Below, one piece after another: positions 1 to 64,000 of a stretch of 64,000 nucleotides of DNA. The stretch is taken from positions 310,001-374,000 of the forward strand of contig NZ_JAHHUL010000001.1 in NCBI RefSeq assembly GCF_019008365.1. Reading direction: 5' to 3'. A program made the position numbers and the translations under genes. Source of the stretch: Phosphitispora fastidiosa. Its GTDB lineage: Bacteria > Bacillota > Thermincolia > Thermincolales > UBA2595. Within the stretch, counting starts at the first letter, position 1, and the number at the start of each line of letters is the position of its first letter. The notes beneath the pieces are model-generated. The model was given only the letters and a program-made list of their open reading frames with translations, made no database searches and was not told the DNA's origin.

Positions 1-652
1 ATCCGGAATCACTCATATAGGCATAGGGAACTCCTCTTTTCCGGTCCGAAAAACGAGTCGCAGTTTCGGTTAAATGCCTGCCCAAGATTTCCGCAAAGGT
101 CGTTTGACAATTTCCGAGTACTTGAACAGCCCGAAACAGGATCTCATTGTCAAAGTGATCAAATAATTCTATACACTTTTTAAACGTTTCCCATGCTGCT
201 TCGGCATCATCCAATGCCCTGTGAGAAACGGCGCTGCCTACCCCCAGAATCTGCCTGACAGTTTCCAAACGGTAACTTTCAGCCCTCGGCAGCACTGCCT
301 GAACCAGGTCCAGGGTATCAAAGCTGGGGTTTAACAGCAAATACCCTGTCTTCTGCTGCAGGAAATTAATATCAAAGGATATATTATGTCCAAAGATTGG
401 GCAGTCGCCGATGAAGTTCCACAACTTTCCGGCTTCCCCGGAAAGCGCCGGGGCATCTCTTAACATGTCATCTGTCAGGCCTGTCAGGGTCACAATCTGA
501 ACGGGAAGCTTTCTCCCGGGATTCAGCAGGGTATGAAACCTGTCAACAACCTCACCCTTCCTGACAGCTATGACCCCAATTTCAATAATTTCATCAGATT
601 CAGGATTAAGTCCGGTTGTTTCAATATCCAAAAAAACGTAAGTATCTGCCAT
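1..652 (-). CDS. dinG: DEDDh 3'-5' exonuclease domain protein, probably DinG-type, partial
   Basis: The gene starts at ATG 652 and runs off the left edge, so 217 residues are visible. Exo I (FLDIETTG, near residue 8), Exo II (HNISFDINF) and Exo III (HRALDDAEAAW, with its His and Asp) together define a DnaQ-like DEDDh exonuclease that would remove nucleotides 3'-5' using two metals. A helical stretch follows the exonuclease domain and the frame stays open to the edge. That is too long for a lone epsilon-type domain and fits the Firmicute DinG layout of exonuclease plus XPD-like helicase. The helicase part is not visible, so a DNA polymerase III epsilon-like protein remains possible. The domain call is firm; the gene symbol is an inference. 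Confidence 0.7.
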   Translation of the reverse strand, partial: MADTYVFLDIETTGLNPESDEIIEIGVIAVRKGEVVDRFHTLLNPGRKLPVQIVTLTGLTDDMLRDAPALSGEAGKLWNFIGDCPIFGHNISFDINFLQQKTGYLLLNPSFDTLDLVQAVLPRAESYRLETVRQILGVGSAVSHRALDDAEAAWETFKKCIELFDHFDNEILFRAVQVLGNCQTTFAEILGRHLTETATRFSDRKRGVPYAYMSDSG

Positions 653-800
653 TAATTGTTTTCTCCCTGCTTCACTTTATATATTAGATTTTAACCCATT
701 ACCCGTATCAATGGCAACACTGACCCGGCTGAAACATTCGCAAGGGATAAATTTAGCTCTCCAGTCCGGTAAAAAATTTATACTTTCCTATACGTCCAGA

Positions 801-831
801 AAAAAAATGACAGGTATATACCTGTCATTTT
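801..831 (-). terminator. Rho-independent terminator after the UspA gene
   Basis: A perfect 12-bp inverted repeat (arms AAAATGACAGGT and ACCTGTCATTTT) has a 4-nt loop. On the minus strand it is followed by a run of T, which corresponds to the A tract at 801-807. It lies 11 bp beyond the stop codon of the stress protein gene. Confidence 0.85.
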
Positions 832-841
832 GTTAGAATTT

Positions 842-1351
842 CTATTTTTCTGTGCTGTCACGTGCTATGAGCACTGAACATGGCGCCAGCCTCATAACTG
901 TCTCAGATACAGAACCAAGGGATATGCGGGACAAATCGGTTCTCCCGGATTCACCCAATACTATCAAGTCAACATTGTCCGCAATCGCAGCCTTGACAAT
1001 ATTCCTGGGTACACTTCCCCTCAGAATGGTGGTGTTTACCGTCACCCCGTTCTCCTGACCAAAGGCCTTGGCAACAGCAAGCCCTGCCTCACACGGGTGT
1101 ACACCCCCAAAAAACTTTTTGCCCTTTAGTTCCTTAGGGATTTCAAAACTATCTTCGTTTCCCGATACATATACAGCCAGGATTTCAGCATTTACCTTTC
1201 TTGCCAGCCCAATAGAGAATTTAGTAGCTTTTATTGCTGATACCGACCCGTCAGTAGCCAGTAAAATCTTTTTAACAGGTTGGGGAACAGCGGTTATTTC
1301 ATCCATGGTCATCCATTCTGCGCTTTTTTCCCTAACTTCATTCGTCTCCAT
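842..1351 (-). CDS. Universal stress protein, UspA family, ATP-binding type
   Basis: This 169-residue single-domain Usp-fold protein begins the fold with KKILLATDGS near residue 28. Its C-terminal half carries the ATP-binding signature G-x2-G-x9-G-S (GESG, nine residues, GS near residue 140), so it belongs to the nucleotide-binding subgroup. The last strand ends with CSVLIARD, typical of the family. The start is ATG 1351 with a GGGGGAG ribosome site 7 nt upstream. About 25 residues precede the usual Usp start, giving a slightly longer N-terminus than average. The gene is monocistronic: a terminator follows it and 455 bp separate it from the kinase gene upstream. UspA proteins act in the cytoplasm during starvation or stress; a specific partner cannot be read from the sequence. 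Confidence 0.88.
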   Translation of the reverse strand: METNEVREKSAEWMTMDEITAVPQPVKKILLATDGSVSAIKATKFSIGLARKVNAEILAVYVSGNEDSFEIPKELKGKKFFGGVHPCEAGLAVAKAFGQENGVTVNTTILRGSVPRNIVKAAIADNVDLIVLGESGRTDLSRISLGSVSETVMRLAPCSVLIARDSTEK

Positions 1352-1806
1352 TGTAACTCCCCCTTAACCCCATTCCCTTACCTTGCCCAGCCAGCTTCCT
1401 AAGAATATTTTAATTAATATACCTATGAATTTGAAAGGGTTTTCCGGCTAACCTGCAAAAATAAAAGGTGAACTGCCGTTTTGTTGCCTTATCTCCAAAA
1501 TTAAACTAAGACTTTTTACTGGTAACCGGACAATAAATATGTGTAAAAGGTTATATGCCAGGTTAAATGGGTGTTTTGAGGGCTTAATATCACCTACATA
1601 TGTAATATCAACACAATAAAAAGACATGCAGCAGCTAAATTCTCCATAGTTTACTGAAATGAAACCGTTAACCTTTGACTTTTTACAATTAAGAGAGTAA
1701 CTATAGAAAATTTTTCAGTAAAGGTTTAGTATTTAAACATAATCAATGTCAAATACATGCTAAAACTCCTCTCCCTATTCTCTGCGGCTGTATCCTTGCG
1801 ATACAG
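1352..1806. other. Intergenic stretch without a recognisable gene
   Basis: This AT-rich 455-bp spacer lies between the histidine kinase 3' end and the UspA gene. No convincing ORF with a ribosome site was found on either strand. Two weak structures are visible: a 7-bp hairpin at 1788-1806 (CTGTATC/GATACAG) touching the kinase stop codon without a T run, and a spaced imperfect repeat of TTACTGAAA near 1651 and TTTCAGTAA near 1714. The promoter of the UspA gene should lie here, but no clear -35/-10 pair was resolved. Confidence 0.4.
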
Positions 1807-3585
1807 TCATATTTTTTTGCTTACCCCTTCATCATATATGTTCAGGCTGACTTTAAAAGTAGTCCCTCGCTCCGGTTCGCTGGTCACACTTACACTGCCC
1901 CGGTGAGCCTGAATAATATTTTTTACTATGGCCAACCCCAGACCCGTCCCCCCTGCCTCGTCCCTGGTTCTGGCCTTATCGGCCTTATAGAAGCGTTCCC
2001 ATATCTGTTCAAGCTCTGATTCCGGAATTCCGGGGCCGGAATCCGTTACACTGATATCAACCCGGTCATGCCCGGTAACTGCGGAAACCCGAACCACACC
2101 CCCTTCGGGAGTGAACTTGGCTGCATTGTCCAGGAGATTGACCAAGACCTGCTGCAGCCTGTCTTCATCCCCCAATACCGGAGGCAGCTTATCCGGAACA
2201 GCTACGGTCATTTCTTTACCTCTTTCCGCAAAGAGCGGCCGCAGCCTGTCGGTAACCCTTATTATCAGTTCACTTAAGGATATCTTGTCAAATCTCATAG
2301 TCATGTTTCCAGTTTCCATCTGAGTAAGGTCCAGCAGGTCATTAACCAGCCTGCGCAGTCTAAGGGTTTCGTCAAGCAGGATATTTAGGTACTGCCCGCG
2401 CTCTTCCTCGTTCTCCGCCAACCCGTCAGCAAGGGCCTCCACATATCCCTGCAGCAGGCTTAAAGGGCTCCTGAGTTCATGGGAGACATTGGCCACAAAC
2501 TCCCTCCGCAGCATTTCCAGCCTCTTTTCCTTGGTTACATCCTGGAGTACTGCCACAATTCCCCGGATGTTTCCATCCTGATTCCGCAGCGGAGCCAGCA
2601 CAGCTTTAAGTGTCTTTTCCTCAAAAGGTATCTCACCTTTCATTTCCTTTTTCTCCGCCAATGCCTCCTGAAACATTTCCGCAACCATGGGAATGGCCGA
2701 AAGGTCATTAATATGCGGGGTTCCTGTCTCTGCTCTGAGTTTAAAAAGCTCCCTGGCAGGTGGATTGATCAACAAAACACTGCCATTGATATCAAAAGTG
2801 ACCACTGCATCTGTCATACTCCTGATAATGCTTTCTAATTGGTCCTTTTCAGTTGACAGCGCTTCAATGTTCTTCTGGAGCTCAGCAGAAAGAAAATTAA
2901 GGGTGTTGCCCAATAGCCCCAACTCATCCTGAGATTCCGGGATTACCCGTTCCCGAAAATTGCCTCTGGCCATTTCCAAAGCGACTCTATTCATGTCAAG
3001 GACGGGTTTGGTGACTTTTTTGGAAAGGATAAATGCAAGTATCGTGGCCAAAATTATGGTGCCTACAGTGCCATACATAATAAACTTCTGAACAGTTTTT
3101 ACCGTATCGGTTACCGGCTCAACCGGGGAATGCAGAAATACTGCACCGATTACCTGATTCTTTATTTTGATAGGTACTCCCACGGAAAGCACGGTCATCT
3201 CCAGACCGGGATATTCTCCCCTTTGGGTGACAATATCACCTTCCAGGATTCTTTCAACATCAGGGTACATTAGTTTATCTCCCCGATGCATGCCCCCGCC
3301 CTGAATAGTGCACGACCTGATAAGCCCTCTCCTGTCAGTAATCACAATTTTGGCATCTATGTACCGGCTTATCATCGTAAGCTCTTCCTGCCATTCCTGG
3401 CGATCCGGAGCAGATGCAATCATATCTGCAATTTCGGCGCCATTTCTAACCAGTTCCTGGGATTTAAGGGAAAAGTAAAAGTCACCAAAAAACTGGGATA
3501 AAAAGACACCCAGGAAAAACATTACCAGGATAATCAAAACCAATATTGCCAGCCATAATTTCCCTACCAGGCTGCGGTTGATCAT
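1807..3585 (-). CDS. Membrane sensor histidine kinase, HAMP-PAS-HisKA-HATPase
   Basis: This 592-residue inner-membrane sensor resembles the WalK/ResE/PhoR group. TM1 lies near residues 8-30, an extracytoplasmic sensor at about 31-165, TM2 at 167-187, HAMP at 188-240 and PAS at about 250-350. The phospho-acceptor H box is VSHELRSPLSLL (near 370). The ATP-binding lid shows the N box (LLDNAAKF), G1 (DSGPGIP) and G2 (GGTGLGLAIV). It autophosphorylates on His and passes phosphate to the adjacent response regulator, whose stop codon overlaps this start by 4 nt (ATGA), so the pair is translationally coupled. The ligand is unknown. ResE-like (redox) and PhoR-like (phosphate) roles are both possible, and no pst, phoA or res genes are nearby to decide. 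Confidence 0.9.
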   Translation of the reverse strand: MINRSLVGKLWLAILVLIILVMFFLGVFLSQFFGDFYFSLKSQELVRNGAEIADMIASAPDRQEWQEELTMISRYIDAKIVITDRRGLIRSCTIQGGGMHRGDKLMYPDVERILEGDIVTQRGEYPGLEMTVLSVGVPIKIKNQVIGAVFLHSPVEPVTDTVKTVQKFIMYGTVGTIILATILAFILSKKVTKPVLDMNRVALEMARGNFRERVIPESQDELGLLGNTLNFLSAELQKNIEALSTEKDQLESIIRSMTDAVVTFDINGSVLLINPPARELFKLRAETGTPHINDLSAIPMVAEMFQEALAEKKEMKGEIPFEEKTLKAVLAPLRNQDGNIRGIVAVLQDVTKEKRLEMLRREFVANVSHELRSPLSLLQGYVEALADGLAENEEERGQYLNILLDETLRLRRLVNDLLDLTQMETGNMTMRFDKISLSELIIRVTDRLRPLFAERGKEMTVAVPDKLPPVLGDEDRLQQVLVNLLDNAAKFTPEGGVVRVSAVTGHDRVDISVTDSGPGIPESELEQIWERFYKADKARTRDEAGGTGLGLAIVKNIIQAHRGSVSVTSEPERGTTFKVSLNIYDEGVSKKI

Positions 3586-4280
3586 TTGCCCACCTCAAAT
3601 TTATATCCAACTCCCCAAACGGTAATCAAATAGGCTGCCGCCTCTCCGAAGCGGGATAATTTCTCTCTAAGTTTTTTTACGTGTGTATCCACGGTTCTCA
3701 GGTCACCATAGAAATCATAACCCCAAACGTGCTCCAGCAGCTGTTCTCTGGTAAAAACCCTGCCGGAGTTTTTGGCCAAAAAGGCCAACAATTCAAATTC
3801 CTTCGGAGTCAGGCTGATTTTATTGCCCTGGACATCAACTTCCCTGGCATCATGATTGATTACAAGCCCGGGGAAGGTCAGAATATTTCCGGGTTCACCG
3901 GGCTGTTTGGCGCCAACCCGCCTTAAAAGAGCCTTGACCCTGGCAACCAGCTCTCTGGGGCTGAAGGGCTTGACAACATAATCATCAGCTCCCAGTTCAA
4001 AGCCAAGTACCCGGTCAATTTCCTCGCCCCTTGCCGTGAGCATAATAACCGGTATATCATAATCCCTTCTTATTTCCCGGCATACCGTCAGGCCATCAAC
4101 CTTTGGCATCATAATATCAAGAATAACCAGGTCAATTTCCGATTTTTTGAGGAGCTCCAGGGCACTCTCCCCGTCCCCGGCCTCAATAACTTCAAATCCT
4201 TCCCTGCCAAGGTACATTTTCACCAAATCCCGCATTTTCGGTTCATCGTCTGCCACAAGAATAATACCGTTTTTCAGCAA
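3582..4280 (-). CDS. OmpR/PhoB-family response regulator
   Basis: An N-terminal receiver domain has the acidic pair DDE near residue 12, phospho-acceptor Asp in LVILDIMMP, a Thr in MLTARGE and Lys in YVVKPFSP. A C-terminal winged helix follows (LTPKEFELLAFLAKNSGRV, then VWGYDFYGDLRTVDTHVKKLR). The protein is very like ResD/PhoP-type regulators and is the partner of the overlapping kinase. A GTG at 4289 would extend the frame by three codons, but it overlaps the GGAAGG ribosome site. The TTG at 4280, 8 nt from that site, is the better start and gives about 232 residues. The regulator would bind DNA as a dimer when phosphorylated; targets cannot be inferred here. Confidence 0.9.
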   Translation of the reverse strand: MLKNGIILVADDEPKMRDLVKMYLGREGFEVIEAGDGESALELLKKSEIDLVILDIMMPKVDGLTVCREIRRDYDIPVIMLTARGEEIDRVLGFELGADDYVVKPFSPRELVARVKALLRRVGAKQPGEPGNILTFPGLVINHDAREVDVQGNKISLTPKEFELLAFLAKNSGRVFTREQLLEHVWGYDFYGDLRTVDTHVKKLREKLSRFGEAAAYLITVWGVGYKFEVGK

Positions 4281-4425
4281 AATAAACACCTTCCTTCTTT
4301 CAAACCCGGATTATGTTTGACTAAATCAGAAAAGGCGCGCACCATTTACCTGGCATTGCGCGCACCGTTCATTTCCGGGTTATTTATCTTTCTTACAAAG
4401 GACTGCCAGTCCTTTAATGTCAGCC

Positions 4426-4632
4426 TCAGCCAAACATTGAGCCAGACCCGCACCCGGAGTCACACGAAGTTTTTCCCGGCGAGCCTTTAACCGTAACAGA
4501 AAATGGCGTCAAGACCTGTTTGACATTTGAAGTCCCACAGTCAGGGCACCTTACCTTATCTCTTTCGCTTATCGATACCCTGACGGTAAATTGACTGTCA
4601 CAGCTCTTGCACCTGAAATCATAAGCCGGCAT
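4426..4632 (-). CDS. FmdB-family zinc ribbon protein
   Basis: This 68-residue protein starts MPAYDFRCKSC, the hallmark of the FmdB/CxxC_CxxC_SSSS regulatory family. Zinc ligands are CKSC and CPDC. The C-terminal tail is Gly/Ser/Cys rich (SCDSGCGSGSMFG). Members are small putative regulators, first described next to formamidase or amidase genes, and most have no known function. The gene is monocistronic, between the response regulator and the selenoprotein candidate. The length is normal for the family. Confidence 0.85.
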   Translation of the reverse strand: MPAYDFRCKSCDSQFTVRVSISERDKVRCPDCGTSNVKQVLTPFSVTVKGSPGKTSCDSGCGSGSMFG

Positions 4633-4711
4633 AATTACACCCCCAATGTTATGTTTTCCGGTTGTGCAAATTATATAAAACTATACTCCAAAAGTCAATA
4701 AAGGAAAGTAT

Positions 4712-5050
4712 TCAGGCCACCGGCATAATCCCCTTTTTGTCCAGCTCCTTTACCAGGTAGCTGTATGAGATACTGCCCATCCACAATGGTATGCCATCAA
4801 CAGCAACCAGGGGCAGAGAAGAAACCGGTTTTTCTTTTATAACTGCCCGGGCCCGGGGATATCCTGCCATCTCCTCTTTGTCCTGAATATCAATATACTG
4901 TATGGATACCTGTTGGCCATACTTTGTGTTTAAAATCTCCCGAAAAAGCGCCGTGATCTCCTCCTGAGACCGTGATGACCCTCAACCGCCGCCAGAACAG
5001 CTATCAAACAGCCGGGACCCAAATACCTGAATTTTTACCTTTTGACTCAT
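4712..5050 (-). CDS. Candidate selenoprotein: thioredoxin-like protein with in-frame TGA (Sec23)
   Basis: Reading through a TGA at 4984-4982 gives 112 residues. The opening strand MSQKVKIQVFG is followed by a redox loop DSCSGGG-U-GSS (Cys18, Sec23), a helix, the strand VSIQYIDIQ, a cis-Pro-like SSLPLVAVDG and a C-terminal helix, which together match a thioredoxin-like fold. Several lines argue against a random stop. The frame is open and protein-like on both sides. The TGA sits exactly where a redox Cys is expected, after CxGGG. A 6-bp hairpin with a 5-nt loop starts 16 nt behind it. The start overlaps the upstream stop as TAATG. The gene ends with a second, ordinary TGA at 4714-4712. A gene caller would miss or truncate it. 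A pseudogene or sequencing error remains possible; selenium genes are not in this window. Confidence 0.72.
4955..4971 (-). promoter_or_regulatory. SECIS-like hairpin behind the in-frame TGA
   Basis: On the minus strand, arms GGTCTC and GAGATC form 6 bp (one G-U) closing the loop AGGAG. The loop begins 16 nt after the TGA and has G in its first two positions. Both properties meet the published bacterial SECIS consensus (16-37 nt spacing, short apical loop with an early G). The lower stem is weak. The structure was derived by eye. Confidence 0.55.
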
Positions 5051-5247
5051 TAAGCGCCACCTCCCTGCTTCAGAACCCGTGGGGATCCCACATCTTTATG
5101 AGAGCGGAGTTTCCGAAGGTTCTCAATCTCATCTTCAATTCTTTCCATTTCCTCAATCATCTGCGGCTTAACCGAATGTGCAGGCCACCTCTGTTTCAGA
5201 TCTCTCAATTGGTTTTCCAGTTCTGCCAGCTTTTTATCATCATCCAT
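5050..5247 (-). CDS. Small helical protein of unknown function
   Basis: This 65-residue protein starts at ATG 5247 (MDDDKKLAELEN), 8 nt after the ferredoxin stop. It is nearly all charged helix: an N-terminal helix LAELENQLRDLKQR, a conserved-looking turn RWPAHSVKP, then a second helix MIEEMERIEDEIENLRKL, ending in a basic/Gly tail. This suggests a coiled-coil hairpin or adaptor. A longer frame open to 5316 would overlap the ferredoxin gene and is not supported. Its stop shares a base with the start of the selenoprotein candidate (TAATG), so the two are probably co-translated. No function is known to me. Confidence 0.65.
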   Translation of the reverse strand: MDDDKKLAELENQLRDLKQRWPAHSVKPQMIEEMERIEDEIENLRKLRSHKDVGSPRVLKQGGGA

Positions 5248-5255
5248 AATTGTTT

Positions 5256-5459
5256 TCAAACCATAATCACAGCCTTTGAAGGGCAATGTGTTATACATTT
5301 GCCACAGCCCTGGCAAAAGGAATTAATGTAATATGGTTCATCTGGTTCTTCCTGCTCAATGGCCTTGGCAGGACAAGCCTCACGCGCCATGCACGACCTG
5401 CATATTTTACATCTGTCCGGGATTACTACCGCTCTTTTCTCCATCATTATCATTCCCAT
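5256..5459 (-). CDS. Two-cluster 4Fe-4S ferredoxin-like protein
   Basis: This 67-residue protein carries two cysteine sets. The first, CKICRSCMAREACP, has spacing C-x2-C-x2-C-x5-C and so a longer last gap than usual. The second is the standard CQGCGKCITHCP. Each should bind one [4Fe-4S] cluster, giving a small electron carrier. The start is uncertain: ATG 5459 or the in-frame ATGs a few codons later. It leads a three-gene set (ferredoxin, helical protein, thioredoxin-like selenoprotein candidate) with spacings of 8 and -1 nt. This suggests that the ferredoxin delivers electrons to, or senses redox state with, the thioredoxin-like partner. That link is inference. Confidence 0.8.
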   Translation of the reverse strand: MGMIMMEKRAVVIPDRCKICRSCMAREACPAKAIEQEEPDEPYYINSFCQGCGKCITHCPSKAVIMV

Positions 5460-5547
5460 CTGCTAACGCCTGCCCATACCCCCAGGGGGTATTTATTTAT
5501 CATTTTAAGCTTTTTCCGGAAAAATGTCAACAACAGTTTACAAAAAT

Positions 5548-5602
5548 GGGGCAGATGTATTCCGGAAGGTGAACTCTGTCGTCCATCCGGCCTATCTGCC
5601 CC
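5548..5602. repeat. Palindromic repeat family 1, copy A (short form)
   Basis: The outer stem GGGGCAGAT/ATCTGCCCC is 9 bp and the inner stem CCGGA/TCCGG is 5 bp; the loop includes CTGTCGTC, the motif shared with copies B, C and D. At 55 bp it is a deleted version of the longer elements. It lies 25 bp beyond the 3' end of trxB. Confidence 0.65.
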
Positions 5603-5623
5603 TAACTCTCTTCTTTGAGAGTC
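5603..5623 (-). terminator. Possible weak terminator hairpin after trxB
   Basis: Arms ACTCTC and GAGAGT flank a 6-nt loop just outside the trxB stop. There is no T tract, so termination efficiency is doubtful. The adjoining palindrome at 5548-5602 may contribute. Confidence 0.35.
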
Positions 5624-5626
5624 TCT

Positions 5627-6550
5627 TTACTTCAAGTATTCGATATACTCTTCAGCTGACACTGCAGCCACGGCTCCGTCAGCGACGGCTGTGACCACCT
5701 GACGCAGCGGCGTCTGGCGTACGTCACCTGCCGCGAACACTCCCTGCCGGGATGTCTGCATCTTGGCATCAGTAATGATGTAACCCCGTTCATCGGTATC
5801 TACAAAGCCCTTAAAAAGCTCTGTTGAAGGATCTTTACCGATGTATACAAAGACCCCGTCAACAGCAACGGCTTTTTCCTCACCGGACTTAATATTTTTT
5901 ACCTTTACAGCTTCAACCTGTTCATTCCCCATCACATTTGTGACCACAGAATCCAGGATAAATTCTATCCGGTCATTAGACTGGGCTTTTTCCTGCAGTA
6001 CCTTGGTAGCCCTGAGCTCATCCCTGCGGTGAATGATATAAACCTTCTCCGCGAATTTTGTCAGGTATATGGCTTCCTGAACTGAGGAATCCCCTCCGCC
6101 GACCACCGCTACTTTTTTCCCCTGGAAAAACGCCCCGTCACAGGTGGCGCAGTATGACACCCCGCGTCCCCGGAACTCTTCCTCCCCGGGAATACCCAGG
6201 GGTCTGGAAAGCGCCCCTGCTGCAATTATTACTGTTTTGGTGGTCAGGTCCCCATCAGAAGTCTTTACCTGATACCCCCCGGCAGGCATCTCGGCAACTG
6301 ACAGCACATCGGTAAATTTGGGCTCAACCCCAAAACGTCTGGCCTGAATATCCATATTCATCACCAAATCGGGACCGGGTATCCCTTCAGGAAATCCCGG
6401 GTAGTTTTCAATCATATCAGTTGTGGAAGCTTGGCCTCCCGGCATCCCCCGCTCTATCAGAACGGTTTTCAGTTTCGCTCTGGCTGCATAAAGACCTGCC
6501 GACAAGCCCGCCGGCCCGCCGCCAATAATTACTGCATCATAATCATTCAT
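5627..6550 (-). CDS. trxB: Thioredoxin-disulfide reductase
   Basis: This 307-residue flavoprotein of the low-molecular-weight TrxR family transfers electrons from NADPH through FAD and a disulfide to thioredoxin. FAD binding: GGGPAGLSAG near residue 10. Redox centre: CATC near 134. Nucleotide binding: GGGDSS near 153, followed by HRRDELRA, the basic patch of NADPH-type enzymes. The C-terminal FAD motif is FAAGDVR. The length is standard. The ferredoxin/selenoprotein-candidate set lies downstream on the same strand, 168 bp away behind a palindrome, which suggests a functional redox neighbourhood although possibly a separate transcript. Confidence 0.95.
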   Translation of the reverse strand: MNDYDAVIIGGGPAGLSAGLYAARAKLKTVLIERGMPGGQASTTDMIENYPGFPEGIPGPDLVMNMDIQARRFGVEPKFTDVLSVAEMPAGGYQVKTSDGDLTTKTVIIAAGALSRPLGIPGEEEFRGRGVSYCATCDGAFFQGKKVAVVGGGDSSVQEAIYLTKFAEKVYIIHRRDELRATKVLQEKAQSNDRIEFILDSVVTNVMGNEQVEAVKVKNIKSGEEKAVAVDGVFVYIGKDPSTELFKGFVDTDERGYIITDAKMQTSRQGVFAAGDVRQTPLRQVVTAVADGAVAAVSAEEYIEYLK

Positions 6551-6570
6551 AATGTCACACTCCTGTCCTG

Positions 6571-7611
6571 TTATTTGTTATAGCAAAGGTTTTGAACCTT
6601 TATGGTCACTTTATACCGGTTCTCTCCGGTGTTTTGGTAAAACTCGGTTTGTGGAGCCCTGTCCATGACCTCAGCTTCTTTATACTTATCATTTAATATT
6701 TTTAGAGCTGTAGGTACATCTGTCTCCAAAAATTTTATTGCATCCCCCGGTACAGCCTGAGCCACCTTCCACAGGTCAGCAGCAATGATACAACCAATCT
6801 GAGGATATCCTCCGGTGGATTGGGCATCATGCATCAGAATAACCGGTTTCCCTGTCGGCAGCACCTGGATACTGCCAGGAGTTACCGGAAAGGACTCTGT
6901 CAATGCCTCTGTCCGGGAAACAACTAGATTGTTACCCTCCAGACGGCAGCCCATCCTGTCGGACTGCCCGGTTACCATATATTCTGTGTCAAATAGTTTA
7001 CGGTATACTAATTCTGAAAATAGGCCCCGGTCAATACCGGGTACAGCCCTGACGGTAATTCTACCGGCATATACAGGTCGTCTGTTTACAGGATATCTTT
7101 TTCCAAGCATGTTTTCAAGGGATAATTTTTCGATTTCAGGACCGTTTCTAACCGGTAAGCAGTCCCCTTTTGCCAGGAGCCGCCCACCGTGGCCGCCAAA
7201 TCCCCCGGTCAAAAAGGTGGACCGGCTTCCCATAACAGGCGCAGTATCAATTCCACCGGCAAATGCCAGGTAAGTCCGGCACCCCTTCCTGCGATAACCA
7301 AAACTAAGCAGATCACCCGCACTGCAGAGAAAACTTTCCCACATGGGGGCTTTCCTGCCGAATATCCTGGGACTCATGTCTGCACCTGTCATGGCAACAA
7401 TACAATCTTTGCTAAATAACAGACCGGGGCCTGCCAGGGTCATCTCCAGGCAAGCCGCACCAGGCTCATTACCCACAAGTCGATTGGCAGTAATCAGAGC
7501 CCAACAATCGGCTGCACCGGAAACCGGTACCCCCAGATGTCTATATCCAAACCTGCCCAGGTCCTGAACTGTCGTCAGGAATCCCCGGTGAATTACTTTA
7601 GCAGCAAACAT
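6571..7611 (-). CDS. pxpC: 5-oxoprolinase subunit C (KipA/PxpC family)
   Basis: This protein of about 346 residues belongs to the biotin-dependent carboxyltransferase-like/allophanate hydrolase subunit 2 family. Visible marks are TTVQDLGRFGYRHLGVPVSGAAD at the N-terminus and the late segment DAQSTGGYPQIG with its Gly-Gly-Tyr turn. With PxpA and PxpB it forms the ATP-dependent 5-oxoprolinase that opens 5-oxoproline to glutamate. The start is ATG 7611, two bases after the pxpA stop, preceded by GGGTGG; the frame is open to 7650 but the extra residues are not family-like. The order pxpB-pxpA-pxpC on one strand with near-zero spacing supports an operon. KipA-type sporulation control in Bacillus is a related alternative. 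Confidence 0.88.
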   Translation of the reverse strand: MFAAKVIHRGFLTTVQDLGRFGYRHLGVPVSGAADCWALITANRLVGNEPGAACLEMTLAGPGLLFSKDCIVAMTGADMSPRIFGRKAPMWESFLCSAGDLLSFGYRRKGCRTYLAFAGGIDTAPVMGSRSTFLTGGFGGHGGRLLAKGDCLPVRNGPEIEKLSLENMLGKRYPVNRRPVYAGRITVRAVPGIDRGLFSELVYRKLFDTEYMVTGQSDRMGCRLEGNNLVVSRTEALTESFPVTPGSIQVLPTGKPVILMHDAQSTGGYPQIGCIIAADLWKVAQAVPGDAIKFLETDVPTALKILNDKYKEAEVMDRAPQTEFYQNTGENRYKVTIKVQNLCYNK

Positions 7612-7612
7612 T

Positions 7613-8383
7613 TCAACCACCCAATAATTGTGATATCTTGACCACACCAATATTGTTTTCTGCCAGCGCCCTGCGAATTTCCTTTAAAGCAGCTAACGCT
7701 TCGGGATTGTCACCATGAACACAGACACTGTCCACATTTAAATCTATTTCATTTCCACCTACAGTAGTAATTTTTCCTTCCCTGGCCATCATTACTACCT
7801 GTGCTGCAGCCCTGACCGGGCTTTTGATTAAAGCATTTCCTCCGGCCCTGGCGACCAGAGTCCCATCGTCATTATAGTTACGGTCAGCAAATCCTTCCCT
7901 GATTACTATCATTCCCTGTTCCTCTGCCAACCGTGCAATTACGGACCCCGCGGGAACCATCAGGGGCAGTCCGCCCAAACCTGCGGCAGCCTCGAGTACA
8001 GCTGAAGCGGTAAGAGAATCAACCGCCGCAGTATTATAGAGCGCCCCATGTGGCTTGATATATTCCACTCGGCCTCCCAGGGAACCGGCTATTGCTGCAA
8101 GGGCGCCTACCTGGTAAATAATCATGTTTTTAATTTCGGAAAAGCTGTATGTGATTGCCCTCCTGCCAAACCCCTGCAGGTCAGGATAACCGGGATGCGC
8201 TCCAATAGCCACATCATTCCGTAAACATAAGCTTACCGTCTCATGCATTTGTTCAGGACCGCCGGCATGAAATCCACAGGCAATATTGGCAGAGGTTACC
8301 AGGCCGATAATTTCCCGGTCCTGGCCAAAGCTGTATATGCCAAAACCTTCTCCCAGATCACAGTTTATATCTATCGAAGGCAT
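7613..8383 (-). CDS. pxpA: 5-oxoprolinase subunit A (LamB/YcsF family)
   Basis: This protein of about 256 residues starts MPSIDINCDLGEGFG, the signature of the LamB/YcsF family, followed by SANIACGFHAGGP and IGAHPGYPDLQGFGRR. KPHGALYN and the C-terminal CVHGDNPEA are further conserved blocks holding likely metal or catalytic His residues. PxpA is the catalytic subunit that works with PxpB/PxpC to cleave 5-oxoproline with ATP in the cytoplasm. The start is ATG 8383 behind GGGGTGAT; the frame extends to 8443 and would overlap pxpB, which is less likely. It is the middle gene of the pxp operon. Confidence 0.92.
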   Translation of the reverse strand: MPSIDINCDLGEGFGIYSFGQDREIIGLVTSANIACGFHAGGPEQMHETVSLCLRNDVAIGAHPGYPDLQGFGRRAITYSFSEIKNMIIYQVGALAAIAGSLGGRVEYIKPHGALYNTAAVDSLTASAVLEAAAGLGGLPLMVPAGSVIARLAEEQGMIVIREGFADRNYNDDGTLVARAGGNALIKSPVRAAAQVVMMAREGKITTVGGNEIDLNVDSVCVHGDNPEALAALKEIRRALAENNIGVVKISQLLGG

Positions 8384-8408
8384 CCATATCACCCCGTTCT
8401 TCCCGCCA

Positions 8409-9104
8409 TTATGTTCCCATTCTGACAAAACGCACCCTGTCACCCGGTTTCAAAAGACAAGGTTCTGCCCTTTCAGGGTCAAACATTTTCATTTCAGTCC
8501 TGCCGATGATATGCCAACCCCCAGGGGAATCATAAGGATAGATCCCTGTCTGGTATCCGGCAATAGCCACTGAACCCGCCGCCACTGTTCTGACCGGAGT
8601 CGCTTTGCGAGGCAGGACAATTTTAGCAGAGAGGCTCCCCATATAAGGAAACCCCGGTAAAAAGCCAATTGCCCAAACGTTATAAGTCTTTTGACAATGT
8701 TCGCAGATAACTTCTTCAGGGGTCATGGCGAGAACTTCTGATACTGCCTGAAGGTCGGGACCATACTCACCTCCATACCGGACAGGAATGGACACCGCTG
8801 CGGTTTTTGCCGGGATAGGTCCGGCCTCCCGGGTTAAGCGCCTGCGGATAAAGTCTTCAGCTTCAACAGGGCTGATTAATACAGGATTATAGTATACCCC
8901 GATACTGCTGAAACATGGCACAATATCCGTTATCCACAGAGGTCTGTCACGGGACAGGCAAAGATAGTCCCGCTCTATTCCGGCAGTTTCCCGTTGGATC
9001 CTATCCTCATCCTGAGGTAGTGCGGAGAGACCGCTTTTTGTCTGTTTTGGCCCATATAATATGACTAAGGCGCTGTCCCCCATAAACCTGATCTCTATGT
9101 TCAT
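8409..9104 (-). CDS. pxpB: 5-oxoprolinase subunit B (KipI/PxpB family)
   Basis: This 231-residue protein of the allophanate hydrolase subunit 1/KipI family has a conserved start (FMGDSALVI) and the central block VWAIGFLPGFPYMGSL, then PRKATPVRTVAAGSVAIAG and the PYDSPGGWHIIGRT motif near the end. It partners PxpC in the oxoprolinase complex. In Bacillus the relative KipI inhibits the sporulation kinase KinA, so a secondary role is conceivable but not shown. It is the first gene of the operon, with ATG 9104 and a modest GGTGG site. Two perfect 21-bp direct repeats lie 31-72 bp upstream in its likely promoter. Confidence 0.9.
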   Translation of the reverse strand: MNIEIRFMGDSALVILYGPKQTKSGLSALPQDEDRIQRETAGIERDYLCLSRDRPLWITDIVPCFSSIGVYYNPVLISPVEAEDFIRRRLTREAGPIPAKTAAVSIPVRYGGEYGPDLQAVSEVLAMTPEEVICEHCQKTYNVWAIGFLPGFPYMGSLSAKIVLPRKATPVRTVAAGSVAIAGYQTGIYPYDSPGGWHIIGRTEMKMFDPERAEPCLLKPGDRVRFVRMGT

Positions 9105-9134
9105 TTATCCACCAACTTAATCTGAGCATGTAAT

Positions 9135-9176
9135 AAATTAATCTCTGCATATTGGAAATTAATCTCTGCATATTGG
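9135..9176. repeat. Two perfect 21-bp tandem units upstream of pxpB
   Basis: The unit AAATTAATCTCTGCATATTGG occurs twice head to tail (9135-9155 and 9156-9176). It lies 31-72 bp upstream of the pxpB start, where an operator or UP-like element would sit. The period of two helical turns would put two protein sites on one DNA face. Confidence 0.6.
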
Positions 9177-9250
9177 AAAAAAAATACCCCTTGACGTGAT
9201 CCCGCCCAAGGGGGTTAAAGTCTTTTTCATTTTTCGGCATATGGCTTTCA

Positions 9251-9388
9251 CTATTTTTGAGAATAATTTTCAGCAGGCATCAAGCCAACATCTGTGATGT
9301 CTTTTCCACACTTGGGACAAATCCACTGGGCGCCTATGTAAGCAGAATAAGAATATTCATTACAATACGGGCACAGCTTGGCGTTCAC
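9251..9388 (-). CDS. Small zinc ribbon protein, 45 residues
   Basis: A GTG at 9388, preceded by GGTGACC, opens a 45-residue frame that ends at TAG 9253-9251. It carries two CxxC knuckles, CPYC near residue 6 and CPKC near 25, with an aromatic strand between them (YSYSAYIGAQWI). This is a rubredoxin-like or zinc-ribbon mini-protein. It is upstream of and on the same strand as the pxp operon. No specific family was recognised. The ligand spacing and the ribosome site support a real gene. Confidence 0.6.
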   Translation of the reverse strand: MNAKLCPYCNEYSYSAYIGAQWICPKCGKDITDVGLMPAENYSQK

Positions 9389-9479
9389 TCATGGTCACCA
9401 CTTTCCATTAAAAATATGTTTGAGTGTATAATAATATCTCCCCTAAACCAGATTATATGTTTGAGGGAGGTGATTGTCA

Positions 9480-9692
9480 ATGCCTGAAGAAAATTTTGTA
9501 AAATACGGGGGCATAAAATTTACCAACAATGTATCCCCTTCTAAAATTAATGAGTATGTAAGCAAACTGCCTGAAAATGAACGTCAATCCCTGTTCCGGG
9601 TGGTTAGAAAACTTGACGGTGAAGGCCTGATATCACTTGATGACAGCGAACTTACGACAATTGATGATGAAACCATCGACTGGCAGGATTAA
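9480..9692 (+). CDS. Conserved-looking small acidic protein, function unknown
   Basis: This 70-residue protein starts at ATG 9480, 7 nt behind a perfect GGGAGGTG; a TTG two codons earlier is less well placed. It is soluble and acidic (C-terminus DDSELTTIDDETIDWQD), with one predicted helix around KINEYVSKLPENERQSLFRVVRKL and no Cys or membrane segment. It is flanked by a strong terminator and stands alone on the plus strand, so it is probably monocistronic. No family was recognised. Confidence 0.7.
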   Translation: MPEENFVKYGGIKFTNNVSPSKINEYVSKLPENERQSLFRVVRKLDGEGLISLDDSELTTIDDETIDWQD

Positions 9693-9736
9693 TTTAAGCC
9701 TACCCTTAGAGAAATAATTAAGGGTAGGCTTAAATT
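9691..9736 (+). terminator. Strong hairpin terminator after the small acidic protein gene
   Basis: A perfect 18-bp inverted repeat (arms begin AATTTAAGCCTACCC) encloses a 10-nt loop. It overlaps the stop codon of the gene at 9480-9692. Its AT-rich arm ends serve as a T-rich tail. Confidence 0.85.
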
Positions 9737-9759
9737 TGTCAAACTTGTACAAAACCGTT

Positions 9760-9789
9760 TTGCACATCAGCAGTCTTTTGTTTTATAAT
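9760..9789 (+). promoter_or_regulatory. Probable sigma-A promoter of pgsA
   Basis: TTGCAC (9760-9765) and TATAAT (9784-9789) are separated by 18 nt, and the pgsA ribosome site AAAAAGGAG follows about 12 nt later, giving a short leader. Confidence 0.6.
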
Positions 9790-9817
9790 AGTATTACAAT
9801 TAAAAAGGAGACAGAAT

Positions 9818-10336
9818 ATGATTAATCTACCAAATATGATAACTGTTGTCAGAATACTGCTGGTTCCGGTTTTTCTAATAGTGTTCTGGGCTGCCGGCCC
9901 CCACCGCGTGCTATGGGGAATGTTAATATTGGCGGTGGCAGGAATAACTGATGTAATTGACGGTTATCTGGCCAGAAAACTGCATATGGTAACACCTCTG
10001 GGTAAAATCCTTGATCCCCTGGCAGATAAACTCATGGTAATATCTGTGATGACCTCATTGTTTATGATTGGAAGGTTTCCTTTTTGGCTGGTGGTCTTGG
10101 TAATAGTTAAGGAATTGCTTCTGGTGACCGGAAGCTTATTCATGGTGATCAGGAAACACCTGCAGGTAAGCGCCAACTTCTACGGTAAAGCTGCCACAAT
10201 TGCCATTTATGCCGCCCTGTTTTTCAGCGCTTTTAAAATTACAGGAGCTTCCCTGGTAACTGTCCTTGCCGGAATTATATCAGTTATAGCCCTGAGTAAT
10301 TACGCCCTGAGTTTTGCCCGCCGCCGTACATATTAA
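9818..10336 (+). CDS. pgsA: CDP-diacylglycerol-glycerol-3-phosphate 3-phosphatidyltransferase
   Basis: This 172-residue integral membrane enzyme of the CDP-alcohol phosphotransferase family makes phosphatidylglycerol phosphate from CDP-diacylglycerol and glycerol 3-phosphate. The family motif D-x2-D-G-x2-A-R-x8-G-x3-D-x3-D is complete: TDVIDGYLARK, then PLGKILDPLADK near residues 45-75. About five hydrophobic segments are visible. It starts at ATG 9818 with AAAAAGGAG 9 nt upstream and its own promoter at 9760. It is convergent with the MazG-like gene, with only 4 bp between stops. It is not in its usual Firmicute place beside cinA/recA. Confidence 0.93.
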   Translation: MINLPNMITVVRILLVPVFLIVFWAAGPHRVLWGMLILAVAGITDVIDGYLARKLHMVTPLGKILDPLADKLMVISVMTSLFMIGRFPFWLVVLVIVKELLLVTGSLFMVIRKHLQVSANFYGKAATIAIYAALFFSAFKITGASLVTVLAGIISVIALSNYALSFARRRTY

Positions 10337-10340
10337 CCGG

Positions 10341-10679
10341 CTATTTCCGGCTGCTGTCTGATTCACTTTTTCGTGTCCATCGCTCAGAATCCCGCTGCCG
10401 GTATTTTTCCATCATTTCTTGGAAGGCTGTTTCCAAATCAAGCTCCAGTGAATTAGCCATACAGATAATAATGAAAAGTATATCAGCCAGTTCCAGAGCC
10501 AGGCTGCCTTCTTTTTCACCTGCTTTTTTGGTTTTTTGTCCATAAATATGATTTACTTCCCGGGCCAGCTCCCCGACCTCCTCAGTCATTCGGGCCAGCA
10601 TTGAAAGAGGATGCCAGTAGCCTTCCTCAAACTGTCCGATCCATTGATCAACCTCCTGCTGCATATCCCTGACTTCCAC
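10341..10679 (-). CDS. MazG-like nucleotide pyrophosphohydrolase
   Basis: This 112-residue single-domain MazG/YpjD-type all-alpha NTP pyrophosphatase shows the metal-binding motif EEVGELA near residue 33 and ELADILFIIICMAN near 64, the E-x2-E / E-x2-D pairs of the family. Such enzymes hydrolyse non-canonical (d)NTPs to NMPs. The start is GTG 10679 with GGGGAGG 6-7 nt upstream. The tail is Ser/Arg/Asp rich. It may be co-transcribed with the methyltransferase gene upstream (67 bp apart). Confidence 0.88.
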   Translation of the reverse strand: MEVRDMQQEVDQWIGQFEEGYWHPLSMLARMTEEVGELAREVNHIYGQKTKKAGEKEGSLALELADILFIIICMANSLELDLETAFQEMMEKYRQRDSERWTRKSESDSSRK

Positions 10680-10746
10680 AACACTACCTCCCCAGACATA
10701 TCGTTAACAACATGGTAAATCACTCCGGCTCTTTTGTAAACATTTC

Positions 10747-11214
10747 TTAGTGATATGCTCCAAGGTATTTGTACAATGCTATCATGGTATACCTACCACG
10801 TTGGTCATGAATCCTGGCAAACCCCCGGGGTACTATCAGCAGATCCAGTTCCCTGAGGGTTAATCCCCTGGTCTCCACAAGGAAATACCCTCCCCTGGAC
10901 ATATTAGCAGCAATTGTATCCATTACTTCTATTCTCTTGTTTGAGTCTATCAGGTTTAGGACAAAAGTACATATGGCTATATTTGCATCCAGGCTAAGGT
11001 CTTTTAATTCATCTGCAAATAAAAGGCTTAGCCTTGGCAAAGCTTTGCTTTTAATCCTCCCGGGCAGGTCAACAGCATAGACTTTATACCCTCTCCGGTG
11101 CAGATAAATAGCATTGCGGAGATTCCCTGATCCGTAGTCGAGTACGGTCTTATTCTGGAGGCTCTCAAACAGAGGAAGATATCGGGACAGACTGCTGGCA
11201 GGCACCGTTAACAT
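10747..11214 (-). CDS. Small class I SAM-dependent methyltransferase-like protein
   Basis: This 155-residue Rossmann-type fold has SAM motif I as VLDYGSGNLRNA (near residue 24) and an acidic end of strand 2 as YAVDLP. Motif IV could be AICTFVLNLI, and the sequence ends with a beta-rich tail (YTMIALYKYLG). It is shorter than most class I enzymes but has the core. No substrate can be inferred. The start is ATG 11214. The upstream 369-bp spacer holds palindrome copy B. Confidence 0.7.
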   Translation of the reverse strand: MLTVPASSLSRYLPLFESLQNKTVLDYGSGNLRNAIYLHRRGYKVYAVDLPGRIKSKALPRLSLLFADELKDLSLDANIAICTFVLNLIDSNKRIEVMDTIAANMSRGGYFLVETRGLTLRELDLLIVPRGFARIHDQRGRYTMIALYKYLGAYH

Positions 11215-11392
11215 AAAACCACCCGCTTTTGTAACATCTTTTTATTTTTTATTCTTTTAAAATCTACCGGACAATATACCCGAACATTGGTTATTGTATT
11301 CTATCCCAAAATTCCCGCAGAGGTTACGCCGAAACAAAAGTATGAGCTCAAAGGCAGCCCTCAATTTTGCTGGAACAGCTTAATGTAAAGGA

Positions 11393-11578
11393 CTGCATTG
11401 TTCTTGAACATAAAAATGTTATCAGATAGGGGTAGATGTGTTCCGAAAGGCGGTGTCTGTCGTCAACCGGTCCAAACCCACTTTTGTGGGTTTGGTTAAC
11501 CGGTTGAGACGTAGCCCGCCGTAGGAATACATCTACCCCTATATTAATCAACAATTTTGCGTCTCAAAAACAATGCAG
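11393..11578. repeat. Palindromic repeat family 1, copy B
   Basis: This copy is 186 bp. Terminal arms CTGCATTGTT and AACAATGCAG are 10-bp perfect inverted repeats. The core stem runs AGGGGTAGATGT to ACATCTACCCCT (11428-11540), with inner paired blocks GGCGG/CCGCC and AACCGG/CCGGTT and a central hairpin CCAAACCCA/TGGGTTTGG. It contains the family motif GTCTGTCGTC. It begins 6 bp beyond the stop codon of the kinase gene. Confidence 0.75.
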
Positions 11579-11583
11579 GCCTC

Positions 11584-13926
11584 TTACCACTCAATATCGA
11601 AAACGTAAGGTTCCTGTCCCATAAGGACATCATTGGTGGATCCCAGGCTAACCATAGCTGCCCCTTTCTGGCTGTCCATGGGTTCCAGGAATATCACTCC
11701 CCGGGCTTCCTGCTTAGGCTGCAGCTGAACTATTGAAAGAAATCCCTGACCATAATAACTATTTTTCAGTTCTTTAAACTCCTGTCCATCCTGTTTGCCG
11801 ATAGTGTTTGTCAACACCAGGAGTTCATCCGAACTACCCGTATTTTCCATCTGTACATAAAGCCTTGTTTCCCGCTCGGCAAATTCGACCTTTTCCAGAT
11901 GAACGACCTTATTGTTTTGGGTAACGGTTTTGTCAGGGTAAATTGTATACTTTGCCGGGGCAAGTATTGACCACGGGTCTTCAATACCTTCCACTTTATC
12001 AGCAACAATAAGCGGTACCTCTTCATTTTCGTTCACTTTCATAACATGTTGGATGCTGCCTGTAATTTCAATAAAATTGGAAAACTGCAACACTGAGTGA
12101 GGCAGGTTATAACTAACGATAATATCCCTGGTTCGCACTTGGCCGCCAACTCCTACAGATACAGTAAACTGAGTATTGTTTTTATCTATTTCTACCAGCT
12201 TTTCAATTCTGCCGACAAGATTAACCGGAAGTCCCATATAGAGTTTAGGGTTATCAAACAACAACTGCAGGTTTTCGTTGTTAAACCCGTATTGTTTAGT
12301 AAGCAGTACATCCTGTGAAAGCTGCCTGGAATCTTTAAATCCTTGAACTGCCAGAATACCTGCAAACACAAGCAGACTTATCAAAGTAATGGTTGTAAAC
12401 ACCTTGCGTTCCGACCTGAAAGCTGCCCTGATATGCCTGGGGAGGTATTTAAGCCATTTTTTCCGGCCGACTTTGACCGCTAACCTCCCTGTATCCAGTA
12501 TTTCTTCAATTGCTTTCAGCATTTCAGCCACATTTTTGAACCGGTCCTCGGGATTTTTCTCCAGAGCCTTTAGAATTACGGACTCCATATCACCGGTTAA
12601 TTCTTTATTGTAACGCCCCGGAGGCTCAGGTTCCAAATGGGTGATTTTCTTTATGATTTCTCCGATGTACTCTCCGTCAAAAGGTAACCTTCCGGAAACC
12701 AGGTAATAGAGAAGCACACCCAGAGCAAAAATATCACTTTTTTCGGTTACCGGCTGCCCGGCAATCTGTTCCGGTGACATGATTATTGGAGTTCCGGCGC
12801 CTGTACCTTCCAGGGTAAGTTTGGTGGAATTCTGTATTTTAGCTATCCCAAAATCAGCGACCTTTACCTCGCCATCATGAGAAATCAGGATATTAGACGG
12901 TTTTAAATCCCGATGCACAACCTGTTTTTCATGTGCATAGGAAACCCCGGAACAGATATTCTTCATAATCTCAAAGGCCACGGTCACAGAAATATCATTG
13001 CTTTTTACATATTCATCCAGGGCTTGTCCTTCAATGTACTCCATGATAATGTGGAGTTCACCTGACTTTTCATAGTAGTCATATACCCCTACAATATTAT
13101 CGTGTTTCAATTCTGAAGCTATCTGGGCCTCACGATAAAAACGGCTTATTGTGCTGTGTTCGGACCGGTTTAAAAGGGAAACCCGCTTGACAGCAATTTC
13201 CCGATCAACTTTAAAATCAAAGCCACGGTAAACTGAGCCAAAACTACCGCGGCCAATTTCTTCAAAAAGTTCATAGCGGTCGGCAGAGCTTTCACTAAAC
13301 TCCTGCAGCTTGTCCACCGAATAATATACAGTCTGGTCCCTCTGGTCTTCGGGGACAACCAGTTCAGCCATCCCGTGAATTTCTTCGTCGGTATATTCCG
13401 CTCCCTCTCTGCGGTTAATAAATTCAACAAGCTCTGCCAATTCCAGAATCTTTACCCTGCCGATATAACCCGGCTTGGTGAACTCCATTTTAGATATGTC
13501 GATATCCTCGTGAACAAAGACAACAACAGGATAAACCTTGACATTCATTTTATGATCTTTTTCGTAAGCCCACCGGGAACCAATATAAGACTTAACCACC
13601 TTGGCATACTGGTGAACCTGATTGGCAGGATTGCCAATCTTCACCTTGGAGCGTTTGCCTGATTTGCGCCTTTCCTGAACCCAGTTACCCATTATCCCGC
13701 CTTGAATCTGTCCCTGCATATTTTTGGTCTCAACTACAAAAACACCGTTTGGGCCTATCACAATATGATCAATATCATAGGTAGCCCCATGATAGTAAAT
13801 TCTTGGGGAATTAAGAATAACATACCGGTCCGAAAGATTCTCAGCAAGAAAAGCGGACACCTTTTCTTCCCCAGGCTGCCCGTAAACCCCTGAAATTATT
13901 GAGACTTTTTTCAGAACATTACCCAT
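11584..13926 (-). CDS. NERD domain fused to a Ser/Thr protein kinase with membrane anchor
   Basis: This protein of about 780 residues is a three-part fusion. At residues 18-160 is a NERD (nuclease-related) domain with YDIDHIVIGPNGVFVVETKN, the D...E-x-K nuclease-like core. At about 218-490 is a Hanks-type kinase: Gly loop GRGSFGSVY, catalytic Lys in IAVKRV, HRDLKPSN and DFG, then MSPEQ. One TM segment lies at about 525-545, then an outer region with beta-rich blocks resembling OB or DUF4352-like modules. The kinase should face the cytoplasm and the C-terminus the outside. ATG 13926 (GGTGGGA 6 nt before) is preferred to ATG 14040, because the 38 extra residues do not look like NERD and would crowd the divergent tRNA promoter. 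NERD-kinase fusions are known; their substrates are not. Confidence 0.85.
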   Translation of the reverse strand: MGNVLKKVSIISGVYGQPGEEKVSAFLAENLSDRYVILNSPRIYYHGATYDIDHIVIGPNGVFVVETKNMQGQIQGGIMGNWVQERRKSGKRSKVKIGNPANQVHQYAKVVKSYIGSRWAYEKDHKMNVKVYPVVVFVHEDIDISKMEFTKPGYIGRVKILELAELVEFINRREGAEYTDEEIHGMAELVVPEDQRDQTVYYSVDKLQEFSESSADRYELFEEIGRGSFGSVYRGFDFKVDREIAVKRVSLLNRSEHSTISRFYREAQIASELKHDNIVGVYDYYEKSGELHIIMEYIEGQALDEYVKSNDISVTVAFEIMKNICSGVSYAHEKQVVHRDLKPSNILISHDGEVKVADFGIAKIQNSTKLTLEGTGAGTPIIMSPEQIAGQPVTEKSDIFALGVLLYYLVSGRLPFDGEYIGEIIKKITHLEPEPPGRYNKELTGDMESVILKALEKNPEDRFKNVAEMLKAIEEILDTGRLAVKVGRKKWLKYLPRHIRAAFRSERKVFTTITLISLLVFAGILAVQGFKDSRQLSQDVLLTKQYGFNNENLQLLFDNPKLYMGLPVNLVGRIEKLVEIDKNNTQFTVSVGVGGQVRTRDIIVSYNLPHSVLQFSNFIEITGSIQHVMKVNENEEVPLIVADKVEGIEDPWSILAPAKYTIYPDKTVTQNNKVVHLEKVEFAERETRLYVQMENTGSSDELLVLTNTIGKQDGQEFKELKNSYYGQGFLSIVQLQPKQEARGVIFLEPMDSQKGAAMVSLGSTNDVLMGQEPYVFDIEW

Positions 13927-14082
13927 GCTGTTCCCACCATTACCAGATTTGTCATAAATGTCAGGTATAAGTCCCAAACTGTTCAAGCATTCTACATTCT
14001 GCTGTATAAATCCTCCTTGGTATTTTTCCCATCTTGACATTACCCATGATTTCAGGTATATTAATTATTGTTCTATTAAAAT

Positions 14083-14157
14083 GCGCCCGTAGCTCAGTGG
14101 ATAGAGCACAGGTCTCCGGAACCTGGAGCGTAGGTTCGATTCCTACCGGGCGCACCA
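14083..14157 (+). tRNA. tRNA-Arg(CCG)
   Basis: The 75-nt cloverleaf has acceptor GCGCCCG/CGGGCGC, D-arm GCTCAGTGGATAGAGC and anticodon stem CAGGT/ACCTG enclosing CTCCGGA, giving anticodon CCG for codon CGG. The T arm contains GGTTCGATTCC. The discriminator is A and the CCA end is encoded. Confidence 0.95.
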
Positions 14158-14185
14158 TAAACTAACCAAAACATAATTCAACCAT

Positions 14186-14209
14186 AAAAGCGCCTTTACG
14201 GCGCTTTTT
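14186..14209. terminator. Bidirectional hairpin terminator after tRNA-Arg
   Basis: Stem AAAAGCGCC with GGCGCTTTT closes a loop TTTAC and is followed by T residues on the plus strand and A/T on the other. It can serve the tRNA (plus) and the small ORF that ends at 14208 (minus). Confidence 0.8.
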
Positions 14210-14330
14210 ATGTTATATCTGCCAATTCCTCATTTTTTCCTCCCCATCCTCCATTTTCCTCCGGTTCACGGCCATTGATGGATTCAAGGCCAATGTCTTC
14301 AAGAATCCGGTCAATAAGTTCCTTAAGCAT
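14208..14330 (-). CDS. Possible 40-residue small protein
   Basis: ATG 14330, preceded at 6-7 nt by GGAGGAA, opens a 40-codon frame: an amphipathic N-terminal helix (MLKELIDRILEDIGLES), then a Glu/Gly-rich tail ending in ADIT. An upstream in-frame ATG at 14345 would give 45 residues. It ends in the terminator hairpin. No family was recognised. Good codon phasing and a strong ribosome site are the only support. Confidence 0.4.
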   Translation of the reverse strand: MLKELIDRILEDIGLESINGREPEENGGWGGKNEELADIT

Positions 14331-14557
14331 TCTCAATTCCTCCATTCTGCTGATAGAATGTCATTTAGCCCATTCAATCAGTATTTGTTACAGACAAAAT
14401 ATCATATGCATTTCCCTCAATAATTATGACACAATCTTTTTTTTTGCAGCTCACTATATTTCCATAACAAAAATAACACATGGACGAATGCCCTGAATAC
14501 AATATATCATGCCGGTAAGATGCTGTTACGCCGGCTAGATTAAAAGGAGGTTTTTGG

Positions 14558-14857
14558 GTGTTAATAGTCATTGCCAGAATAAAAACACGCAGCGGCCGTA
14601 TTGATAAAATAGTACCCCTGCTGCAGGAAAACACTGAACTAGGAACAAGTAAACAGGGACACATCAGCAGTTTTCTGGCTAAAAGCACTGAAAGTGAAAA
14701 TGAGCTTCTGGTATATTCCCTCTGGGAGAATGAGTCCCTCTATGAACAGGCAAAAAAAGAAATCAAAAAAGACCCCCGGACCAAAAAAGCGATGCTTCAG
14801 CTGCTAATCCACCTGTCCGGGGAACCCGCTATTGAAACTTTTACCGTTATTTCATAA
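14558..14857 (+). CDS. Antibiotic biosynthesis monooxygenase (ABM)-fold protein
   Basis: This 99-residue dimeric alpha-beta barrel-type protein opens MLIVIARIKTRSGRIDKIVPLLQ. The block ELLVYSLWENESLYEQ, with its conserved Trp/Glu, is the ABM/YgiN signature. Members act as small monooxygenases on quinones or haem, or have unknown roles. The start is GTG 14558 with AAAAGGAGG 7 nt upstream. It is a lone plus-strand gene convergent with the glycosylase gene (3 bp between stops). Confidence 0.75.
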   Translation: MLIVIARIKTRSGRIDKIVPLLQENTELGTSKQGHISSFLAKSTESENELLVYSLWENESLYEQAKKEIKKDPRTKKAMLQLLIHLSGEPAIETFTVIS

Positions 14858-14860
14858 GAG

Positions 14861-15568
14861 CTACTCCCTCCCCTGAGGAAAGCAGCATTTCTCACATAAA
14901 GGACATTCTTTACATTTTGGTCTTTTATTGCTGCAGAACCTGTTTCCGATTCCGGTTACTAAGGCATGGTACTCATTGTACAAGGGCACGTCAGGAGAAA
15001 GCCTCTGCATAAAATAGTCCTTCATTTCGTCATAGGTAACATCTTCATTGAAGATGCCCAATCTGGAGAAAATCCGCCGCGTGTATGCGTCAACAACAAA
15101 GGCGGGTTTTTCTGCCGCATATAGGATAATGCTGTCCGCTGTCTCTGGACCAATGCCGTAAATACTCAGTAATTCTATCCTTAAACTGTCCATATCTTTA
15201 CTGAACATTTTGGCCAGGTCTCCATCGTATTTTTGCATTACATGACTTACAAACGCCTGCAATTTTTTGGTTTTCATTCTATAATACATTGTGGGAATTA
15301 TGCACTGTTCAATCGCTTCAACTGAGGCGTTGTGCATACTTTCCAGTTCAAGAAGTCCGGCTCTTTTCAGGTTATCGACAGCCTTCATAACGTTTTTCCA
15401 GGAAACACTCTGTGTCAGTATAGCGCCAACACAGATCTCAAAAATTGTTTCACCCGGCCACCATTTCCTGGGCCCAAAATATACAAACATCCTGTTATAA
15501 ATCTGCATTAGTTCATGAATACTGTTTTCACCAGCCTTTGGGGCACTCGCAATTTCATTCCTGTTCAA
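14861..15568 (-). CDS. Endonuclease III-like DNA glycosylase with 4Fe-4S cluster, Lys-less HhH motif
   Basis: The HhH-GPD helix-hairpin-helix is IYGIGPETADSI and the catalytic Asp is in FVVDAYT. The C-terminal [4Fe-4S] cluster ligands follow C-x6-C-x2-C-x5-C. The Lys that makes true endonuclease III an AP lyase (GRKTA in E. coli) is Glu here (GPETA), so this should be a monofunctional glycosylase, nearer to MagIII-type 3-methyladenine glycosylases. The start is uncertain. The frame is open to 15646, but that would overlap the upstream gene by 92 bp. TTG 15568 or ATG 15508 are more realistic. The family assignment does not depend on the start. Confidence 0.8.
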   Translation of the reverse strand: MNRNEIASAPKAGENSIHELMQIYNRMFVYFGPRKWWPGETIFEICVGAILTQSVSWKNVMKAVDNLKRAGLLELESMHNASVEAIEQCIIPTMYYRMKTKKLQAFVSHVMQKYDGDLAKMFSKDMDSLRIELLSIYGIGPETADSIILYAAEKPAFVVDAYTRRIFSRLGIFNEDVTYDEMKDYFMQRLSPDVPLYNEYHALVTGIGNRFCSNKRPKCKECPLCEKCCFPQGRE

Positions 15569-15854
15569 ATTTAGCCCATCTTCTCTTGGAACGCTCAAAG
15601 TTCTTACTTTCCCAGTCACTGCACCTGATAATCTTTTGCCTTTCACTTGCCAAAAATCGACACTCGCTGTTCCTTCTTTTTATGCAGTTTTTACAGATAC
15701 GTCCACCTGCAGAATCATCTGCCGGGGTTTCCTTACACAGCTTTTTGTCAATAATGCCCCGGCATGATGAACATACCCAGTTTTTATCTCTGATCCCAAT
15801 AACGGCTGTGGTATGTGCAGGTCTTCCACATAAAATACATCTCTTAACAGGCAT
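15555..15854 (-). CDS. Cys-rich putative zinc-binding protein
   Basis: This 99-residue protein starts at ATG 15854 behind GGGAG (7 nt); an in-frame ATG at 15899 lacks a site. Pairs CILC (near residue 6), CSSC (near 28) and CKNC (near 56), with further single Cys, suggest two treble-clef or ribbon zinc sites. The C-terminus is strongly basic (KNFERSKRRWAKFEQE), as in nucleic-acid-binding proteins. It overlaps or abuts the glycosylase gene downstream, so a shared transcript and a link to DNA are plausible but not shown. No family was recognised. Confidence 0.65.
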   Translation of the reverse strand: MPVKRCILCGRPAHTTAVIGIRDKNWVCSSCRGIIDKKLCKETPADDSAGGRICKNCIKRRNSECRFLASERQKIIRCSDWESKNFERSKRRWAKFEQE

Positions 15855-15930
15855 ATCATTTCTCCCAAATCCAGAATTATGTATCCTGTAATTCGACACA
15901 GAAAATGGTATTTCCTGCCTATTTGCTTTT

Positions 15931-16620
15931 TTAAGAGGAATTCTTTTTTAGGGTTACCATTATCAAATAAGGCACAATAATCAAAGCCGCAAATAATGCC
16001 ATCATCAGAGCATAATTTTTACTGTTGATAAGATTATTGCCCACATAGGTATAACCTATTATAAAGGGTAATTTGCCAATAGCAGAAGCCAAAAAAAACG
16101 AGGCAAACCTCATCTGGCTTATCCCGGCAGTGATATTAATAATTGGAGCCGGAAAATATGGCAGGAGCCTTAGAGTCAATACAGCCAGGAACCCCCCCGT
16201 ACCATTCATCTTTTCCAGGTATCCCGGAACCTTTCCCTCGTGCTTTGAAAGAGCCCACCGGAATCCCATCGTTCTTGATAAAAAAAAAGTTATTGAAGCC
16301 CCGGTCAGTGTTCCCGCCCAGATTATTGCTATTCCCTGTCCCACTCCAATTAGTATGCCGGCGGCGCTGCATAACATTACAAAAGGAATCACAGGAACTA
16401 TAGCCTGAACAAGAATAATTTCAAAAATGACTATCGGCATAATTACCCCAAAAGACTTTGCATACCTGACAAAACCTTCAATAGTAGACACTTCTTCGAG
16501 ATTTACCGGTTTATATAAATACAGTCCTATAATCGAAACAACAGCAACTGCAAGGCTTATTATAGAAAAAGGCTGTCCGCTTCCGGACGGCCTGTCCGCT
16601 TTATTAGGATAGTTCTTCAT
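15931..16620 (-). CDS. TVP38/TMEM64-family membrane protein
   Basis: This protein of about 229 residues has five to six hydrophobic segments. The VTT/DedA-like core is present: VMLCSAAGILIGVGQG, WAGTLTGASITFFLSR, LTLRLLPYFPAPIINITAG and SAIGKLPFIIGYTYVG. The family includes putative lipid scramblases or transporters. ATG 16620 is chosen over the longer frame to 16695, because the upstream sequence codes in another frame for a Cys-rich mini-protein whose stop lies at 16604, inside this gene (17-nt overlap, probable coupling). Confidence 0.85.
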   Translation of the reverse strand: MKNYPNKADRPSGSGQPFSIISLAVAVVSIIGLYLYKPVNLEEVSTIEGFVRYAKSFGVIMPIVIFEIILVQAIVPVIPFVMLCSAAGILIGVGQGIAIIWAGTLTGASITFFLSRTMGFRWALSKHEGKVPGYLEKMNGTGGFLAVLTLRLLPYFPAPIINITAGISQMRFASFFLASAIGKLPFIIGYTYVGNNLINSKNYALMMALFAALIIVPYLIMVTLKKNSS

Positions 16621-16762
16621 ATTGTTGGCTCTCTCTTTTTCTCTTCCTATAAAATTCACACGCACACTCCACTTCACCAAGCCTGTCATTACCAATCACG
16701 TTCACCATGCATTCCCCGTCAGCAGCATGAACACAATCAGCGAAACACGGCTGACTGTTCAC
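16604..16762 (-). CDS. Cys-rich 52-residue protein
   Basis: GTG 16762 with AAGGGGGTG 6-7 nt upstream opens a 52-codon frame ending at TAA 16606-16604. Cysteines sit as C-x3-C (CFADC), a third after DGE, then CAC near residue 33. The arrangement C-x3-C...G-x-C...C resembles small metal-binding proteins common in Clostridia. The basic tail (FYRKRKRESQQYEE) follows. It overlaps the start of the TVP38-family gene by 17 nt, so the two may be co-translated. Function unknown. Confidence 0.6.
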   Translation of the reverse strand: MNSQPCFADCVHAADGECMVNVIGNDRLGEVECACEFYRKRKRESQQYEELS

Positions 16763-16840
16763 TGTCCCACCCCCTTTTACACTTAATCTGCCCTAAAAGG
16801 GGGGTAAATATTAGCTGTATACATTACCAAACGCCAGGTT

Positions 16841-17383
16841 TCACTCCAACTCTGTCTCATCTTCTTCAGAGGTCTCATCTTCTTCCGGAGGCAGAGTTTC
16901 GTCTTCGTTATATGGGGGCTCGTAAATATGAGCAGAAATACCCAGGATAAAGATCAAGACTGCCATCAACTCCAGCGGTTGTTCATCTGACAATCCGAGC
17001 ACTATATTGTCTCTCAGCAGATCCATGGGACCGGAAAACCATAAACTTAAATTAGTCCCATATGCAAACAAGAGTGCACCTAGCAGCGCTGCAAGCCAAA
17101 AGCCCAACAGCTTGAACTTAGGGTAATTAAACCGGTAGCCTTTGCTGGGAAGAGAGCTGGTAATATTTAGCAAAGTAAACTTCACAACACCTTTAAAAAA
17201 CCCCGCAATTATTCCTGCCGGTATCAGTATAGCAATCACCCTGTTCATGTCAGGATTTAACCTGAACATAACCAGAGCAGCACTGAGGGCCACCAGAAAT
17301 CCGACAAATACATCCCGAGCTATAAAAATCAAGGCTCTCCATAACAACTTCAGCATCTTCAGCATCTTCAGCATCTTCATCAT
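16841..17383 (-). CDS. Membrane protein of unknown function with acidic tail
   Basis: This protein of about 180 residues starts at ATG 17383, which overlaps the LysR stop as ATGA and has GGAG 6 nt upstream. Hydrophobic segments lie near residues 18-37, 45-65, 90-112 and 135-155. The N-terminus carries three MLK units encoded by 9-bp DNA repeats (17347-17381), a slippage-prone tract. The C-terminus is a tandem acidic stretch (PPEEDETSEEDETELE). It is probably co-expressed with the regulator upstream. No family was recognised. Confidence 0.65.
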   Translation of the reverse strand: MMKMLKMLKMLKLLWRALIFIARDVFVGFLVALSAALVMFRLNPDMNRVIAILIPAGIIAGFFKGVVKFTLLNITSSLPSKGYRFNYPKFKLLGFWLAALLGALLFAYGTNLSLWFSGPMDLLRDNIVLGLSDEQPLELMAVLIFILGISAHIYEPPYNEDETLPPEEDETSEEDETELE

Positions 17384-18306
17384 TTTCGGCTCCAAATCAG
17401 TTTATTAATACGGTCTTTATTTGTTTCAAGATATTCTAACAATGCCCGGGCAGAATAACTAATATATCTGTTATGATTCCAGGCTAAATAAAGGGAACGT
17501 TCCAGACTGCCCATACCGCTGACCTTGACTTCCCTGACTTTCCCCAATTGGAGGGCATCAAGGGCAGAGAGCCGGGAAACCACACTCAGACCCAAACCGC
17601 TTTCTACAGCTGTAATGATAGCCCTGGTGCTTCCCAGTTCCATTACCACCCGCAGACTTTCTGTATCAAACCCATTATTCTCAAGCGTTTTACAAAACAT
17701 CATTCTGGTCCCCGAATCCGGTTCCCTGAGAATCAGCTTTGATGCCACTAATTCACTGGGGGTTAATTCTAAGTCTCGGGTTCCCTCTGTGGCAGGACCA
17801 ATTATTATTAGTTCATCACTGATAAACTCACTCAAAGTAATAGTTTCATGTTGTATCGGAGCCCCGATTATTCCTAAATCGATATCCCTGCCAATAAGCT
17901 GCTGCACAACCACGCCTGTATCAGCAATCTTAAGACAAAGTTCAATCCCTGGATACTCCCTGCTAAATTCCCCCATCAGCATAGGCAGTACATACTCTCC
18001 CGGAATAGTGCTGGCTGAAATTAAGAGCCGGCCTCTGCGAATGCCTTTGAGTTCATCAATAGCCTCCATAAAGCCTTCATATAGCTGCAATATCTTCCCT
18101 GCTTCCTCATAAAACAGCTGTCCAGCCTCAGTGAGGACAACACTCTTGTCATTGCGTTCCATAAGCTGGACTTCCAGTCTATCTTCCAGCACTTTTATCT
18201 GGGCGCTTATCGCAGGCTGTGTCATATATAGCCTTTTGGCGGCTTTGGTAAAACTCTTATTTTCAGCTACCAGAACAAACGCTTTAAGCTGTCGCAGACT
18301 GAACAT
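17380..18306 (-). CDS. LysR-family transcriptional regulator
   Basis: This 308-residue protein has an N-terminal winged HTH (SLRQLKAFVLVAENKSFTKAAKRLYMTQPAISAQIKVLEDRL) and a two-lobed effector domain from about residue 90, with LLISASTIPGEYVLP and DLGIIGAP. The sequence resembles the CysL/CbbR-like group (YwfK, RbcR-type), but the effector is unknown. It overlaps the downstream membrane gene by 4 nt. The start is ATG 18306. No divergent target gene is present; murI lies upstream on the same strand. Confidence 0.9.
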   Translation of the reverse strand: MFSLRQLKAFVLVAENKSFTKAAKRLYMTQPAISAQIKVLEDRLEVQLMERNDKSVVLTEAGQLFYEEAGKILQLYEGFMEAIDELKGIRRGRLLISASTIPGEYVLPMLMGEFSREYPGIELCLKIADTGVVVQQLIGRDIDLGIIGAPIQHETITLSEFISDELIIIGPATEGTRDLELTPSELVASKLILREPDSGTRMMFCKTLENNGFDTESLRVVMELGSTRAIITAVESGLGLSVVSRLSALDALQLGKVREVKVSGMGSLERSLYLAWNHNRYISYSARALLEYLETNKDRINKLIWSRK

Positions 18307-18374
18307 TTACCGGCACCTCATTTTATTTGGTTTTTAGTTATTTCGCTGGTAACTGAAAAACATGTTTACAAAAA

Positions 18375-19181
18375 TTACTTATTGAGCATACCCAAGGCTT
18401 TATCAAAAAAGCGTTCACAAAGGGGGATGACGCAATCAGGGTCACCTGTGGTCAAAAATTCCACACCCCTTTTAGGGCTGTTTTCAGCAGCCACAAGGCC
18501 CCCTGCTTCTAATGTCCTCATAACATGCCTGGCGGTTCCTTCAGTTCCATCAATAATGACTGCCTGTGGCCCCACAACCCGGGAAATCTCATCCCTGACA
18601 AAACAGTAATGAGTACATCCCAGAACCACAGTTGATACCTCATTGAAATTTACCCGGCTGCCATCACCAATAATATGGATAAGGTACTCCCTGATGACTT
18701 CCGGTTGTGCCTCTGACTCTATAAGCTCTGCAAAACCCGGACATGGTATCGGAATAATTTCAGCACTGCAGTTAAATCTCCGGAAAAGGTCGTTGAACTT
18801 GTTTTCCTTTAAGGTCAGCGGTGTGGCCAGAACGATTATTTTACCTTTACCGTTTTTTTCTACAGCCGGCTTTATGGCCGGCTCCATTCCGATAACAGGC
18901 ATTTCATATTGTTCGCGAATATATGTAATCGCAGCACTGGTGGCAGTATTACAGGCAACAACCAGAGCTTTAATCCCTTTGGCAAACAACAGTCGGGCCG
19001 CAGCAAGAGAAACTTCCCTGATACATTCGCGATTCTTGGTCCCATAAGGGACATTAGCCGAATCGGAAAGGTACAGAAAATGTTCTCCAGGCATAGTTCT
19101 CACCATTTCCGCAAGAAGACTGATGCCACCGATTCCTGAATCAAATACACCAATAGGTAAGTTGTTAAGATTATTGTTCAT
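18375..19181 (-). CDS. murI: Glutamate racemase
   Basis: This 268-residue enzyme makes D-glutamate for peptidoglycan. The start PIGVFDSGIGGISLLAEM is diagnostic. The two catalytic cysteines are present in VVACNTATSAA (near residue 75) and VLGCTHYCFV (near 187), with the conserved PYGTK and the D-S pair (YLSDSANVPYG). The length is normal. The start is ATG 19181 with GGGAGAGAA upstream. Confidence 0.95.
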   Translation of the reverse strand: MNNNLNNLPIGVFDSGIGGISLLAEMVRTMPGEHFLYLSDSANVPYGTKNRECIREVSLAAARLLFAKGIKALVVACNTATSAAITYIREQYEMPVIGMEPAIKPAVEKNGKGKIIVLATPLTLKENKFNDLFRRFNCSAEIIPIPCPGFAELIESEAQPEVIREYLIHIIGDGSRVNFNEVSTVVLGCTHYCFVRDEISRVVGPQAVIIDGTEGTARHVMRTLEAGGLVAAENSPKRGVEFLTTGDPDCVIPLCERFFDKALGMLNK

Positions 19182-19461
19182 TAGTTCTCTCCCAGGTTAG
19201 TTCATCTTTTATAAATTCTATAATATATTATGTGATTCCTCTTTATCAATTATTGTATTTTTGTAATAAACTATTGGTATCCAGCAGCTTCACCTTCAAT
19301 TTGCTGAAGCACGCCGCCTTTGCCGTTTCGTTGGCGTCAAACCTGGCCTCCGATTTTCACGATCATATAATTCGGCATTTCGGTGTTTAGAAATATACCG
19401 TTTTTTGAAATATACTGAAGACAAAAATGCGCCTGACAAAATAACGGACAGGTATAGACAA

Positions 19462-19511
19462 ATACCTCGAATCCCTTAGCTATGTTAACATAGCTAAGAA
19501 ATACGAGGTAT
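19462..19511. repeat. 50-nt nested palindrome
   Basis: An outer 8-bp arm ATACCTCG pairs with CGAGGTAT. It encloses a perfect 22-bp palindrome at 19476-19497 (half site TTAGCTATGTT), with small unpaired flanks between. This may be a recombination or insertion remnant, or a protein-binding dyad. Confidence 0.6.
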
Positions 19512-19526
19512 CGCACTCAAACTATT

Positions 19527-19576
19527 GAACCGCCGTACGCGGGTCCGCATATACACTGCTGTGAGAGGTAGGCGGC
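19527..19576 (+). mobile_element. Possible relic of a group II intron 3' end
   Basis: The run GAACCGCCGTACGCGG followed by GTCCGC and then TGTGAGAGGTAGGCGG resembles the domain V / intron-tail sequence that follows bacterial group II intron maturase genes. The inner hairpin GCGG/CCGC is kept but the outer stem has decayed. No maturase gene is present. The comparison is from memory. Confidence 0.35.
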
Positions 19577-19578
19577 AG

Positions 19579-20262
<684 letters not shown>

Positions 20263-20386
20263 TTACCATGGCATCATATATAAGAAAATTATACCATATC
20301 TGTCCCATTTTGTCCCATAAAAAAACACACTACTGCGAAAATTCTTAACATTTGGATGAAGTCTTAACACCTTCTTTTTGGCTGTC

Positions 20387-20543
20387 AAATTATTACATGA
20401 ACAGGGGTATATGTGTTCCTCCGACGGGGCCCCCAATCCGTTACCCAAAGGTTTGGACCGGTTGACGACAGACTCCGTCTTCTGGAACACATATACCCTT
20501 GTTTTCTAAGAACTTTAGCTACTCAAAAACAGTGCAATGATTT
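20387..20543. repeat. Palindromic repeat family 1, copy C (inverted orientation)
   Basis: This copy is about 157 bp. The core stem (20403-20501) pairs GGGTATATGTGTTCC with GGAACACATATACCC. The motif GACGACAGAC is the reverse complement of the family's GTCTGTCGTC, so this copy is inverted relative to A, B and D. Degenerate terminal arms AAATTATTACATG and CAGTGCAATGATTT surround it. It begins 43 bp beyond the spoVR stop. Confidence 0.7.
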
Positions 20544-20585
20544 GTCATTAGTCTTAGGCCTTGTTAACACACAAGCCTCCATTGT

Positions 20586-22019
20586 TCACAGACTCTGTTT
20601 CGATATTTTAGTCCCATTGTAAGAATACAGCTGTTTTTTATTGTCCACTACAGTTTCCATATGGACTGTCCGGCCCCACAGTTTGTATACATATGGCAGG
20701 GTCTTTTCAAGGTAATACAGGTCCAGATCCCTGCTGTCATGGCTGTGGCGCAGGTATAGTTCACCATCACCCTTGTAATTTCCGTCTTCAACCAGGATAT
20801 GCGGGAATCCTCCGTTTGTCAGCATGGTAACAAACCCTTCCCTTACCTTTTCCCACTCAGTTTCCACCACCTGCCACTTGGTATATACCTTTTGGAACAG
20901 AAAAAGGTCCAATTCCTCAACAAGTTCTTTAGTCAGGTAATTCCTGATAAAGGAGATATCATTTTCAGTCTCTCTGACCTCAAATACCTTTTTACGGCCT
21001 TGACCGTCCAAACGACCATATTTCTTCTTTTCCTCTTCAGATGGTTTATCCCATCTTTTTTCGATATCCTCCCAGATTTTCAGACCTATGTAATAGGGAT
21101 TAAGCCCAGACCTTGATTTCTGGACAACTCCGGCATGCATTTTGGCAAACTCTATGGTTTCTTCCTCGTCGAGATCAATTTCCCGCATTATTCTTGAATG
21201 CCAGAGTGTAGCCCAGCCTTCATTCATAATCTTAGTTTCCACCTGTGGCCAAAAATACAGCATTTCTTCCCTGACAATAAACAGGATATCCCTTTCCCAC
21301 TCTTCCAGCTCTCTGCCATAAACAGCAATAAATTTAAGGAGGTCCTTTTCCGGTTCAACCGGGAATTTCTTCTTCTTTTTATTGACAGCATCTTTTTCTG
21401 TTTCTTGGCGGACCCCTATATTCCATAAGTCATCATAAGGAGTCACTCTCTTCTTGTGCTCCTGCCGGCATCTGCCATATTGGCACTGCTCCTTCTGCGG
21501 GGCCTGCTCTCTGCCGATATTATGTCTGGGGTCAATATGCTCCTGTATTGCCAGGGCGGAGTCCAACAACGATTCCACACGCTGCCGCCCGAACCTGTAT
21601 TCATACTCCCTGATACGGTCCGCATTTCTGGACATGGACTCAACCATGTCTCTTGAGGTATGCCTGAACCATTTATTATTTTTGAAAAAATCACAATGCG
21701 CATAAACGTGTGCGGCTACCAGTTTGTTCTGAATCAGTAAATTCCCGTCCAGGAGAAAGGCATAGCAAGGGTTTGAATTAATGACCAGTTCATATATTTT
21801 ACTTAGATTATAGTCATACTGTGTCTTCATCCGGTGGAATGCCTTGCCAAAAGACCAGTGAGAATATCTGGTCGGCATTCCATATGCCCCAAATGTGTAA
21901 ATAATATCAGAAGGAATAATTTCGAAACGCATATCATAAAAATCCAAGCCAAATTCCTTGGCCTTATTTGATATCTGTTCCAGTGATTCCTGAAACAGTT
22001 TGATTTCTTCTGAAGTCAT
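20586..22019 (-). CDS. spoVR: SpoVR family protein
   Basis: This 477-residue protein of the SpoVR/YcgB family is needed for proper spore cortex formation in Bacillus. Characteristic blocks are FGAYGMPTRYSHWSFGKAF, YELVINSNPCYAFLLDGN and HVYAHCDFFKNN near the N-terminus, and NEGWATLWHSRIM in the middle. The fold is soluble and cytoplasmic; the biochemical activity is unknown. It is the last gene of prkA-yhbH-spoVR, 40 bp after yhbH. The same trio is widespread in bacteria and tied to stationary phase or sporulation. Confidence 0.95.
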   Translation of the reverse strand: MTSEEIKLFQESLEQISNKAKEFGLDFYDMRFEIIPSDIIYTFGAYGMPTRYSHWSFGKAFHRMKTQYDYNLSKIYELVINSNPCYAFLLDGNLLIQNKLVAAHVYAHCDFFKNNKWFRHTSRDMVESMSRNADRIREYEYRFGRQRVESLLDSALAIQEHIDPRHNIGREQAPQKEQCQYGRCRQEHKKRVTPYDDLWNIGVRQETEKDAVNKKKKKFPVEPEKDLLKFIAVYGRELEEWERDILFIVREEMLYFWPQVETKIMNEGWATLWHSRIMREIDLDEEETIEFAKMHAGVVQKSRSGLNPYYIGLKIWEDIEKRWDKPSEEEKKKYGRLDGQGRKKVFEVRETENDISFIRNYLTKELVEELDLFLFQKVYTKWQVVETEWEKVREGFVTMLTNGGFPHILVEDGNYKGDGELYLRHSHDSRDLDLYYLEKTLPYVYKLWGRTVHMETVVDNKKQLYSYNGTKISKQSL

Positions 22020-22059
22020 CCCATCACACCTAACCCGTTAATTGTAAGAGCTCTGTTTA

Positions 22060-23205
22060 TCAGGTCTCGTTATGGGGCTTGAAAAAGGTCTTCAGCGCTG
22101 GATAAACTCCTGTTTTATCTTTTATGAGCACACTGGTAAACTTTTCATCATTTATCTTACGGTAGACAGACATAAGTGAACTTGAATTATAGTATAGTCC
22201 CTCAATCTCGCCATAACCAAAAATATTACAAAAATCAAGCAGTTTTCGTACCAGTTCCAGGCACTTCCCATTATCTGACGGCAGATTATCCCCGTCAGAA
22301 AAATGAAAGGGATAGATATTATAGTCTTCAGGACTGTACCTCGTTTGAATTATCTCCAGAGCCAGTTCATACACAGAGGAACACCGGGTACCGCCGCTTT
22401 CCCCCTTGGTAAAAAACTCCTCTTCACTGACTTCCTTGGCAGCAGTGTGGTGTGCCAGAAACAAGATGTTAACATTCTGGTATTTGGTCCGGAGAAACCT
22501 GACCATCCAGAAAAAAAAGCTCCTGGCTATATACTTCTCGAAGGGACCCATTGAACCTGAAGTATCCATCATGGCAATCACAACCGCATTTGACTGGTAT
22601 CTGATATCCTGGTCCCATGTTTTAAACCTCAGGTCATCAGGCTTGATAGCAATTTCACCGGTCCCGTCAACTGCATTCCTTCTAATGCTCTCCATTATAG
22701 TCCTGCGCTTATCAATATTACTCATAATCCCTTTTTTTCTGACATCCCTAAACTGGAACGACTCGCTTATCAGCTCCTGCTGCTTTTTTTCCTTCAAATT
22801 GGGCAGACCCAAATCCTCGAAGATTAGCTCGGCCAGTTCATCAACCGTAATTTCAGCCTCATAGTAATCCATTCCCGGCTCCGAACCGGCCCCCGGCCCT
22901 TTTCCCGGGCCCTGTGAGCTGCTGTCCTGGCCCAGTACATCCCCCTGTTTGGTATCACCATCACCCTGACCGACATACTTTTGCTTGTTCCTATTGAATC
23001 TGAAATGAAATTCGTCCAGGGACCTTATCGGGACTTTTACTATTTTTCGGCCTTCGGACATGATAATGCTTTCCTCGGCTACAATGTCGGCCAGGTTTCT
23101 CTTAATGGCCTCCTTAACTTTTTCCATATGGCGCTGTTGGTCAATATGCCCCTTACGGTGCAAGGACCAGTCGTCCTTGGACACAATGAAGCTGGTGCCT
23201 GTCAA
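22060..23205 (-). CDS. yhbH: Sporulation protein YhbH (DUF444, VWA-like)
   Basis: This protein of about 381 residues belongs to the DUF444/UPF0229 family. Its middle has a von Willebrand A-type metal site, VIAMMDTSGSMGPFEKYIARSF (DxSxS), and its N-terminus is SFIVSKDDWSLHRKG. A low-complexity Gly/Ser/Gln linker sits near residues 85-110. It works with PrkA and SpoVR; the partner role of the VWA domain is inference. The frame opens at GTG 23214, which abuts the GGGAGG site; TTG 23205 has better spacing. The gap to prkA is 29 bp. Confidence 0.9.
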   Translation of the reverse strand: MTGTSFIVSKDDWSLHRKGHIDQQRHMEKVKEAIKRNLADIVAEESIIMSEGRKIVKVPIRSLDEFHFRFNRNKQKYVGQGDGDTKQGDVLGQDSSSQGPGKGPGAGSEPGMDYYEAEITVDELAELIFEDLGLPNLKEKKQQELISESFQFRDVRKKGIMSNIDKRRTIMESIRRNAVDGTGEIAIKPDDLRFKTWDQDIRYQSNAVVIAMMDTSGSMGPFEKYIARSFFFWMVRFLRTKYQNVNILFLAHHTAAKEVSEEEFFTKGESGGTRCSSVYELALEIIQTRYSPEDYNIYPFHFSDGDNLPSDNGKCLELVRKLLDFCNIFGYGEIEGLYYNSSSLMSVYRKINDEKFTSVLIKDKTGVYPALKTFFKPHNET

Positions 23206-23234
23206 CGCCATCACCTCCCGAAGTATAACAGTAC

Positions 23235-25133
23235 TTACCTGTTCAACAGACTTCCTACATATTTTAGCAGCTCATTGGCACAAACGGAGCAGTAGCCGTG
23301 GTCTTCGATAAGCTTAGCAGTAACCTCATTAACCCGCTTCAACTGTTCCGCATCTGGTGTCTTGCTGGAGGTAGTAATTTTAACAATATCTTTGAGGTCT
23401 GCAAACAGTTTCTTTTCGATAGCTTCCCTCAGCCGTTCATGCGAACTATAGTCAAACCTTTTTTCCTGCCTGGCATAACTCGAAAGCCTAATCAGAATCT
23501 CTTCCCGAAAGCTCTTTTTGGAATTCTCAGATATGCCAATCTGCTCCTCTATAGACCTCATGAGCTTCTCATCAGGGTCCATTTCTTCCTCGGTAATCGG
23601 GTCCTTAACCTTGACCCCGTTACAGTAGGACTCAATATTGTCAAGATAGTTGTTAAACATCGTCTTGGCTGACTCCTCAAAGGAATAGACAAATGCCTTT
23701 TGGATCTCTTTTTTGGATATATGATCATATTCTTTTCTTGCATCTGATATGAAGTTAAGCAGCCGTTCCTTCTCTTCTTTGCTTATTGACGGGTGCTGGT
23801 CCAGACCATCCTTTAACGCCCGCAGAATGTCCAGGGCATTGATGCATACCGTCCCACTCCTTATCAATGCAGTCGATATGCGGTTAATTACATAACGCGG
23901 GTCCACACCGCTCATGCCTTCTTCCACAGCCTCTGCCTGAAGTTCATTGATATCTTTTTGCTTGAATCCTTCCACATCTTCACCGTCATAAAGCTTCATT
24001 TTCTTCATCAGGTCCATACCCTGTTTCTTGGATTCCTTTAATCTTGACAGGACAGAAAAAATAGCAGCCGTCTTTAAGGCATGTGGTGCAATGTGTATAT
24101 CGGTCATATCACTCTGAGATATGAGCTTCTGATAAATTTTGACTTCTTCAGAAACTTTCAGGTTATATGGAACTGGCATCACAATAATCCTTGATTGCAG
24201 AGCCTCATTCTTCCTGTTAGCAATAAAGCTCCTGTATTCAGCTTCATTGGTATGGGCAATAATTACCTCATCAGCTGATATGAGGGCAAATCGTCCTGCT
24301 TTGAAGTTTCCTTCCTGGGACAGGCTTAAAAGGTTATAGAGAAACTTTTCATCACACTTGAGCATTTCCTGAAACTCCATAATTCCCCTGTTGGAAATAT
24401 TCAATTCCCCGTCAAATCTGTAAGCCCTTGGGTCGGACTCACTGCCAAATTCCGTAATCGTGGCAAAGTCAATACTTCCTGTCAGTTCTGCAATATCCTG
24501 AGACTTGGGATCTGACGGGCTGAAAGTACCAATGCCAATCCTTTGATCCTCAGATAAGATAACCCTTTCCACGATAACCTGGGATACATCGTTATTATAT
24601 TTTCTTTCCAGCATCATCCTACAGGATGGGCATAATTCACCCTCAATATAAACCCCGTGCCTCTGCCAAAACTCCTTCCTCATTTCCTTGGGTACCATGT
24701 GCAGAGGCTCTTCATGCATGGGGCACCCCTTAATTCCGTACATTGCTCCCCTATCAGTTTTAGAATACTGTTCCAACCCTCTTTTGATCATAGTCACGAT
24801 TGTTGATTTCCCGCCACTTACCGGGCCCATTAAAAGCAGTATCCGCTTTCGCACGTCCAGTCTTCTGGCAGCGGGATGAAAGTACTCCTCAACCAACCGT
24901 TCAATGGTCTTATCCAGTCCGAAGATTTCTTTATCAAAGAAATGATACTTTAGTCTTTCGTTTTCTTCGTTAATACCGCTATCTTTGATCATTTGATAGA
25001 CTTTTGCATGAGATAATTGGGCTATTTGGGGATCCTTGGTGACCATATCCAGGTACTGAGCAAAGATACCTTCCCACTGCAAAACTTCCTGTTGCTTCCT
25101 GTAATCGGCTAACTCTTTAAGTATTTCCACGTA
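23235..25133 (-). CDS. prkA: PrkA-type AAA+ protein (serine protein kinase family)
   Basis: This protein of about 632 residues has an N-terminal AAA+ domain with Walker A GPVSGGKST near residue 105 and a zinc-knuckle-like segment (CPMHEEPLHMVP ... CPSCRMML). The C-terminal part resembles the kinase/CheY-like region of the family. In Bacillus, PrkA acts in sporulation (kinase or AAA+ protease-like activity has been described). The start is GTG 25133 with GGGGGAAG 6 nt upstream; a TTG at 25148 abuts no usable site. It is the first gene of the trio. Confidence 0.93.
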   Translation of the reverse strand, partial: YVEILKELADYRKQQEVLQWEGIFAQYLDMVTKDPQIAQLSHAKVYQMIKDSGINEENERLKYHFFDKEIFGLDKTIERLVEEYFHPAARRLDVRKRILLLMGPVSGGKSTIVTMIKRGLEQYSKTDRGAMYGIKGCPMHEEPLHMVPKEMRKEFWQRHGVYIEGELCPSCRMMLERKYNNDVSQVIVERVILSEDQRIGIGTFSPSDPKSQDIAELTGSIDFATITEFGSESDPRAYRFDGELNISNRGIMEFQEMLKCDEKFLYNLLSLSQEGNFKAGRFALISADEVIIAHTNEAEYRSFIANRKNEALQSRIIVMPVPYNLKVSEEVKIYQKLISQSDMTDIHIAPHALKTAAIFSVLSRLKESKKQGMDLMKKMKLYDGEDVEGFKQKDINELQAEAVEEGMSGVDPRYVINRISTALIRSGTVCINALDILRALKDGLDQHPSISKEEKERLLNFISDARKEYDHISKKEIQKAFVYSFEESAKTMFNNYLDNIESYCNGVKVKDPITEEEMDPDEKLMRSIEEQIGISENSKKSFREEILIRLSSYARQEKRFDYSSHERLREAIEKKLFADLKDIVKITTSSKTPDAEQLKRVNEVTAKLIEDHGYCSVCANELLKYVGSLLNR

Positions 25134-25348
25134 ATTCTTCCCCCCCAAACGACCTTAGTTTTATGGAATTAATTTCTTCTTAAACATTATATGCTTAAGG
25201 TTGTAGGATGAAAACCTAAATAAGCATTTTTGCAATTTTTGTCGTTTTCAGAACCGTTCAGTGGGCAAAAACTTCTATTCGCAGAAATATTATGGCAATT
25301 GTATGAATTTTAGGATAATATCAAAATAAAACTTTGGAGGTGGGGTAA

Positions 25349-25498
25349 ATGCAGTCATGTAAAATATGTGGAGAAAAAATATCCATCGAAGAAAAATCAA
25401 GAGGTACCTGTTCTGACTGTGAAACTGCTATCGCAAAACTGATAATTAAAAAATCGGGCAAAGGAATCTATCCCCGTAAGGTCAGCTTAAAATACTAG
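25349..25498 (+). CDS. 49-residue zinc ribbon-like protein
   Basis: ATG 25349 follows GGAGGTGGGG at 7 nt. Two knuckles, CKIC (residue 4) and CSDC (near 24), could bind one zinc, and the rest is a basic helix (KLIIKKSGKGIYPRKVSL). A clear terminator sits 13 bp behind the stop. The unit looks like an intact monocistronic gene. The family is unknown. Confidence 0.65.
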   Translation: MQSCKICGEKISIEEKSRGTCSDCETAIAKLIIKKSGKGIYPRKVSLKY

Positions 25499-25510
25499 GA
25501 CTTAACTTGG

Positions 25511-25537
25511 ACTCAGGCACTGAACCTGAGTTTTTTT
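25511..25537 (+). terminator. Rho-independent terminator of the zinc ribbon gene
   Basis: Stem ACTCAGG/CCTGAGT encloses CACTGAA and is followed by TTTTTT. Confidence 0.9.
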
Positions 25538-25544
25538 GTTTTTC

Positions 25545-25710
25545 CGCAAGGTGAATGGTTCCTGAAAATGACCGGTAATGGTATTTGGATGCGGGGACTC
25601 CCTGCCTTGTTGCCGGTGATTTGCAGCTAGTCTCATAACGGTGTCAGTGCAAGGAAAATCTTGTACAATAGCTCACCATATTCCTCAGTCATTTCCGGAA
25701 ATAATACTTA
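25545..25710. repeat. Palindromic repeat family 2, copy E
   Basis: This element of about 166 bp has partly self-complementary arms (TTCCTGAAAATGAC against GTCATTTCCGGAA). It shares the block AGGAAAATCTTGTACAA plus CTCACCATA with copy F at about 62880-63050. It sits between the zinc-ribbon gene terminator and the speE terminator. The exact ends are uncertain. Confidence 0.6.
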
Positions 25711-25718
25711 AAAGAGGA

Positions 25719-25750
25719 AAAACAAAAAATCCAAGGCGTAACGCCTTGGA
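25719..25750 (-). terminator. Rho-independent terminator of speE
   Basis: Perfect arms TCCAAGGCG/CGCCTTGGA enclose a 3-nt loop; on the minus strand six T follow. It is 5 bp beyond the speE stop. Confidence 0.88.
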
Positions 25751-25754
25751 CACT

Positions 25755-26588
25755 TTATTCAAATATCTCCCTGATAAAATTGGGCAGTGCAAAACAGGCC
25801 TGATGGATTTCTTTATTGTAGTATTTCAGGTTCATCTCCTGTAACCTGTCCGAGTCAGGTGTGACGGCAAGCGGGTCATATTTCTTGCTGCCACAGGTAA
25901 ACGTCCAGAAACCTCCGATATATGTTGCGATTGCTGTAAGGTACGTTCTGGTTATGGGGAAAATATCTTTAATATTTCTATGTACACTTGAAAGGAGTTC
26001 CCTGTTAAATACAGGTGACTCGGTCTGAGCTACAAGTATGCCATCATCCTTTAAAGCATTGTATACATCTGTGTAAAATTCCTTCCCGAAAAGTCCGATT
26101 GCGGGACCGATGGGGTCTGATGAATCTACTAAAATCACATCATAATAGTTTTGTTTCCTCTTGATAAATCCAAGTCCATCCTCAACAAAAATTCTTACTC
26201 TGCTGTCACTAAGAGCGCAGCTTATTTCGGGCAGGTACTTCCGGGATGCCCAGATAACCTTCTCATCAATTTCAACAAGGTCTGCCTGCTTGACAGACTG
26301 ATATCTTACCGCTTCCCTGACAGTACCCCCGTCCCCTCCGCCGATAACCAGCACTTTTTGGGGATTAGGATGAGCCATCATGGCCGGATGGGCTATCATT
26401 TCATGGTATATAAATTCGTCTTTTTCTGTTGTCTGAATAATGCCGTCAAGAACAAGAGCCCTGCCAAACTCCATGGTATCAATAACAGCCAGATCCTGAT
26501 AATCAGTCCGTTCAGTATAAACAGTTTCGCTGAATTTCCACGTAACTGAGTATCCGTCAGTGTGCTTTTCATTTATCAAGAATTCCAT
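25755..26588 (-). CDS. speE: Spermidine synthase (polyamine aminopropyltransferase)
   Basis: This 277-residue enzyme transfers an aminopropyl group from decarboxylated SAM to putrescine, releasing methylthioadenosine. SAM-binding motif: VIGGGDGGTVREA near residue 82. Catalytic block: DSSDPIGPA near 157. N-terminal: YQDLAVIDTMEFGRALVLDG; QTESP follows. It is monocistronic by context (own terminator). The by-product is the substrate of mtnP encoded at 55.4-56.3 kb in this window. The start is ATG 26588. Confidence 0.95.
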   Translation of the reverse strand: MEFLINEKHTDGYSVTWKFSETVYTERTDYQDLAVIDTMEFGRALVLDGIIQTTEKDEFIYHEMIAHPAMMAHPNPQKVLVIGGGDGGTVREAVRYQSVKQADLVEIDEKVIWASRKYLPEISCALSDSRVRIFVEDGLGFIKRKQNYYDVILVDSSDPIGPAIGLFGKEFYTDVYNALKDDGILVAQTESPVFNRELLSSVHRNIKDIFPITRTYLTAIATYIGGFWTFTCGSKKYDPLAVTPDSDRLQEMNLKYYNKEIHQACFALPNFIREIFE

Positions 26589-26692
26589 AATCTCAGCTTC
26601 GAAACCTCCTCTGAATAGTGTCTGTAAGTTATTCTAGCCAAAATTAAGGAAATCCTGCATCAAACCTAGATTTTAAATTGTTCTACTTGATA

Positions 26693-28444
26693 TTACTCTT
26701 CAAGGAGATGATATTTTTCCAGTTTTTGGTATAGACCAGCCCTGGAAATCCCCAAGCTTCTGGCAGCTTTAACCTTATTGCCTCCTGACCTCTGGAGGGC
26801 CTGAATCAATGCATTTCGTTCCGTATCCTCCAGAATGGTTTTAAGTGACATCCTGTCATTTATCTGCAACTGTGCCTGTGACATCTTTTTAAGATATACC
26901 GGGAGATGGTGAGGCTGGATTATCTGGTCTTCGATGACATTAAAAATCCGTTCCATTACACTGTCCATTTCCCTAACATTACCAGGCCAGGTGTGTTTGA
27001 TGAAAATATTGTATACTTCAGAAGAAATCCCGATAACCTTCTTACCATATTCGTTGTTATATTTTCCAATCATAAAATTTATCAATGGTTCAAGGTCTTC
27101 ACGCCTGTCACGCAGAGGAGGGATATAAAAAGTAAGGACATTAAGCCTGTAATAAAGATCCTCACGAAACAGGTTCTGCTTGACCATCTCATCAAGGTTC
27201 TGTTTTGTAGCAGCGATAATCCTTACATCAACGAGTTTTGTGCGGTCATCTCCAATTCTCTTAATCTCCCTGGTCTGCATTATATTCATAATTTTGGCCT
27301 GCAGAGAAGGAGAAACAGCTCCGATATCATCGATAAATATTGTTCCCTGGTCTGCCAATTCAAATTTACCAATCTGCCCATGTCTCAGTGTTCCACTAAC
27401 GGTCCTTTCAGCTAAACCAAATAATTCAGCATCAATAAGGTTTTCAGGGACTGCCGAACAATTCACCCTAACAAAGGGACCGTGTTTCCTGGAACTTTCC
27501 AGGTGGATAGCGTGGGCAAAAAGTTCCCTTCCGGTACCGGATTCACCCCGCAGCAATATTGTTGAATCTCCGTTGGCTACTTTTTTTATTGTTTCTTTAA
27601 GCTGTATAATCACCTGGCTCTTGCCGACAATGTTTTCCACCTTATATTTGGCGCCAGATACTTTTTCAAGCTGATCCTTATAGTATTCCAGCTTGTTTTT
27701 AAGAGTGTTCACCTGGTTAACGAGAGAATCCATTTCATACACAGGTTTGAACCTTAACTTGCCGACAGCCCCGGATAATTCATTTTCATGATACACCGGA
27801 ATTATAGAAACAATTACATCACTGCCTTTTATCTGGATAGGCTCTGCCAATTGATGTGCCCCACTGTCAAGAACTCTTTTTATCTGGAGTTCGGGCAGCA
27901 CCACCGAGATATGTTTACTCATAACCTTCTCCTTATTAAGTCTCAAGAAGCTGCAGAAGGCCTCATTGCATATCTCAATATGACCGTCCTTGTCGGTCAC
28001 CACTATACCCTCGTGGGCATTACTGAGAACAGTCTCCAGTACTCCTCTGGACTCTTTTACCGATACCATTTCATCAATGATTTCCTGAAAAGCATTTAGA
28101 TCCTCAAGAACCGCAACAGCGCCAACAACCTCTCCATCCTTTATGATTGGGGTCGAATTAGCAATACACTCTCTGCCATTAATAGTAACTTTCTGCCCTA
28201 ATGCAGGTATTCCGGCATGCAGGACAACAGGAAGGCATGATTCAGGCATTATTTCCTGTATATGCATCCCCCCTACATCCTTTAAAAGCCGGAAAATTTC
28301 CCGGGCAGGTTTATTAAATATCACTATGTATCCATCTTTATCCACCGCTATGATTCCATTATAGGCAGAGTCCAGAATGGAACTGAGGCTGTACTCCCAG
28401 TTTAGGTTATTGACAGCTCTTCTAGATAAAATCATTTGCTTCAC
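26693..28444 (-). CDS. PAS-PAS-AAA+-Fis regulator, sigma-54-activator-like but without GAFTGA
   Basis: This 583-residue protein has PAS at about 18-115 and 130-235, AAA+ at about 265-500 and a Fis-type HTH at 550-580 (NKVKAARSLGISRAGLYQKL). The architecture is that of sigma-54 enhancer-binding proteins, but three key sites differ. Walker A reads GESGTGRE with Arg306 instead of Lys. Walker B is FIDDIG with Asp instead of Glu. The loop that should be GAFTGA reads ERTVSGT. RIIAATK and FREDLYYRLNV are kept. ATP turnover and sigma-54 contact are therefore doubtful, so the protein may act as a sigma-54-independent regulator. Its target is unknown; speE lies downstream on the same strand. Confidence 0.88.
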   Translation of the reverse strand: MKQMILSRRAVNNLNWEYSLSSILDSAYNGIIAVDKDGYIVIFNKPAREIFRLLKDVGGMHIQEIMPESCLPVVLHAGIPALGQKVTINGRECIANSTPIIKDGEVVGAVAVLEDLNAFQEIIDEMVSVKESRGVLETVLSNAHEGIVVTDKDGHIEICNEAFCSFLRLNKEKVMSKHISVVLPELQIKRVLDSGAHQLAEPIQIKGSDVIVSIIPVYHENELSGAVGKLRFKPVYEMDSLVNQVNTLKNKLEYYKDQLEKVSGAKYKVENIVGKSQVIIQLKETIKKVANGDSTILLRGESGTGRELFAHAIHLESSRKHGPFVRVNCSAVPENLIDAELFGLAERTVSGTLRHGQIGKFELADQGTIFIDDIGAVSPSLQAKIMNIMQTREIKRIGDDRTKLVDVRIIAATKQNLDEMVKQNLFREDLYYRLNVLTFYIPPLRDRREDLEPLINFMIGKYNNEYGKKVIGISSEVYNIFIKHTWPGNVREMDSVMERIFNVIEDQIIQPHHLPVYLKKMSQAQLQINDRMSLKTILEDTERNALIQALQRSGGNKVKAARSLGISRAGLYQKLEKYHLLEE

Positions 28445-28670
28445 ACCCCATGATAAGTTACAGTCCTTTTCAGTTTTTATTGTATCTTATCGTGGGCACA
28501 TTGACTTTAGTTTTTCCTGCAATGGTCGGTTTTGAAAGGTAAACGGGTTTCTACGGTGCTAAATAGTAGTTTTTTGAAGCTTAATGGTTCCAGTAATATT
28601 TCATAAGAATATTTCAATTTGAATAGCGGCACTACTACTATTAAGAAAAGAAACTAAAGGAGAAACGACA

Positions 28671-28910
28671 GTGCCCGCTAAAATATTAGCTTTTCTGCTG
28701 CTCTTGTTCGGTGTTGGGGCCAGTCTGTCTGTACTGTACAAATCATTAATTGCCGTTGTGAATCCACAGTTCCAGAAAAAACCGGAACAGCAGTCTAAAA
28801 GAAACCAATTGAACTATTCAGCTAATAATCTAAAGCTGGATAATAGGACAGAGGGAAATCAAGAATTAGAAAATATATTGGAATCAGGAAAACCAGGAAA
28901 TGAAAGGTGA
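28671..28910 (+). CDS. Small protein with one N-terminal membrane segment
   Basis: This 79-residue protein starts at GTG 28671 with AAAGGAG upstream. Residues 4-27 (ILAFLLLLFGVGASLSVLYKSL) form one hydrophobic segment. The rest is polar, charged and Asn/Gln rich with no motif. It faces the comM gene, with 11 bp between the stops, and is divergent from the AAA+ regulator (226 bp apart), so the regulator might act here. No family was recognised. Confidence 0.6.
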   Translation: MPAKILAFLLLLFGVGASLSVLYKSLIAVVNPQFQKKPEQQSKRNQLNYSANNLKLDNRTEGNQELENILESGKPGNER

Positions 28911-28921
28911 CTCAACTGGGG

Positions 28922-30469
28922 TTAGTAGGTCCCGGGTTGATACCTACGGTCACCACTCCTGTACTGAATTGCCTCTGCAAGGTGTTTTTCACAGATTTTT
29001 TCATTCTTGTCCAGGTCAGCTATCGTTCTGGCAACCTTTAGTATTTTCTTATAAGCTCTGGCGCTTAACTGCAGGTTTTCAAAGGCGCTCTTCATAAGCT
29101 CCGCAGTTTTTTCATCAATTTGACAATAATTTCTTATTTCTCTGCCACCCATCTGTGAATTTGACTGGATGTCGGTCCCGGTAAAACGTTTCTGCTGGAG
29201 CTGCCTGGCCCTCTCGACCCTTAGGCGGATCTGTGCGGAAGTTTCATTCTTGTGCGTTTCCTGAAGCTCGCGGTAATGGATTCTAGGCACCTCGATATGG
29301 ATATCCATCCTGTCTATTAAGGGTCCGGAAATCCTGTGCTTGTACCGGCTAACCTGGATGGGAGTGCAGACACACTGTGTCGAGGTATCTCCGAGATAAC
29401 CACAGGGGCATGGATTCATTGAGGCCACAACCATCATTTGGGCAGGATACTCAATACTGCCATGCACCCTGGATATACACACCTTCCCGTCTTCCATCGG
29501 TTGTCTCAGGGACTCCAGGGTATCCCTGGCAAACTCTGGCAGCTCGTCAAGATAAAGTATCCCATAATGGGCCAGGCTGATCTCACCCGGTCTGGGACTG
29601 CTCCCACCGCCAATCATCCCTGCCCTGGAGACATTGTGATGTGGTGACCTGAATGGTCTGCCGGTCAGCAGCGGCAGGTTAGCTTTTAACAATCCGGCCA
29701 CACTATATACTTTGGTTACTTCGAGTGCCTCCTGTAGAGCCATTTGTGGTACAATCTGGCGCAGTCTCCTGGCCATCATTGTTTTCCCGGACCCCGGGGG
29801 TCCGGTCATCAGGATATTATGTCCCCCTGCAGCGGCAACCTCCAGGGCTCTCTTAACCCGGTAATGTCCGTTAACATCAGCCATATCTTCGGAACAGGGG
29901 TCAGCTCCGCTTTTCAGCATTTCATTTATATTGATTTCATGGGGTTTTATTGATACTCTACCGTCAAGAATAGCCACAGCCTCAGCCAGGCTGGCTACAG
30001 GCAGTATCCTGACTCCGGCGACTAAAGCAGCCTCATCTGCATTGTCAACAGGAACGATTATCTCTCGATAAGCGGTTTTTTCCATAATACCCATAACTGA
30101 TGGCAGGATACCGGTTACCCCCCTGGCTGAGCCATCCAGTGAGAGTTCTCCAAGAAAGACATGTTTTCCAAAGTCATTATTCATTAGCTGTCCGGAAGCA
30201 GCAAGGATGCCTATCGCAATGGGGAGGTCAAAAACAGCACCTTCCTTCTTTGTATCAGCCGGAGCCAGATTTACCGTAATCCTTCCCAGGGGGTACTCCA
30301 TTCCTGAATTGCGAATCGCAGCCCTGACCCGTTCCCTTGATTCCTTTACGGCTGTATCAGGAAGTCCAACGATTTCCAGTCCTGGCAATCCGGTAGTAAT
30401 ATCTACTTCAACATCGACGGGATATCCGTCCAGTCCTTTCAGGGCAAAACTTTTAACGACTGCTAACAA
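28922..30469 (-). CDS. comM: YifB/ComM-family Mg chelatase-like AAA+ ATPase
   Basis: This 515-residue protein has an N-terminal Lon-protease-like/ChlI domain (residues 1-170: GLPGLEIVGLPDTAVKESRERV, ITVNLAPAD), a central AAA+ with Walker A GPPGSGKTMMA near 220 and Walker B GILYLDELPE, and a C-terminal Mg_chelatase_C with a zinc-binding Cys pair (CPCGYLG). ComM helicases promote branch migration during natural transformation; the Firmicute YifB relatives are less studied. It is followed upstream by yraN, the usual neighbour. A Lon-type Ser-Lys dyad was not checked. Confidence 0.9.
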   Translation of the reverse strand: MLAVVKSFALKGLDGYPVDVEVDITTGLPGLEIVGLPDTAVKESRERVRAAIRNSGMEYPLGRITVNLAPADTKKEGAVFDLPIAIGILAASGQLMNNDFGKHVFLGELSLDGSARGVTGILPSVMGIMEKTAYREIIVPVDNADEAALVAGVRILPVASLAEAVAILDGRVSIKPHEININEMLKSGADPCSEDMADVNGHYRVKRALEVAAAGGHNILMTGPPGSGKTMMARRLRQIVPQMALQEALEVTKVYSVAGLLKANLPLLTGRPFRSPHHNVSRAGMIGGGSSPRPGEISLAHYGILYLDELPEFARDTLESLRQPMEDGKVCISRVHGSIEYPAQMMVVASMNPCPCGYLGDTSTQCVCTPIQVSRYKHRISGPLIDRMDIHIEVPRIHYRELQETHKNETSAQIRLRVERARQLQQKRFTGTDIQSNSQMGGREIRNYCQIDEKTAELMKSAFENLQLSARAYKKILKVARTIADLDKNEKICEKHLAEAIQYRSGDRRYQPGTY

Positions 30470-30481
30470 AATCCTTCCTCC

Positions 30482-30847
30482 TCAGAAACAGTTCTCCAAT
30501 ACCCGGACCGATTCCGGCCTATTAGTTTCATCAAGCCTGATGGCATATACATCAAATCTCAAGATTCGCGGCAAATTACGATTTTTAGCCAGGTAATATT
30601 CTGCCAGCAGCCTCAATTTCTTCTGTTTTCTATAATCAACAGCCTCCTCCGGAAAACCGTAGCGCCCATTCCGGCGCGTTTTCACCTCAACAAAAACAAC
30701 GGTATCCCCGAATCCAGCAATTATATCGATTTCCCCATACCGACACCGGAAATTCCTTTCGAGAATTTTGTAGCCGTGTTCTATCAGGGCATTGGCTGCT
30801 ATATCTTCCCCGATGGCTCCAATTTCCTTTTTGTTAAGACCCTCCAA
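30482..30847 (-). CDS. yraN: YraN/UPF0102 family endonuclease-fold protein
   Basis: This protein of about 121 residues has the restriction-endonuclease-like core GEIDII...VVFVEVKTRR, in which Asp and E-x-K form the metal site. IGEDIAANALIEHGYKIL is the typical N-terminal helix. Function is unproven; a DNA-processing role is often proposed. TTG 30847 (GAGGTG 6 nt upstream) is preferred to the first in-frame start at 30880. It precedes comM by 12 bp, so they form one transcript. Confidence 0.85.
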   Translation of the reverse strand: MEGLNKKEIGAIGEDIAANALIEHGYKILERNFRCRYGEIDIIAGFGDTVVFVEVKTRRNGRYGFPEEAVDYRKQKKLRLLAEYYLAKNRNLPRILRFDVYAIRLDETNRPESVRVLENCF

Positions 30848-30918
30848 TTTTAACACCTCAGAAACATTATACCATGCCACTGCTTTCCTTTGTAACCATT
30901 TTTTTACTTATCTGGGCC

Positions 30919-30952
30919 AAAAAAAGGAACCTGATTGCTCAGGTTCCTTTTT
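30919..30952 (-). terminator. Rho-independent terminator of the nuo operon
   Basis: Arms AAGGAACCTGA and TCAGGTTCCTT close a 4-nt loop, and on the minus strand a run of T follows. It lies about 57 bp beyond the nuoN stop. Confidence 0.88.
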
Positions 30953-31008
30953 CCTAGCTTCCTTTTAGGTTTGATTTTTTATTTTTTCTTTCTTTCCGTT
31001 GCTCTTTT

Positions 31009-32436
31009 TTAGAAGAACAGTGAATTAGCTGCAAGGTTTGCCAGCACTGACAACGGCTGTGGATAAACACCGAGGAACACGGTAACTATCATAGTAATCA
31101 GCAGAACTGCTTTTGCTCCTGCCGGAACCACAATCGGACTGTCATCTACCGGGTCAGCCATATACATTATTTTGGCAACTGAAAGATAGTAGTAAACTGA
31201 CGCCATACTCATCAACAGACCGATAATGACCAGCCAGAGGTAGCCTTGGTCTACGATTGATGAGAACAGGTAAAACTTACCGGCAAAACCTGCCAGAGGT
31301 GGAATGCCTGCCATTGAGAGCAGACAAACCGTCAAAACTGCAGCCATTAATGGTGACCGCTGGGCCAGGCCTGCATAATCCTTAATCTCATCACTGCCGG
31401 TATTTGCGGAAAAGTTCATGACTACAGTAAAGGCTCCAATAGTCGCAAACACATACAGCATACCATAGAAGGCTACACCCCTTACCCCTGCCGCGCTGGC
31501 TGCAATTACACCGGTCATGATGTAACCTGCCTGGGCAATACTGGAGTAAGCCAGCATTCTCTTAATGTTTGTCTGTGGAATAGCTACCAGGTTACCAATG
31601 ATTATCGTCAGAGCAGCGAGTGCTGCAAAGAGCATCTTCCACTGGAGACTGTAATCAGGGAAGGCAACCAGGAACACCCGCATAAGAGCCGCAAATGCCG
31701 CTGCTTTGGAACCTACGGCAAGAAATGCGGTAACAGGTGTAGGGGCTCCCTCATATACATCAGGGGACCACATTTGGAACGGTACTGCAGAAATTTTAAA
31801 ACCGAAACCGGCCACCAGGAAGACCATCCCGACTACCATAGCCGGTGGCAGGCTGCCCATTTCCGCCAGTTTCACAGCAACTTCTGAAATAACCGTTGTC
31901 CCTGTCATCCCGTATACAAGACTTAAACCGTAAAGCAGAATACCTGAGGACATTGCTCCGAGAATCAGGTATTTGATACCGGCTTCAGCAGATTTGCTGT
32001 CATTTTTCTTAAACCCGGTAAGAATATAGAAGGAGATGGTCATTGTTTCCAAGCCAAGGTACAGGGTGATAAATTCACCTGCAGATGACAGCACCATCAT
32101 CCCAACAGCTGCAAAAACCGTCATTACGAAGAACTCGCCATAATTTGTGCCCATTTTCTTGACATACAGTGTTGCAGCAAGAGTAACCAGCACAGCGGCA
32201 ACAAGGATCAGCTGTTTGAAGAATATCGAAAAATCATCGACATAGTACATACCTTCAAATGCCGTTGCATTTATACCATAGTACCCAAAACTGATAAACA
32301 GTATAATTGCCAGGCCTATGGTTACCAGATATCCCAGTCCATAGCGCTGTTCTTTGGGAATCAGCAGACCGATGACCAATACCGCAATCGCCAGAAGGAC
32401 AGTTGCAATTTCAATAGTCAGCAAAGACAGATCCAT
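31009..32436 (-). CDS. nuoN: NADH-quinone oxidoreductase subunit N
   Basis: This 475-residue antiporter-like membrane subunit has about 14 segments. The conserved proton-channel helix with charged residues is visible in MLAYSSIAQAGYIMTG and FKISAVPFQMWSPDVYEGAPTPVTAF. It starts at ATG 32436, overlapping the nuoM stop by one base. It is the last gene of the operon and is followed by the terminator at 30919. Confidence 0.95.
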   Translation of the reverse strand: MDLSLLTIEIATVLLAIAVLVIGLLIPKEQRYGLGYLVTIGLAIILFISFGYYGINATAFEGMYYVDDFSIFFKQLILVAAVLVTLAATLYVKKMGTNYGEFFVMTVFAAVGMMVLSSAGEFITLYLGLETMTISFYILTGFKKNDSKSAEAGIKYLILGAMSSGILLYGLSLVYGMTGTTVISEVAVKLAEMGSLPPAMVVGMVFLVAGFGFKISAVPFQMWSPDVYEGAPTPVTAFLAVGSKAAAFAALMRVFLVAFPDYSLQWKMLFAALAALTIIIGNLVAIPQTNIKRMLAYSSIAQAGYIMTGVIAASAAGVRGVAFYGMLYVFATIGAFTVVMNFSANTGSDEIKDYAGLAQRSPLMAAVLTVCLLSMAGIPPLAGFAGKFYLFSSIVDQGYLWLVIIGLLMSMASVYYYLSVAKIMYMADPVDDSPIVVPAGAKAVLLITMIVTVFLGVYPQPLSVLANLAANSLFF

Positions 32437-33989
32437 TAGATACTCCCTCCCATCTGAGCTGCAGCGGTTGTGGCCTGAACCAATTTAGCCGCAATAGGCT
32501 GCACTCCGGAATCTACCATATCCATGAGCAAGGAGGGGAATACACCAAAGGCGACGATGAATACAATTAAGACTACAACCGGAATCCAGTACGAGCCTTT
32601 GATATCCTCTACATGATCCCACTCTTCCTTACGGGGTCCAAACAATACATTGGCAACCATCCGCAGCACATAGACCGCACCGAGAACCACACCGGTCAGG
32701 GCAATTATTGCCGGAATCTGTAGGGATGGTTCCTTAAATGCGCCTACAAAGGTCGTAAACTCAGGTACAAAGCTTACCAGGCCCGGCAGACCGGCTGATG
32801 CCATAGCTGCAACCACAAAACCGACAGCCGCAACCGGCATCTGGTGGGCTAACCCGCCAAGGTCAGGAATATACCTGCTCTTGGTGGCCGCATAAATGTA
32901 ACCAACCATAGAGAAGAAGAGGGCCGACATGACACCATGGGCAAACATGTTGGCAACAGCGCCGTTAAGACCGATGATGTTCATAGATGCCACCCCGATG
33001 AGAACAAAGCCCATGTGACTGACACTGGAATAACCGACAACATACTTCATGTCTTTTTGAGCCAGACAGATTAGTGCGGCATAGACCACGTTAGCAACTG
33101 CAAATATCGCTATCAGCGGAGCCCAGAACTTTGCTCCAACCGGAAGGATAAACAGGCCAATCCGGATCAGACCGTAACCACCAATCTTTTTCAGTACACC
33201 GGCGTGAATCATGGAAACCGCCGTAGGCGCTCCGGCGTACCCGTCAGGTGACCAGGAGTGGAACGGGAACATTGACAACAGGCAGGTAAAGCCAAATGCC
33301 ATCATCCCAAACACCACTATCTGAAACTGAGTCGAAAAATCAATAGTTGCCAGTTTGGCAATGTCAAATGTCGGGGTACCAAGAATTCCTGCCGCCTCCT
33401 TGTACATCCAGATCATAGCTGCGAGGAGGAAGGCGCTTCCTATCAGCAGGTAGATAGTCAGCTTCATACCTGCATATTCCTTGGTAACATCCTTTGTCTT
33501 ACTTCCACTACCCCAGATAATAACCATAATATAAATGGGGATTACCACTACTTCGTAGAAGAGGAAGAAGATAAACAGGTCACGGGCTATAAATGTACCC
33601 ATAACCCCGGTAATCAGAATCAGGAGCAGGATGTAAAATTCCTTGGCACGTTTTTCCACACTCCAGGAACGCGAAAATACTGATGTAAACCCGATAATGT
33701 TTGTCAAGAGCAGCATCGGCAGGCTAAACCCGTCAACACCCAGGGAGTAAATGACTCCAAGGTCAGCAACCCATGGGATGTCTTCGGTAAAAGCGAAACC
33801 GCCTATTCCAGTCTTCACATATTGGGTATAGTACACAATGTATAGAATAATGGTCAGAACCAGAGAGATGAAGGTGGTAATACCGGCAACTGCCTTAATT
33901 ATCTTGGATTCTTCCTTGGGTATAAAGACACTGATTAATGCCCCAATGATTGGTGACAGCAAAATAGCAGTCAGTACGGGAAAACCCAT
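32436..33989 (-). CDS. nuoM: NADH-quinone oxidoreductase subunit M
   Basis: This 517-residue antiporter-like subunit has about 14 membrane helices. FLFYEVVVIPIYIMVIIWG and FPFHSWSPDGYAGAPTAVSMIHAG contain the conserved Glu and Lys/His of the proton channel. It overlaps nuoL and nuoN by one base each (TAATG type), so L-M-N are translationally coupled. Confidence 0.95.
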   Translation of the reverse strand: MGFPVLTAILLSPIIGALISVFIPKEESKIIKAVAGITTFISLVLTIILYIVYYTQYVKTGIGGFAFTEDIPWVADLGVIYSLGVDGFSLPMLLLTNIIGFTSVFSRSWSVEKRAKEFYILLLILITGVMGTFIARDLFIFFLFYEVVVIPIYIMVIIWGSGSKTKDVTKEYAGMKLTIYLLIGSAFLLAAMIWMYKEAAGILGTPTFDIAKLATIDFSTQFQIVVFGMMAFGFTCLLSMFPFHSWSPDGYAGAPTAVSMIHAGVLKKIGGYGLIRIGLFILPVGAKFWAPLIAIFAVANVVYAALICLAQKDMKYVVGYSSVSHMGFVLIGVASMNIIGLNGAVANMFAHGVMSALFFSMVGYIYAATKSRYIPDLGGLAHQMPVAAVGFVVAAMASAGLPGLVSFVPEFTTFVGAFKEPSLQIPAIIALTGVVLGAVYVLRMVANVLFGPRKEEWDHVEDIKGSYWIPVVVLIVFIVAFGVFPSLLMDMVDSGVQPIAAKLVQATTAAAQMGGSI

Positions 33990-35941
33990 TACCTTACACC
34001 TCCTAACAGACTCAGACTGGCTGAACTGGTATCAGCAAAACTCATGATTAATACCAGGATCACAACTCCGGCAAATAATACCAGGGCATAGTGCTGGAGT
34101 TTACCGGTCTGAACACGTCTTAAGATACTGCCAAGTATTTTGGCAGCGTTTCCGATTCCATTGATAATCCCGTCAACAACTGTGATATCAAACCACCACA
34201 GGGCGCGGCCAAGTCCATCAAGAACATTGTGGATCAGCCACAGGTAAATCTCATCAATATAGTACTTGTTAAATGACAGCTTGTAAAGCGGGGCAAATTT
34301 CTGAGCCAGAGCCTCATGGGATACAGCTTTTTTGCCGTAAATCCAATAAGCCAGGAAAATTGACCCCAGCGCCAGGATAGTTGACACTATGATTATAGCC
34401 CAGTCAACACCGGCATGGTGGAATTCTCCGAGCCTTACATAATACCCGAAGCCATGCTCAACCCATGGCGCCCCAATGAACCCACCGAAAATGGAGAATA
34501 TTGAGAGTACAACCAAGGGGAATGCCATCGAAAACGGTGCCTCATGCGGGTGGAATGACTTGTCACGCGGCTCGCCGTGGAAGCAGATAAAGAACATCCG
34601 GAACATATAGAAGGCTGTCAGGGCTGCAGTAATCGTAGCCATCCAAAACAGCACGAAATAAAGTCCGGCAAACTGACCTCCGTGAGAAGCCTCTTTAACT
34701 ACCAGGAGGATCTCGTCTTTACTGAAGAAGCCTGCAAAGGGGAAGATACCGGCAATAGCCAGACATCCAACAAGGAATGTCCAGTAAGTAATCGGCATTT
34801 TCTTCTTCAGTCCGCCATACTTCCAGATGTCGGCATCATTATTCATGGCATGCAAAACACTACCTGCGCCAAGGAACATCAGGGATTTGAAGAAGGCGTG
34901 TGTAAACAGGTGGAACATACCGCCTGTGAGGCTGCCAGCACCCAGTGCCAGCATCATATAACCAAGCTGTGATACTGTCGAATAAGCCAGTATCTTTTTC
35001 ATCTCGGTCTGGGTTATAGCAATAGTCGCCGCAAACAGGGCTGTAAATCCACCCATAAAGGCCACAAAAGCCATTGCACCCGGAACGGTTTGGAAGAGAA
35101 TCAAACTACGCCCTACCAGATAGACACCGGCGACAACCATAGTTGCGGCATGAATCAGCGCACTGACCGGAGTAGGGCCTTCCATGGCATCAGGCAGCCA
35201 CACATGAAGCGGGAACTGGCCTGATTTTCCGATCGGACCCAAGAACAGGATAGCAGCAATAGCTGTCAAACCACCTACAGACAGGTTGGTATAATCCTGG
35301 AAGTTGGGGATCATTTCACCCAGTGTCATCAAGTCAAGAGTTCCAAAGTTAATCTGCAGGAGAAGAATCCCCAGCAGCAGGCCAAAGTCACCGGTGCGGG
35401 TGGTGATAAAGGCCTTTTTCGCAGCTTCCCGTGCCGAGTACTTATGCCACCAGAAACCTATCAGCAGGTATGAACACAAACCTACCAGCTCCCAGAAGAC
35501 AAACATCTGCAACAGGTTGGGAGCGATAACCAGTCCCAGCATGGACATGGCAAACAGAGCCAAAAAAGCATAGAAACGGGAGAACGCTTCATCACCGTGC
35601 ATGTAGCCAAGTGAATAAATATTAACCATTAAAGCCACCAGGCTTACCATGAACAGCATCATGGCTGATGTCGGGTCAATCTGGACACCCATTTCAACCT
35701 TGAGACCGCTCATTTCAAACCAGGTTACCACCTGTTTGAGCGGTTGTTCGACAAACTGGTCCCCGGCCTGGATTACCCCTATACCTATGCAAACCGCCAG
35801 CAAAAACGACATCAGAATTGCTGTAATTCCTATAAAAGCGCTTACTTTAGGAAGTGGTCTGAAAACAAGAAATATCAGCAAAAATGCAATTGCCGGTAGG
35901 AGAGGTATCAACCAGGCGTTGTGAAGAGCAAAATCAATCAT
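33989..35941 (-). CDS. nuoL: NADH-quinone oxidoreductase subunit L
   Basis: This 650-residue protein is the distal antiporter-like subunit, with about 16 membrane helices and the long C-terminal lateral helix. Key blocks are MFVFWELVGLCSYLLIGFW, GKSGQFPLHVWLPDAMEGPTPVSALIHAATMV and ILAYSTVSQLGYMMLALG. It starts 33 bp after nuoK and overlaps nuoM by one base. Confidence 0.95.
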   Translation of the reverse strand: MIDFALHNAWLIPLLPAIAFLLIFLVFRPLPKVSAFIGITAILMSFLLAVCIGIGVIQAGDQFVEQPLKQVVTWFEMSGLKVEMGVQIDPTSAMMLFMVSLVALMVNIYSLGYMHGDEAFSRFYAFLALFAMSMLGLVIAPNLLQMFVFWELVGLCSYLLIGFWWHKYSAREAAKKAFITTRTGDFGLLLGILLLQINFGTLDLMTLGEMIPNFQDYTNLSVGGLTAIAAILFLGPIGKSGQFPLHVWLPDAMEGPTPVSALIHAATMVVAGVYLVGRSLILFQTVPGAMAFVAFMGGFTALFAATIAITQTEMKKILAYSTVSQLGYMMLALGAGSLTGGMFHLFTHAFFKSLMFLGAGSVLHAMNNDADIWKYGGLKKKMPITYWTFLVGCLAIAGIFPFAGFFSKDEILLVVKEASHGGQFAGLYFVLFWMATITAALTAFYMFRMFFICFHGEPRDKSFHPHEAPFSMAFPLVVLSIFSIFGGFIGAPWVEHGFGYYVRLGEFHHAGVDWAIIIVSTILALGSIFLAYWIYGKKAVSHEALAQKFAPLYKLSFNKYYIDEIYLWLIHNVLDGLGRALWWFDITVVDGIINGIGNAAKILGSILRRVQTGKLQHYALVLFAGVVILVLIMSFADTSSASLSLLGGVR

Positions 35942-35974
35942 CTTGTTCTTTGCACCTACCTTCGTTAGTAGAAA

Positions 35975-36283
35975 CTACCATTTTAACCAATCGAAATCAT
36001 CGACATTAACTGAAATACGGTCACGGTAAATAGCAACAATTAACGCCAAACCGACAGCTACCTCTGCGGCAGCTACGGCAATTACAAAGATGGCAAATAC
36101 GTGTCCTGTCAGGATACCTGTGGTAACATACCTGGCAAAGGCAACGAGGTTAATATTTACCGCATTCAGCATAAGTTCAAGGCCCATTAAAATTGCGATG
36201 GCATTTCTTTTAGCCAGAGCCCCAAACAGACCTATACAAAACAATGTCCCACTTAAAATCAGAAAGTGTTCTAATCCGATCAT
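35975..36283 (-). CDS. nuoK: NADH-quinone oxidoreductase subunit K
   Basis: This 102-residue protein has three membrane helices. [19 protein letters not shown] opens the protein, and the two conserved Glu are in [15 protein letters not shown] and [13 protein letters not shown]. It overlaps the nuoJ stop by 4 nt (ATGA). Confidence 0.95.
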
Positions 36284-36774
36284 GAGGTCTTTTTCACCTC
36301 TTTCGCAATGATTACCGCTCCGATGAGTGCAACCAGCAAGAGAATTGCAGCGACTTCAAAAGGAACTACATACTTGGTAAGCATTAATTCTGCAATACTG
36401 CCAACAGTTTCCTGAGGCGGCTCAGCTCCAGTCTTAGGCCAGTTGGTTGAAACAACCATGACGGCATTAATTACAACTAATGCCAGGGATACGATGCCAG
36501 CCAAAGCCGCATGATTTGAAAACAGGTTGGTTTCCTTCATGTTTCCTCTTTGAGTCAGCATGATACCGAAAACAATAAAGATAGTAATCGCGCCTGCATA
36601 AACCAGAACCTGTACGGCAGCCATAAAGTCGGCATATAACATCAGATAAACTGCGGCTACCCCCAAAAAGGTAACTACCATAAAAAGAGCGCTGTGGAAA
36701 ATGTTTTTATTCATTACCATCATTAATGCTGACCCTAACGTAATTATGGCAATGAGCCAGAACATAAAATTCAT
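36280..36774 (-). CDS. nuoJ: NADH-quinone oxidoreductase subunit J
   Basis: This 164-residue protein has five hydrophobic helices. [20 protein letters not shown] and [24 protein letters not shown] include the pi-bulge region near the quinone-linked E-channel. It overlaps nuoK by 4 nt and follows nuoI by 15 bp. Confidence 0.95.
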
Positions 36775-36789
36775 TTAACTATTTCACCC

Positions 36790-37257
36790 CTAACTCGCCT
36801 TTGCCGATTCATCTTGTTTTTCTTCAGGTTTCACATTTTTCTCGGGTATTTCCTTCTTATCATCATCCGGTGACGGGGTATATTTTGCATAAAGGTCGAG
36901 ATTTACCTCATCACGGAAAAACTTTGCCCTTTCGTAATCATGGTTCCACTGCAGGGCTTTGGTAGGACAAACCTCTACGCAAAAACCGCAGTAAAGGCAT
37001 TGTTCAGCCAACATTTTGTAACCTGACAGCTTCTTCTTGTTGTTTTCGTCCTTAACAGATTCAATCTTGATAACATGATTAGGGCATGCATTGGAACAAA
37101 GACCGCAAGCAATACACTTGGCCACATTCAGGTCAAAGGACCCTTTAGAACGGGCAGGTAAAACGGGTCTTTCCTCTGGATACTGTTGGGTAACTTTCTT
37201 CTCAAAAAGGTGTCCAATAGTAATCTTAAGTCCTTTAAAAATTCCTTTTCCAAACAT
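36790..37257 (-). CDS. nuoI: NADH-quinone oxidoreductase subunit I, two 4Fe-4S clusters
   Basis: This 155-residue protein has two full cluster motifs (CIACGLCSNACP, CLYCGFCVEVCP), giving N6a and N6b. An extra charged C-terminal tail (DDDKKEIPEKNVKPEEKQDE) extends beyond the usual end. In the absence of NuoG it should be the entry point for electrons from an external carrier, an inference from the missing E/F/G subunits. Confidence 0.94.
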   Translation of the reverse strand: MFGKGIFKGLKITIGHLFEKKVTQQYPEERPVLPARSKGSFDLNVAKCIACGLCSNACPNHVIKIESVKDENNKKKLSGYKMLAEQCLYCGFCVEVCPTKALQWNHDYERAKFFRDEVNLDLYAKYTPSPDDDKKEIPEKNVKPEEKQDESAKAS

Positions 37258-37269
37258 TATCTCACCACC

Positions 37270-38322
37270 TTAAAGAGTTATCATCCGGTAAACGTAAACT
37301 CCTATGCCTGTAACCAAAATGTTAGCCAAAGAAACAGGAATAAGGAATTTCCAACCGAAGTGCATCAAGTGGTCTATCCGGATCCTTGGCAATGTCCAAC
37401 GCATCCACATAAACACGAAAATAACCAGATAAATCTTGAGCATAAGCCATAGGAACGGTGGGATAAATGTCAGGCCGAAAGGAGCATTCCATCCTCCAAG
37501 GAACATAATGGAAATTATGGCTGAACTGGCAACCAGGTTCCCATACTCAGCAATCATATAAATAGCCCAGCGGATTCCGGAATACTCGGTCATGTAACCG
37601 GCAACCAGTTCCTGCTCACCTTCTGCCAGGTCGAAAGGTCCCCTGTTAAGCTCTGCTGTAGCTGCAACAAAGAAAACAATAAAAGCAATTAACTGGGGAA
37701 TCACAAACCACGTGTTCTTCTGAGCATTGACAATATCAGTCAGGTTTAATGACCCGGCTATCATGACCACACCCAACAGTGAAAAAACCATGGGAATTTC
37801 GTAACTAATCATCTGGGCAACTGTACGCATGCCCCCAAGCAGTGAATACTTGTTGTTGGAAGACCAGCCACCCATCAGAAGTGACAGGGTTGCTGTGGAA
37901 CCAACTGCAATAAAGTAGAATATCCCGATATTGAGGTTCTGCAGCAAAGCCACTCCTTCACTAAAAGGTATCACGGCAAAGGCCGTAAGACTTGTAATAA
38001 AAGCACAGGTGCTGGCAATCTTGAAAATAAACCTGTCGGCATTTGCAGGAATAATATCTTCTTTACCCAGCACTTTTACGATATCGACCGGAAACTGTAA
38101 AAACCCAGCCGGTCCTAGGCGGTTGGGACCTCTACGCAATTGAAAATAAGCGGCTAATTTACGTTCCATCCATACCAGAATTATCAGGTTAATCATTACA
38201 AACAGAATGGCCACAAGTGTCCAAACAGCCGTAGTGATTATCTCTGTAGCCGTAGCGGAGAATCCCAAACTGCCCATTAGCCAGTCTCTTAAGCCGTTAG
38301 CAATTGTATTAAAAATTTCCAT
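37270..38322 (-). CDS. nuoH: NADH-quinone oxidoreductase subunit H
   Basis: This 350-residue membrane subunit forms the quinone site with NuoB/D. MERKLAAYFQLRRGPNRLGPAGFLQ, the conserved Glu/Arg loop FDLAEGEQELVAGYMTEYSG and about eight hydrophobic helices are present. The gap to nuoI is 12 bp. Confidence 0.95.
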   Translation of the reverse strand: MEIFNTIANGLRDWLMGSLGFSATATEIITTAVWTLVAILFVMINLIILVWMERKLAAYFQLRRGPNRLGPAGFLQFPVDIVKVLGKEDIIPANADRFIFKIASTCAFITSLTAFAVIPFSEGVALLQNLNIGIFYFIAVGSTATLSLLMGGWSSNNKYSLLGGMRTVAQMISYEIPMVFSLLGVVMIAGSLNLTDIVNAQKNTWFVIPQLIAFIVFFVAATAELNRGPFDLAEGEQELVAGYMTEYSGIRWAIYMIAEYGNLVASSAIISIMFLGGWNAPFGLTFIPPFLWLMLKIYLVIFVFMWMRWTLPRIRIDHLMHFGWKFLIPVSLANILVTGIGVYVYRMITL

Positions 38323-38370
38323 GCATCTTCTCCCCTATAACCTTTTTTTCCTTCCATCTCCTGGGTCAAC

Positions 38371-39474
38371 TTAACGGTCAACCTCACCGAGAACTATATC
38401 AATAGATGCGAGGGCAACAACCAGGTCCATCAGGTGCAGCCCTTTAGCAGTTGTCGGCAGGAAGCCCAGGTTTACAAAACAGGGTGAATAGATCCTGGTG
38501 CGATAGGGCTTGGTAGAACCGTCACTGACAATGTGGAACCCAAGGTGACCCTTGGAGTTTTCTATGCGATGGAAGGCTTCACCCACCGGTGGTTTGATTA
38601 CCTTTGGAACTTTAGCCATAATCGGTCCTTCAGGAATATCCTTCATGGCCTGTTTAATAATTTTAACACTTTCCCTCATTTCTGCTACCCTAACACAGTA
38701 CCTGTCATAGGTATCACCATCTTTCCTTACCGGCACGTCAAACTTAAACCTGTCATAAATGCCGTAAGGCTCATCCCTGCGGAGGTCGTAGTCAAAACCG
38801 GATGCCCTGAGGTTAGGACCGGTAAAACCAAAGCTGAGCGCCATTTCCGCACTGACAGGCGCTACTCCAATAGTTCTCGCCCGAACGATTTCATTGCCGG
38901 TAAGGATGCCGTCATACTCATCAATACAGGCAGGCATATCATTCATCAGGTTTTCCAGTTCCTTAAACCATGCTTCATCCACGTCTGCAGCCACGCCGCC
39001 AATTCTCATATAATTGGGCATCAATCTCTGTCCTGATGCCGCTTCAATAAGGTCAAGCATTCTATCCCTATCACGGAACGCATACATAAAGGGCGTAAAT
39101 CCAGCCATATCAAGGGCAAAGGTGCCAACATAGATAGCATGGCTGGCAAGACGCTGTAATTCGCCCATAATAACCCGGAGATACTCAGCCCTTTCCGGAA
39201 TCTCTCCGGTAATTCCCATTAGTTTCTCAACAGTCTGGACATATGTCAGCTCATTGAGCATGCCTGATACATAATCCAGCCTGCCATTATAGGGAATAAA
39301 CTGGGTATAGGTACGGGCTTCAGCCAGTTTTTCAAGCCCGCGGTGTAAATATCCGGTATGGTTGACACACTCTCTGATATATTCCCCTTCAAGCTTTAAA
39401 ACACACCGGAAAACGCCGTGAGTACTAGGGTGTTGAGGTCCCATGTTCAGGGTTAACTCTTGTGTTTTTAACAT
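38371..39474 (-). CDS. nuoD: NADH-quinone oxidoreductase subunit D
   Basis: This protein of about 367 residues is the 49-kDa homologue lining the quinone pocket. LTLNMGPQHPSTHGVFRC (conserved His), YLHRGLEKLAE and the C-terminal LVALASIDIVLGEVDR are diagnostic. The nickel-ligand cysteines of hydrogenases are absent. ATG 39474 behind GAGGTG is a better start than GTG 39486. It is 56 bp from nuoC and 48 bp from nuoH. Confidence 0.95.
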   Translation of the reverse strand: MLKTQELTLNMGPQHPSTHGVFRCVLKLEGEYIRECVNHTGYLHRGLEKLAEARTYTQFIPYNGRLDYVSGMLNELTYVQTVEKLMGITGEIPERAEYLRVIMGELQRLASHAIYVGTFALDMAGFTPFMYAFRDRDRMLDLIEAASGQRLMPNYMRIGGVAADVDEAWFKELENLMNDMPACIDEYDGILTGNEIVRARTIGVAPVSAEMALSFGFTGPNLRASGFDYDLRRDEPYGIYDRFKFDVPVRKDGDTYDRYCVRVAEMRESVKIIKQAMKDIPEGPIMAKVPKVIKPPVGEAFHRIENSKGHLGFHIVSDGSTKPYRTRIYSPCFVNLGFLPTTAKGLHLMDLVVALASIDIVLGEVDR

Positions 39475-39530
39475 TAATTCTAACACCTCTACAATCCCGA
39501 TTTTGGAGTCAGTAATGACAATTTTTGCGC

Positions 39531-39980
39531 TTAGTTTTTATAGTCTTTGCGCAGCGGATGGCCGTCAAAATCATCAGACAGCAAAATTCTCTTTAAATTG
39601 GGGTGTCCGGTAAATTCGATCCCCATCAGGTCATATACTTCTCTTTCCTGAACATTGGCGGCTATCCAAAGTGAAGTGATCGAGGGAACCTGAGGTTTTG
39701 CCTTATCCAGTTCAACTTTAACAGTCAGTTTATGAAAATAAGTCAAGGAATTCAAGTGGTATACAACTGTAAAGTTTTCCGGATAATCAACAGAACTCAG
39801 GTTCATCAGAACCTTGAAATCGTAATCAGGATTTTCCCTGATTTCCTGCATAACCTCTACGATTTTTTCCGGGTTAACCTTAATTGACTGATTAGTATTG
39901 TCCTCAAAAATCTCGGCACAGTCTCCGAACTTCTTATTCAGCTCTCCCACCAGAGCTTCTCTGTTAACAATTTTATCCAT
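39531..39980 (-). CDS. nuoC: NADH-quinone oxidoreductase subunit C
   Basis: This 149-residue 30-kDa subunit homologue has the typical [31 protein letters not shown] signature (W..A...E.E.yDl.Gi.F.gHP). Its start overlaps nuoB by 8 nt. It is not fused to NuoD, unlike in some bacteria. Confidence 0.95.
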
Positions 39981-40485
39981 GTTTCCTTAACCCCTCAATC
40001 TTTTTTGGGTTTGCAATTTTTTGCCGAATCTGCAAGAAACCATACAGCAGCGCTTCTGGCCTGGGTGGGCATCCAGGAACGTAAACATCTACCGGCAAAA
40101 AGGTATCTGCACCCTTAACAACATTGTACGAATCTGTAAATGGGCCACCGCTTATGGCACAGCTTCCCATGGCCAGAACATATTTTGGCTCAGCCATCTG
40201 CTCATAAAGACGAGCCACCAGGGGCTGCATCTTCTTGGTAATTGTTCCGGCAATAATCATTAGGTCACACTGCCGCGGAGACGGTTTGTAAACCTCAGAC
40301 CCAAAACGCGCAATGTCGTACCTCGCGTCACCTGCAGCCATCATCTCAATAGCACAGCAGGCAAGACCGAAGGTCAAGGGCCAGATGGACCGCGAACGGC
40401 ACCAGTTGAATGCAGCATCAACGGTACTTAGGATAACATTGTTCCGCAGCAACTCATCATATTCGTGTGGTTTAATTACATCCAT
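39973..40485 (-). CDS. nuoB: NADH-quinone oxidoreductase subunit B, cluster N2
   Basis: This protein of about 170 residues carries the N2 ligands in [10 protein letters not shown], the Cys of MGSCAISGG and [14 protein letters not shown] 40485 lies in the nuoA 3' end (10-nt overlap), with GGAAGGGG 8 nt upstream. The frame is open to 40515 but begins with non-family residues. Confidence 0.95.
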
Positions 40486-40832
40486 TCTAACGCCCCTTCC
40501 TTCCATGCATACCAAAATCCAACTAGTAAAATGGCAATAAATACAAACATTTCAACAATGGCAAACAGACCCAGGCTCTGGAATTTAATTGCCCAGGGAT
40601 AAAGAAAAACAGTTTCCACATCAAAGGCCACAAAAACTAATGCATACATGAAATAACTGATCTTGAACTGTACCCAGGTATCCCCTTGGGTTTCCAAGCC
40701 GCACTCATAAGTCTGCAGCTTGACCGGTGTGGGATTCTTCGGGTGGAACAACTTTGAAGCTCCCAATATTAGCGCTGGGAATACAATTGCCCAAACAATT
40801 ATTATCGGTATTCCCGAATACTCAGTCAGCAT
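40476..40832 (-). CDS. nuoA: NADH-quinone oxidoreductase subunit A
   Basis: This 118-residue protein has three helices and the conserved loop [40 protein letters not shown]. It is the first gene of the 11-gene nuo operon A-B-C-D-H-I-J-K-L-M-N. No nuoE, F or G lies anywhere in the window. The start is ATG 40832 behind GGAGGG. Confidence 0.95.
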
Positions 40833-40971
40833 AGTTTCCCTCCTTTCACTAGAATTTTTTATTTAATTAGTGCTTTCTCTATCTATATCCACCAGGAACC
40901 ACAGGTATTTTGAATCGGTGTTTCTCTGAAAATTCTTGCAATTCAGCACCCCAACTGTGGCTGCCTTATGG

Positions 40972-42120
40972 TTATAGGCAAGGTATTCTGCGGAAACTTA
41001 TAATTGTGTTTACAAATACCGTAGGTTTTTCCATCAGGTTAATTTCAGCCCCATTATCAATTTCATTCCCTTGTACATCTTTTATGATTTTAACTGTAGG
41101 TCTGGTTGGAAGCACCCTGTTGACATCGGTAATGATGCCACACTCTCCGGTGTTTAGTTCAACAGTACTGCCAACGGGATAGATTTCACAGTGTTCTACA
41201 AATAACCTTGTAATTTTGGGATTAAACTGATAACCACCGGAGGCAATGATGATTTCCATCGCTTCATAGGGTAGTATGGCATTTTTGTATACCCTGTCCG
41301 CTGTCAAAGCATCATAAACATCAGCAATGGCAACAATTTTCGAGTATTCATGAATATCTTTATTATCTATACCCCAGGGATAACCCGAACCATTGTAACA
41401 TTCATGGTGCTGCAAAGCAATCAGAGCAGCATTTGGAGTTATCTCCCTGTTATCACTGAGAAGTTGGTAACCTAAAACGGTATGCTTTTTAATTTGTTCA
41501 AATTCCCCTTCAGTAAGGGGACCGCATTTTTGAAGAATTGCCTCTGGGATTTTCATCTTCCCGACATCATGAAGCAGGGCTCCAATACCCAACTCTCTGA
41601 GTCTTATCTTGGAATACCCCATAAAAATCCCTGTCGAAATTGCAAATATACAGACATTTACCGAATGAGAAAAAGTATAATCATCAAGAATTCTGATGTC
41701 TGCCAACTTACCATTTATATGCCTGTTCTTAATCAACTGGTTTGTTATTTTTTCAATAATCGCACGGGCTTTTTCAGCTTTAAAGAGGCTGCCTGCTTTG
41801 ATATCCTGCATTATCTCCCTGACAACCTGTTCAGCCTCTTCTCTGATAATATATGGTACGATGTCGGGAAGCTCTTCCCGGCATCGCTTGTCTGCCGTCA
41901 CCTTCCTGCTCGGTGTGCGTGTTTCCTCTTTTCTGACAGGCTCAGGCAGAATTCTTGCCGGCTCAATATAGACAGTCGGAACACCATATAAATACAGTTT
42001 GTCTATCCACTTTTGAGTCAGTACAGTGCCTCTGCTCAAAAGAAGGCGGCCATTTCGGCCATATATCTCTTTTGCAATAACCATATCCGGCTTAGCGTTA
42101 TATATAGCTATCCTTTTCAA
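40972..42120 (-). CDS. HD-GYP domain protein, putative c-di-GMP phosphodiesterase
   Basis: This 382-residue protein has an N-terminal domain at 1-130 resembling the regulatory N-terminal part of HD-GYP proteins, then HD-GYP at about 150-330. The metal site is HDVGKMKIP and the GYP loop is HHECYNGSGYPWG. It should hydrolyse cyclic di-GMP to pGpG or GMP. A short C-terminal extension with VGSTVELNTGECGIITDVN is common in such proteins. The start is TTG 42120 with CGGAGG upstream. Its 3' end lies 139 bp upstream of nuoA, so it could add a promoter for nuo, or not. Confidence 0.9.
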   Translation of the reverse strand: MKRIAIYNAKPDMVIAKEIYGRNGRLLLSRGTVLTQKWIDKLYLYGVPTVYIEPARILPEPVRKEETRTPSRKVTADKRCREELPDIVPYIIREEAEQVVREIMQDIKAGSLFKAEKARAIIEKITNQLIKNRHINGKLADIRILDDYTFSHSVNVCIFAISTGIFMGYSKIRLRELGIGALLHDVGKMKIPEAILQKCGPLTEGEFEQIKKHTVLGYQLLSDNREITPNAALIALQHHECYNGSGYPWGIDNKDIHEYSKIVAIADVYDALTADRVYKNAILPYEAMEIIIASGGYQFNPKITRLFVEHCEIYPVGSTVELNTGECGIITDVNRVLPTRPTVKIIKDVQGNEIDNGAEINLMEKPTVFVNTIISFRRIPCL

Positions 42121-42297
42121 CAGCTTCGCCTCCGGACGCTAATTGTGCAATTATTCTTTAACACCTGACTAATATATATTCTATACTAAAAGTAAAAATC
42201 CCTTCTTGTCAGCAGAAAATTGCCAAAAATTCAGTATCTTTTGTATGTTTGTGTATTTTTATGTTATAACAGGATTAATAGAGTTCAGTTTCAGACA

Positions 42298-43098
42298 CTA
42301 CCACAACTTACCCTGTACTTTTGCAGCCGTGAAATTCCTGGTAAAGGTTTTCCGGTGCAGGTTACAGGTTCCAAAGGCCTTTAGTGCCTCCAGGTGTTCC
42401 GGTGTGCCATAACCTTTGTGACCGGCAAATCCGTATCCGGGGTAAAGCTTTTCCAATTCCTCCATCATGCGGTCCCGGGTTACCTTGGCAACTATCGATG
42501 CTGCCGCAATCGAGACGCTCTTCCCGTCCCCCTTTATTATCGGGAGCTGGGGAATCTTGATTCCAGGGATTCTTACTGCATCCACCAATATATAATCAGG
42601 GCCTTTCTGCAAACTGGATACAGCCCTCTGCATGGCCACCAGGCTGGCCTGGAGGATATTAAGACTGTCAATCTCCTCAACAGAGGCGAACCCTACAGAC
42701 CAGGAAACCGCCTGTTTCGTGATTTCCCGAAAGAGACAATCCCTTTTTGCAGGAGATAGTTTTTTGGAATCGTTTAATCCAGGGAGGAAAATCCCCACAG
42801 GCAGTATAACTGCAGCAGCAGCAACAGGTCCTGCCAATGGGCCTCTGCCCACCTCATCAACACCTGCGATAAACCTAAAGCCTTTGTCCAAAGCATCACG
42901 TTCGTAAATAGTCATCTTCCCCAGGCGAACCCTTTCCTGTTCAGCAAGAACCCGTTCGCGGCAGATACGCTGGTAAATTTTGCGGACCCCGGCTCTCGGG
43001 TCACAGCTAAGGGCAGTTATTGATTCCTCATCAAGTTCCTGACCATTTCCGGCTAAAAATGACTGAATTTGACTGAGCGTCATATTGCAAAAATCCAT
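42298..43098 (-). CDS. rnhB: Ribonuclease HII
   Basis: This 266-residue enzyme removes RNA from RNA-DNA hybrids and single ribonucleotides. FIAGVDEVGRGPLAGPV (catalytic D-E) is near residue 79, DSKKL follows, and Asp in YILVDAV and KVTRDR complete the site. An N-terminal 70-residue helical extension is longer than in the E. coli enzyme but common in Clostridia. The start is ATG 43098. Confidence 0.95.
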   Translation of the reverse strand: MDFCNMTLSQIQSFLAGNGQELDEESITALSCDPRAGVRKIYQRICRERVLAEQERVRLGKMTIYERDALDKGFRFIAGVDEVGRGPLAGPVAAAAVILPVGIFLPGLNDSKKLSPAKRDCLFREITKQAVSWSVGFASVEEIDSLNILQASLVAMQRAVSSLQKGPDYILVDAVRIPGIKIPQLPIIKGDGKSVSIAAASIVAKVTRDRMMEELEKLYPGYGFAGHKGYGTPEHLEALKAFGTCNLHRKTFTRNFTAAKVQGKLW

Positions 43099-43221
43099 AG
43101 AACCTCCGATTTCAAACTAAAGGATAACATAATATTTTTTCTGCTTCAATGGAAAAAACCCTTCCTTATTTCAAAAATTTATTTCAAATTAAAAATGATG
43201 CTTGAGGTGTCGTCAGTTGCT

Positions 43222-43415
43222 GACAAAGTCAACAATATTGAACTCTAAAAATGTTATGAGACAGGGGTAGATGTGTTCCGGAGGGCGGAGTCTGTCGTCC
43301 GTCCGGCCCGCGACCGCAAAGCGGGAGCGGCTGCCGGCGGAGATGTAGCCCGCCCGAGGAATTCATCTACCCCTGTCCATATTACGTTTAGTATTCAAAA
43401 AATATGGAGTTTGTC
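43222..43415. repeat. Palindromic repeat family 1, copy D
   Basis: This copy is 194 bp. Terminal arms GACAAA and TTTGTC. The core stem pairs ACAGGGGTAGATG with CATCTACCCCTGT (43261-43376), with the inner GGGCGG/CCGCCC block, the family motif GTCTGTCGTC and a GC-rich inner hairpin. It lies 21 bp beyond the ylqF stop. Confidence 0.75.
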
Positions 43416-43435
43416 AACTAAACTGATTATACTAT

Positions 43436-44302
43436 TTAAGCATCGCTTTCAATTGTATCCAGAGTAAACCGTCCCAGTTTTCCGCCCCTGAACTCATTCA
43501 GAACGATAACTGCAGCCTTAAATGTATCAACATTACCCCCAGATACCAGACACCCTCTCTTGGCGCCAATTAACCTCAGGGTTTCATAGGGATCTGGACC
43601 AACCTCTCCAAGCTTATACCTGTTAATCAAAGTATCAGGTGAAGCTGCAGTCAGGAAATTAATCAGCTTCACTGTTATCTGTTCGATGTTTATGATTTCA
43701 TCCTTGATAGCTCCGGTAACAGCCAGTCTGAAGCCAACCTCGGGGTCTTCAAACTTAGGCCACAGGATACCCGGGGTATCGAGAAGTTCCAGTCCCCGGC
43801 CAACTCTTATCCATTGTTTCCCGCGGGTTAAGCCCGGCCGGTCCCCTGTTCTGGTGTAACCCTTTCCGGCCAGCTTGTTAATCAATGAAGACTTCCCCAC
43901 ATTGGGAATGCCCACCATCATCATTCTGACCGCCCTTGGTTTTCTTCCTTTGGTAGCAAGTTTTTTATTTATCTGAACTGCCAGTTCCTGTCCCAGTCCT
44001 ATCAGCCTGCCAATGCCCTTGCCCTGCTGGGAATCCAGAGCAACACACTGCAGACCGTTTCCCTCACGAAACCACCGACTCCACTGCTCTGTCTGTGAAT
44101 CATTAGCCAGGTCCGCCTTATTTAAAACCACAATCCGCGGCTTTTTTTCAAGAATGGAGTCTATATCCGGGTTGCGACTGCTTAATGGAATCCGTGCATC
44201 CAATAATTCAACCACTATATCTACCAGTTTCAGGTTCTCCTGAACCATTTTCCGGGCTTTGACCATATGTCCCGGAAACCATTGAATTGTATCAAGTTCC
44301 AT
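43436..44302 (-). CDS. ylqF: Ribosome biogenesis GTPase YlqF (RbgA)
   Basis: This 288-residue GTPase has circularly permuted G motifs: G4 NKADL near residue 58 comes before G1 GIPNVGKSS near 131 and G3 DTPG near 176. This order is typical of the YlqF/RbgA family, which promotes late 50S assembly. The C-terminal ANTAR-like helical domain is present. It is adjacent to lepB, as in other Firmicutes. Confidence 0.94.
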   Translation of the reverse strand: MELDTIQWFPGHMVKARKMVQENLKLVDIVVELLDARIPLSSRNPDIDSILEKKPRIVVLNKADLANDSQTEQWSRWFREGNGLQCVALDSQQGKGIGRLIGLGQELAVQINKKLATKGRKPRAVRMMMVGIPNVGKSSLINKLAGKGYTRTGDRPGLTRGKQWIRVGRGLELLDTPGILWPKFEDPEVGFRLAVTGAIKDEIINIEQITVKLINFLTAASPDTLINRYKLGEVGPDPYETLRLIGAKRGCLVSGGNVDTFKAAVIVLNEFRGGKLGRFTLDTIESDA

Positions 44303-44337
44303 AAATGTTCACCTGCTTCGTTCACTAAAAATATATC

Positions 44338-44937
44338 CTAGTGCAACAGTTGGACCCTGTTAACGGGCCAGTATATCAAAAGTGTTTTCCCAATAATATT
44401 CTCCTGGGGAAGCATCCCCCAGAAGCGGCTGTCTTCACTGTTATTCCTGTTGTCACCCATCATAAAGTATTGCCCCTCGGGAATTGTGACCGGACCGTAG
44501 CTGCCATAACTCAATCCCGGGGGCAGAAATGGCTGCTCCACAAACTCTCCGTTTATATAAAGCTTGCTGTCCCTGATTTCCAACGTCTCTCCCGGCAGTC
44601 CGATGACCCTCTTAATAAAGTCTTTCTTAGGGTCAACAGGATATTTAAACACAATAATTTCGCCCCGTTGGGGATTGCCCAACCGGTAATGTATTTTACT
44701 GACAATAATACGGTCTCCCTCTATAAGGGTCGGTTCCATTGACCCTGAAGGAATAAAAAAAGGCTGAAACAGAAAAACCCTGATGATAACCGCCAAAACA
44801 ACCGCAATAGCTACAGACTCAAGAACTTCTCCAAAAAGGTACTTCTTAGCCGGAACACTTTCAGCTGCTTCCATCACAGGCTCGATTCCCGTTACCTCCG
44901 AAATGTTTCTGTTTTCGCCTGAGTTCTGCCCTTCCAT
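44338..44937 (-). CDS. lepB: Signal peptidase I
   Basis: This 199-residue protein has one membrane segment (ESVAIAVVLAVIIRVFLFQPF). The catalytic Ser is in IPSGSMEPTL and the Lys in KRVIGLPGE. Box E is GDNRNNSEDSR. It cleaves signal peptides of exported proteins on the outer face of the membrane. A long charged N-terminus of about 35 residues precedes the membrane segment. It lies behind the rplS terminator. Confidence 0.95.
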   Translation of the reverse strand: MEGQNSGENRNISEVTGIEPVMEAAESVPAKKYLFGEVLESVAIAVVLAVIIRVFLFQPFFIPSGSMEPTLIEGDRIIVSKIHYRLGNPQRGEIIVFKYPVDPKKDFIKRVIGLPGETLEIRDSKLYINGEFVEQPFLPPGLSYGSYGPVTIPEGQYFMMGDNRNNSEDSRFWGMLPQENIIGKTLLIYWPVNRVQLLH

Positions 44938-44960
44938 CCTGTTCCCCCCTGTTTAAAGGC

Positions 44961-44985
44961 AAAAAGGGACTGTCACCCAGTCCCT
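44961..44985 (-). terminator. Rho-independent terminator after rplS
   Basis: Arms AGGGACTG and CAGTCCCT enclose GGTGA-like loop bases, followed on the minus strand by five T. It separates rplS from lepB. Confidence 0.85.
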
Positions 44986-44993
44986 CCTTAGTT

Positions 44994-45338
44994 TTATCTA
45001 TGTTGTTCCTTAATTCTGGCAGCTTTGCCCCTAAGTTTTCTAAGATAGAACAGCTTGGCCCGGCGCACCTTCCCTTTCCGGACTATTTCTATTTTATCAA
45101 TTCGGGGTGAGTGAAGCGGAAAAGTTCTTTCAACTCCCACATTATATGATATTCTGCGTACAGTAAACGTCTCGCGCATTCCTCCGCCGCGTCTCCTGAT
45201 TACAACCCCCTGAAACTGCTGAATCCTTTCCCGGCCGCCCTCCACTACCTTAACGTGGATGTTAACGGTATCACCAGGTTTAAATTCAGGAAATCCCGTT
45301 TTCATTTGCTCTTCTTCTATGAGCTTAACAAAATCCAT
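44994..45338 (-). CDS. rplS: 50S ribosomal protein L19
   Basis: This 114-residue protein has the opening [38 protein letters not shown], diagnostic for L19. It is found at the inter-subunit bridge. It ends the ylxM-trmD ribosome-maturation cluster, but its own promoter and leader lie at 45339-45474, so it is likely self-regulated. Confidence 0.96.
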
Positions 45339-45445
45339 TTATGTAACCCTCCTTCCTTTGAACGTTCATAACCCTCAAAAACGGGCAGAGGACCGTCCTT
45401 CCTGCCGCAGGACCAAGGCATGATCCTACAAGGCTAACAAATGAT
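45339..45445 (-). promoter_or_regulatory. Putative L19 autoregulatory leader
   Basis: The 107-nt region between the promoter and rplS contains paired blocks TCCTGCGGCAGGA and GGACGG/CCGTCC-type arms, then the ribosome site GGAGGG. Firmicute rplS genes carry a known L19 leader RNA bound by the protein. Assignment is from position and structure, not from a covariance search. Confidence 0.45.
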
Positions 45446-45474
45446 ATTATATCACAGCGATTCCTGAATAGCAA
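45446..45474 (-). promoter_or_regulatory. Sigma-A promoter of rplS
   Basis: On the minus strand TTGCTA (45474-45469) and TATAAT (45451-45446) are separated by 17 nt. Confidence 0.7.
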
Positions 45475-45565
45475 GAAAGTTGTTCCTAATGCGTTAAGAT
45501 TATTGACATCACGATTATTGACCGGCAGATGTCAAAAAGAATTTACAAAAATATTTACTAGCTAT

Positions 45566-45593
45566 TTGGTAACTACCTAAGGTATGATATAAG
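45566..45593 (+). promoter_or_regulatory. Possible promoter of the SPFH gene
   Basis: TTGGTA (45566-45571) and TATAAG (45588-45593) are spaced by 16 nt; transcription would begin about 20 nt before AAGGAGG. Confidence 0.5.
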
Positions 45594-45633
45594 TTGTGAA
45601 GTAAATTTAACTAAACATAAGGAGGCTGATGTA

Positions 45634-46476
45634 TTGGATCAAGACAAAATCACGAACATGATTCCCAAATCAAACGGAAAAGCTACCAAGGTGCTAATTC
45701 CCCTTGTAGTAGTAGGACTTATTCTGCTCATGATTGCTTTCAACTCTGTCGTCGTTGTTCAACCAGGTACACGAGGGATAGTACTTCAATTAGGCGCAGT
45801 GAAACCCCTTGTCCTGAATGAAGGATTTCATTTTAAACTTCCTTTCATTCAAAAAATTATCCCCATTGATGTGCGAGTTGGCAAAGCCCAGTCAGATCAG
45901 ACTGCTGCTTCCAAGGACTTACAAGTTGTTACCACAACCGTCGCGGTAAACTTTCACCTCGTTCCGGACGAAGTCAACAAGCTTTATCAAAATGTTGGTT
46001 TAGCCTATGAAGACCGAATCGTAGCCCCTGCCATCGGAGAAGCAGTTAAAGCAGTTACTGCACAATATACTGCTGAAGAACTGATTTCCAAACGTTCAGA
46101 GGTTAGCGCTAAAGTCAAGGAAACTCTTGCCGCTAAACTTTCAACTTATTTTATGGCTCTCGATGAAATTAACATCACTGAGTTCAAGTTCAGTCCAGAA
46201 TACAATAACGCCATTGAACAAAAACAAATCGCTGAGCAAAACGCCTTAAAAGCGAAGCTTGACCTGCAGCGTATCGAAGTTGAGGCACAACAAAAAATCG
46301 AGCAGGCCAAAGCTGAAGCCGAATCCCTGCGTCTTCAAAAACAAGAAGTTACTCAAGAGTTAATTGATTTGAGAGAAATTGAAGCTCAAATCAAAGCCAT
46401 TGAGAAATGGGACGGTAAACTCCCAAGTGTAACCGGTGGTGCAACTCCGTTCATTGATGTCAACACAGTAAAATAG
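45634..46476 (+). CDS. Prohibitin/SPFH (band 7) family membrane protein
   Basis: This 280-residue protein starts at TTG 45634 behind AAGGAGG. A single membrane segment lies at about residues 20-40. An SPFH domain follows from VVVQPGTRGIVLQLGAV to about 190, then a long coiled coil (EQKQIAEQNALKAKLDLQRIEVE). Prohibitin-like proteins form ring-shaped oligomers at the membrane and may modulate proteases such as FtsH. It lies alone on the plus strand within a minus-strand ribosome-related block, and its codon use looks AT-richer, so it may have been acquired separately (impression only). Confidence 0.85.
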   Translation: MDQDKITNMIPKSNGKATKVLIPLVVVGLILLMIAFNSVVVVQPGTRGIVLQLGAVKPLVLNEGFHFKLPFIQKIIPIDVRVGKAQSDQTAASKDLQVVTTTVAVNFHLVPDEVNKLYQNVGLAYEDRIVAPAIGEAVKAVTAQYTAEELISKRSEVSAKVKETLAAKLSTYFMALDEINITEFKFSPEYNNAIEQKQIAEQNALKAKLDLQRIEVEAQQKIEQAKAEAESLRLQKQEVTQELIDLREIEAQIKAIEKWDGKLPSVTGGATPFIDVNTVK

Positions 46477-46504
46477 CCCTTCTTAAATTAAGCTGTATTT
46501 AAAT

Positions 46505-46536
46505 ATACTCCCCAGGAGCGTGCTCCTGGGGAGTAT
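46505..46536. terminator. Bidirectional terminator between convergent genes
   Basis: A perfect 15-bp stem (arms ATACTCCCCAGGAGC) has a 2-nt centre. It is located between the plus-strand SPFH gene and the minus-strand RNA methyltransferase. Little T follows, so efficiency is uncertain. Confidence 0.65.
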
Positions 46537-46575
46537 TCATTGTAGCTCCAAAGTACATATTCCGGCCCCGGATTA

Positions 46576-47157
46576 TCAGGACCACCATGTCTCACCCAGC
46601 AGCCGGTCCAAAATAATAGCCACAGCGCTGCGCACACTGAGGTGGTTATAATCTCCGGCGCCGTAAACAGGCTCCAGGATATAATCACACTCCAGCATAG
46701 TATCTTTTTCGATGCCCCAGCCTGTCCCAAATAAAATAAGGTAAGGGCTGCCGTCACCCAATCGCCGGCGAAGCTCGCGGTAGGTTATGGTGTTGGGGTA
46801 AATCCTGGCATCGGTTGTTACGACTGTGGGAAGGACACCGGTCTCCTTACGGATTTCCTCTTTTGTCTCCTCCAGTCCCGGAATCAGCGCCACTTTGTCA
46901 AGGGCTGCCTTCCGGTCAGAGTTGTAGGTGGCCCCATAGCCATTCTGCCAGTAGTCCAGGACATCCCCGATAAGCTTGCGCTGGGTATCCAGGGGGTGAA
47001 TTACATAATAACGTTTCACATCATATGTACATGAAATCCTGGCAATATCGTGAATATCAAGGTTGGTGACCGATGTTGAAATAACATCCATTCTTTTATT
47101 ATAGACAGGATAATGAAGCAATCCTATGTAGACATTAGGTTTGTTTTCAGGCTCCAA
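46576..47157 (-). CDS. SPOUT-like RNA methyltransferase
   Basis: This 193-residue protein of the Methyltrn_RNA_4/TM1570-type family is known from clusters with trmD. The C-terminal knot region carries YLILFGTGWGIEKD and HLSVRSAVAIILDRLLG; the N-terminal part is YIGLLHYPVYNKR. It is predicted to methylate RNA with SAM; the target nucleoside is unknown. It abuts trmD (3 bp), so it is the last gene of this operon on the minus strand. Confidence 0.85.
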   Translation of the reverse strand: MEPENKPNVYIGLLHYPVYNKRMDVISTSVTNLDIHDIARISCTYDVKRYYVIHPLDTQRKLIGDVLDYWQNGYGATYNSDRKAALDKVALIPGLEETKEEIRKETGVLPTVVTTDARIYPNTITYRELRRRLGDGSPYLILFGTGWGIEKDTMLECDYILEPVYGAGDYNHLSVRSAVAIILDRLLGETWWS

Positions 47158-47160
47158 CTC

Positions 47161-47895
47161 TTAATCCTCCTCAGTCTGTTCCAGAAGTTTGCGGTCTGCC
47201 GCAGAAAGGTCTTCCAGTTTCAACAGGTCAGGCCTGCGTTCCATCGTCCGCTGTAAAGACATTTTTCTGCGCCACAGACGGATTTTTTCATGATTGCCGC
47301 TCAAGAGAACTTCAGGCACCGGCATTCCTTCAAATTCCCTGGGACGGGTATATTGGGGATGTTCCAGAATGCCGTCATAAAAGGAGTCGTGAATAAAGGA
47401 CTCCTCATCTCCCAAAACACCGGGAATGAGCCTGGAAATGGCGTCAACCACTACCATTGCCGGAATTTCGCCACCGGTGAGCACAAAATCACCTATGGAG
47501 AGTTCTTCATCAACTATCCGCTCCCTGACCCGTTCGTCAATACCCTCATAATGTCCGCAGATAAAGACCAGGTGTGCTTCCCGGGCAAGCCTCTTAGCGG
47601 TTTCCTGATCAAATACCCCGCCCTGGGGACACAGTAGAATAACTCTGGCAGCGCTCCCTTTACCCCCAGCTGTAACATGTTCTACAGCTTCAAAAACCGG
47701 CTCCGGCTTCATTACCATCCCGGAACCGCCGCCAAAGGGATAATCATCAACAATCCTGTGTTTATCATGGGCAAAATCCCTGATGTTGGTCAGGTGAATT
47801 TCAAGCATGCCCTTCTCCCTGGCCCTCTTGATAATACTGTTGTCAAAAGGGCCCGCAAACATTTCCGGGAAAAGGGTCAGGATATCAATTTTCAT
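47161..47895 (-). CDS. trmD: tRNA (guanine-37-N1)-methyltransferase
   Basis: This 244-residue SPOUT enzyme uses SAM to methylate G37 of tRNAs, preventing frameshifts. [17 protein letters not shown] opens the protein. The knot shows [22 protein letters not shown] and [12 protein letters not shown]. It follows rimM by 24 bp, the conserved Firmicute order. Confidence 0.96.
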
Positions 47896-47919
47896 AAACC
47901 TACACCTTCCTGCAAGGCT

Positions 47920-48450
47920 TTAGAGGTCCAAAAGCCCTTCAATAGGCTCGACAGTTATCAGCCTGTTTTCCCTATCAATATTTTTCACAATCTCTCTGAT
48001 GGCAGGTATCAAGTATTCCTTTTCCTGTCCCGCAATAACATAAACATCATTACTGCCGGTCTGGATAACATCTTTAACCCTGCCCAGGGGGAACCCCTCT
48101 GATGTAACCACTTCCATACCCAGAATTTCAAAAATATAAAACGTATCCCTGGGGAGTTCCCGTAAGCTGTCCCTTGATACCTTAAGCAAGCCTTCCTTTA
48201 CAGACTTTGCAGAATTCATATCAATTATTTCCCTAAACTTGACCACCAGAAAATTCTTGTGTTTCCAGGAGTGTTCAACTGTCAGGGGTCTGAGTTCACC
48301 ATTAATATCCAGTAAAACTGTACTGTTGTCTTTAAATCGTTCGGAGAAATCAGTCAGCGGCCAGACCCTGACTTCACCTTTGATACCTTGGCTGTTGACT
48401 ATTTTTCCAACAGTAATCAGTTTATCATGCTCATCCATCGGAGTTTTCAT
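47920..48450 (-). CDS. rimM: 16S rRNA processing protein RimM
   Basis: This 176-residue 30S maturation factor has the RimM N-terminal domain (GKIVNSQGIKGEVRVWPLTDF) and a C-terminal PRC-barrel (DTFYIFEILGMEVVT ... RVKDVIQTGSNDVYVI, EKEYLIPAI). It binds S19 during head assembly. The start is ATG 48450, with GAAGGAG close by; an in-frame ATG four codons later is also possible. Confidence 0.95.
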   Translation of the reverse strand: MKTPMDEHDKLITVGKIVNSQGIKGEVRVWPLTDFSERFKDNSTVLLDINGELRPLTVEHSWKHKNFLVVKFREIIDMNSAKSVKEGLLKVSRDSLRELPRDTFYIFEILGMEVVTSEGFPLGRVKDVIQTGSNDVYVIAGQEKEYLIPAIREIVKNIDRENRLITVEPIEGLLDL

Positions 48451-48458
48451 TTCTCCTT

Positions 48459-48872
48459 CTAACTCCTTCTAATATCTATTATTTTATTATCACAGACTAA
48501 AACTTCAACACCCATTATGTCTTCCCAGTTATCGCCTATGTTGATTTCGGTGTAAGATTCCAGGGACCCTTGAACAACTTCGGCACCAATGGCAATCCTG
48601 CCAATATTCTTCAACTGTTCTGTCAGCTTGTTTTTTGCATTTATTCTTTTCTGTCTTTCATTTTCCACATGCTGTTTGGCTGCCGGAATCCCCTGGGGAT
48701 TTTTCTTTTCCAGCTCAGCTGCCATTCTCTTTACCTGGAATTCAAGCTGCTGCATTTCAGCGTCAAGTCTTTTGATGTTTTCCTGGATTTCCGCAGCCAT
48801 CCGGGCCTTAAACCCTTCCGTTACCTTTACCTTAACGATTACCGGCCTTTTTATTTTCAAGCCGTCAGACAT
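48459..48872 (-). CDS. ylqD: YlqD family protein
   Basis: This protein of about 137 residues is a coiled-coil protein with a helical hairpin (MAAEIQENIKRLDAEMQQLEFQVKRMAAELEKK) and a beta-rich C-terminus (IGAEVVQGSLESYTEINIGDNWEDIMG). YlqD is conserved in this exact operon position in Firmicutes, of unknown function. ATG 48872 follows AAGAGGT at a normal distance; the in-frame start at 48911 is preceded by a hairpin instead. Confidence 0.85.
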   Translation of the reverse strand: MSDGLKIKRPVIVKVKVTEGFKARMAAEIQENIKRLDAEMQQLEFQVKRMAAELEKKNPQGIPAAKQHVENERQKRINAKNKLTEQLKNIGRIAIGAEVVQGSLESYTEINIGDNWEDIMGVEVLVCDNKIIDIRRS

Positions 48873-48893
48873 AAGCATACCTCTTTTCAGATT

Positions 48894-48919
48894 AAAAGAG
48901 GGGCTTAGCAAGCCCCTTT
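48894..48919 (-). terminator. Intra-operon hairpin between khpA and ylqD
   Basis: Stem AAGGGGCTT/AAGCCCCTC with a 3-nt loop is followed by CTTTT on the minus strand. It could attenuate transcription within the operon or terminate part of it after khpA. Confidence 0.6.
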
Positions 48920-48951
48920 AGTAAACTATAATTTCTGCCACCGTCCGCCGG

Positions 48952-49179
48952 CTATACAATTTCCACGGTGATTTTTTTGCCTTTCTTGCTGGCAGCAGCC
49001 TTGACAATAGTCCTGATAGCTTTTGCTATTCTTCCCTGTTTTCCGATGACTTTTCCCATATCCTCAGATGTCACCTTCAGTTTCAGAACCAGTGCTTTAT
49101 CTCCCTCAACCACATCCACAATAACCTCATCCGGGTTATCAACCAAGGATTTGGCAAGAAATTCAACTAATTCTTTCAT
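48952..49179 (-). CDS. khpA: KH-domain RNA-binding protein KhpA (YlqC)
   Basis: This 75-residue single KH domain has the GxxG loop VIGKQGRIAKAIRTIVKAA. It pairs with the KhpB/Jag protein elsewhere and takes part in RNA chaperoning and cell-length control. It lies 21 bp after rpsP, the conserved position. Confidence 0.93.
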   Translation of the reverse strand: MKELVEFLAKSLVDNPDEVIVDVVEGDKALVLKLKVTSEDMGKVIGKQGRIAKAIRTIVKAAASKKGKKITVEIV

Positions 49180-49200
49180 AAAAATGGAACCCCCTCAGTA

Positions 49201-49461
49201 CTACTTCTCGGCGGCTTTTTCAATCAACCCTGCTTTATTTAAAAGCGCTCTTACGGTCTCTGACGGCTGTGCCCCGTTTTGCAGCCACTTAACTGCCTGT
49301 TCTTCATTTATCTTGACTTCTGCAGGATCTTTGCACGGGTCATAGTAACCAATTTCTTCAATAAAACGACCATCCCTGGGGGATCTGGAATCAGCCACCA
49401 CTATGCGGTAAAAGGGCTTTTTCTTAGCACCCTGCCTTTTCAGACGAATCCTTGTTGCCAT
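49201..49461 (-). CDS. rpsP: 30S ribosomal protein S16
   Basis: This 86-residue protein starts [25 protein letters not shown], diagnostic for S16, followed by EIGYYDP and [13 protein letters not shown]. It is needed for 30S head and body assembly. It lies between ffh (58 bp) and khpA. Confidence 0.96.
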
Positions 49462-49519
49462 GTGTTATCACCTCCTTGATATTGTCTTCCATAATTTTCT
49501 TTTTTATTCGTGTTTGGCT

Positions 49520-50872
49520 CTATTTAAAGAACGGAAGCTTTAATCCCCCGCCTTTTTTCATGCTTTTTTCCATTCCGGTAAGCTGTTTCATCATTTTCTT
49601 GGTCTCTTCAAACTGCTTCAGGAGACGGTTAACATCACTCACCCTGGTTCCACTGCCCCTGGCAATCCGCTTTTTGCGGCTATCCTTGATCACCTTGGGT
49701 TCCTTGCGCTCCCTGGGGGTCATTGACTGAATAATTGCCCTCATGTGAACAAATTCTTTTTCATCAACAGCTCCCTTGAGGTTTTTAAGCTGTTTTGCCT
49801 GGCCCAATCCCGGAATCATACCGATTATCTCATCCAGAGGTCCCATGCTTTTGACCTGGTCCATCTGTTCCATAAAATCCTGCAGAGTATATTCCTGTGC
49901 CTTAATTTTCCGCTGGATTTCCAAGGCTTTTTCAGCATCCATGCCGGTCTGGGCCTTTTCAATCAGGGTCAGGACATCACCCATACCAAGTATCCTGGCA
50001 GCCATCCGGTCTGGGTGAAAGGGCTCCAGGGCATCCAGTTTCTCACCCATACCGGCAAACTTGATGGGTTTTCCGGTAACGGCTTTAACCGATAAAGCGG
50101 CTCCCCCCCGGGTATCACCGTCAAGTTTTGTCATAATAACACCATCAATGCCCAACTGTTCATCAAAGGTTTTGGCAACAGTAACCGCATCCTGCCCGGT
50201 TGTTGCATCCATAACAAAGAGAATTTCATGGGGATGAACCGTACTCCGGATGTTTTTCAGCTCATCCATAAGCTCTTCATTTATGTGCAGCCGTCCAGCG
50301 GTATCAATAATAACCAGGTCGTTCCCATAAGAACGGGCATGTTCCACGGCCCCTTTGGCTATATCAACAGGATTTGTCTTATCTCCAAGAGTATAAACAG
50401 GTATATCCAGCTGTTCACCCAGTACCTGCAGTTGTTTGATAGCTGCAGGGCGATAGACGTCACCGGCAGCCATAAGAGGCCTCCTACCCTGTTTTCGCAA
50501 CAAATTGGCCAGTTTTCCAGCCGTAGTCGTCTTCCCTGCTCCTTGCAGACCAACCAACATGATAACAGTGGGTGGTTTTGAAGAAATACTGATTTTACTC
50601 TGGGTGCCGCCCATTAGTTCGGTTAACTCGTCATTTACTATTTTAATTACATGCTGTCCCGGTGTCAGGCTCTCCATGATTTCCTGACCAATGGCACGCT
50701 CTTTGAGCTTTTTTACAAAATCCTTGACAACCTTGAAATTAACATCGGCTTCCAGGAGGGCGACCCGCACCTCCCGCATTGCCTCTTCAACATCTTTTTC
50801 ATTAAGCTTTCCCTTGCCCTTAAGCTTCTTAAACGTTTTCTGAAGTTTCTCGGCAAGCCCTTCAAAAATCAT
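49520..50872 (-). CDS. ffh: Signal recognition particle protein Ffh
   Basis: This 450-residue GTPase binds signal sequences and the SRP RNA. The NG domain shows G1 GLQGAGKTTTAGKLA near residue 107, G3 DTAGRLH and G4 TKLDGD, with RGGAALS. The C-terminal M domain is Met/basic rich (MTPRERKEPKVIKDSRKKRIARGSG), ending in a Gly-rich tail. It acts with FtsY at the membrane (56.3 kb here). Confidence 0.96.
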   Translation of the reverse strand: MIFEGLAEKLQKTFKKLKGKGKLNEKDVEEAMREVRVALLEADVNFKVVKDFVKKLKERAIGQEIMESLTPGQHVIKIVNDELTELMGGTQSKISISSKPPTVIMLVGLQGAGKTTTAGKLANLLRKQGRRPLMAAGDVYRPAAIKQLQVLGEQLDIPVYTLGDKTNPVDIAKGAVEHARSYGNDLVIIDTAGRLHINEELMDELKNIRSTVHPHEILFVMDATTGQDAVTVAKTFDEQLGIDGVIMTKLDGDTRGGAALSVKAVTGKPIKFAGMGEKLDALEPFHPDRMAARILGMGDVLTLIEKAQTGMDAEKALEIQRKIKAQEYTLQDFMEQMDQVKSMGPLDEIIGMIPGLGQAKQLKNLKGAVDEKEFVHMRAIIQSMTPRERKEPKVIKDSRKKRIARGSGTRVSDVNRLLKQFEETKKMMKQLTGMEKSMKKGGGLKLPFFK

Positions 50873-50905
50873 CAGAAGACCTCCTTGAATTCGATTGGGT
50901 TCTGA

Positions 50906-51250
50906 CTATTCCTGCTGTATGTCAATTATTTCACTGATTACCTGTCTTATTTTCTCTCTGAGGGATTCATTTTCAAGGCTTTCAAGAAGAGCTAATACCT
51001 GGTTTAGCTTATCATGCTCAATGTTAAATTTCTTCACCAGCATCAGTTTTTCCTCATAGCATTCGAGGATCTTTTCTCCCCGTTTCAGGATGTCGTGAAC
51101 TGCCTGCCTGCTAACGCCAAATTCCTCCGCTATCTCACCCAGTGACAGGTCATGCTCATAATAACAAGAATGAATCTCCTGCTGTTTGGGGGTCAGGAGT
51201 TTTCCATAAAAATCATATAACATGGCTACCCGCTGTAATTTCTTCACCAT
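50906..51250 (-). CDS. ylxM: YlxM, sigma-70 region-4-like SRP operon protein
   Basis: This 114-residue protein has a central HTH (SLGEIAEEFGVSRQAVHDILKRGE) and coiled ends. YlxM precedes ffh in Firmicutes and has been reported to bind SRP RNA or regulate the SRP. The start is ATG 51250 behind GGAGGG. It is the first gene of the ylxM-ffh-rpsP-khpA-ylqD-rimM-trmD cluster. Confidence 0.92.
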   Translation of the reverse strand: MVKKLQRVAMLYDFYGKLLTPKQQEIHSCYYEHDLSLGEIAEEFGVSRQAVHDILKRGEKILECYEEKLMLVKKFNIEHDKLNQVLALLESLENESLREKIRQVISEIIDIQQE

Positions 51251-51331
51251 GCTCCGTCCCTCCTGTAAAGGTTTTTTCCTTTACATTAGAATTTTATTAG
51301 AACAGGCAGCCTTTGTCAAGTAATTAACAAC

Positions 51332-51358
51332 AAAAAAAATCAGGGGTCTCTCCCCTGA
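51332..51358 (-). terminator. Rho-independent terminator upstream of ylxM
   Basis: Arms TCAGGGG/CCCCTGA enclose a short loop, followed on the minus strand by a run of eight T. It ends the transcript of the 65-residue protein gene at 51387-51584. Confidence 0.87.
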
Positions 51359-51386
51359 CTGCGAAAATTCTTAATTAAGTTTTTCT

Positions 51387-51584
51387 CTAGCTAAGTACAT
51401 TATTCGTTCTAGGCTTTTTATGCGCTGTATTCTTTTTTTCATCCTTCGCAGCCTTTTCGATAACGTCTTCCAGATCCATAATCCGCACCAGGATTTTAGC
51501 CCTTTCGCCGCTGTTACGGCTCATCAACCTGTCAATCAGATGGCTTCTTTCTGTCTGCAGAGCCGTAAGTCTCCGTCCCGCCAT
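51387..51584 (-). CDS. Small helical basic protein
   Basis: This 65-residue protein starts at ATG 51584 with GGAGGTG 6 nt upstream. One long helix (LTALQTERSHLIDRLMSRNSGERAKILVRIMDLEDVIEKA) is followed by a Lys-rich disordered tail. No family was recognised. A terminator follows directly. It could be a nucleic-acid-binding or regulatory mini-protein; this is inference from composition. Confidence 0.65.
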   Translation of the reverse strand: MAGRRLTALQTERSHLIDRLMSRNSGERAKILVRIMDLEDVIEKAAKDEKKNTAHKKPRTNNVLS

Positions 51585-51781
51585 TGTCTTCACCTCCATA
51601 AGCATCACTTGCTATTAACAAGAGCTGCTATTTGTGTTTGTGATTACTTTCACTATTTATTTTACCATACTATTCTTCATAATAGAACAAATTCCTTCTG
51701 ATCAATTAAATTAATTTAAAATAATTCTTAACCAAATTTCCCCAACATTCAAATGTACATCCACTGCGTATGGTTATCTGG

Positions 51782-53086
51782 TTATATGGTCTTCTCTCCA
51801 ACCATCCTCTTGGCACATTTCTGAACATTTTCCAGTACTTCCCGTTCATCAATTGTAAGGAGTTTCCTGTTCCGCATCAGTACAGCGCCATCAACAATAA
51901 CGGTGTCCACATCAGATGACTGGGCGGCATATACAGTATGGGCTATCAGGTCATGCTTGGGATAGAGGTGAGGCTTCTCAAAATCAATCAGGATAATATC
52001 TGCCTTGTACCCCTGACGTAACATTCCAATATCCAGCCCGAGAACCCGGCCTCCGTTTGCAGTGGCCATTTCCAGCGCCTGGTAGGAGGGAATTACCGTC
52101 GGGTCTCCGGTGCTGACTTTTTGCAGGAGAGCGGCTGAGCGCATCTCCTCAAGCATATCAAGGTTGTTGTTGCTGGCTGCTCCATCGGTACCAATACCAA
52201 CAGTAATCCCCTGTGCCAGCATCTGTGCAACCGGGGCAATTCCGCTGGCCAGTTTCATATTGCTTTCAGGGTTATGGGCTACCCCCACGTTCTTTTCCTG
52301 AAGTATTTTGAGGTCATTTTCGGTAACATGCACACAGTGGGCTGCCAAAACCTTGTAATCCAACACTCCACAATCATTTAAATACTCTGTGGGGGTGTTC
52401 CGGTACTGTTTTTTGATATCATCAAATTCTACCCGGGTTTCAGCCAGATGAATATGTACCCCGGTGCTGTACTTCTCTGCAATTGCCAGCACCTTTTTCA
52501 GGTAATCGGGAGGGCAGGTGTATGGAGCATGTGGGCCAACCATGGTATTAATCCTGCCATCAGCCGCCCCGTTCCATTTTTGGATGAACTGTTCTGTCTC
52601 CACAAGGGCAGACTGAGCATTCGGATTCACCCCGACCATGCCCCGGGAAAGGCTGGCCCTAATGCCGCATTTTTCAACAGCACGGGCAACATCGTCCATA
52701 AAGAAGTACATATCGGCAAAACAGGTGGTCCCTGATTTGAGCAACTCAAGAACACACAGCATGGTCCCCCAGTATACATCTTCTCCGGTCAATTTTTCCT
52801 CAAGAGGCCAGATCCGCTGTTCCAGCCACTGCATCAGGGGAAGGTCATCTGCATAACTCCGCAGCAGTGTCATCGCCGCATGGGTGTGGCAGTTTACAAA
52901 ACCGGGCATAGCCACCATACCTCCGGCATCAATAGTATCCTCAGCCAACCAGTTCTGCGGGGCATCCCCGGAAGCGCCGGCAAAGACGATGATACTGTCT
53001 TCTATATGAATTTCGCCGCCATTAATAATCAGGTTTTCCTCAGTCATTGGAATAATAACGGCATTTGTTATCTTAAGTCTGCTCAT
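51782..53086 (-). CDS. mtaD: 5-methylthioadenosine/S-adenosylhomocysteine deaminase
   Basis: This protein of about 434 residues is a TIM-barrel amidohydrolase. The metal ligands are HTHAAM near residue 65, HIHLAE, AAHCVH and GTDGAASNN. It deaminates SAH to S-inosylhomocysteine and MTA to methylthioinosine. ATG 53086 behind GGAGGGGG is preferred to the longer frame to 53125, which overlaps ahcY. With ahcY in the same operon, SAH has two removal routes. Confidence 0.93.
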   Translation of the reverse strand: MSRLKITNAVIIPMTEENLIINGGEIHIEDSIIVFAGASGDAPQNWLAEDTIDAGGMVAMPGFVNCHTHAAMTLLRSYADDLPLMQWLEQRIWPLEEKLTGEDVYWGTMLCVLELLKSGTTCFADMYFFMDDVARAVEKCGIRASLSRGMVGVNPNAQSALVETEQFIQKWNGAADGRINTMVGPHAPYTCPPDYLKKVLAIAEKYSTGVHIHLAETRVEFDDIKKQYRNTPTEYLNDCGVLDYKVLAAHCVHVTENDLKILQEKNVGVAHNPESNMKLASGIAPVAQMLAQGITVGIGTDGAASNNNLDMLEEMRSAALLQKVSTGDPTVIPSYQALEMATANGGRVLGLDIGMLRQGYKADIILIDFEKPHLYPKHDLIAHTVYAAQSSDVDTVIVDGAVLMRNRKLLTIDEREVLENVQKCAKRMVGEKTI

Positions 53087-53106
53087 AATCCCCCTCCTAA
53101 TAATCC

Positions 53107-54360
53107 TTATTCCCCATGCTCCCATCCATACAGATACTTCTCCTGTTCAGGTGTCAGCCTGTCTATGGTGGTCCCCAGAGATTTAAGCTTGATTGCGGCA
53201 ACCCGCTTATCTATCTCTTCGGCAACCTTGTATACCCTGTTACCCAATTCCTTGCCATTTTCCAGCATATATTTCGCTGACAATGCCTGAAGGGCAAAAG
53301 ACATATCCATGATTTCTGCCGGGTGACCATCACCTGCGGCAAGATTGACCAATCTTCCTTCTGCCAGCAAATATAGTTTTCTGCCATCAGGCAGCATGAA
53401 TTCTTCTATGTTGTGCCTTACTGTCCGGGTGCCTTTGGCAGCAGCCTGCAGCTCCGGCTTATTGATTTCAACATCAAAATGTCCCGCATTGGCCAGCAAA
53501 GCGCCATGCCTCATTTTTTCGTAGTGTTTCCCCCGGATAACATCCTTACAGCCGGTAACGGTAATGAAGACATCACCCAAAGCCGCAGCATCATCCATGC
53601 TCATAGTAGTAAAACCATCCATATGTGCCTCAATGGCTTTTATGGGGTCAATCTCAGTGATGATCACCTTGGCGCCAAGTCCCTTGGCCTTCATGGCAAT
53701 ACCCTTGCCGCACCAGCCATATCCGGCAACCACTACGGTCTTCCCGGCCACAATCAGGTTAGTTGTCCGCATAATTCCGGTCCAGACAGACTCACCGGTC
53801 CCGTACCTATTATCAAAAAGGTATTTGCAGAGGGCATCATTGACGGCCATCATGGGGAAATTGAGAATCCCGGCCTTTTCCATGGCCTCCAGGCGCAGCA
53901 CACCGGTTGTGGTTTCCTCACATCCTCCGATAACCTGTCCGGCCAGACTGCTGCATTCATTATGCAGCAGGTTTACCAGGTCGCCGCCGTCATCAATGAC
54001 TATATCAGGTTTGTTTTCCAACACCTTGATCAGGTGTCCTTTATATTCTTCAGCAGTGGCATTGTACCATGAATATACCTTAATCTCATCTGCAGCAAGG
54101 GCAGCAGCCACATCATCCTGGGTAGACAGCGGGTTGCTTCCTGATATGGAAACATCCGCACCTCCGGCCTTCAATACTGTGGCCAGATAGGCTGTTTTTG
54201 CCTCAAGGTGTATGCTTACAGCTACTTTTACCCCTTTAAACACCTGGGTCTTTTCAAATTCTTCACGGATTTCATTAAGTACAGGCATATGCTCCCGTAC
54301 CCAGTCAATCTTAAGTTTACCTGAAGGAGCAAGGCTGATGTCTCTGACGATGTAATCCAT
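53107..54360 (-). CDS. ahcY: Adenosylhomocysteinase
   Basis: This 417-residue enzyme uses NAD+ to split SAH into adenosine and homocysteine. NAD-binding: VVAGYGWCGKGIAMKAKGLGA near residue 213. Substrate residues are in VNDALCKYLFDNRYGTGESVW and HFDVEIN. The C-terminus is YLYGWEHGE, shorter than the eukaryotic PDHYRY end but usual in bacteria. It lies 13 bp after mtnA. Confidence 0.95.
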   Translation of the reverse strand: MDYIVRDISLAPSGKLKIDWVREHMPVLNEIREEFEKTQVFKGVKVAVSIHLEAKTAYLATVLKAGGADVSISGSNPLSTQDDVAAALAADEIKVYSWYNATAEEYKGHLIKVLENKPDIVIDDGGDLVNLLHNECSSLAGQVIGGCEETTTGVLRLEAMEKAGILNFPMMAVNDALCKYLFDNRYGTGESVWTGIMRTTNLIVAGKTVVVAGYGWCGKGIAMKAKGLGAKVIITEIDPIKAIEAHMDGFTTMSMDDAAALGDVFITVTGCKDVIRGKHYEKMRHGALLANAGHFDVEINKPELQAAAKGTRTVRHNIEEFMLPDGRKLYLLAEGRLVNLAAGDGHPAEIMDMSFALQALSAKYMLENGKELGNRVYKVAEEIDKRVAAIKLKSLGTTIDRLTPEQEKYLYGWEHGE

Positions 54361-54373
54361 TATGTAATCCTCC

Positions 54374-55405
54374 TTAAGTGAATAATTTTCGCAAACTTTC
54401 TATATATGGCGGCCTTACGATGCCCCGGTCCGTAATTATTGCCGTCACCAGGCGATTTGGGGTGACATCAAAAGCCGGGTTAATAACCTTTATACCCTGA
54501 GGAGCTATTTGCTGACCGAAAACAGTGGTCACCTCAAATGCCTCCCTCTCCTCAATGATTATATCATCACCCTTTTCAAGGTTCATATCAATCGTTGAAA
54601 AAGGAGCGGCAGCGTAAAACGGAATCCCGTGTTCCCCGCACAGCACCGCAACTGTATAAGTACCGATTTTATTGGCGACATCGCCATTTGCTGTAATTCT
54701 GTCCGCACCTACCACAGCAAGGTCAATTAAACCTTTTTGCATCAGATACCCGGCCATATTGTCAGTAATCAGGGTTACCGGGATGCTGTCCTGCTGCAAT
54801 TCCCAAGCCGTCAGCCTGGCTCCCTGAAGCAGAGGTCTTGTCTCATCGGCAAAAACCTGCACTTCTTTGCCAGCTTCATGTGCCGCCCTGATAACACCAA
54901 GAGCGGTGCCATAACCACCGGTAGCCAGAGCCCCGGCATTACAGTGGGTCAAAATCCTGGCGCCGTGAGGCACCAACTGGCTGCCAAGCTTCCCCATCCT
55001 CTGATTCATTTCAATATCTTCCCGCAGAATCAGGTGGGCCTCGTCCAGAAGCAGTTTTTTCAGTTCCGGGACTCCTGCGTCACCGGCACTAAGGACCACT
55101 TTTGTCATCCGGTTCAGAGCCCAGAAAAGATTAACTGCAGTCGGCCGCGTGGCCCCAAGCATCCAGGCGGCAGCTTCAATTTCATCGATAAAGGCTTTCC
55201 GCTCACTCTTATCCGAATGAAGGGCTGCCAACGCCAAACCATAAGCTGCAGCCGCGCCGATGGCAGGAGCACCCCTTACCTGCATTGTTTTAATAGCCAC
55301 TGCCACTTCCTCTGCAGTGCTGCAGGTTATATAGCTTACCTCAAGAGGAAGCCGGGTCTGGTCAAGCAGTATCAGTCCCTTATCACACCAGTCCATTGTC
55401 TTCAT
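54374..55405 (-). CDS. mtnA: Methylthioribose-1-phosphate isomerase
   Basis: This protein of about 343 residues belongs to the eIF2B-like family. It converts 5-methylthioribose 1-phosphate to 5-methylthioribulose 1-phosphate. LLDQTRLPLEV at the start, MQVRGAPAIGAAAAYG, LTHCNAGALATGGYGTALG (catalytic Cys) and VVGADRITANGDVANKIGTY (catalytic Asp) are present. ATG 55405 is chosen over the GTG at 55414. It lies after mtnP by 53 bp. Confidence 0.95.
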   Translation of the reverse strand: MKTMDWCDKGLILLDQTRLPLEVSYITCSTAEEVAVAIKTMQVRGAPAIGAAAAYGLALAALHSDKSERKAFIDEIEAAAWMLGATRPTAVNLFWALNRMTKVVLSAGDAGVPELKKLLLDEAHLILREDIEMNQRMGKLGSQLVPHGARILTHCNAGALATGGYGTALGVIRAAHEAGKEVQVFADETRPLLQGARLTAWELQQDSIPVTLITDNMAGYLMQKGLIDLAVVGADRITANGDVANKIGTYTVAVLCGEHGIPFYAAAPFSTIDMNLEKGDDIIIEEREAFEVTTVFGQQIAPQGIKVINPAFDVTPNRLVTAIITDRGIVRPPYIESLRKLFT

Positions 55406-55458
55406 TGGCAACACCCATTTTTCATTTGATTATATATGTTTACTTTCCCTTATATATG

Positions 55459-56259
55459 TTACTTTCCCTGACCCAGCGAACCCAGTTCTCCAAGGGCCTG
55501 CCCGCAGCGGCAGTTTCTTTCGCCAGGCATGGTTTCGATTGTTTTCATAATAAGCTTTTTCAGGTTGGCATGATTTTTTTCCATTGCTTCCAAGACTTCT
55601 GCATGTGTTAGGAGATTAGGTGAAATACCGGCAGCAAAATTAGTAACCATGGCAAGGGTACAGTAACACATTTCAGCTTCCCTGGCGAGCACCACTTCCG
55701 GGACACTGGTCATCCCCACCACTTCTCCTCCCAGGGCACTATACATTTTAATCTCCGCCGGAGTCTCAAATCGCGGCCCCTCTGTACAGATATAGGTGCC
55801 TTTTCCCTTAACCGGAACAGCAACCGCCTCGGCAGCAGCGGCCACAAGTTTTCTTAAATCATTGCAGTAGGGTTCTGTCATATCAATATGTACCACCCCA
55901 TTTCCCGGAGTGTCATAGAAGGTTTGAATTCTGTTTTTGGTAAAATCGATAAACTGATCCACCAGAACGACTTCACCAGGTATCATCTCCAGGTTGAGGG
56001 ACCCAACCGCTCCAGTTGCCACCACACGCTCTACGCCTAGTTTTTTCAGGGCCATGATATTGCCCCTGTAGTTTACCTTGTGCGGCGGAACGGCATGGTC
56101 TGCGCCGTGCCTGGGAAGAAAGGCAGCTCTTACCCCTTTGTATTCTCCAACCATTACCTTTATGTTACCATAATCGGTATTAACCTGCTCCTCCGATATC
56201 CCATCAAGCATTTCAGGGTCATAAACACCTGTCCCGCCAATAATCCCGATTTTCACCAT
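55459..56259 (-). CDS. mtnP: S-methyl-5'-thioadenosine phosphorylase
   Basis: This protein of about 266 residues belongs to the PNP/UDP phosphorylase family. GIIGGTGVYD opens it, PRHGADHAVPPHKVNYRGN and the adenine-site TEGPRFETPAEI plus VGMTSVPEVVLAREAEMCY follow. It phosphorolyses MTA to adenine and methylthioribose 1-phosphate. ATG 56259 lies behind ACGGGGGT. It is the first gene of mtnP-mtnA-ahcY-mtaD. Confidence 0.95.
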   Translation of the reverse strand: MVKIGIIGGTGVYDPEMLDGISEEQVNTDYGNIKVMVGEYKGVRAAFLPRHGADHAVPPHKVNYRGNIMALKKLGVERVVATGAVGSLNLEMIPGEVVLVDQFIDFTKNRIQTFYDTPGNGVVHIDMTEPYCNDLRKLVAAAAEAVAVPVKGKGTYICTEGPRFETPAEIKMYSALGGEVVGMTSVPEVVLAREAEMCYCTLAMVTNFAAGISPNLLTHAEVLEAMEKNHANLKKLIMKTIETMPGERNCRCGQALGELGSLGQGK

Positions 56260-56306
56260 TTTAAATACCCCCGTCAATAATCAATTAACAAAGTCTTCCC
56301 GGCGTT

Positions 56307-57218
56307 CTAATCGCCAAATAAGGCCTCTACAAATTCCTTAGGATCAAACTCCCTGAGGTCATCAATTTTTTCTCCCACCCCTACGTATTTTACCGGGATG
56401 TTCAGCTCAGTTTTTATCCCAATAACTACGCCGCCTTTGGCTGTTCCATCCAGTTTGGTAAGGACAATTCCGGTTACTCCGGACGCCTCACCAAATATTT
56501 TAGCCTGACTGATGGCATTCTGCCCTGTGGTAGCATCCAGAACAAGCAGAACCTCATCAGGGGAATCAGGCAGCTCACGGGAAATAACCCGGAATAGCTT
56601 TTTCAGTTCTTCCATTAGGTTGGCTTTAGTGTGCAGCCGTCCTGCCGTATCGACTATGAGTACATCAATATCCCTGGCCTTGGCGGCCTGTATAGCGTCA
56701 AATACTACAGCGGCTGTGTCGGCGCCCTCACTGTGTTTGATTATGTCACACCCAACCCTGCCGGCCCATATCTGCAATTGGTCTATAGCAGCAGCCCGGA
56801 AAGTATCCCCTGCTGCCAGGAGCACCTTACGGCCTTCTTCCCTAAAATTGTGGGCCAGTTTGCCGATGGTGGTCGTTTTCCCCACCCCATTGACTCCCAC
56901 CACCACTATTACTGCAGGTTTGCTCCTCAGGCTTAAGCCTGCCTGTTCTTCACCCATTATATCAGCTATCAACTCTTTTAATATGTTTCTTAACTCAGCC
57001 GCATCATCAACTTTACGTTCCTTTACGGCTTTCCTGAGGTCCTCCACCAGCTCAACAGCAGTATTAACTCCCACGTCAGCCTGAATCAGCAGTTCTTCAA
57101 TTTCCTCATATAACTCTTCATCAATCTTTTTGCCCCCGCTGACAAGGGTTTCAATTTTGGCAACAAACCCTTGCCTGGTTTTGGTAAGGCCTTCTTTAAG
57201 CTTTGAAAACAGTCCCAT
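56307..57218 (-). CDS. ftsY: Signal recognition particle receptor FtsY
   Basis: This protein of about 303 residues is the SRP receptor GTPase. N domain, then G1 [16 protein letters not shown] near residue 107, [17 protein letters not shown] and the ending [21 protein letters not shown]. The long acidic A domain of E. coli is absent, as in Firmicutes. ATG 57218 lies behind GGGGGAAAG; the frame open to 57248 adds non-family residues. Confidence 0.95.
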
Positions 57219-57317
57219 TTGTCTTTCCCCCTGCCAATATATTACCATTTCCTCTGAAGGTGCTGCATAACCAAAAATCGGGTCAGGTTTTCACCTAACC
57301 CAAATATTGTAACATAA

Positions 57318-58457
57318 TCACAGTTGTATCTCAATCAGTTTACACAAATTAGTATACTCCTGGGCTACGCCGAATTTACGGTTCCTGATTTCTGCTTCTT
57401 CCTGCGGGGTATCAACCTCAAAGAACTTCTGGCCCAGATCTTCATCTTCATCGGCAAAACGGTAGACATCTGTGACAGCCTCTATTACCGTTGCACCACG
57501 CACCTTGCCGGCAGAATCATGTCCGATGGCGACGATGGGACGTCCCCAGGAACCTGGTCCGGCATTAGCATCTCCCATATGCATGACCCCGGTTCCTCCT
57601 GGGTGTGTATGCACAATCACCGCATCCTGGGATACCTCATTGGCATAGATGTCCCGAAGTGATTTCCCCGAAATATCCACGCTGCTGGAAGCCAGCATAC
57701 GAGACGGGACATATCCTATTCCCCCGACTACTATTTCCCCGTCCTGTACGATGTGGCCATTCTTTTCTATTCTTCCCATGGCGGCAACTTCCCTGCCCTG
57801 GCCTACTTCAACAGACCTGGCCACAAGCGTTTCAGCAAATTCCCGGGAAATTGAATTCACTTGATGCTGCGGCAGTTTCCAATCCTTTGGTTTCTCGGGT
57901 GTATATGGTGGAAGTTCGGGTGTTTCCGTCACCTCAAGCCTTGCAGAAATCTCCAGATATTTCAGGCTCAGTTCGGTGGTTTCACGCAATACCTCTTTTT
58001 CCTCATCAGCAGTCCTGGCAGCCAGAATCCTCAATTCAACTTTCTCTGATTCAGTAGCCATATCAAAGTAGTTTGCCCGGGGAAATACAATGCCCACCCC
58101 GGCCAGTTGCCCATGCTTTACCCCAATGGCAATTACGGGCATGTTGAAGAAATCGGCAGCGGTAACATCTGTGATCAGTCCTGTTTTCCCGGGCCTGGTG
58201 GAAATGAAGGCCGCATTGTCCGGAATAGCTTCAAGACCCTCAATCACACTTTTCCCTTTCATATCCGTGATATGTCCCAATAATTTTCTGAGGGGTATCC
58301 CGCTGAGCCCGCCCTCTGCCACCGGTGTTATCCGGTCCACTATGCCCTGGTCATTTACGAAACCAAAACAGCCAGCATTCCGCCCCTGGCTGATTTCTCT
58401 GGTAGTATCAACCAACTTGTTTACAATGTAATGGGCAATACTTTTAACCTCTGTCAT
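57318..58457 (-). CDS. Tandem JAB/JAMM-like protein, second site intact
   Basis: This protein of about 379 residues has two related halves. Half 1 (1-165) has ISQGRNAGCFGFVND and STRPGKTGLITD; half 2 (205-360) has VGQGREVAAMGRIEK and HTHPGGTGVMHMGD. The pair TRPGKTG/THPGGTG shows an internal duplication. Half 2 keeps H-x-H-P-x9-D, the JAMM metalloprotease/isopeptidase spacing (His283, His285, Asp296), with His in place of the usual Ser. In half 1 the His residues are lost (S-T-R-P). Catalysis is possible but unproven. It lies between ftsY and smc on one strand, probably one operon. ATG 58457 is preferred to 58499. Confidence 0.6.
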   Translation of the reverse strand: MTEVKSIAHYIVNKLVDTTREISQGRNAGCFGFVNDQGIVDRITPVAEGGLSGIPLRKLLGHITDMKGKSVIEGLEAIPDNAAFISTRPGKTGLITDVTAADFFNMPVIAIGVKHGQLAGVGIVFPRANYFDMATESEKVELRILAARTADEEKEVLRETTELSLKYLEISARLEVTETPELPPYTPEKPKDWKLPQHQVNSISREFAETLVARSVEVGQGREVAAMGRIEKNGHIVQDGEIVVGGIGYVPSRMLASSSVDISGKSLRDIYANEVSQDAVIVHTHPGGTGVMHMGDANAGPGSWGRPIVAIGHDSAGKVRGATVIEAVTDVYRFADEDEDLGQKFFEVDTPQEEAEIRNRKFGVAQEYTNLCKLIEIQL

Positions 58458-58566
58458 ATTATATTTATTCCCCCGTAATTTTTGTGGGTCCAGCGGCAAA
58501 CCGCCCTTAGACCCCCTTTTCTGCTTAGCTTTTCCGGGGGATATACTTCATATGCGGTAATTTATT

Positions 58567-61500
58567 TCAGCTTACCTTGCTGATTTCGTCACCCAGCTTC
58601 ATGGAGACCAGTTTGGAAACCCTGGCATCATCCATGGTAACGCCATAGATAACATCTGCAGCCTCCATGGTGCCCTTGCGGTGAGTAATCACAACAAATT
58701 GGGTGTTTACCGCAAACTCTTTCAGATAGTCGGCAAACCTATCTACATTTGACTCATCAAGTGAGGCCTCAATTTCGTCAAGCACACAGAACGGGCTTGG
58801 CTTTGTTTTCAGGATGGCAAACAAGAGTGATATTGCGGTCAGCGCCCGCTCTCCCCCTGACAGCAGGGATAGGTGCTGAGGCTTTTTCCCGGGAGGCTGA
58901 GCGATAATGTCTATTCCCGTTTCCAGAACATTCTCACTGTCGGTTAATACCAACTCAGCTCTTCCCCCACCGAAGAGCCTGGAAAATACCAGGCCAAAAT
59001 TCCGGTTAATTTCCTGATATGTTGTACTGAACTTGCTGGTCATGATCTGGTCCATCTCGTCGATAACTTTATAAAGGGATTCCTTGGCCTGCTCCATATC
59101 AGCATACTGTTTAGTCAGGAATTCAAAGCGTTCCCTGACCCTTTCAAATTCCTCAATAGCGCCAATATTTACACTTCCCAGGGCGGAGATTAATTCCCTG
59201 AGGTTCTTGATTCTTGAAGTGACCTCTCTCTTATTCTGAATTTCTGATTTCTTGAACAGCGCCTCTTCATAAGTGATCTCAAATTCTTCTCCCAGTTTGG
59301 TCAGGGAGTTTTCGATTTCAAATTCCAACCTGGCCCTTTTAACATCTGAAGAATGAAGCTGTTCCCTGATAAGTCCGGTCTCCCTGGCCAGCTTTTTAAT
59401 CACGGCTTCCTTGTCCATAATGTGGGCCACGGCTGACTGCTTCTCGTTTTTGCGTTCATTCAACAGTTCTTCACCTTCACCCCTTTGCCTGCTTAAGCGC
59501 TCAACTGCCTCCAGATGGCCGATGATTTCCTGCCCGAGCTGTTCCTTCAGGGAGTCAAATTCCATAACCTGGCCCTGCTTGCGCTGTACCTGGACCTCAA
59601 TATCTTTAATGGCATCAGTAACCCTGTCCATAATCTGGGCATAGTTGACTTCCGCCTGCTGCAGACCGGCCAGGTCCACCTTGATTCCGGTAACCTGCCG
59701 GGAATGTTGGCTGAGTTCTTCTTCCCTGCTCTTAAGCCGATTTTGCTGGGCCGCAATTTCTTTTCGGGTTTCACCGTCTTTTGACTGCATTTCCTGAAGA
59801 CGCAGCTGCAGCTCTTTGAGACTGTTTTGGATGCTGCTCAATTCCTGGACCAAATTTGCCTTTTCGTCCCCGACCAGACTTTCTGTACTTTCAGCCCTGG
59901 TTTTATCTTTTCTTAAATTCTCCAGATCCTTTTCAAGGGATGTCTTTTCAATCCAAAGCTCCTGGAGCCGGGCTTCATTTTCCGCAATGCGCTGCACACA
60001 ATCATCGTATTCTTTCCTTATAGCGGCAGCCTGATTCTCCATTCCGGCAACCCTGCTTTTCAGAGTATCCCGCTGTTCCCTGGTTTCCGCAATCTCCCTG
60101 TTCCGCCCTAGAAGGTTGGAGCTTCCTTTTTTGTAGAACCCACCCGTCATGGAGCCCCCGGGGTTAACGACATCCCCGTCAAGAGTGACTACCTTCATAG
60201 TGTATCCAGTATCCCTGGCAGCCTGAGCGGCTGCCCTCATATCATCAACAATAATGACCCGGCCTAAGAGGTACTCAACTATATGTGAATACCCGGCTTC
60301 AGACTCTACCAGCGCGGAAGCCCTGCCATATATACCGCTGCCGGCAGGAACGTTTCCGGCTTTTTTATCTTTATAGGGTTTGACAGTATTCATTGGCAGA
60401 AAGGTCGCCCTGCCAAACTTGTTCTTTTTTAAATATTCGATAGCCTTCCTGGCATCACCGTCTGTTTGAGTCACTATGTGCTGGACTGCGCCGCCAAGGG
60501 CAACCTCAACAGCAGTCTCATACTTTTGGGGAACAGTGATAAGCTCGGCAACCACCCCGCATATACCGGGACAATCCCGGCCTTTTTTAGCTGCCACCAG
60601 CACTTCTTTGACGCCCCTGAAATACCCCTCGTAGTCATTCTGCAGATCCTCCAAAGCCTTGAGGCGGGAGGATTTATGCCCCAACTGCTCACGATCCCGT
60701 TCAAGGTCTGCGGCCAGTTTCTTCAGCTGACCTGAGAAGCCGTTTTTGCTCTCCTCAAAGCCGGCATTTTCGGTTTTCCGGCCGGTTATTGATTCTCTGA
60801 CAGCCCCCAGTCCCAAATCCAGTTCCTTTTCCCGCTCAACAATCCGGCTGTATTCCTGTTTCAGGGTCTCACTCTGCTGCTCCAGGTCTTTTATCCTGCG
60901 GCCCAGGTTCTTAACCTCTATTTCACCGGAATTAATTGCATTCCTAACTCCGGCAGTCTCGTTTAACAAATCTATCATATCCGACTTCTTTTCTTCGATT
61001 TTCTGCTGTGCTTCCACTAGTTCCTGTTCCAGCAGCAATAATTTATCCTCAGCCTGCTGCAGCTTTTTTCCTGTATCAGCCAGCCTGCCCCTGAGTTCCC
61101 CAAGAGACCGGGCATCACCGGCATGCCTGCTGCGCTCAGCCTCTTCTTTGCATTTCAGTTCCTCTATTTCACTGATGAGACCCTCTTTCCGGTTCCCGAT
61201 ATCCTGTAGTCTCTGGCGGGCCACCGTAATTTCGGCTTCCTTTTTTTCTATCAGGCTGCCGGTATCATAGATACCTTTCTGCAGGGCGGCAATTTCTTCA
61301 TCAAGTTTACTGTTATGAAGCTTATGTTCTTCGATCTCTGACTCGCGGTTTCTTAACCCGGTCTCCAAGCCAATTAACTTTTGTCTCAATTCATCATCCT
61401 GATTATTAATCCCATCAAGTTTCAGTTTCTGGTCCTCAATCTGATTAATCAAAAGGTTAATCTCAAGTTCAACCAGCTCATTCCGGTACTCAAGGTATTC

Positions 61501-62139
61501 CCCGGCTTTTTGGGACTGCTCCTCAAGGGGGCCAACCTGGATGCCCAGTTCGGATATAATGTCACTGATACGGACCAGGTTCTGTTCTGTGTCATTAAGT
61601 TTTTTGACCGCCTGCTGTTTACGGCTCCTGTACTTTACTATTCCGGCGGCCTCTTCAATAATATTTCGACGGTCTTCAGACCTGGTACTGAGGACTTCAT
61701 CAATCTTGCCCTGTCCAATAATGGAATACCCTTCCCTGCCGATTCCGGTGTCCATGAAGAGTTCATGGATATCCCTCAGTCTGCAGGGAGATTTGTTGAT
61801 CAGAAATTCACTTTCTCCGGAACGATAAACCCTCCGAGTGACCGTTATTTCAGAATAATCCAGCGCAAATATGGCGGTACTGTTATCAAGGGTAAGAGAT
61901 ACCTCAGCCATCCCTACGGATTTTCTCCTGTCACTGCCGGAGAAAATTACGTCTTCCATCTTGGCGCCCCGGAGGGTCTTGGCGCTCTGCTCACCCAACA
62001 CCCACCTGACAGCATCGGCAATATTACTCTTGCCGCTCCCATTAGGTCCAACAACAGCGGTAATGCCCGGGGTAAACTGGAGTTCTATTTTATCAGCCAG
62101 GGATTTGAAGCCCTGAACCTCAATTCTCTTCAGGTACAA
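58567..62139 (-). CDS. smc: Chromosome segregation ATPase SMC
   Basis: This 1190-residue protein has an N-terminal ATP head with Walker A GPNGSGKSN near residue 32, two long coiled coils, a hinge at about 520-660 (CPGICGVVAELITVPQKYETAVEVALGG), and a C-terminal head with signature LSGGERALTAISLL and Walker B FCVLDEIEASLDESN. As a homodimer with ScpA/ScpB it organises and segregates chromosomes. Start ATG 62139. It is upstream of the JAB-like gene and ftsY. Confidence 0.97.
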   Translation of the reverse strand: MYLKRIEVQGFKSLADKIELQFTPGITAVVGPNGSGKSNIADAVRWVLGEQSAKTLRGAKMEDVIFSGSDRRKSVGMAEVSLTLDNSTAIFALDYSEITVTRRVYRSGESEFLINKSPCRLRDIHELFMDTGIGREGYSIIGQGKIDEVLSTRSEDRRNIIEEAAGIVKYRSRKQQAVKKLNDTEQNLVRISDIISELGIQVGPLEEQSQKAGEYLEYRNELVELEINLLINQIEDQKLKLDGINNQDDELRQKLIGLETGLRNRESEIEEHKLHNSKLDEEIAALQKGIYDTGSLIEKKEAEITVARQRLQDIGNRKEGLISEIEELKCKEEAERSRHAGDARSLGELRGRLADTGKKLQQAEDKLLLLEQELVEAQQKIEEKKSDMIDLLNETAGVRNAINSGEIEVKNLGRRIKDLEQQSETLKQEYSRIVEREKELDLGLGAVRESITGRKTENAGFEESKNGFSGQLKKLAADLERDREQLGHKSSRLKALEDLQNDYEGYFRGVKEVLVAAKKGRDCPGICGVVAELITVPQKYETAVEVALGGAVQHIVTQTDGDARKAIEYLKKNKFGRATFLPMNTVKPYKDKKAGNVPAGSGIYGRASALVESEAGYSHIVEYLLGRVIIVDDMRAAAQAARDTGYTMKVVTLDGDVVNPGGSMTGGFYKKGSSNLLGRNREIAETREQRDTLKSRVAGMENQAAAIRKEYDDCVQRIAENEARLQELWIEKTSLEKDLENLRKDKTRAESTESLVGDEKANLVQELSSIQNSLKELQLRLQEMQSKDGETRKEIAAQQNRLKSREEELSQHSRQVTGIKVDLAGLQQAEVNYAQIMDRVTDAIKDIEVQVQRKQGQVMEFDSLKEQLGQEIIGHLEAVERLSRQRGEGEELLNERKNEKQSAVAHIMDKEAVIKKLARETGLIREQLHSSDVKRARLEFEIENSLTKLGEEFEITYEEALFKKSEIQNKREVTSRIKNLRELISALGSVNIGAIEEFERVRERFEFLTKQYADMEQAKESLYKVIDEMDQIMTSKFSTTYQEINRNFGLVFSRLFGGGRAELVLTDSENVLETGIDIIAQPPGKKPQHLSLLSGGERALTAISLLFAILKTKPSPFCVLDEIEASLDESNVDRFADYLKEFAVNTQFVVITHRKGTMEAADVIYGVTMDDARVSKLVSMKLGDEISKVS

Positions 62140-62220
62140 AAGGGTTCCTCCTTACATTTTGAAAAAACCAGCCTTAATGACACTTATCAATTAAAGCTTT
62201 CCTGTTTTAATGAATTCAAC

Positions 62221-62252
62221 AAAAAAAGGGCACTTTCCTTCTCAGTCCCTTT
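62221..62252 (-). terminator. Terminator-like hairpin at the end of the DUF1540-like gene
   Basis: On the minus strand AAGGGAC pairs with GTGCCCTT (one bulge) around a GA-rich loop, followed by seven T. It overlaps the stop codon. Confidence 0.6.
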
Positions 62253-62385
62253 CTTCAAAAAACATTTCTTTGGTTTCACAGACCAGTTGACCATTTTGGC
62301 TTTTGATGCACACCTTTTTAGCGATACACCACTTCCCGGAGCGATTCCAGCGGCACCACTCTTCATTACAGTAAACGGTGGTCAC
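62242..62385 (-). CDS. DUF1540-like Cys-rich mini-protein, 47 residues
   Basis: GTG 62385 with AAAGGGTG 7 nt upstream opens a 47-codon frame to TGA 62244-62242. The pattern YCNEEWCRWN...GKWCIAKKVCIK resembles the DUF1540 spacing C-x4-C...C-x-A, i.e. a small metal-binding protein common in Clostridia. It ends with an acidic tail (EMFFEERD). It is upstream of smc on the same strand, but has its own terminator. Function unknown. Confidence 0.65.
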   Translation of the reverse strand: MTTVYCNEEWCRWNRSGKWCIAKKVCIKSQNGQLVCETKEMFFEERD

Positions 62386-62454
62386 AACAATTCACCCTTT
62401 TTAATCAGGGTATGCAGAGCCGCAGTTTTTGTGATATTCGTTAATAACAATTAC

Positions 62455-62480
62455 AAAAGCCGGGAAATTTCCGGCTTTTA
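62455..62480. terminator. Hairpin upstream of the DUF1540-like gene
   Basis: Arms AAAAGCCGG and CCGGCTTTT have an AT-rich centre, symmetric, with A and T tails on both strands. It could insulate the divergent mini-gene and the riboswitch transcript. Confidence 0.6.
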
Positions 62481-62566
62481 ATGTTACAATAAATAAAGAA
62501 GTTAAAGAAAGGATGGGTTTATGAAGAACTCAATTTTAATTCTAATTACATATTAAAAATTATTTA

Positions 62567-62595
62567 TTGATAATTTCAGGCAACTCTTTTATAAT
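62567..62595 (+). promoter_or_regulatory. Sigma-A promoter of the cobalamin riboswitch-cobT transcript
   Basis: TTGATA (62567-62572) and TATAAT (62590-62595) with 17-nt spacing, about 30 nt before the riboswitch. Confidence 0.75.
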
Positions 62596-62625
62596 AATAA
62601 TATACTTTCAAACAAAAAAATATCC

Positions 62626-62785
62626 CAAAGGTTATTGGTGCCTCTAATGAGGAGAATAGGGAATTGGGTGAAAATCCCAAGCGGTCCCGCCACTGTAAGT
62701 GTTAGCATGCCTTCAACAGACCACTCGAGTTTTTCGGGGAAGGTGAAAAGCATGTGATGATCACAAGCCAGGAGACCTGCCATAG
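62626..62785 (+). promoter_or_regulatory. Cobalamin (B12) riboswitch
   Basis: The aptamer shows the expected series: GGTGCC near 62638, GAGAATAGGGAA, AAAATCCCAAGCGGTCCCGCC (62670-62691), CACTGTAAG, then GATGATCACAAGCCAGGAGACC at 62756-62777, which includes the B12 box. It should bind adenosylcobalamin or another cobamide and control cobT by the terminator at 62838. Confidence 0.92.
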
Positions 62786-62837
62786 CCGTCATATTGCTGC
62801 ATCTCGTGGAATGATGCAGGTATTGGTGAATGATGGC

Positions 62838-62876
62838 AAAGTTCACAGCTTTATAAGCTGTGAACTTTTTGTTTTT
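62838..62876 (+). terminator. Riboswitch expression-platform terminator
   Basis: A long stem (arms AAAGTTCACAGCTT and AAGCTGTGAACTTT) with a 3-nt loop is followed by TTTTTGTTTTT. It lies 53 nt after the aptamer, so ligand-bound RNA would terminate here before cobT. Confidence 0.9.
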
Positions 62877-62879
62877 CTC

Positions 62880-63050
62880 CGGCAGGTAAGCTCTTGGAAA
62901 TGAGCGGGAATGGTGAGCTATTGCATCGATTTTCCGCACTGCCGCCTATGAGTCTAAGCTGCCACTCCCCCCGGCAACAAGGCAGTGCCAGGAAAATCTT
63001 GTACAACATCTCACCATATAAAGAATCCAAGGTATAAAGCCTTGAATATA
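62880..63050. repeat. Palindromic repeat family 2, copy F
   Basis: An imperfect palindrome: ATGGTGAG...ATTTTCC on the left pairs with GGAAAAT...CTCACCAT on the right around a GC-rich loop (62940-62985). The block CAGTGCCAGGAAAATC (62983 on) matches copy E at 25645. It sits between the riboswitch terminator and the cobT ribosome site, in the cobT 5' leader. Confidence 0.65.
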
Positions 63051-63100
63051 CAAAAAAAATTAAATAAAAAAATTTATTAAAAATCAAGGAGGAAACAAAA

Positions 63101-64000
63101 ATGAGTTTACTTGAAAAGACCCTGCAGCAAATTGGGGATTTAGACCGTGCCAGCATGGAACAGACCCAGGAGAGGCTGAACAATCTGATCAAGCCCCCCG
63201 GGAGCCTAGGCGTACTCGAGGAAATGGTCCTTCAGCTTAGCGGCATCTACAGTGACCCTATGCCCAAAACAGGAAAAAAAGTAATCATAGTCATGGGAGC
63301 TGACCATGGTGTGGTCCAGGAAGGGGTTAGCGCATTCCCCCCAATGGTAACTATTGCTATGATGCCAACCTTTGCTGATGGAATTGCCAGTGTCTGCGTA
63401 CTTGGCAGGCATGCCGGGGCAGAGATTGTCCCCGTTGATATCGGAGTGGCTGCCCCAATTGACCACCCGGGGGTCATCAACCGGAAGATAAAATTCGGGA
63501 CCGATAATATGCTCAAGGGCCCGGCAATGTCCCGGGAAGAAGCCGTCAAGGCAATTGAAACCGGAATTGAGATAGCCAATAATGAAATCAGCAAGGGTGC
63601 CCGGGTTCTGGGTACCGGGGACATGGGAATTGGTAATACCACCCCCAGCAGCGCCATCCTTTCGGTTTTGGGCGGTTTCACCCCTGAAGAGGTTACCGGA
63701 CGGGGAACCGGTGTTGACGACCAATCTCTTTCCAATAAAGCAGTAGTAATTCAGAAGGCCATTGAGTTAAACCGTCCGGATAAGAACGATCCTGTTGATG
63801 TCCTGGCAAAAGTGGGCGGCCTGGAAATTGGCGGCATAGCCGGAACCATACTGGCAGCATCAGCAAGCAGGGTTCCGGTTGTGGTTGATGGTTTTATCTC
63901 CAGCGCCGGTGCTCTCATTGCCGCCAGACTGGCTCCCAATTCGGTGAGCTTTATGATTCCATCACACTGTTCCGCAGAACAGGCCCACCGGACCATGCTT
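63101..64000 (+). CDS. cobT: Nicotinate-nucleotide-dimethylbenzimidazole phosphoribosyltransferase, partial
   Basis: Three hundred residues are visible before the window ends. LIKPPGSLGVLEEM, VIIVMGADHGVV, GARVLGTGDMGIGNTTPSSA and VVDGFISSAGALIAA are diagnostic CobT blocks. It activates the lower-ligand base (dimethylbenzimidazole or another) as alpha-ribazole 5'-phosphate for cobalamin. The start is ATG 63101 with AAGGAGG 8 nt upstream. It is controlled by the cobalamin riboswitch at 62626 and probably leads a cobalamin-assembly operon to the right. Confidence 0.95.
   Translation, partial: MSLLEKTLQQIGDLDRASMEQTQERLNNLIKPPGSLGVLEEMVLQLSGIYSDPMPKTGKKVIIVMGADHGVVQEGVSAFPPMVTIAMMPTFADGIASVCVLGRHAGAEIVPVDIGVAAPIDHPGVINRKIKFGTDNMLKGPAMSREEAVKAIETGIEIANNEISKGARVLGTGDMGIGNTTPSSAILSVLGGFTPEEVTGRGTGVDDQSLSNKAVVIQKAIELNRPDKNDPVDVLAKVGGLEIGGIAGTILAASASRVPVVVDGFISSAGALIAARLAPNSVSFMIPSHCSAEQAHRTML

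Follow-up and report, generated by a model that had tools for sequence, protein, structure and literature searches.

A putative selenoprotein family on an ArsD/DUF1462-like fold, traced from an in-frame TGA in Phosphitispora fastidiosa

Within the stretch of DNA analysed here (the window; 64,000 nucleotides of Phosphitispora fastidiosa), the minus-strand frame 5050-4712 has one internal TGA, codon 23, which directly follows the motif CSGGG, and is closed by a second TGA as its terminal stop. This raises the question of whether the internal TGA ends a short gene or is read as selenocysteine (Sec) within a longer one and, in the latter case, which function the product could have. The two features concerned are:

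4712..5050, minus strand: predicted selenoprotein gene, 112 codons, with Cys18-x4-Sec23 and cis-Pro80 (assigned from the translation, TGA/Cys homologues, dN/dS and an AlphaFold model)
4982..4984, minus strand: in-frame TGA, codon 23, interpreted as selenocysteine (from TGA conservation in the class, Cys in relatives and the alignment with ArsD Cys18)

The translation, MSQKVKIQVFGSRLFDSCSGGG-U-GSSRSQEEITALF...SSLPLVAVDG...KGIMPVA up to the terminal stop, agrees with the sequence-only reading of the locus, which had described 112 codons with one internal TGA at 4984-4982. The start ATG overlaps the stop codon of a small upstream gene as TAATG, the coupling that had also been pointed out, and is preceded by the ribosome-binding site AGGGAGG. 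Under the standard code (table 11), the sole listed open reading frame at this locus is a C-terminal one of 52 amino acids (4712-4870), as anticipated by the earlier remark that a gene caller would split the gene. Protein-like coding had been proposed for either side of the TGA, and in a comparison within the genus dN is indeed well below dS on both sides; as this holds for both halves of the gene, one protein is under selection. The frame 5050-4712 almost certainly represents a single gene coding for one selenoprotein of thioredoxin fold.

A search of ten genomes of the window's class gave 12 matches in eight of them, each with one in-frame TGA (12/12). The search was extended to 398 genomes, all of the window's own phylum, and a match was present in 66. 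From these phylum genomes, 73 classifiable relatives were extracted; in 41 of them the N-terminal redox motif contains a TGA, and the other 32 have Cys. Homologues with Cys at the TGA position, which the sequence-only reading had suggested looking for, are exemplified by L043 (CFSGGCGP) and by ArsD (CSTGVCGP). The retention of the TGA in all 12 class matches and in many phylum members excludes chance, and its retention in independent genomes excludes a sequencing error. Across 71 sequences, P80 is invariant, consistent with the cis-Pro pattern noted earlier, and C18, C/U23, D54 and G92 each reach at least 90% conservation. A relative on public contigs, with 87% identity, belongs to a Thermincola ferriacetica MAG, the only match in the scan of public genome contigs, and tblastn against plasmids returned just weak matches in methylase genes. 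The family tree is poorly resolved; among its 16 changes between Sec and Cys labels, at least eight are required by well-supported branches for the Cys label. One sequence with a flagged internal TAG (L049, genome G097) was considered as a possible case of UAG-coded Sec and was dropped, its N-terminal half being missing. The window's genome contains a second family member with an in-frame TGA, CRRTGUGPVQSQAETV (G000:C7:117534-117857; L025, L117), adjoined by QueD- and QueC-like genes; L119 and L120 show these neighbours as well.

The whole set for Sec synthesis and insertion (selA, selB, selD and tRNA-Sec), likewise named earlier as a point to check, is found in the window's genome. It comprises a tRNA-Sec with anticodon TCA (75.5 bits), SelA (642 bits), SelB (365 bits) and two copies of SelD, all of them over their cut-offs. 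In addition, a formate dehydrogenase with an in-frame TGA (ARI-U-HSS) adjoins selB. The SelD genes are:

G000:C26:20485-21408 (L100): SelD, with an in-frame TGA
G000:C20:1291-2208 (L101): SelD, with an in-frame TGA

Among the matched genomes, a SelA match is present in 34 of 35 genomes with the TGA form versus 17 of 21 Cys-only genomes, a difference that is only suggestive (Fisher p = 0.06). The one TGA-form genome with SelB and no SelA match (G330; member L083, G330:C19:19106-19396) is a point against the Sec reading and reflects either an assembly gap or a divergent route of Sec synthesis.

Downstream of the TGA, the following element was found:

4955..4971, minus strand: SECIS-type hairpin GGTCTC[AGGAG]GAGATC, fitting the bSECIS constraints, conserved and covarying in the family

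The published bSECIS model specifies a loop of 3-9 nt, a stem of 4-16 bp, a G in the first two loop positions, a distance of 16-37 nt from the UGA and an MFE of -7.5 or below (PMC13188914); these constraints were coded and applied to the family members. The window hairpin satisfies them with its loop AGGAG, a stem of 6 bp (GGTCTC/GAGATC, including one G-U pair), a spacing of 16 nt and a regional MFE of -11.2 kcal/mol. The sequence-only reading had let the stem begin 16 nt after the TGA; this is the distance of the loop, whereas the stem begins at 10 nt. Its statement that the published spacing is kept holds, with the loop at the lower limit of the 16-37 nt range. Taken on its own sequence, the window hairpin is not significant, either against dinucleotide shuffles (z = -0.07) or against synonymous recodings (p = 0.14). 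Its evidential weight comes from its conservation in the family.

Whereas 80% of the Sec members have a bSECIS-type hairpin of -5 kcal/mol or below, the figure is 12% for the Cys members and 7.6% for the TGA triplets occurring anywhere in the window; these and the following counts are not independent, since family members are related. In 29 distinct C-x(n)-U members, the pairing fraction is 0.82 in register versus 0.34-0.48 when slid by 1-3 nt, and the outer stem pairs vary with compensation (at pair 5, GC in 10, AT in 10 and GT in 4). The GG of the loop is kept in nearly all members having the hairpin at the 16-nt place. All 13 cases of the Ser codon within the stem are TCT, a codon that accounts for 62 of the 295 Ser codons (21%) of the same genes overall. 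Relative to synonymous recodings, the stability of the region 3' of the TGA has a mean z of -1.13 in Sec members and 0.01 in Cys members. Two members (L037 and L039) contain a different hairpin, at 30 nt, instead of the 16-nt one, L024 has none that fits the bSECIS model, and an Rfam scan of the 64-kb window returned no SECIS family match. The hairpin, with its loop 16 nt downstream, would direct SelB and its Sec-tRNA-Sec to insert selenocysteine at the UGA of codon 23. Sec insertion at codon 23, which the sequence-only reading had already proposed, is nearly certain to judge by the TGA/Cys homologues, the hairpin of most Sec members and the Sec machinery.

The AlphaFold model of the protein is confident (mean pLDDT 88.8) apart from the surroundings of the redox loop, where the blocks of residues 11-30 score 66-69. 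The nearest solved structure is 1xg8 (DUF1462), with Z 10.0 over 99 residues the best of all compared chains, followed by ArsD structures (Z 8.9) and then thioredoxins (about 7-8). The earlier description as thioredoxin-like is right at the level of the fold; the protein is more exactly DUF1462/ArsD-like, with a CxxxxU motif, and not a classical CxxC thioredoxin. The product is predicted to be small and to have the thioredoxin fold of an ArsD/DUF1462-like superfamily; Cys18-x4-Sec23 would lie on the loop that follows the first strand, and P80 would be the cis-proline.

The gene is surrounded by the following genes:

5627..6550, minus strand: thioredoxin reductase gene trxB, first gene of the cluster (PF07992, 187.9 bits)
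5256..5459, minus strand: small ferredoxin with two 4Fe-4S motifs (Pfam Fer4)
5050..5247, minus strand: small coiled-coil-like protein with RWPAHSVKP, start-stop coupled to the selenoprotein gene (from the sequence)
4426..4632, minus strand: FmdB-type zinc ribbon, downstream (PF09723, 55.1 bits)

The RWPAHSVKP protein has no Pfam match and recurs beside selenoprotein genes of different genomes (L107, L108, L113 and L114). Counting the window's genome, the selenoprotein gene follows trxB in six genomes, which belong to three families; in the other five (G006, G005, G003, G001 and G025), FmdB likewise occurs close to the family gene together with trxB. Several Cys and Sec members are found near ACR3, ArsA or ArsR, and there the Sec often occupies a second place, in an N-terminal GUxC. 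In L122, the order of the ars operon is ArsR, ACR3, ArsD, two ArsA-type ATPases and then the Sec gene (6473-6808); L126 (Sec gene at about 6200-6540) has a similar operon without ACR3. The extra N-terminal Sec of these two members is found in the motifs GUNC and GUGC, and the ArsD encoded beside them is a normal one. The surroundings of L115 and L116 contain CsoR-like and ArsR-like regulators, thioredoxin and OsmC. The links with trxB and with ars operons, like the large family itself, go beyond what the sequence-only reading had noticed. Elsewhere in the window, a cobalamin riboswitch is located at 62618-62798 on the plus strand (112.7 bits).

The best reading of the protein is a selenol/thiol redox protein served by TrxB and built on an ArsD-like metalloid-binding fold, its biochemical role being deduced. 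The C18/U23 pair would form a Se-S bond while reducing a substrate, and the oxidised pair would be re-reduced by the cluster-encoded thioredoxin reductase, which the gene neighbourhood makes the likely electron donor. A redox role together with TrxB has roughly an even chance of being correct. Alternatively, the protein could be a selenium-dependent metallochaperone in which Cys18 and Sec23 hold As(III) or a different soft metal(loid) until its transfer to a pump or an enzyme, with only a secondary part for redox chemistry. In the profile alignment, CSGGGUGSSRSQ is placed on CSTGVCGPSPSQ of ArsD without gaps, so that Sec23 corresponds to ArsD Cys18, Cys18 to Cys13 and Ser17 to Cys12, and the As(III) site of ArsD is formed by exactly these residues, Cys12, Cys13 and Cys18 (PMC4562236). 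The presence of sister members in ars operons with ArsA, ACR3 and ArsR also speaks for metalloid binding. However, ArsD Cys12 is replaced by Ser17, the window's selenoprotein cluster contains no ars gene, and members of the window's clade have trxB as their neighbour; metalloid binding as the main role is less likely than the redox role. The wider idea of a selenium-dependent branch of ArsD-type metallochaperones, which would bind arsenic or another soft metalloid through Sec at two positions of one fold (the ArsD Cys18 site and the additional N-terminal GUxC site of the ars-operon members) and be recycled by thioredoxin reductase, is offered tentatively.

The redox reading and the chaperone reading both take the TGA as Sec. 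It is very improbable that a suppressor tRNA, or one with a changed assignment, inserts a different residue such as Cys or Trp at the UGA. Nothing speaks for it directly, although relatives have Cys at the same position, whereas TGA serves this genome as a normal stop, ending both the selenoprotein gene and the neighbouring FmdB gene, the TGA forms come with a SECIS-type hairpin mostly absent from the Cys forms, and the whole Sec set is present. A sequencing error, a decayed gene or two short genes divided at the TGA, for which the 22-codon stub and the 52-aa frame of standard gene calling could be cited, is already refuted by the conservation of TGA and frame in relatives and has a negligible probability, as assemblies made independently from other species, genera and families show the same TGA, dN stays well below dS on either side and stop-free homologues continue across the full length. 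The identification as a selenoprotein and its assignment to an uncatalogued ArsD/DUF1462-like family are proposed with high confidence on the strength of the sequence comparisons.

The protein would thus belong to an uncatalogued selenoprotein family on an already known fold, with members in related anaerobic bacteria. It is termed uncatalogued because Sec proteins of the ArsD or DUF1462 type have no entry in NCBIfam r20 or in the 2026 catalogue (PMC13188914), which covers 119 prokaryotic selenoprotein families and subfamilies. With NCBIfam r20, the 71 members gave no selenoprotein model at E <= 0.001, just weak ArsD, thioredoxin and glutaredoxin matches. The review with the 2026 catalogue takes in two Haft papers, and no description of one was found in the literature on DUF1462 or on selenoproteins with ArsD, arsenic operons and Thermincola. 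With 41 TGA genes in a 398-genome sample of one phylum, the prokaryotic selenoproteome would gain a widespread family whose TGA genes standard annotation would split. With Sec at a position known as an As(III) ligand, and also within ars operons, a connection between selenium and the handling of metalloids by anaerobes can be put to the test; the family also supplies natural Sec/Cys pairs that share one fold and can be compared.

Among known proteins, selenocysteine thioredoxin (UxxC) and other Trx-fold selenoproteins (PMC13188914) share the thioredoxin fold, the cis-Pro and a UGA with downstream SECIS. As in classical thioredoxin, the predicted cis-Pro (the invariant P80) lies opposite the redox motif; this motif, however, is CSGGGU, i.e., CxxxxU, and differs from the CxxC or UxxC of thioredoxins. 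The nearest catalogued case is that of Brachyspira Sec.1/Sec.2 (PMC5330540), small thioredoxin-fold selenoproteins that are often encoded beside redox genes and in which, as in the window protein, Sec precedes the usual site of the thioredoxin domain. Unlike the window protein, they contain a PF13192 domain with a CXXC of its own; PF13192 scores 12.6 bits against the window protein (E 0.14, cut-off 24.8) and matches 0 of 71 family members at 0.001.

DUF1462/YuzD (PF07315; 1xg8 of Staphylococcus aureus) shares the thioredoxin-type fold, two conserved redox positions and the cis-Pro, and PF07315 picks up 18 of the 71 family members at E <= 0.001, while the window protein, with 17.5 bits, stays under the gathering cut-off of 25. 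YuzD-type members combine CxxC (CASC) with Cys, in contrast to the CxxxxU with Sec of the window protein. ArsD (PF06953; 3mwh, 3kgk) has the same fold, and its profiles score the window protein at 20.9 bits (PF06953, cut-off 27) and 19.8 bits (NCBIfam, cut-off 90). Where ArsD has three As(III)-binding Cys, the window protein has Ser17, Cys18 and Sec23, and whereas ArsD is encoded in ars operons with arsA/arsB, the cluster of the window contains trxB instead.
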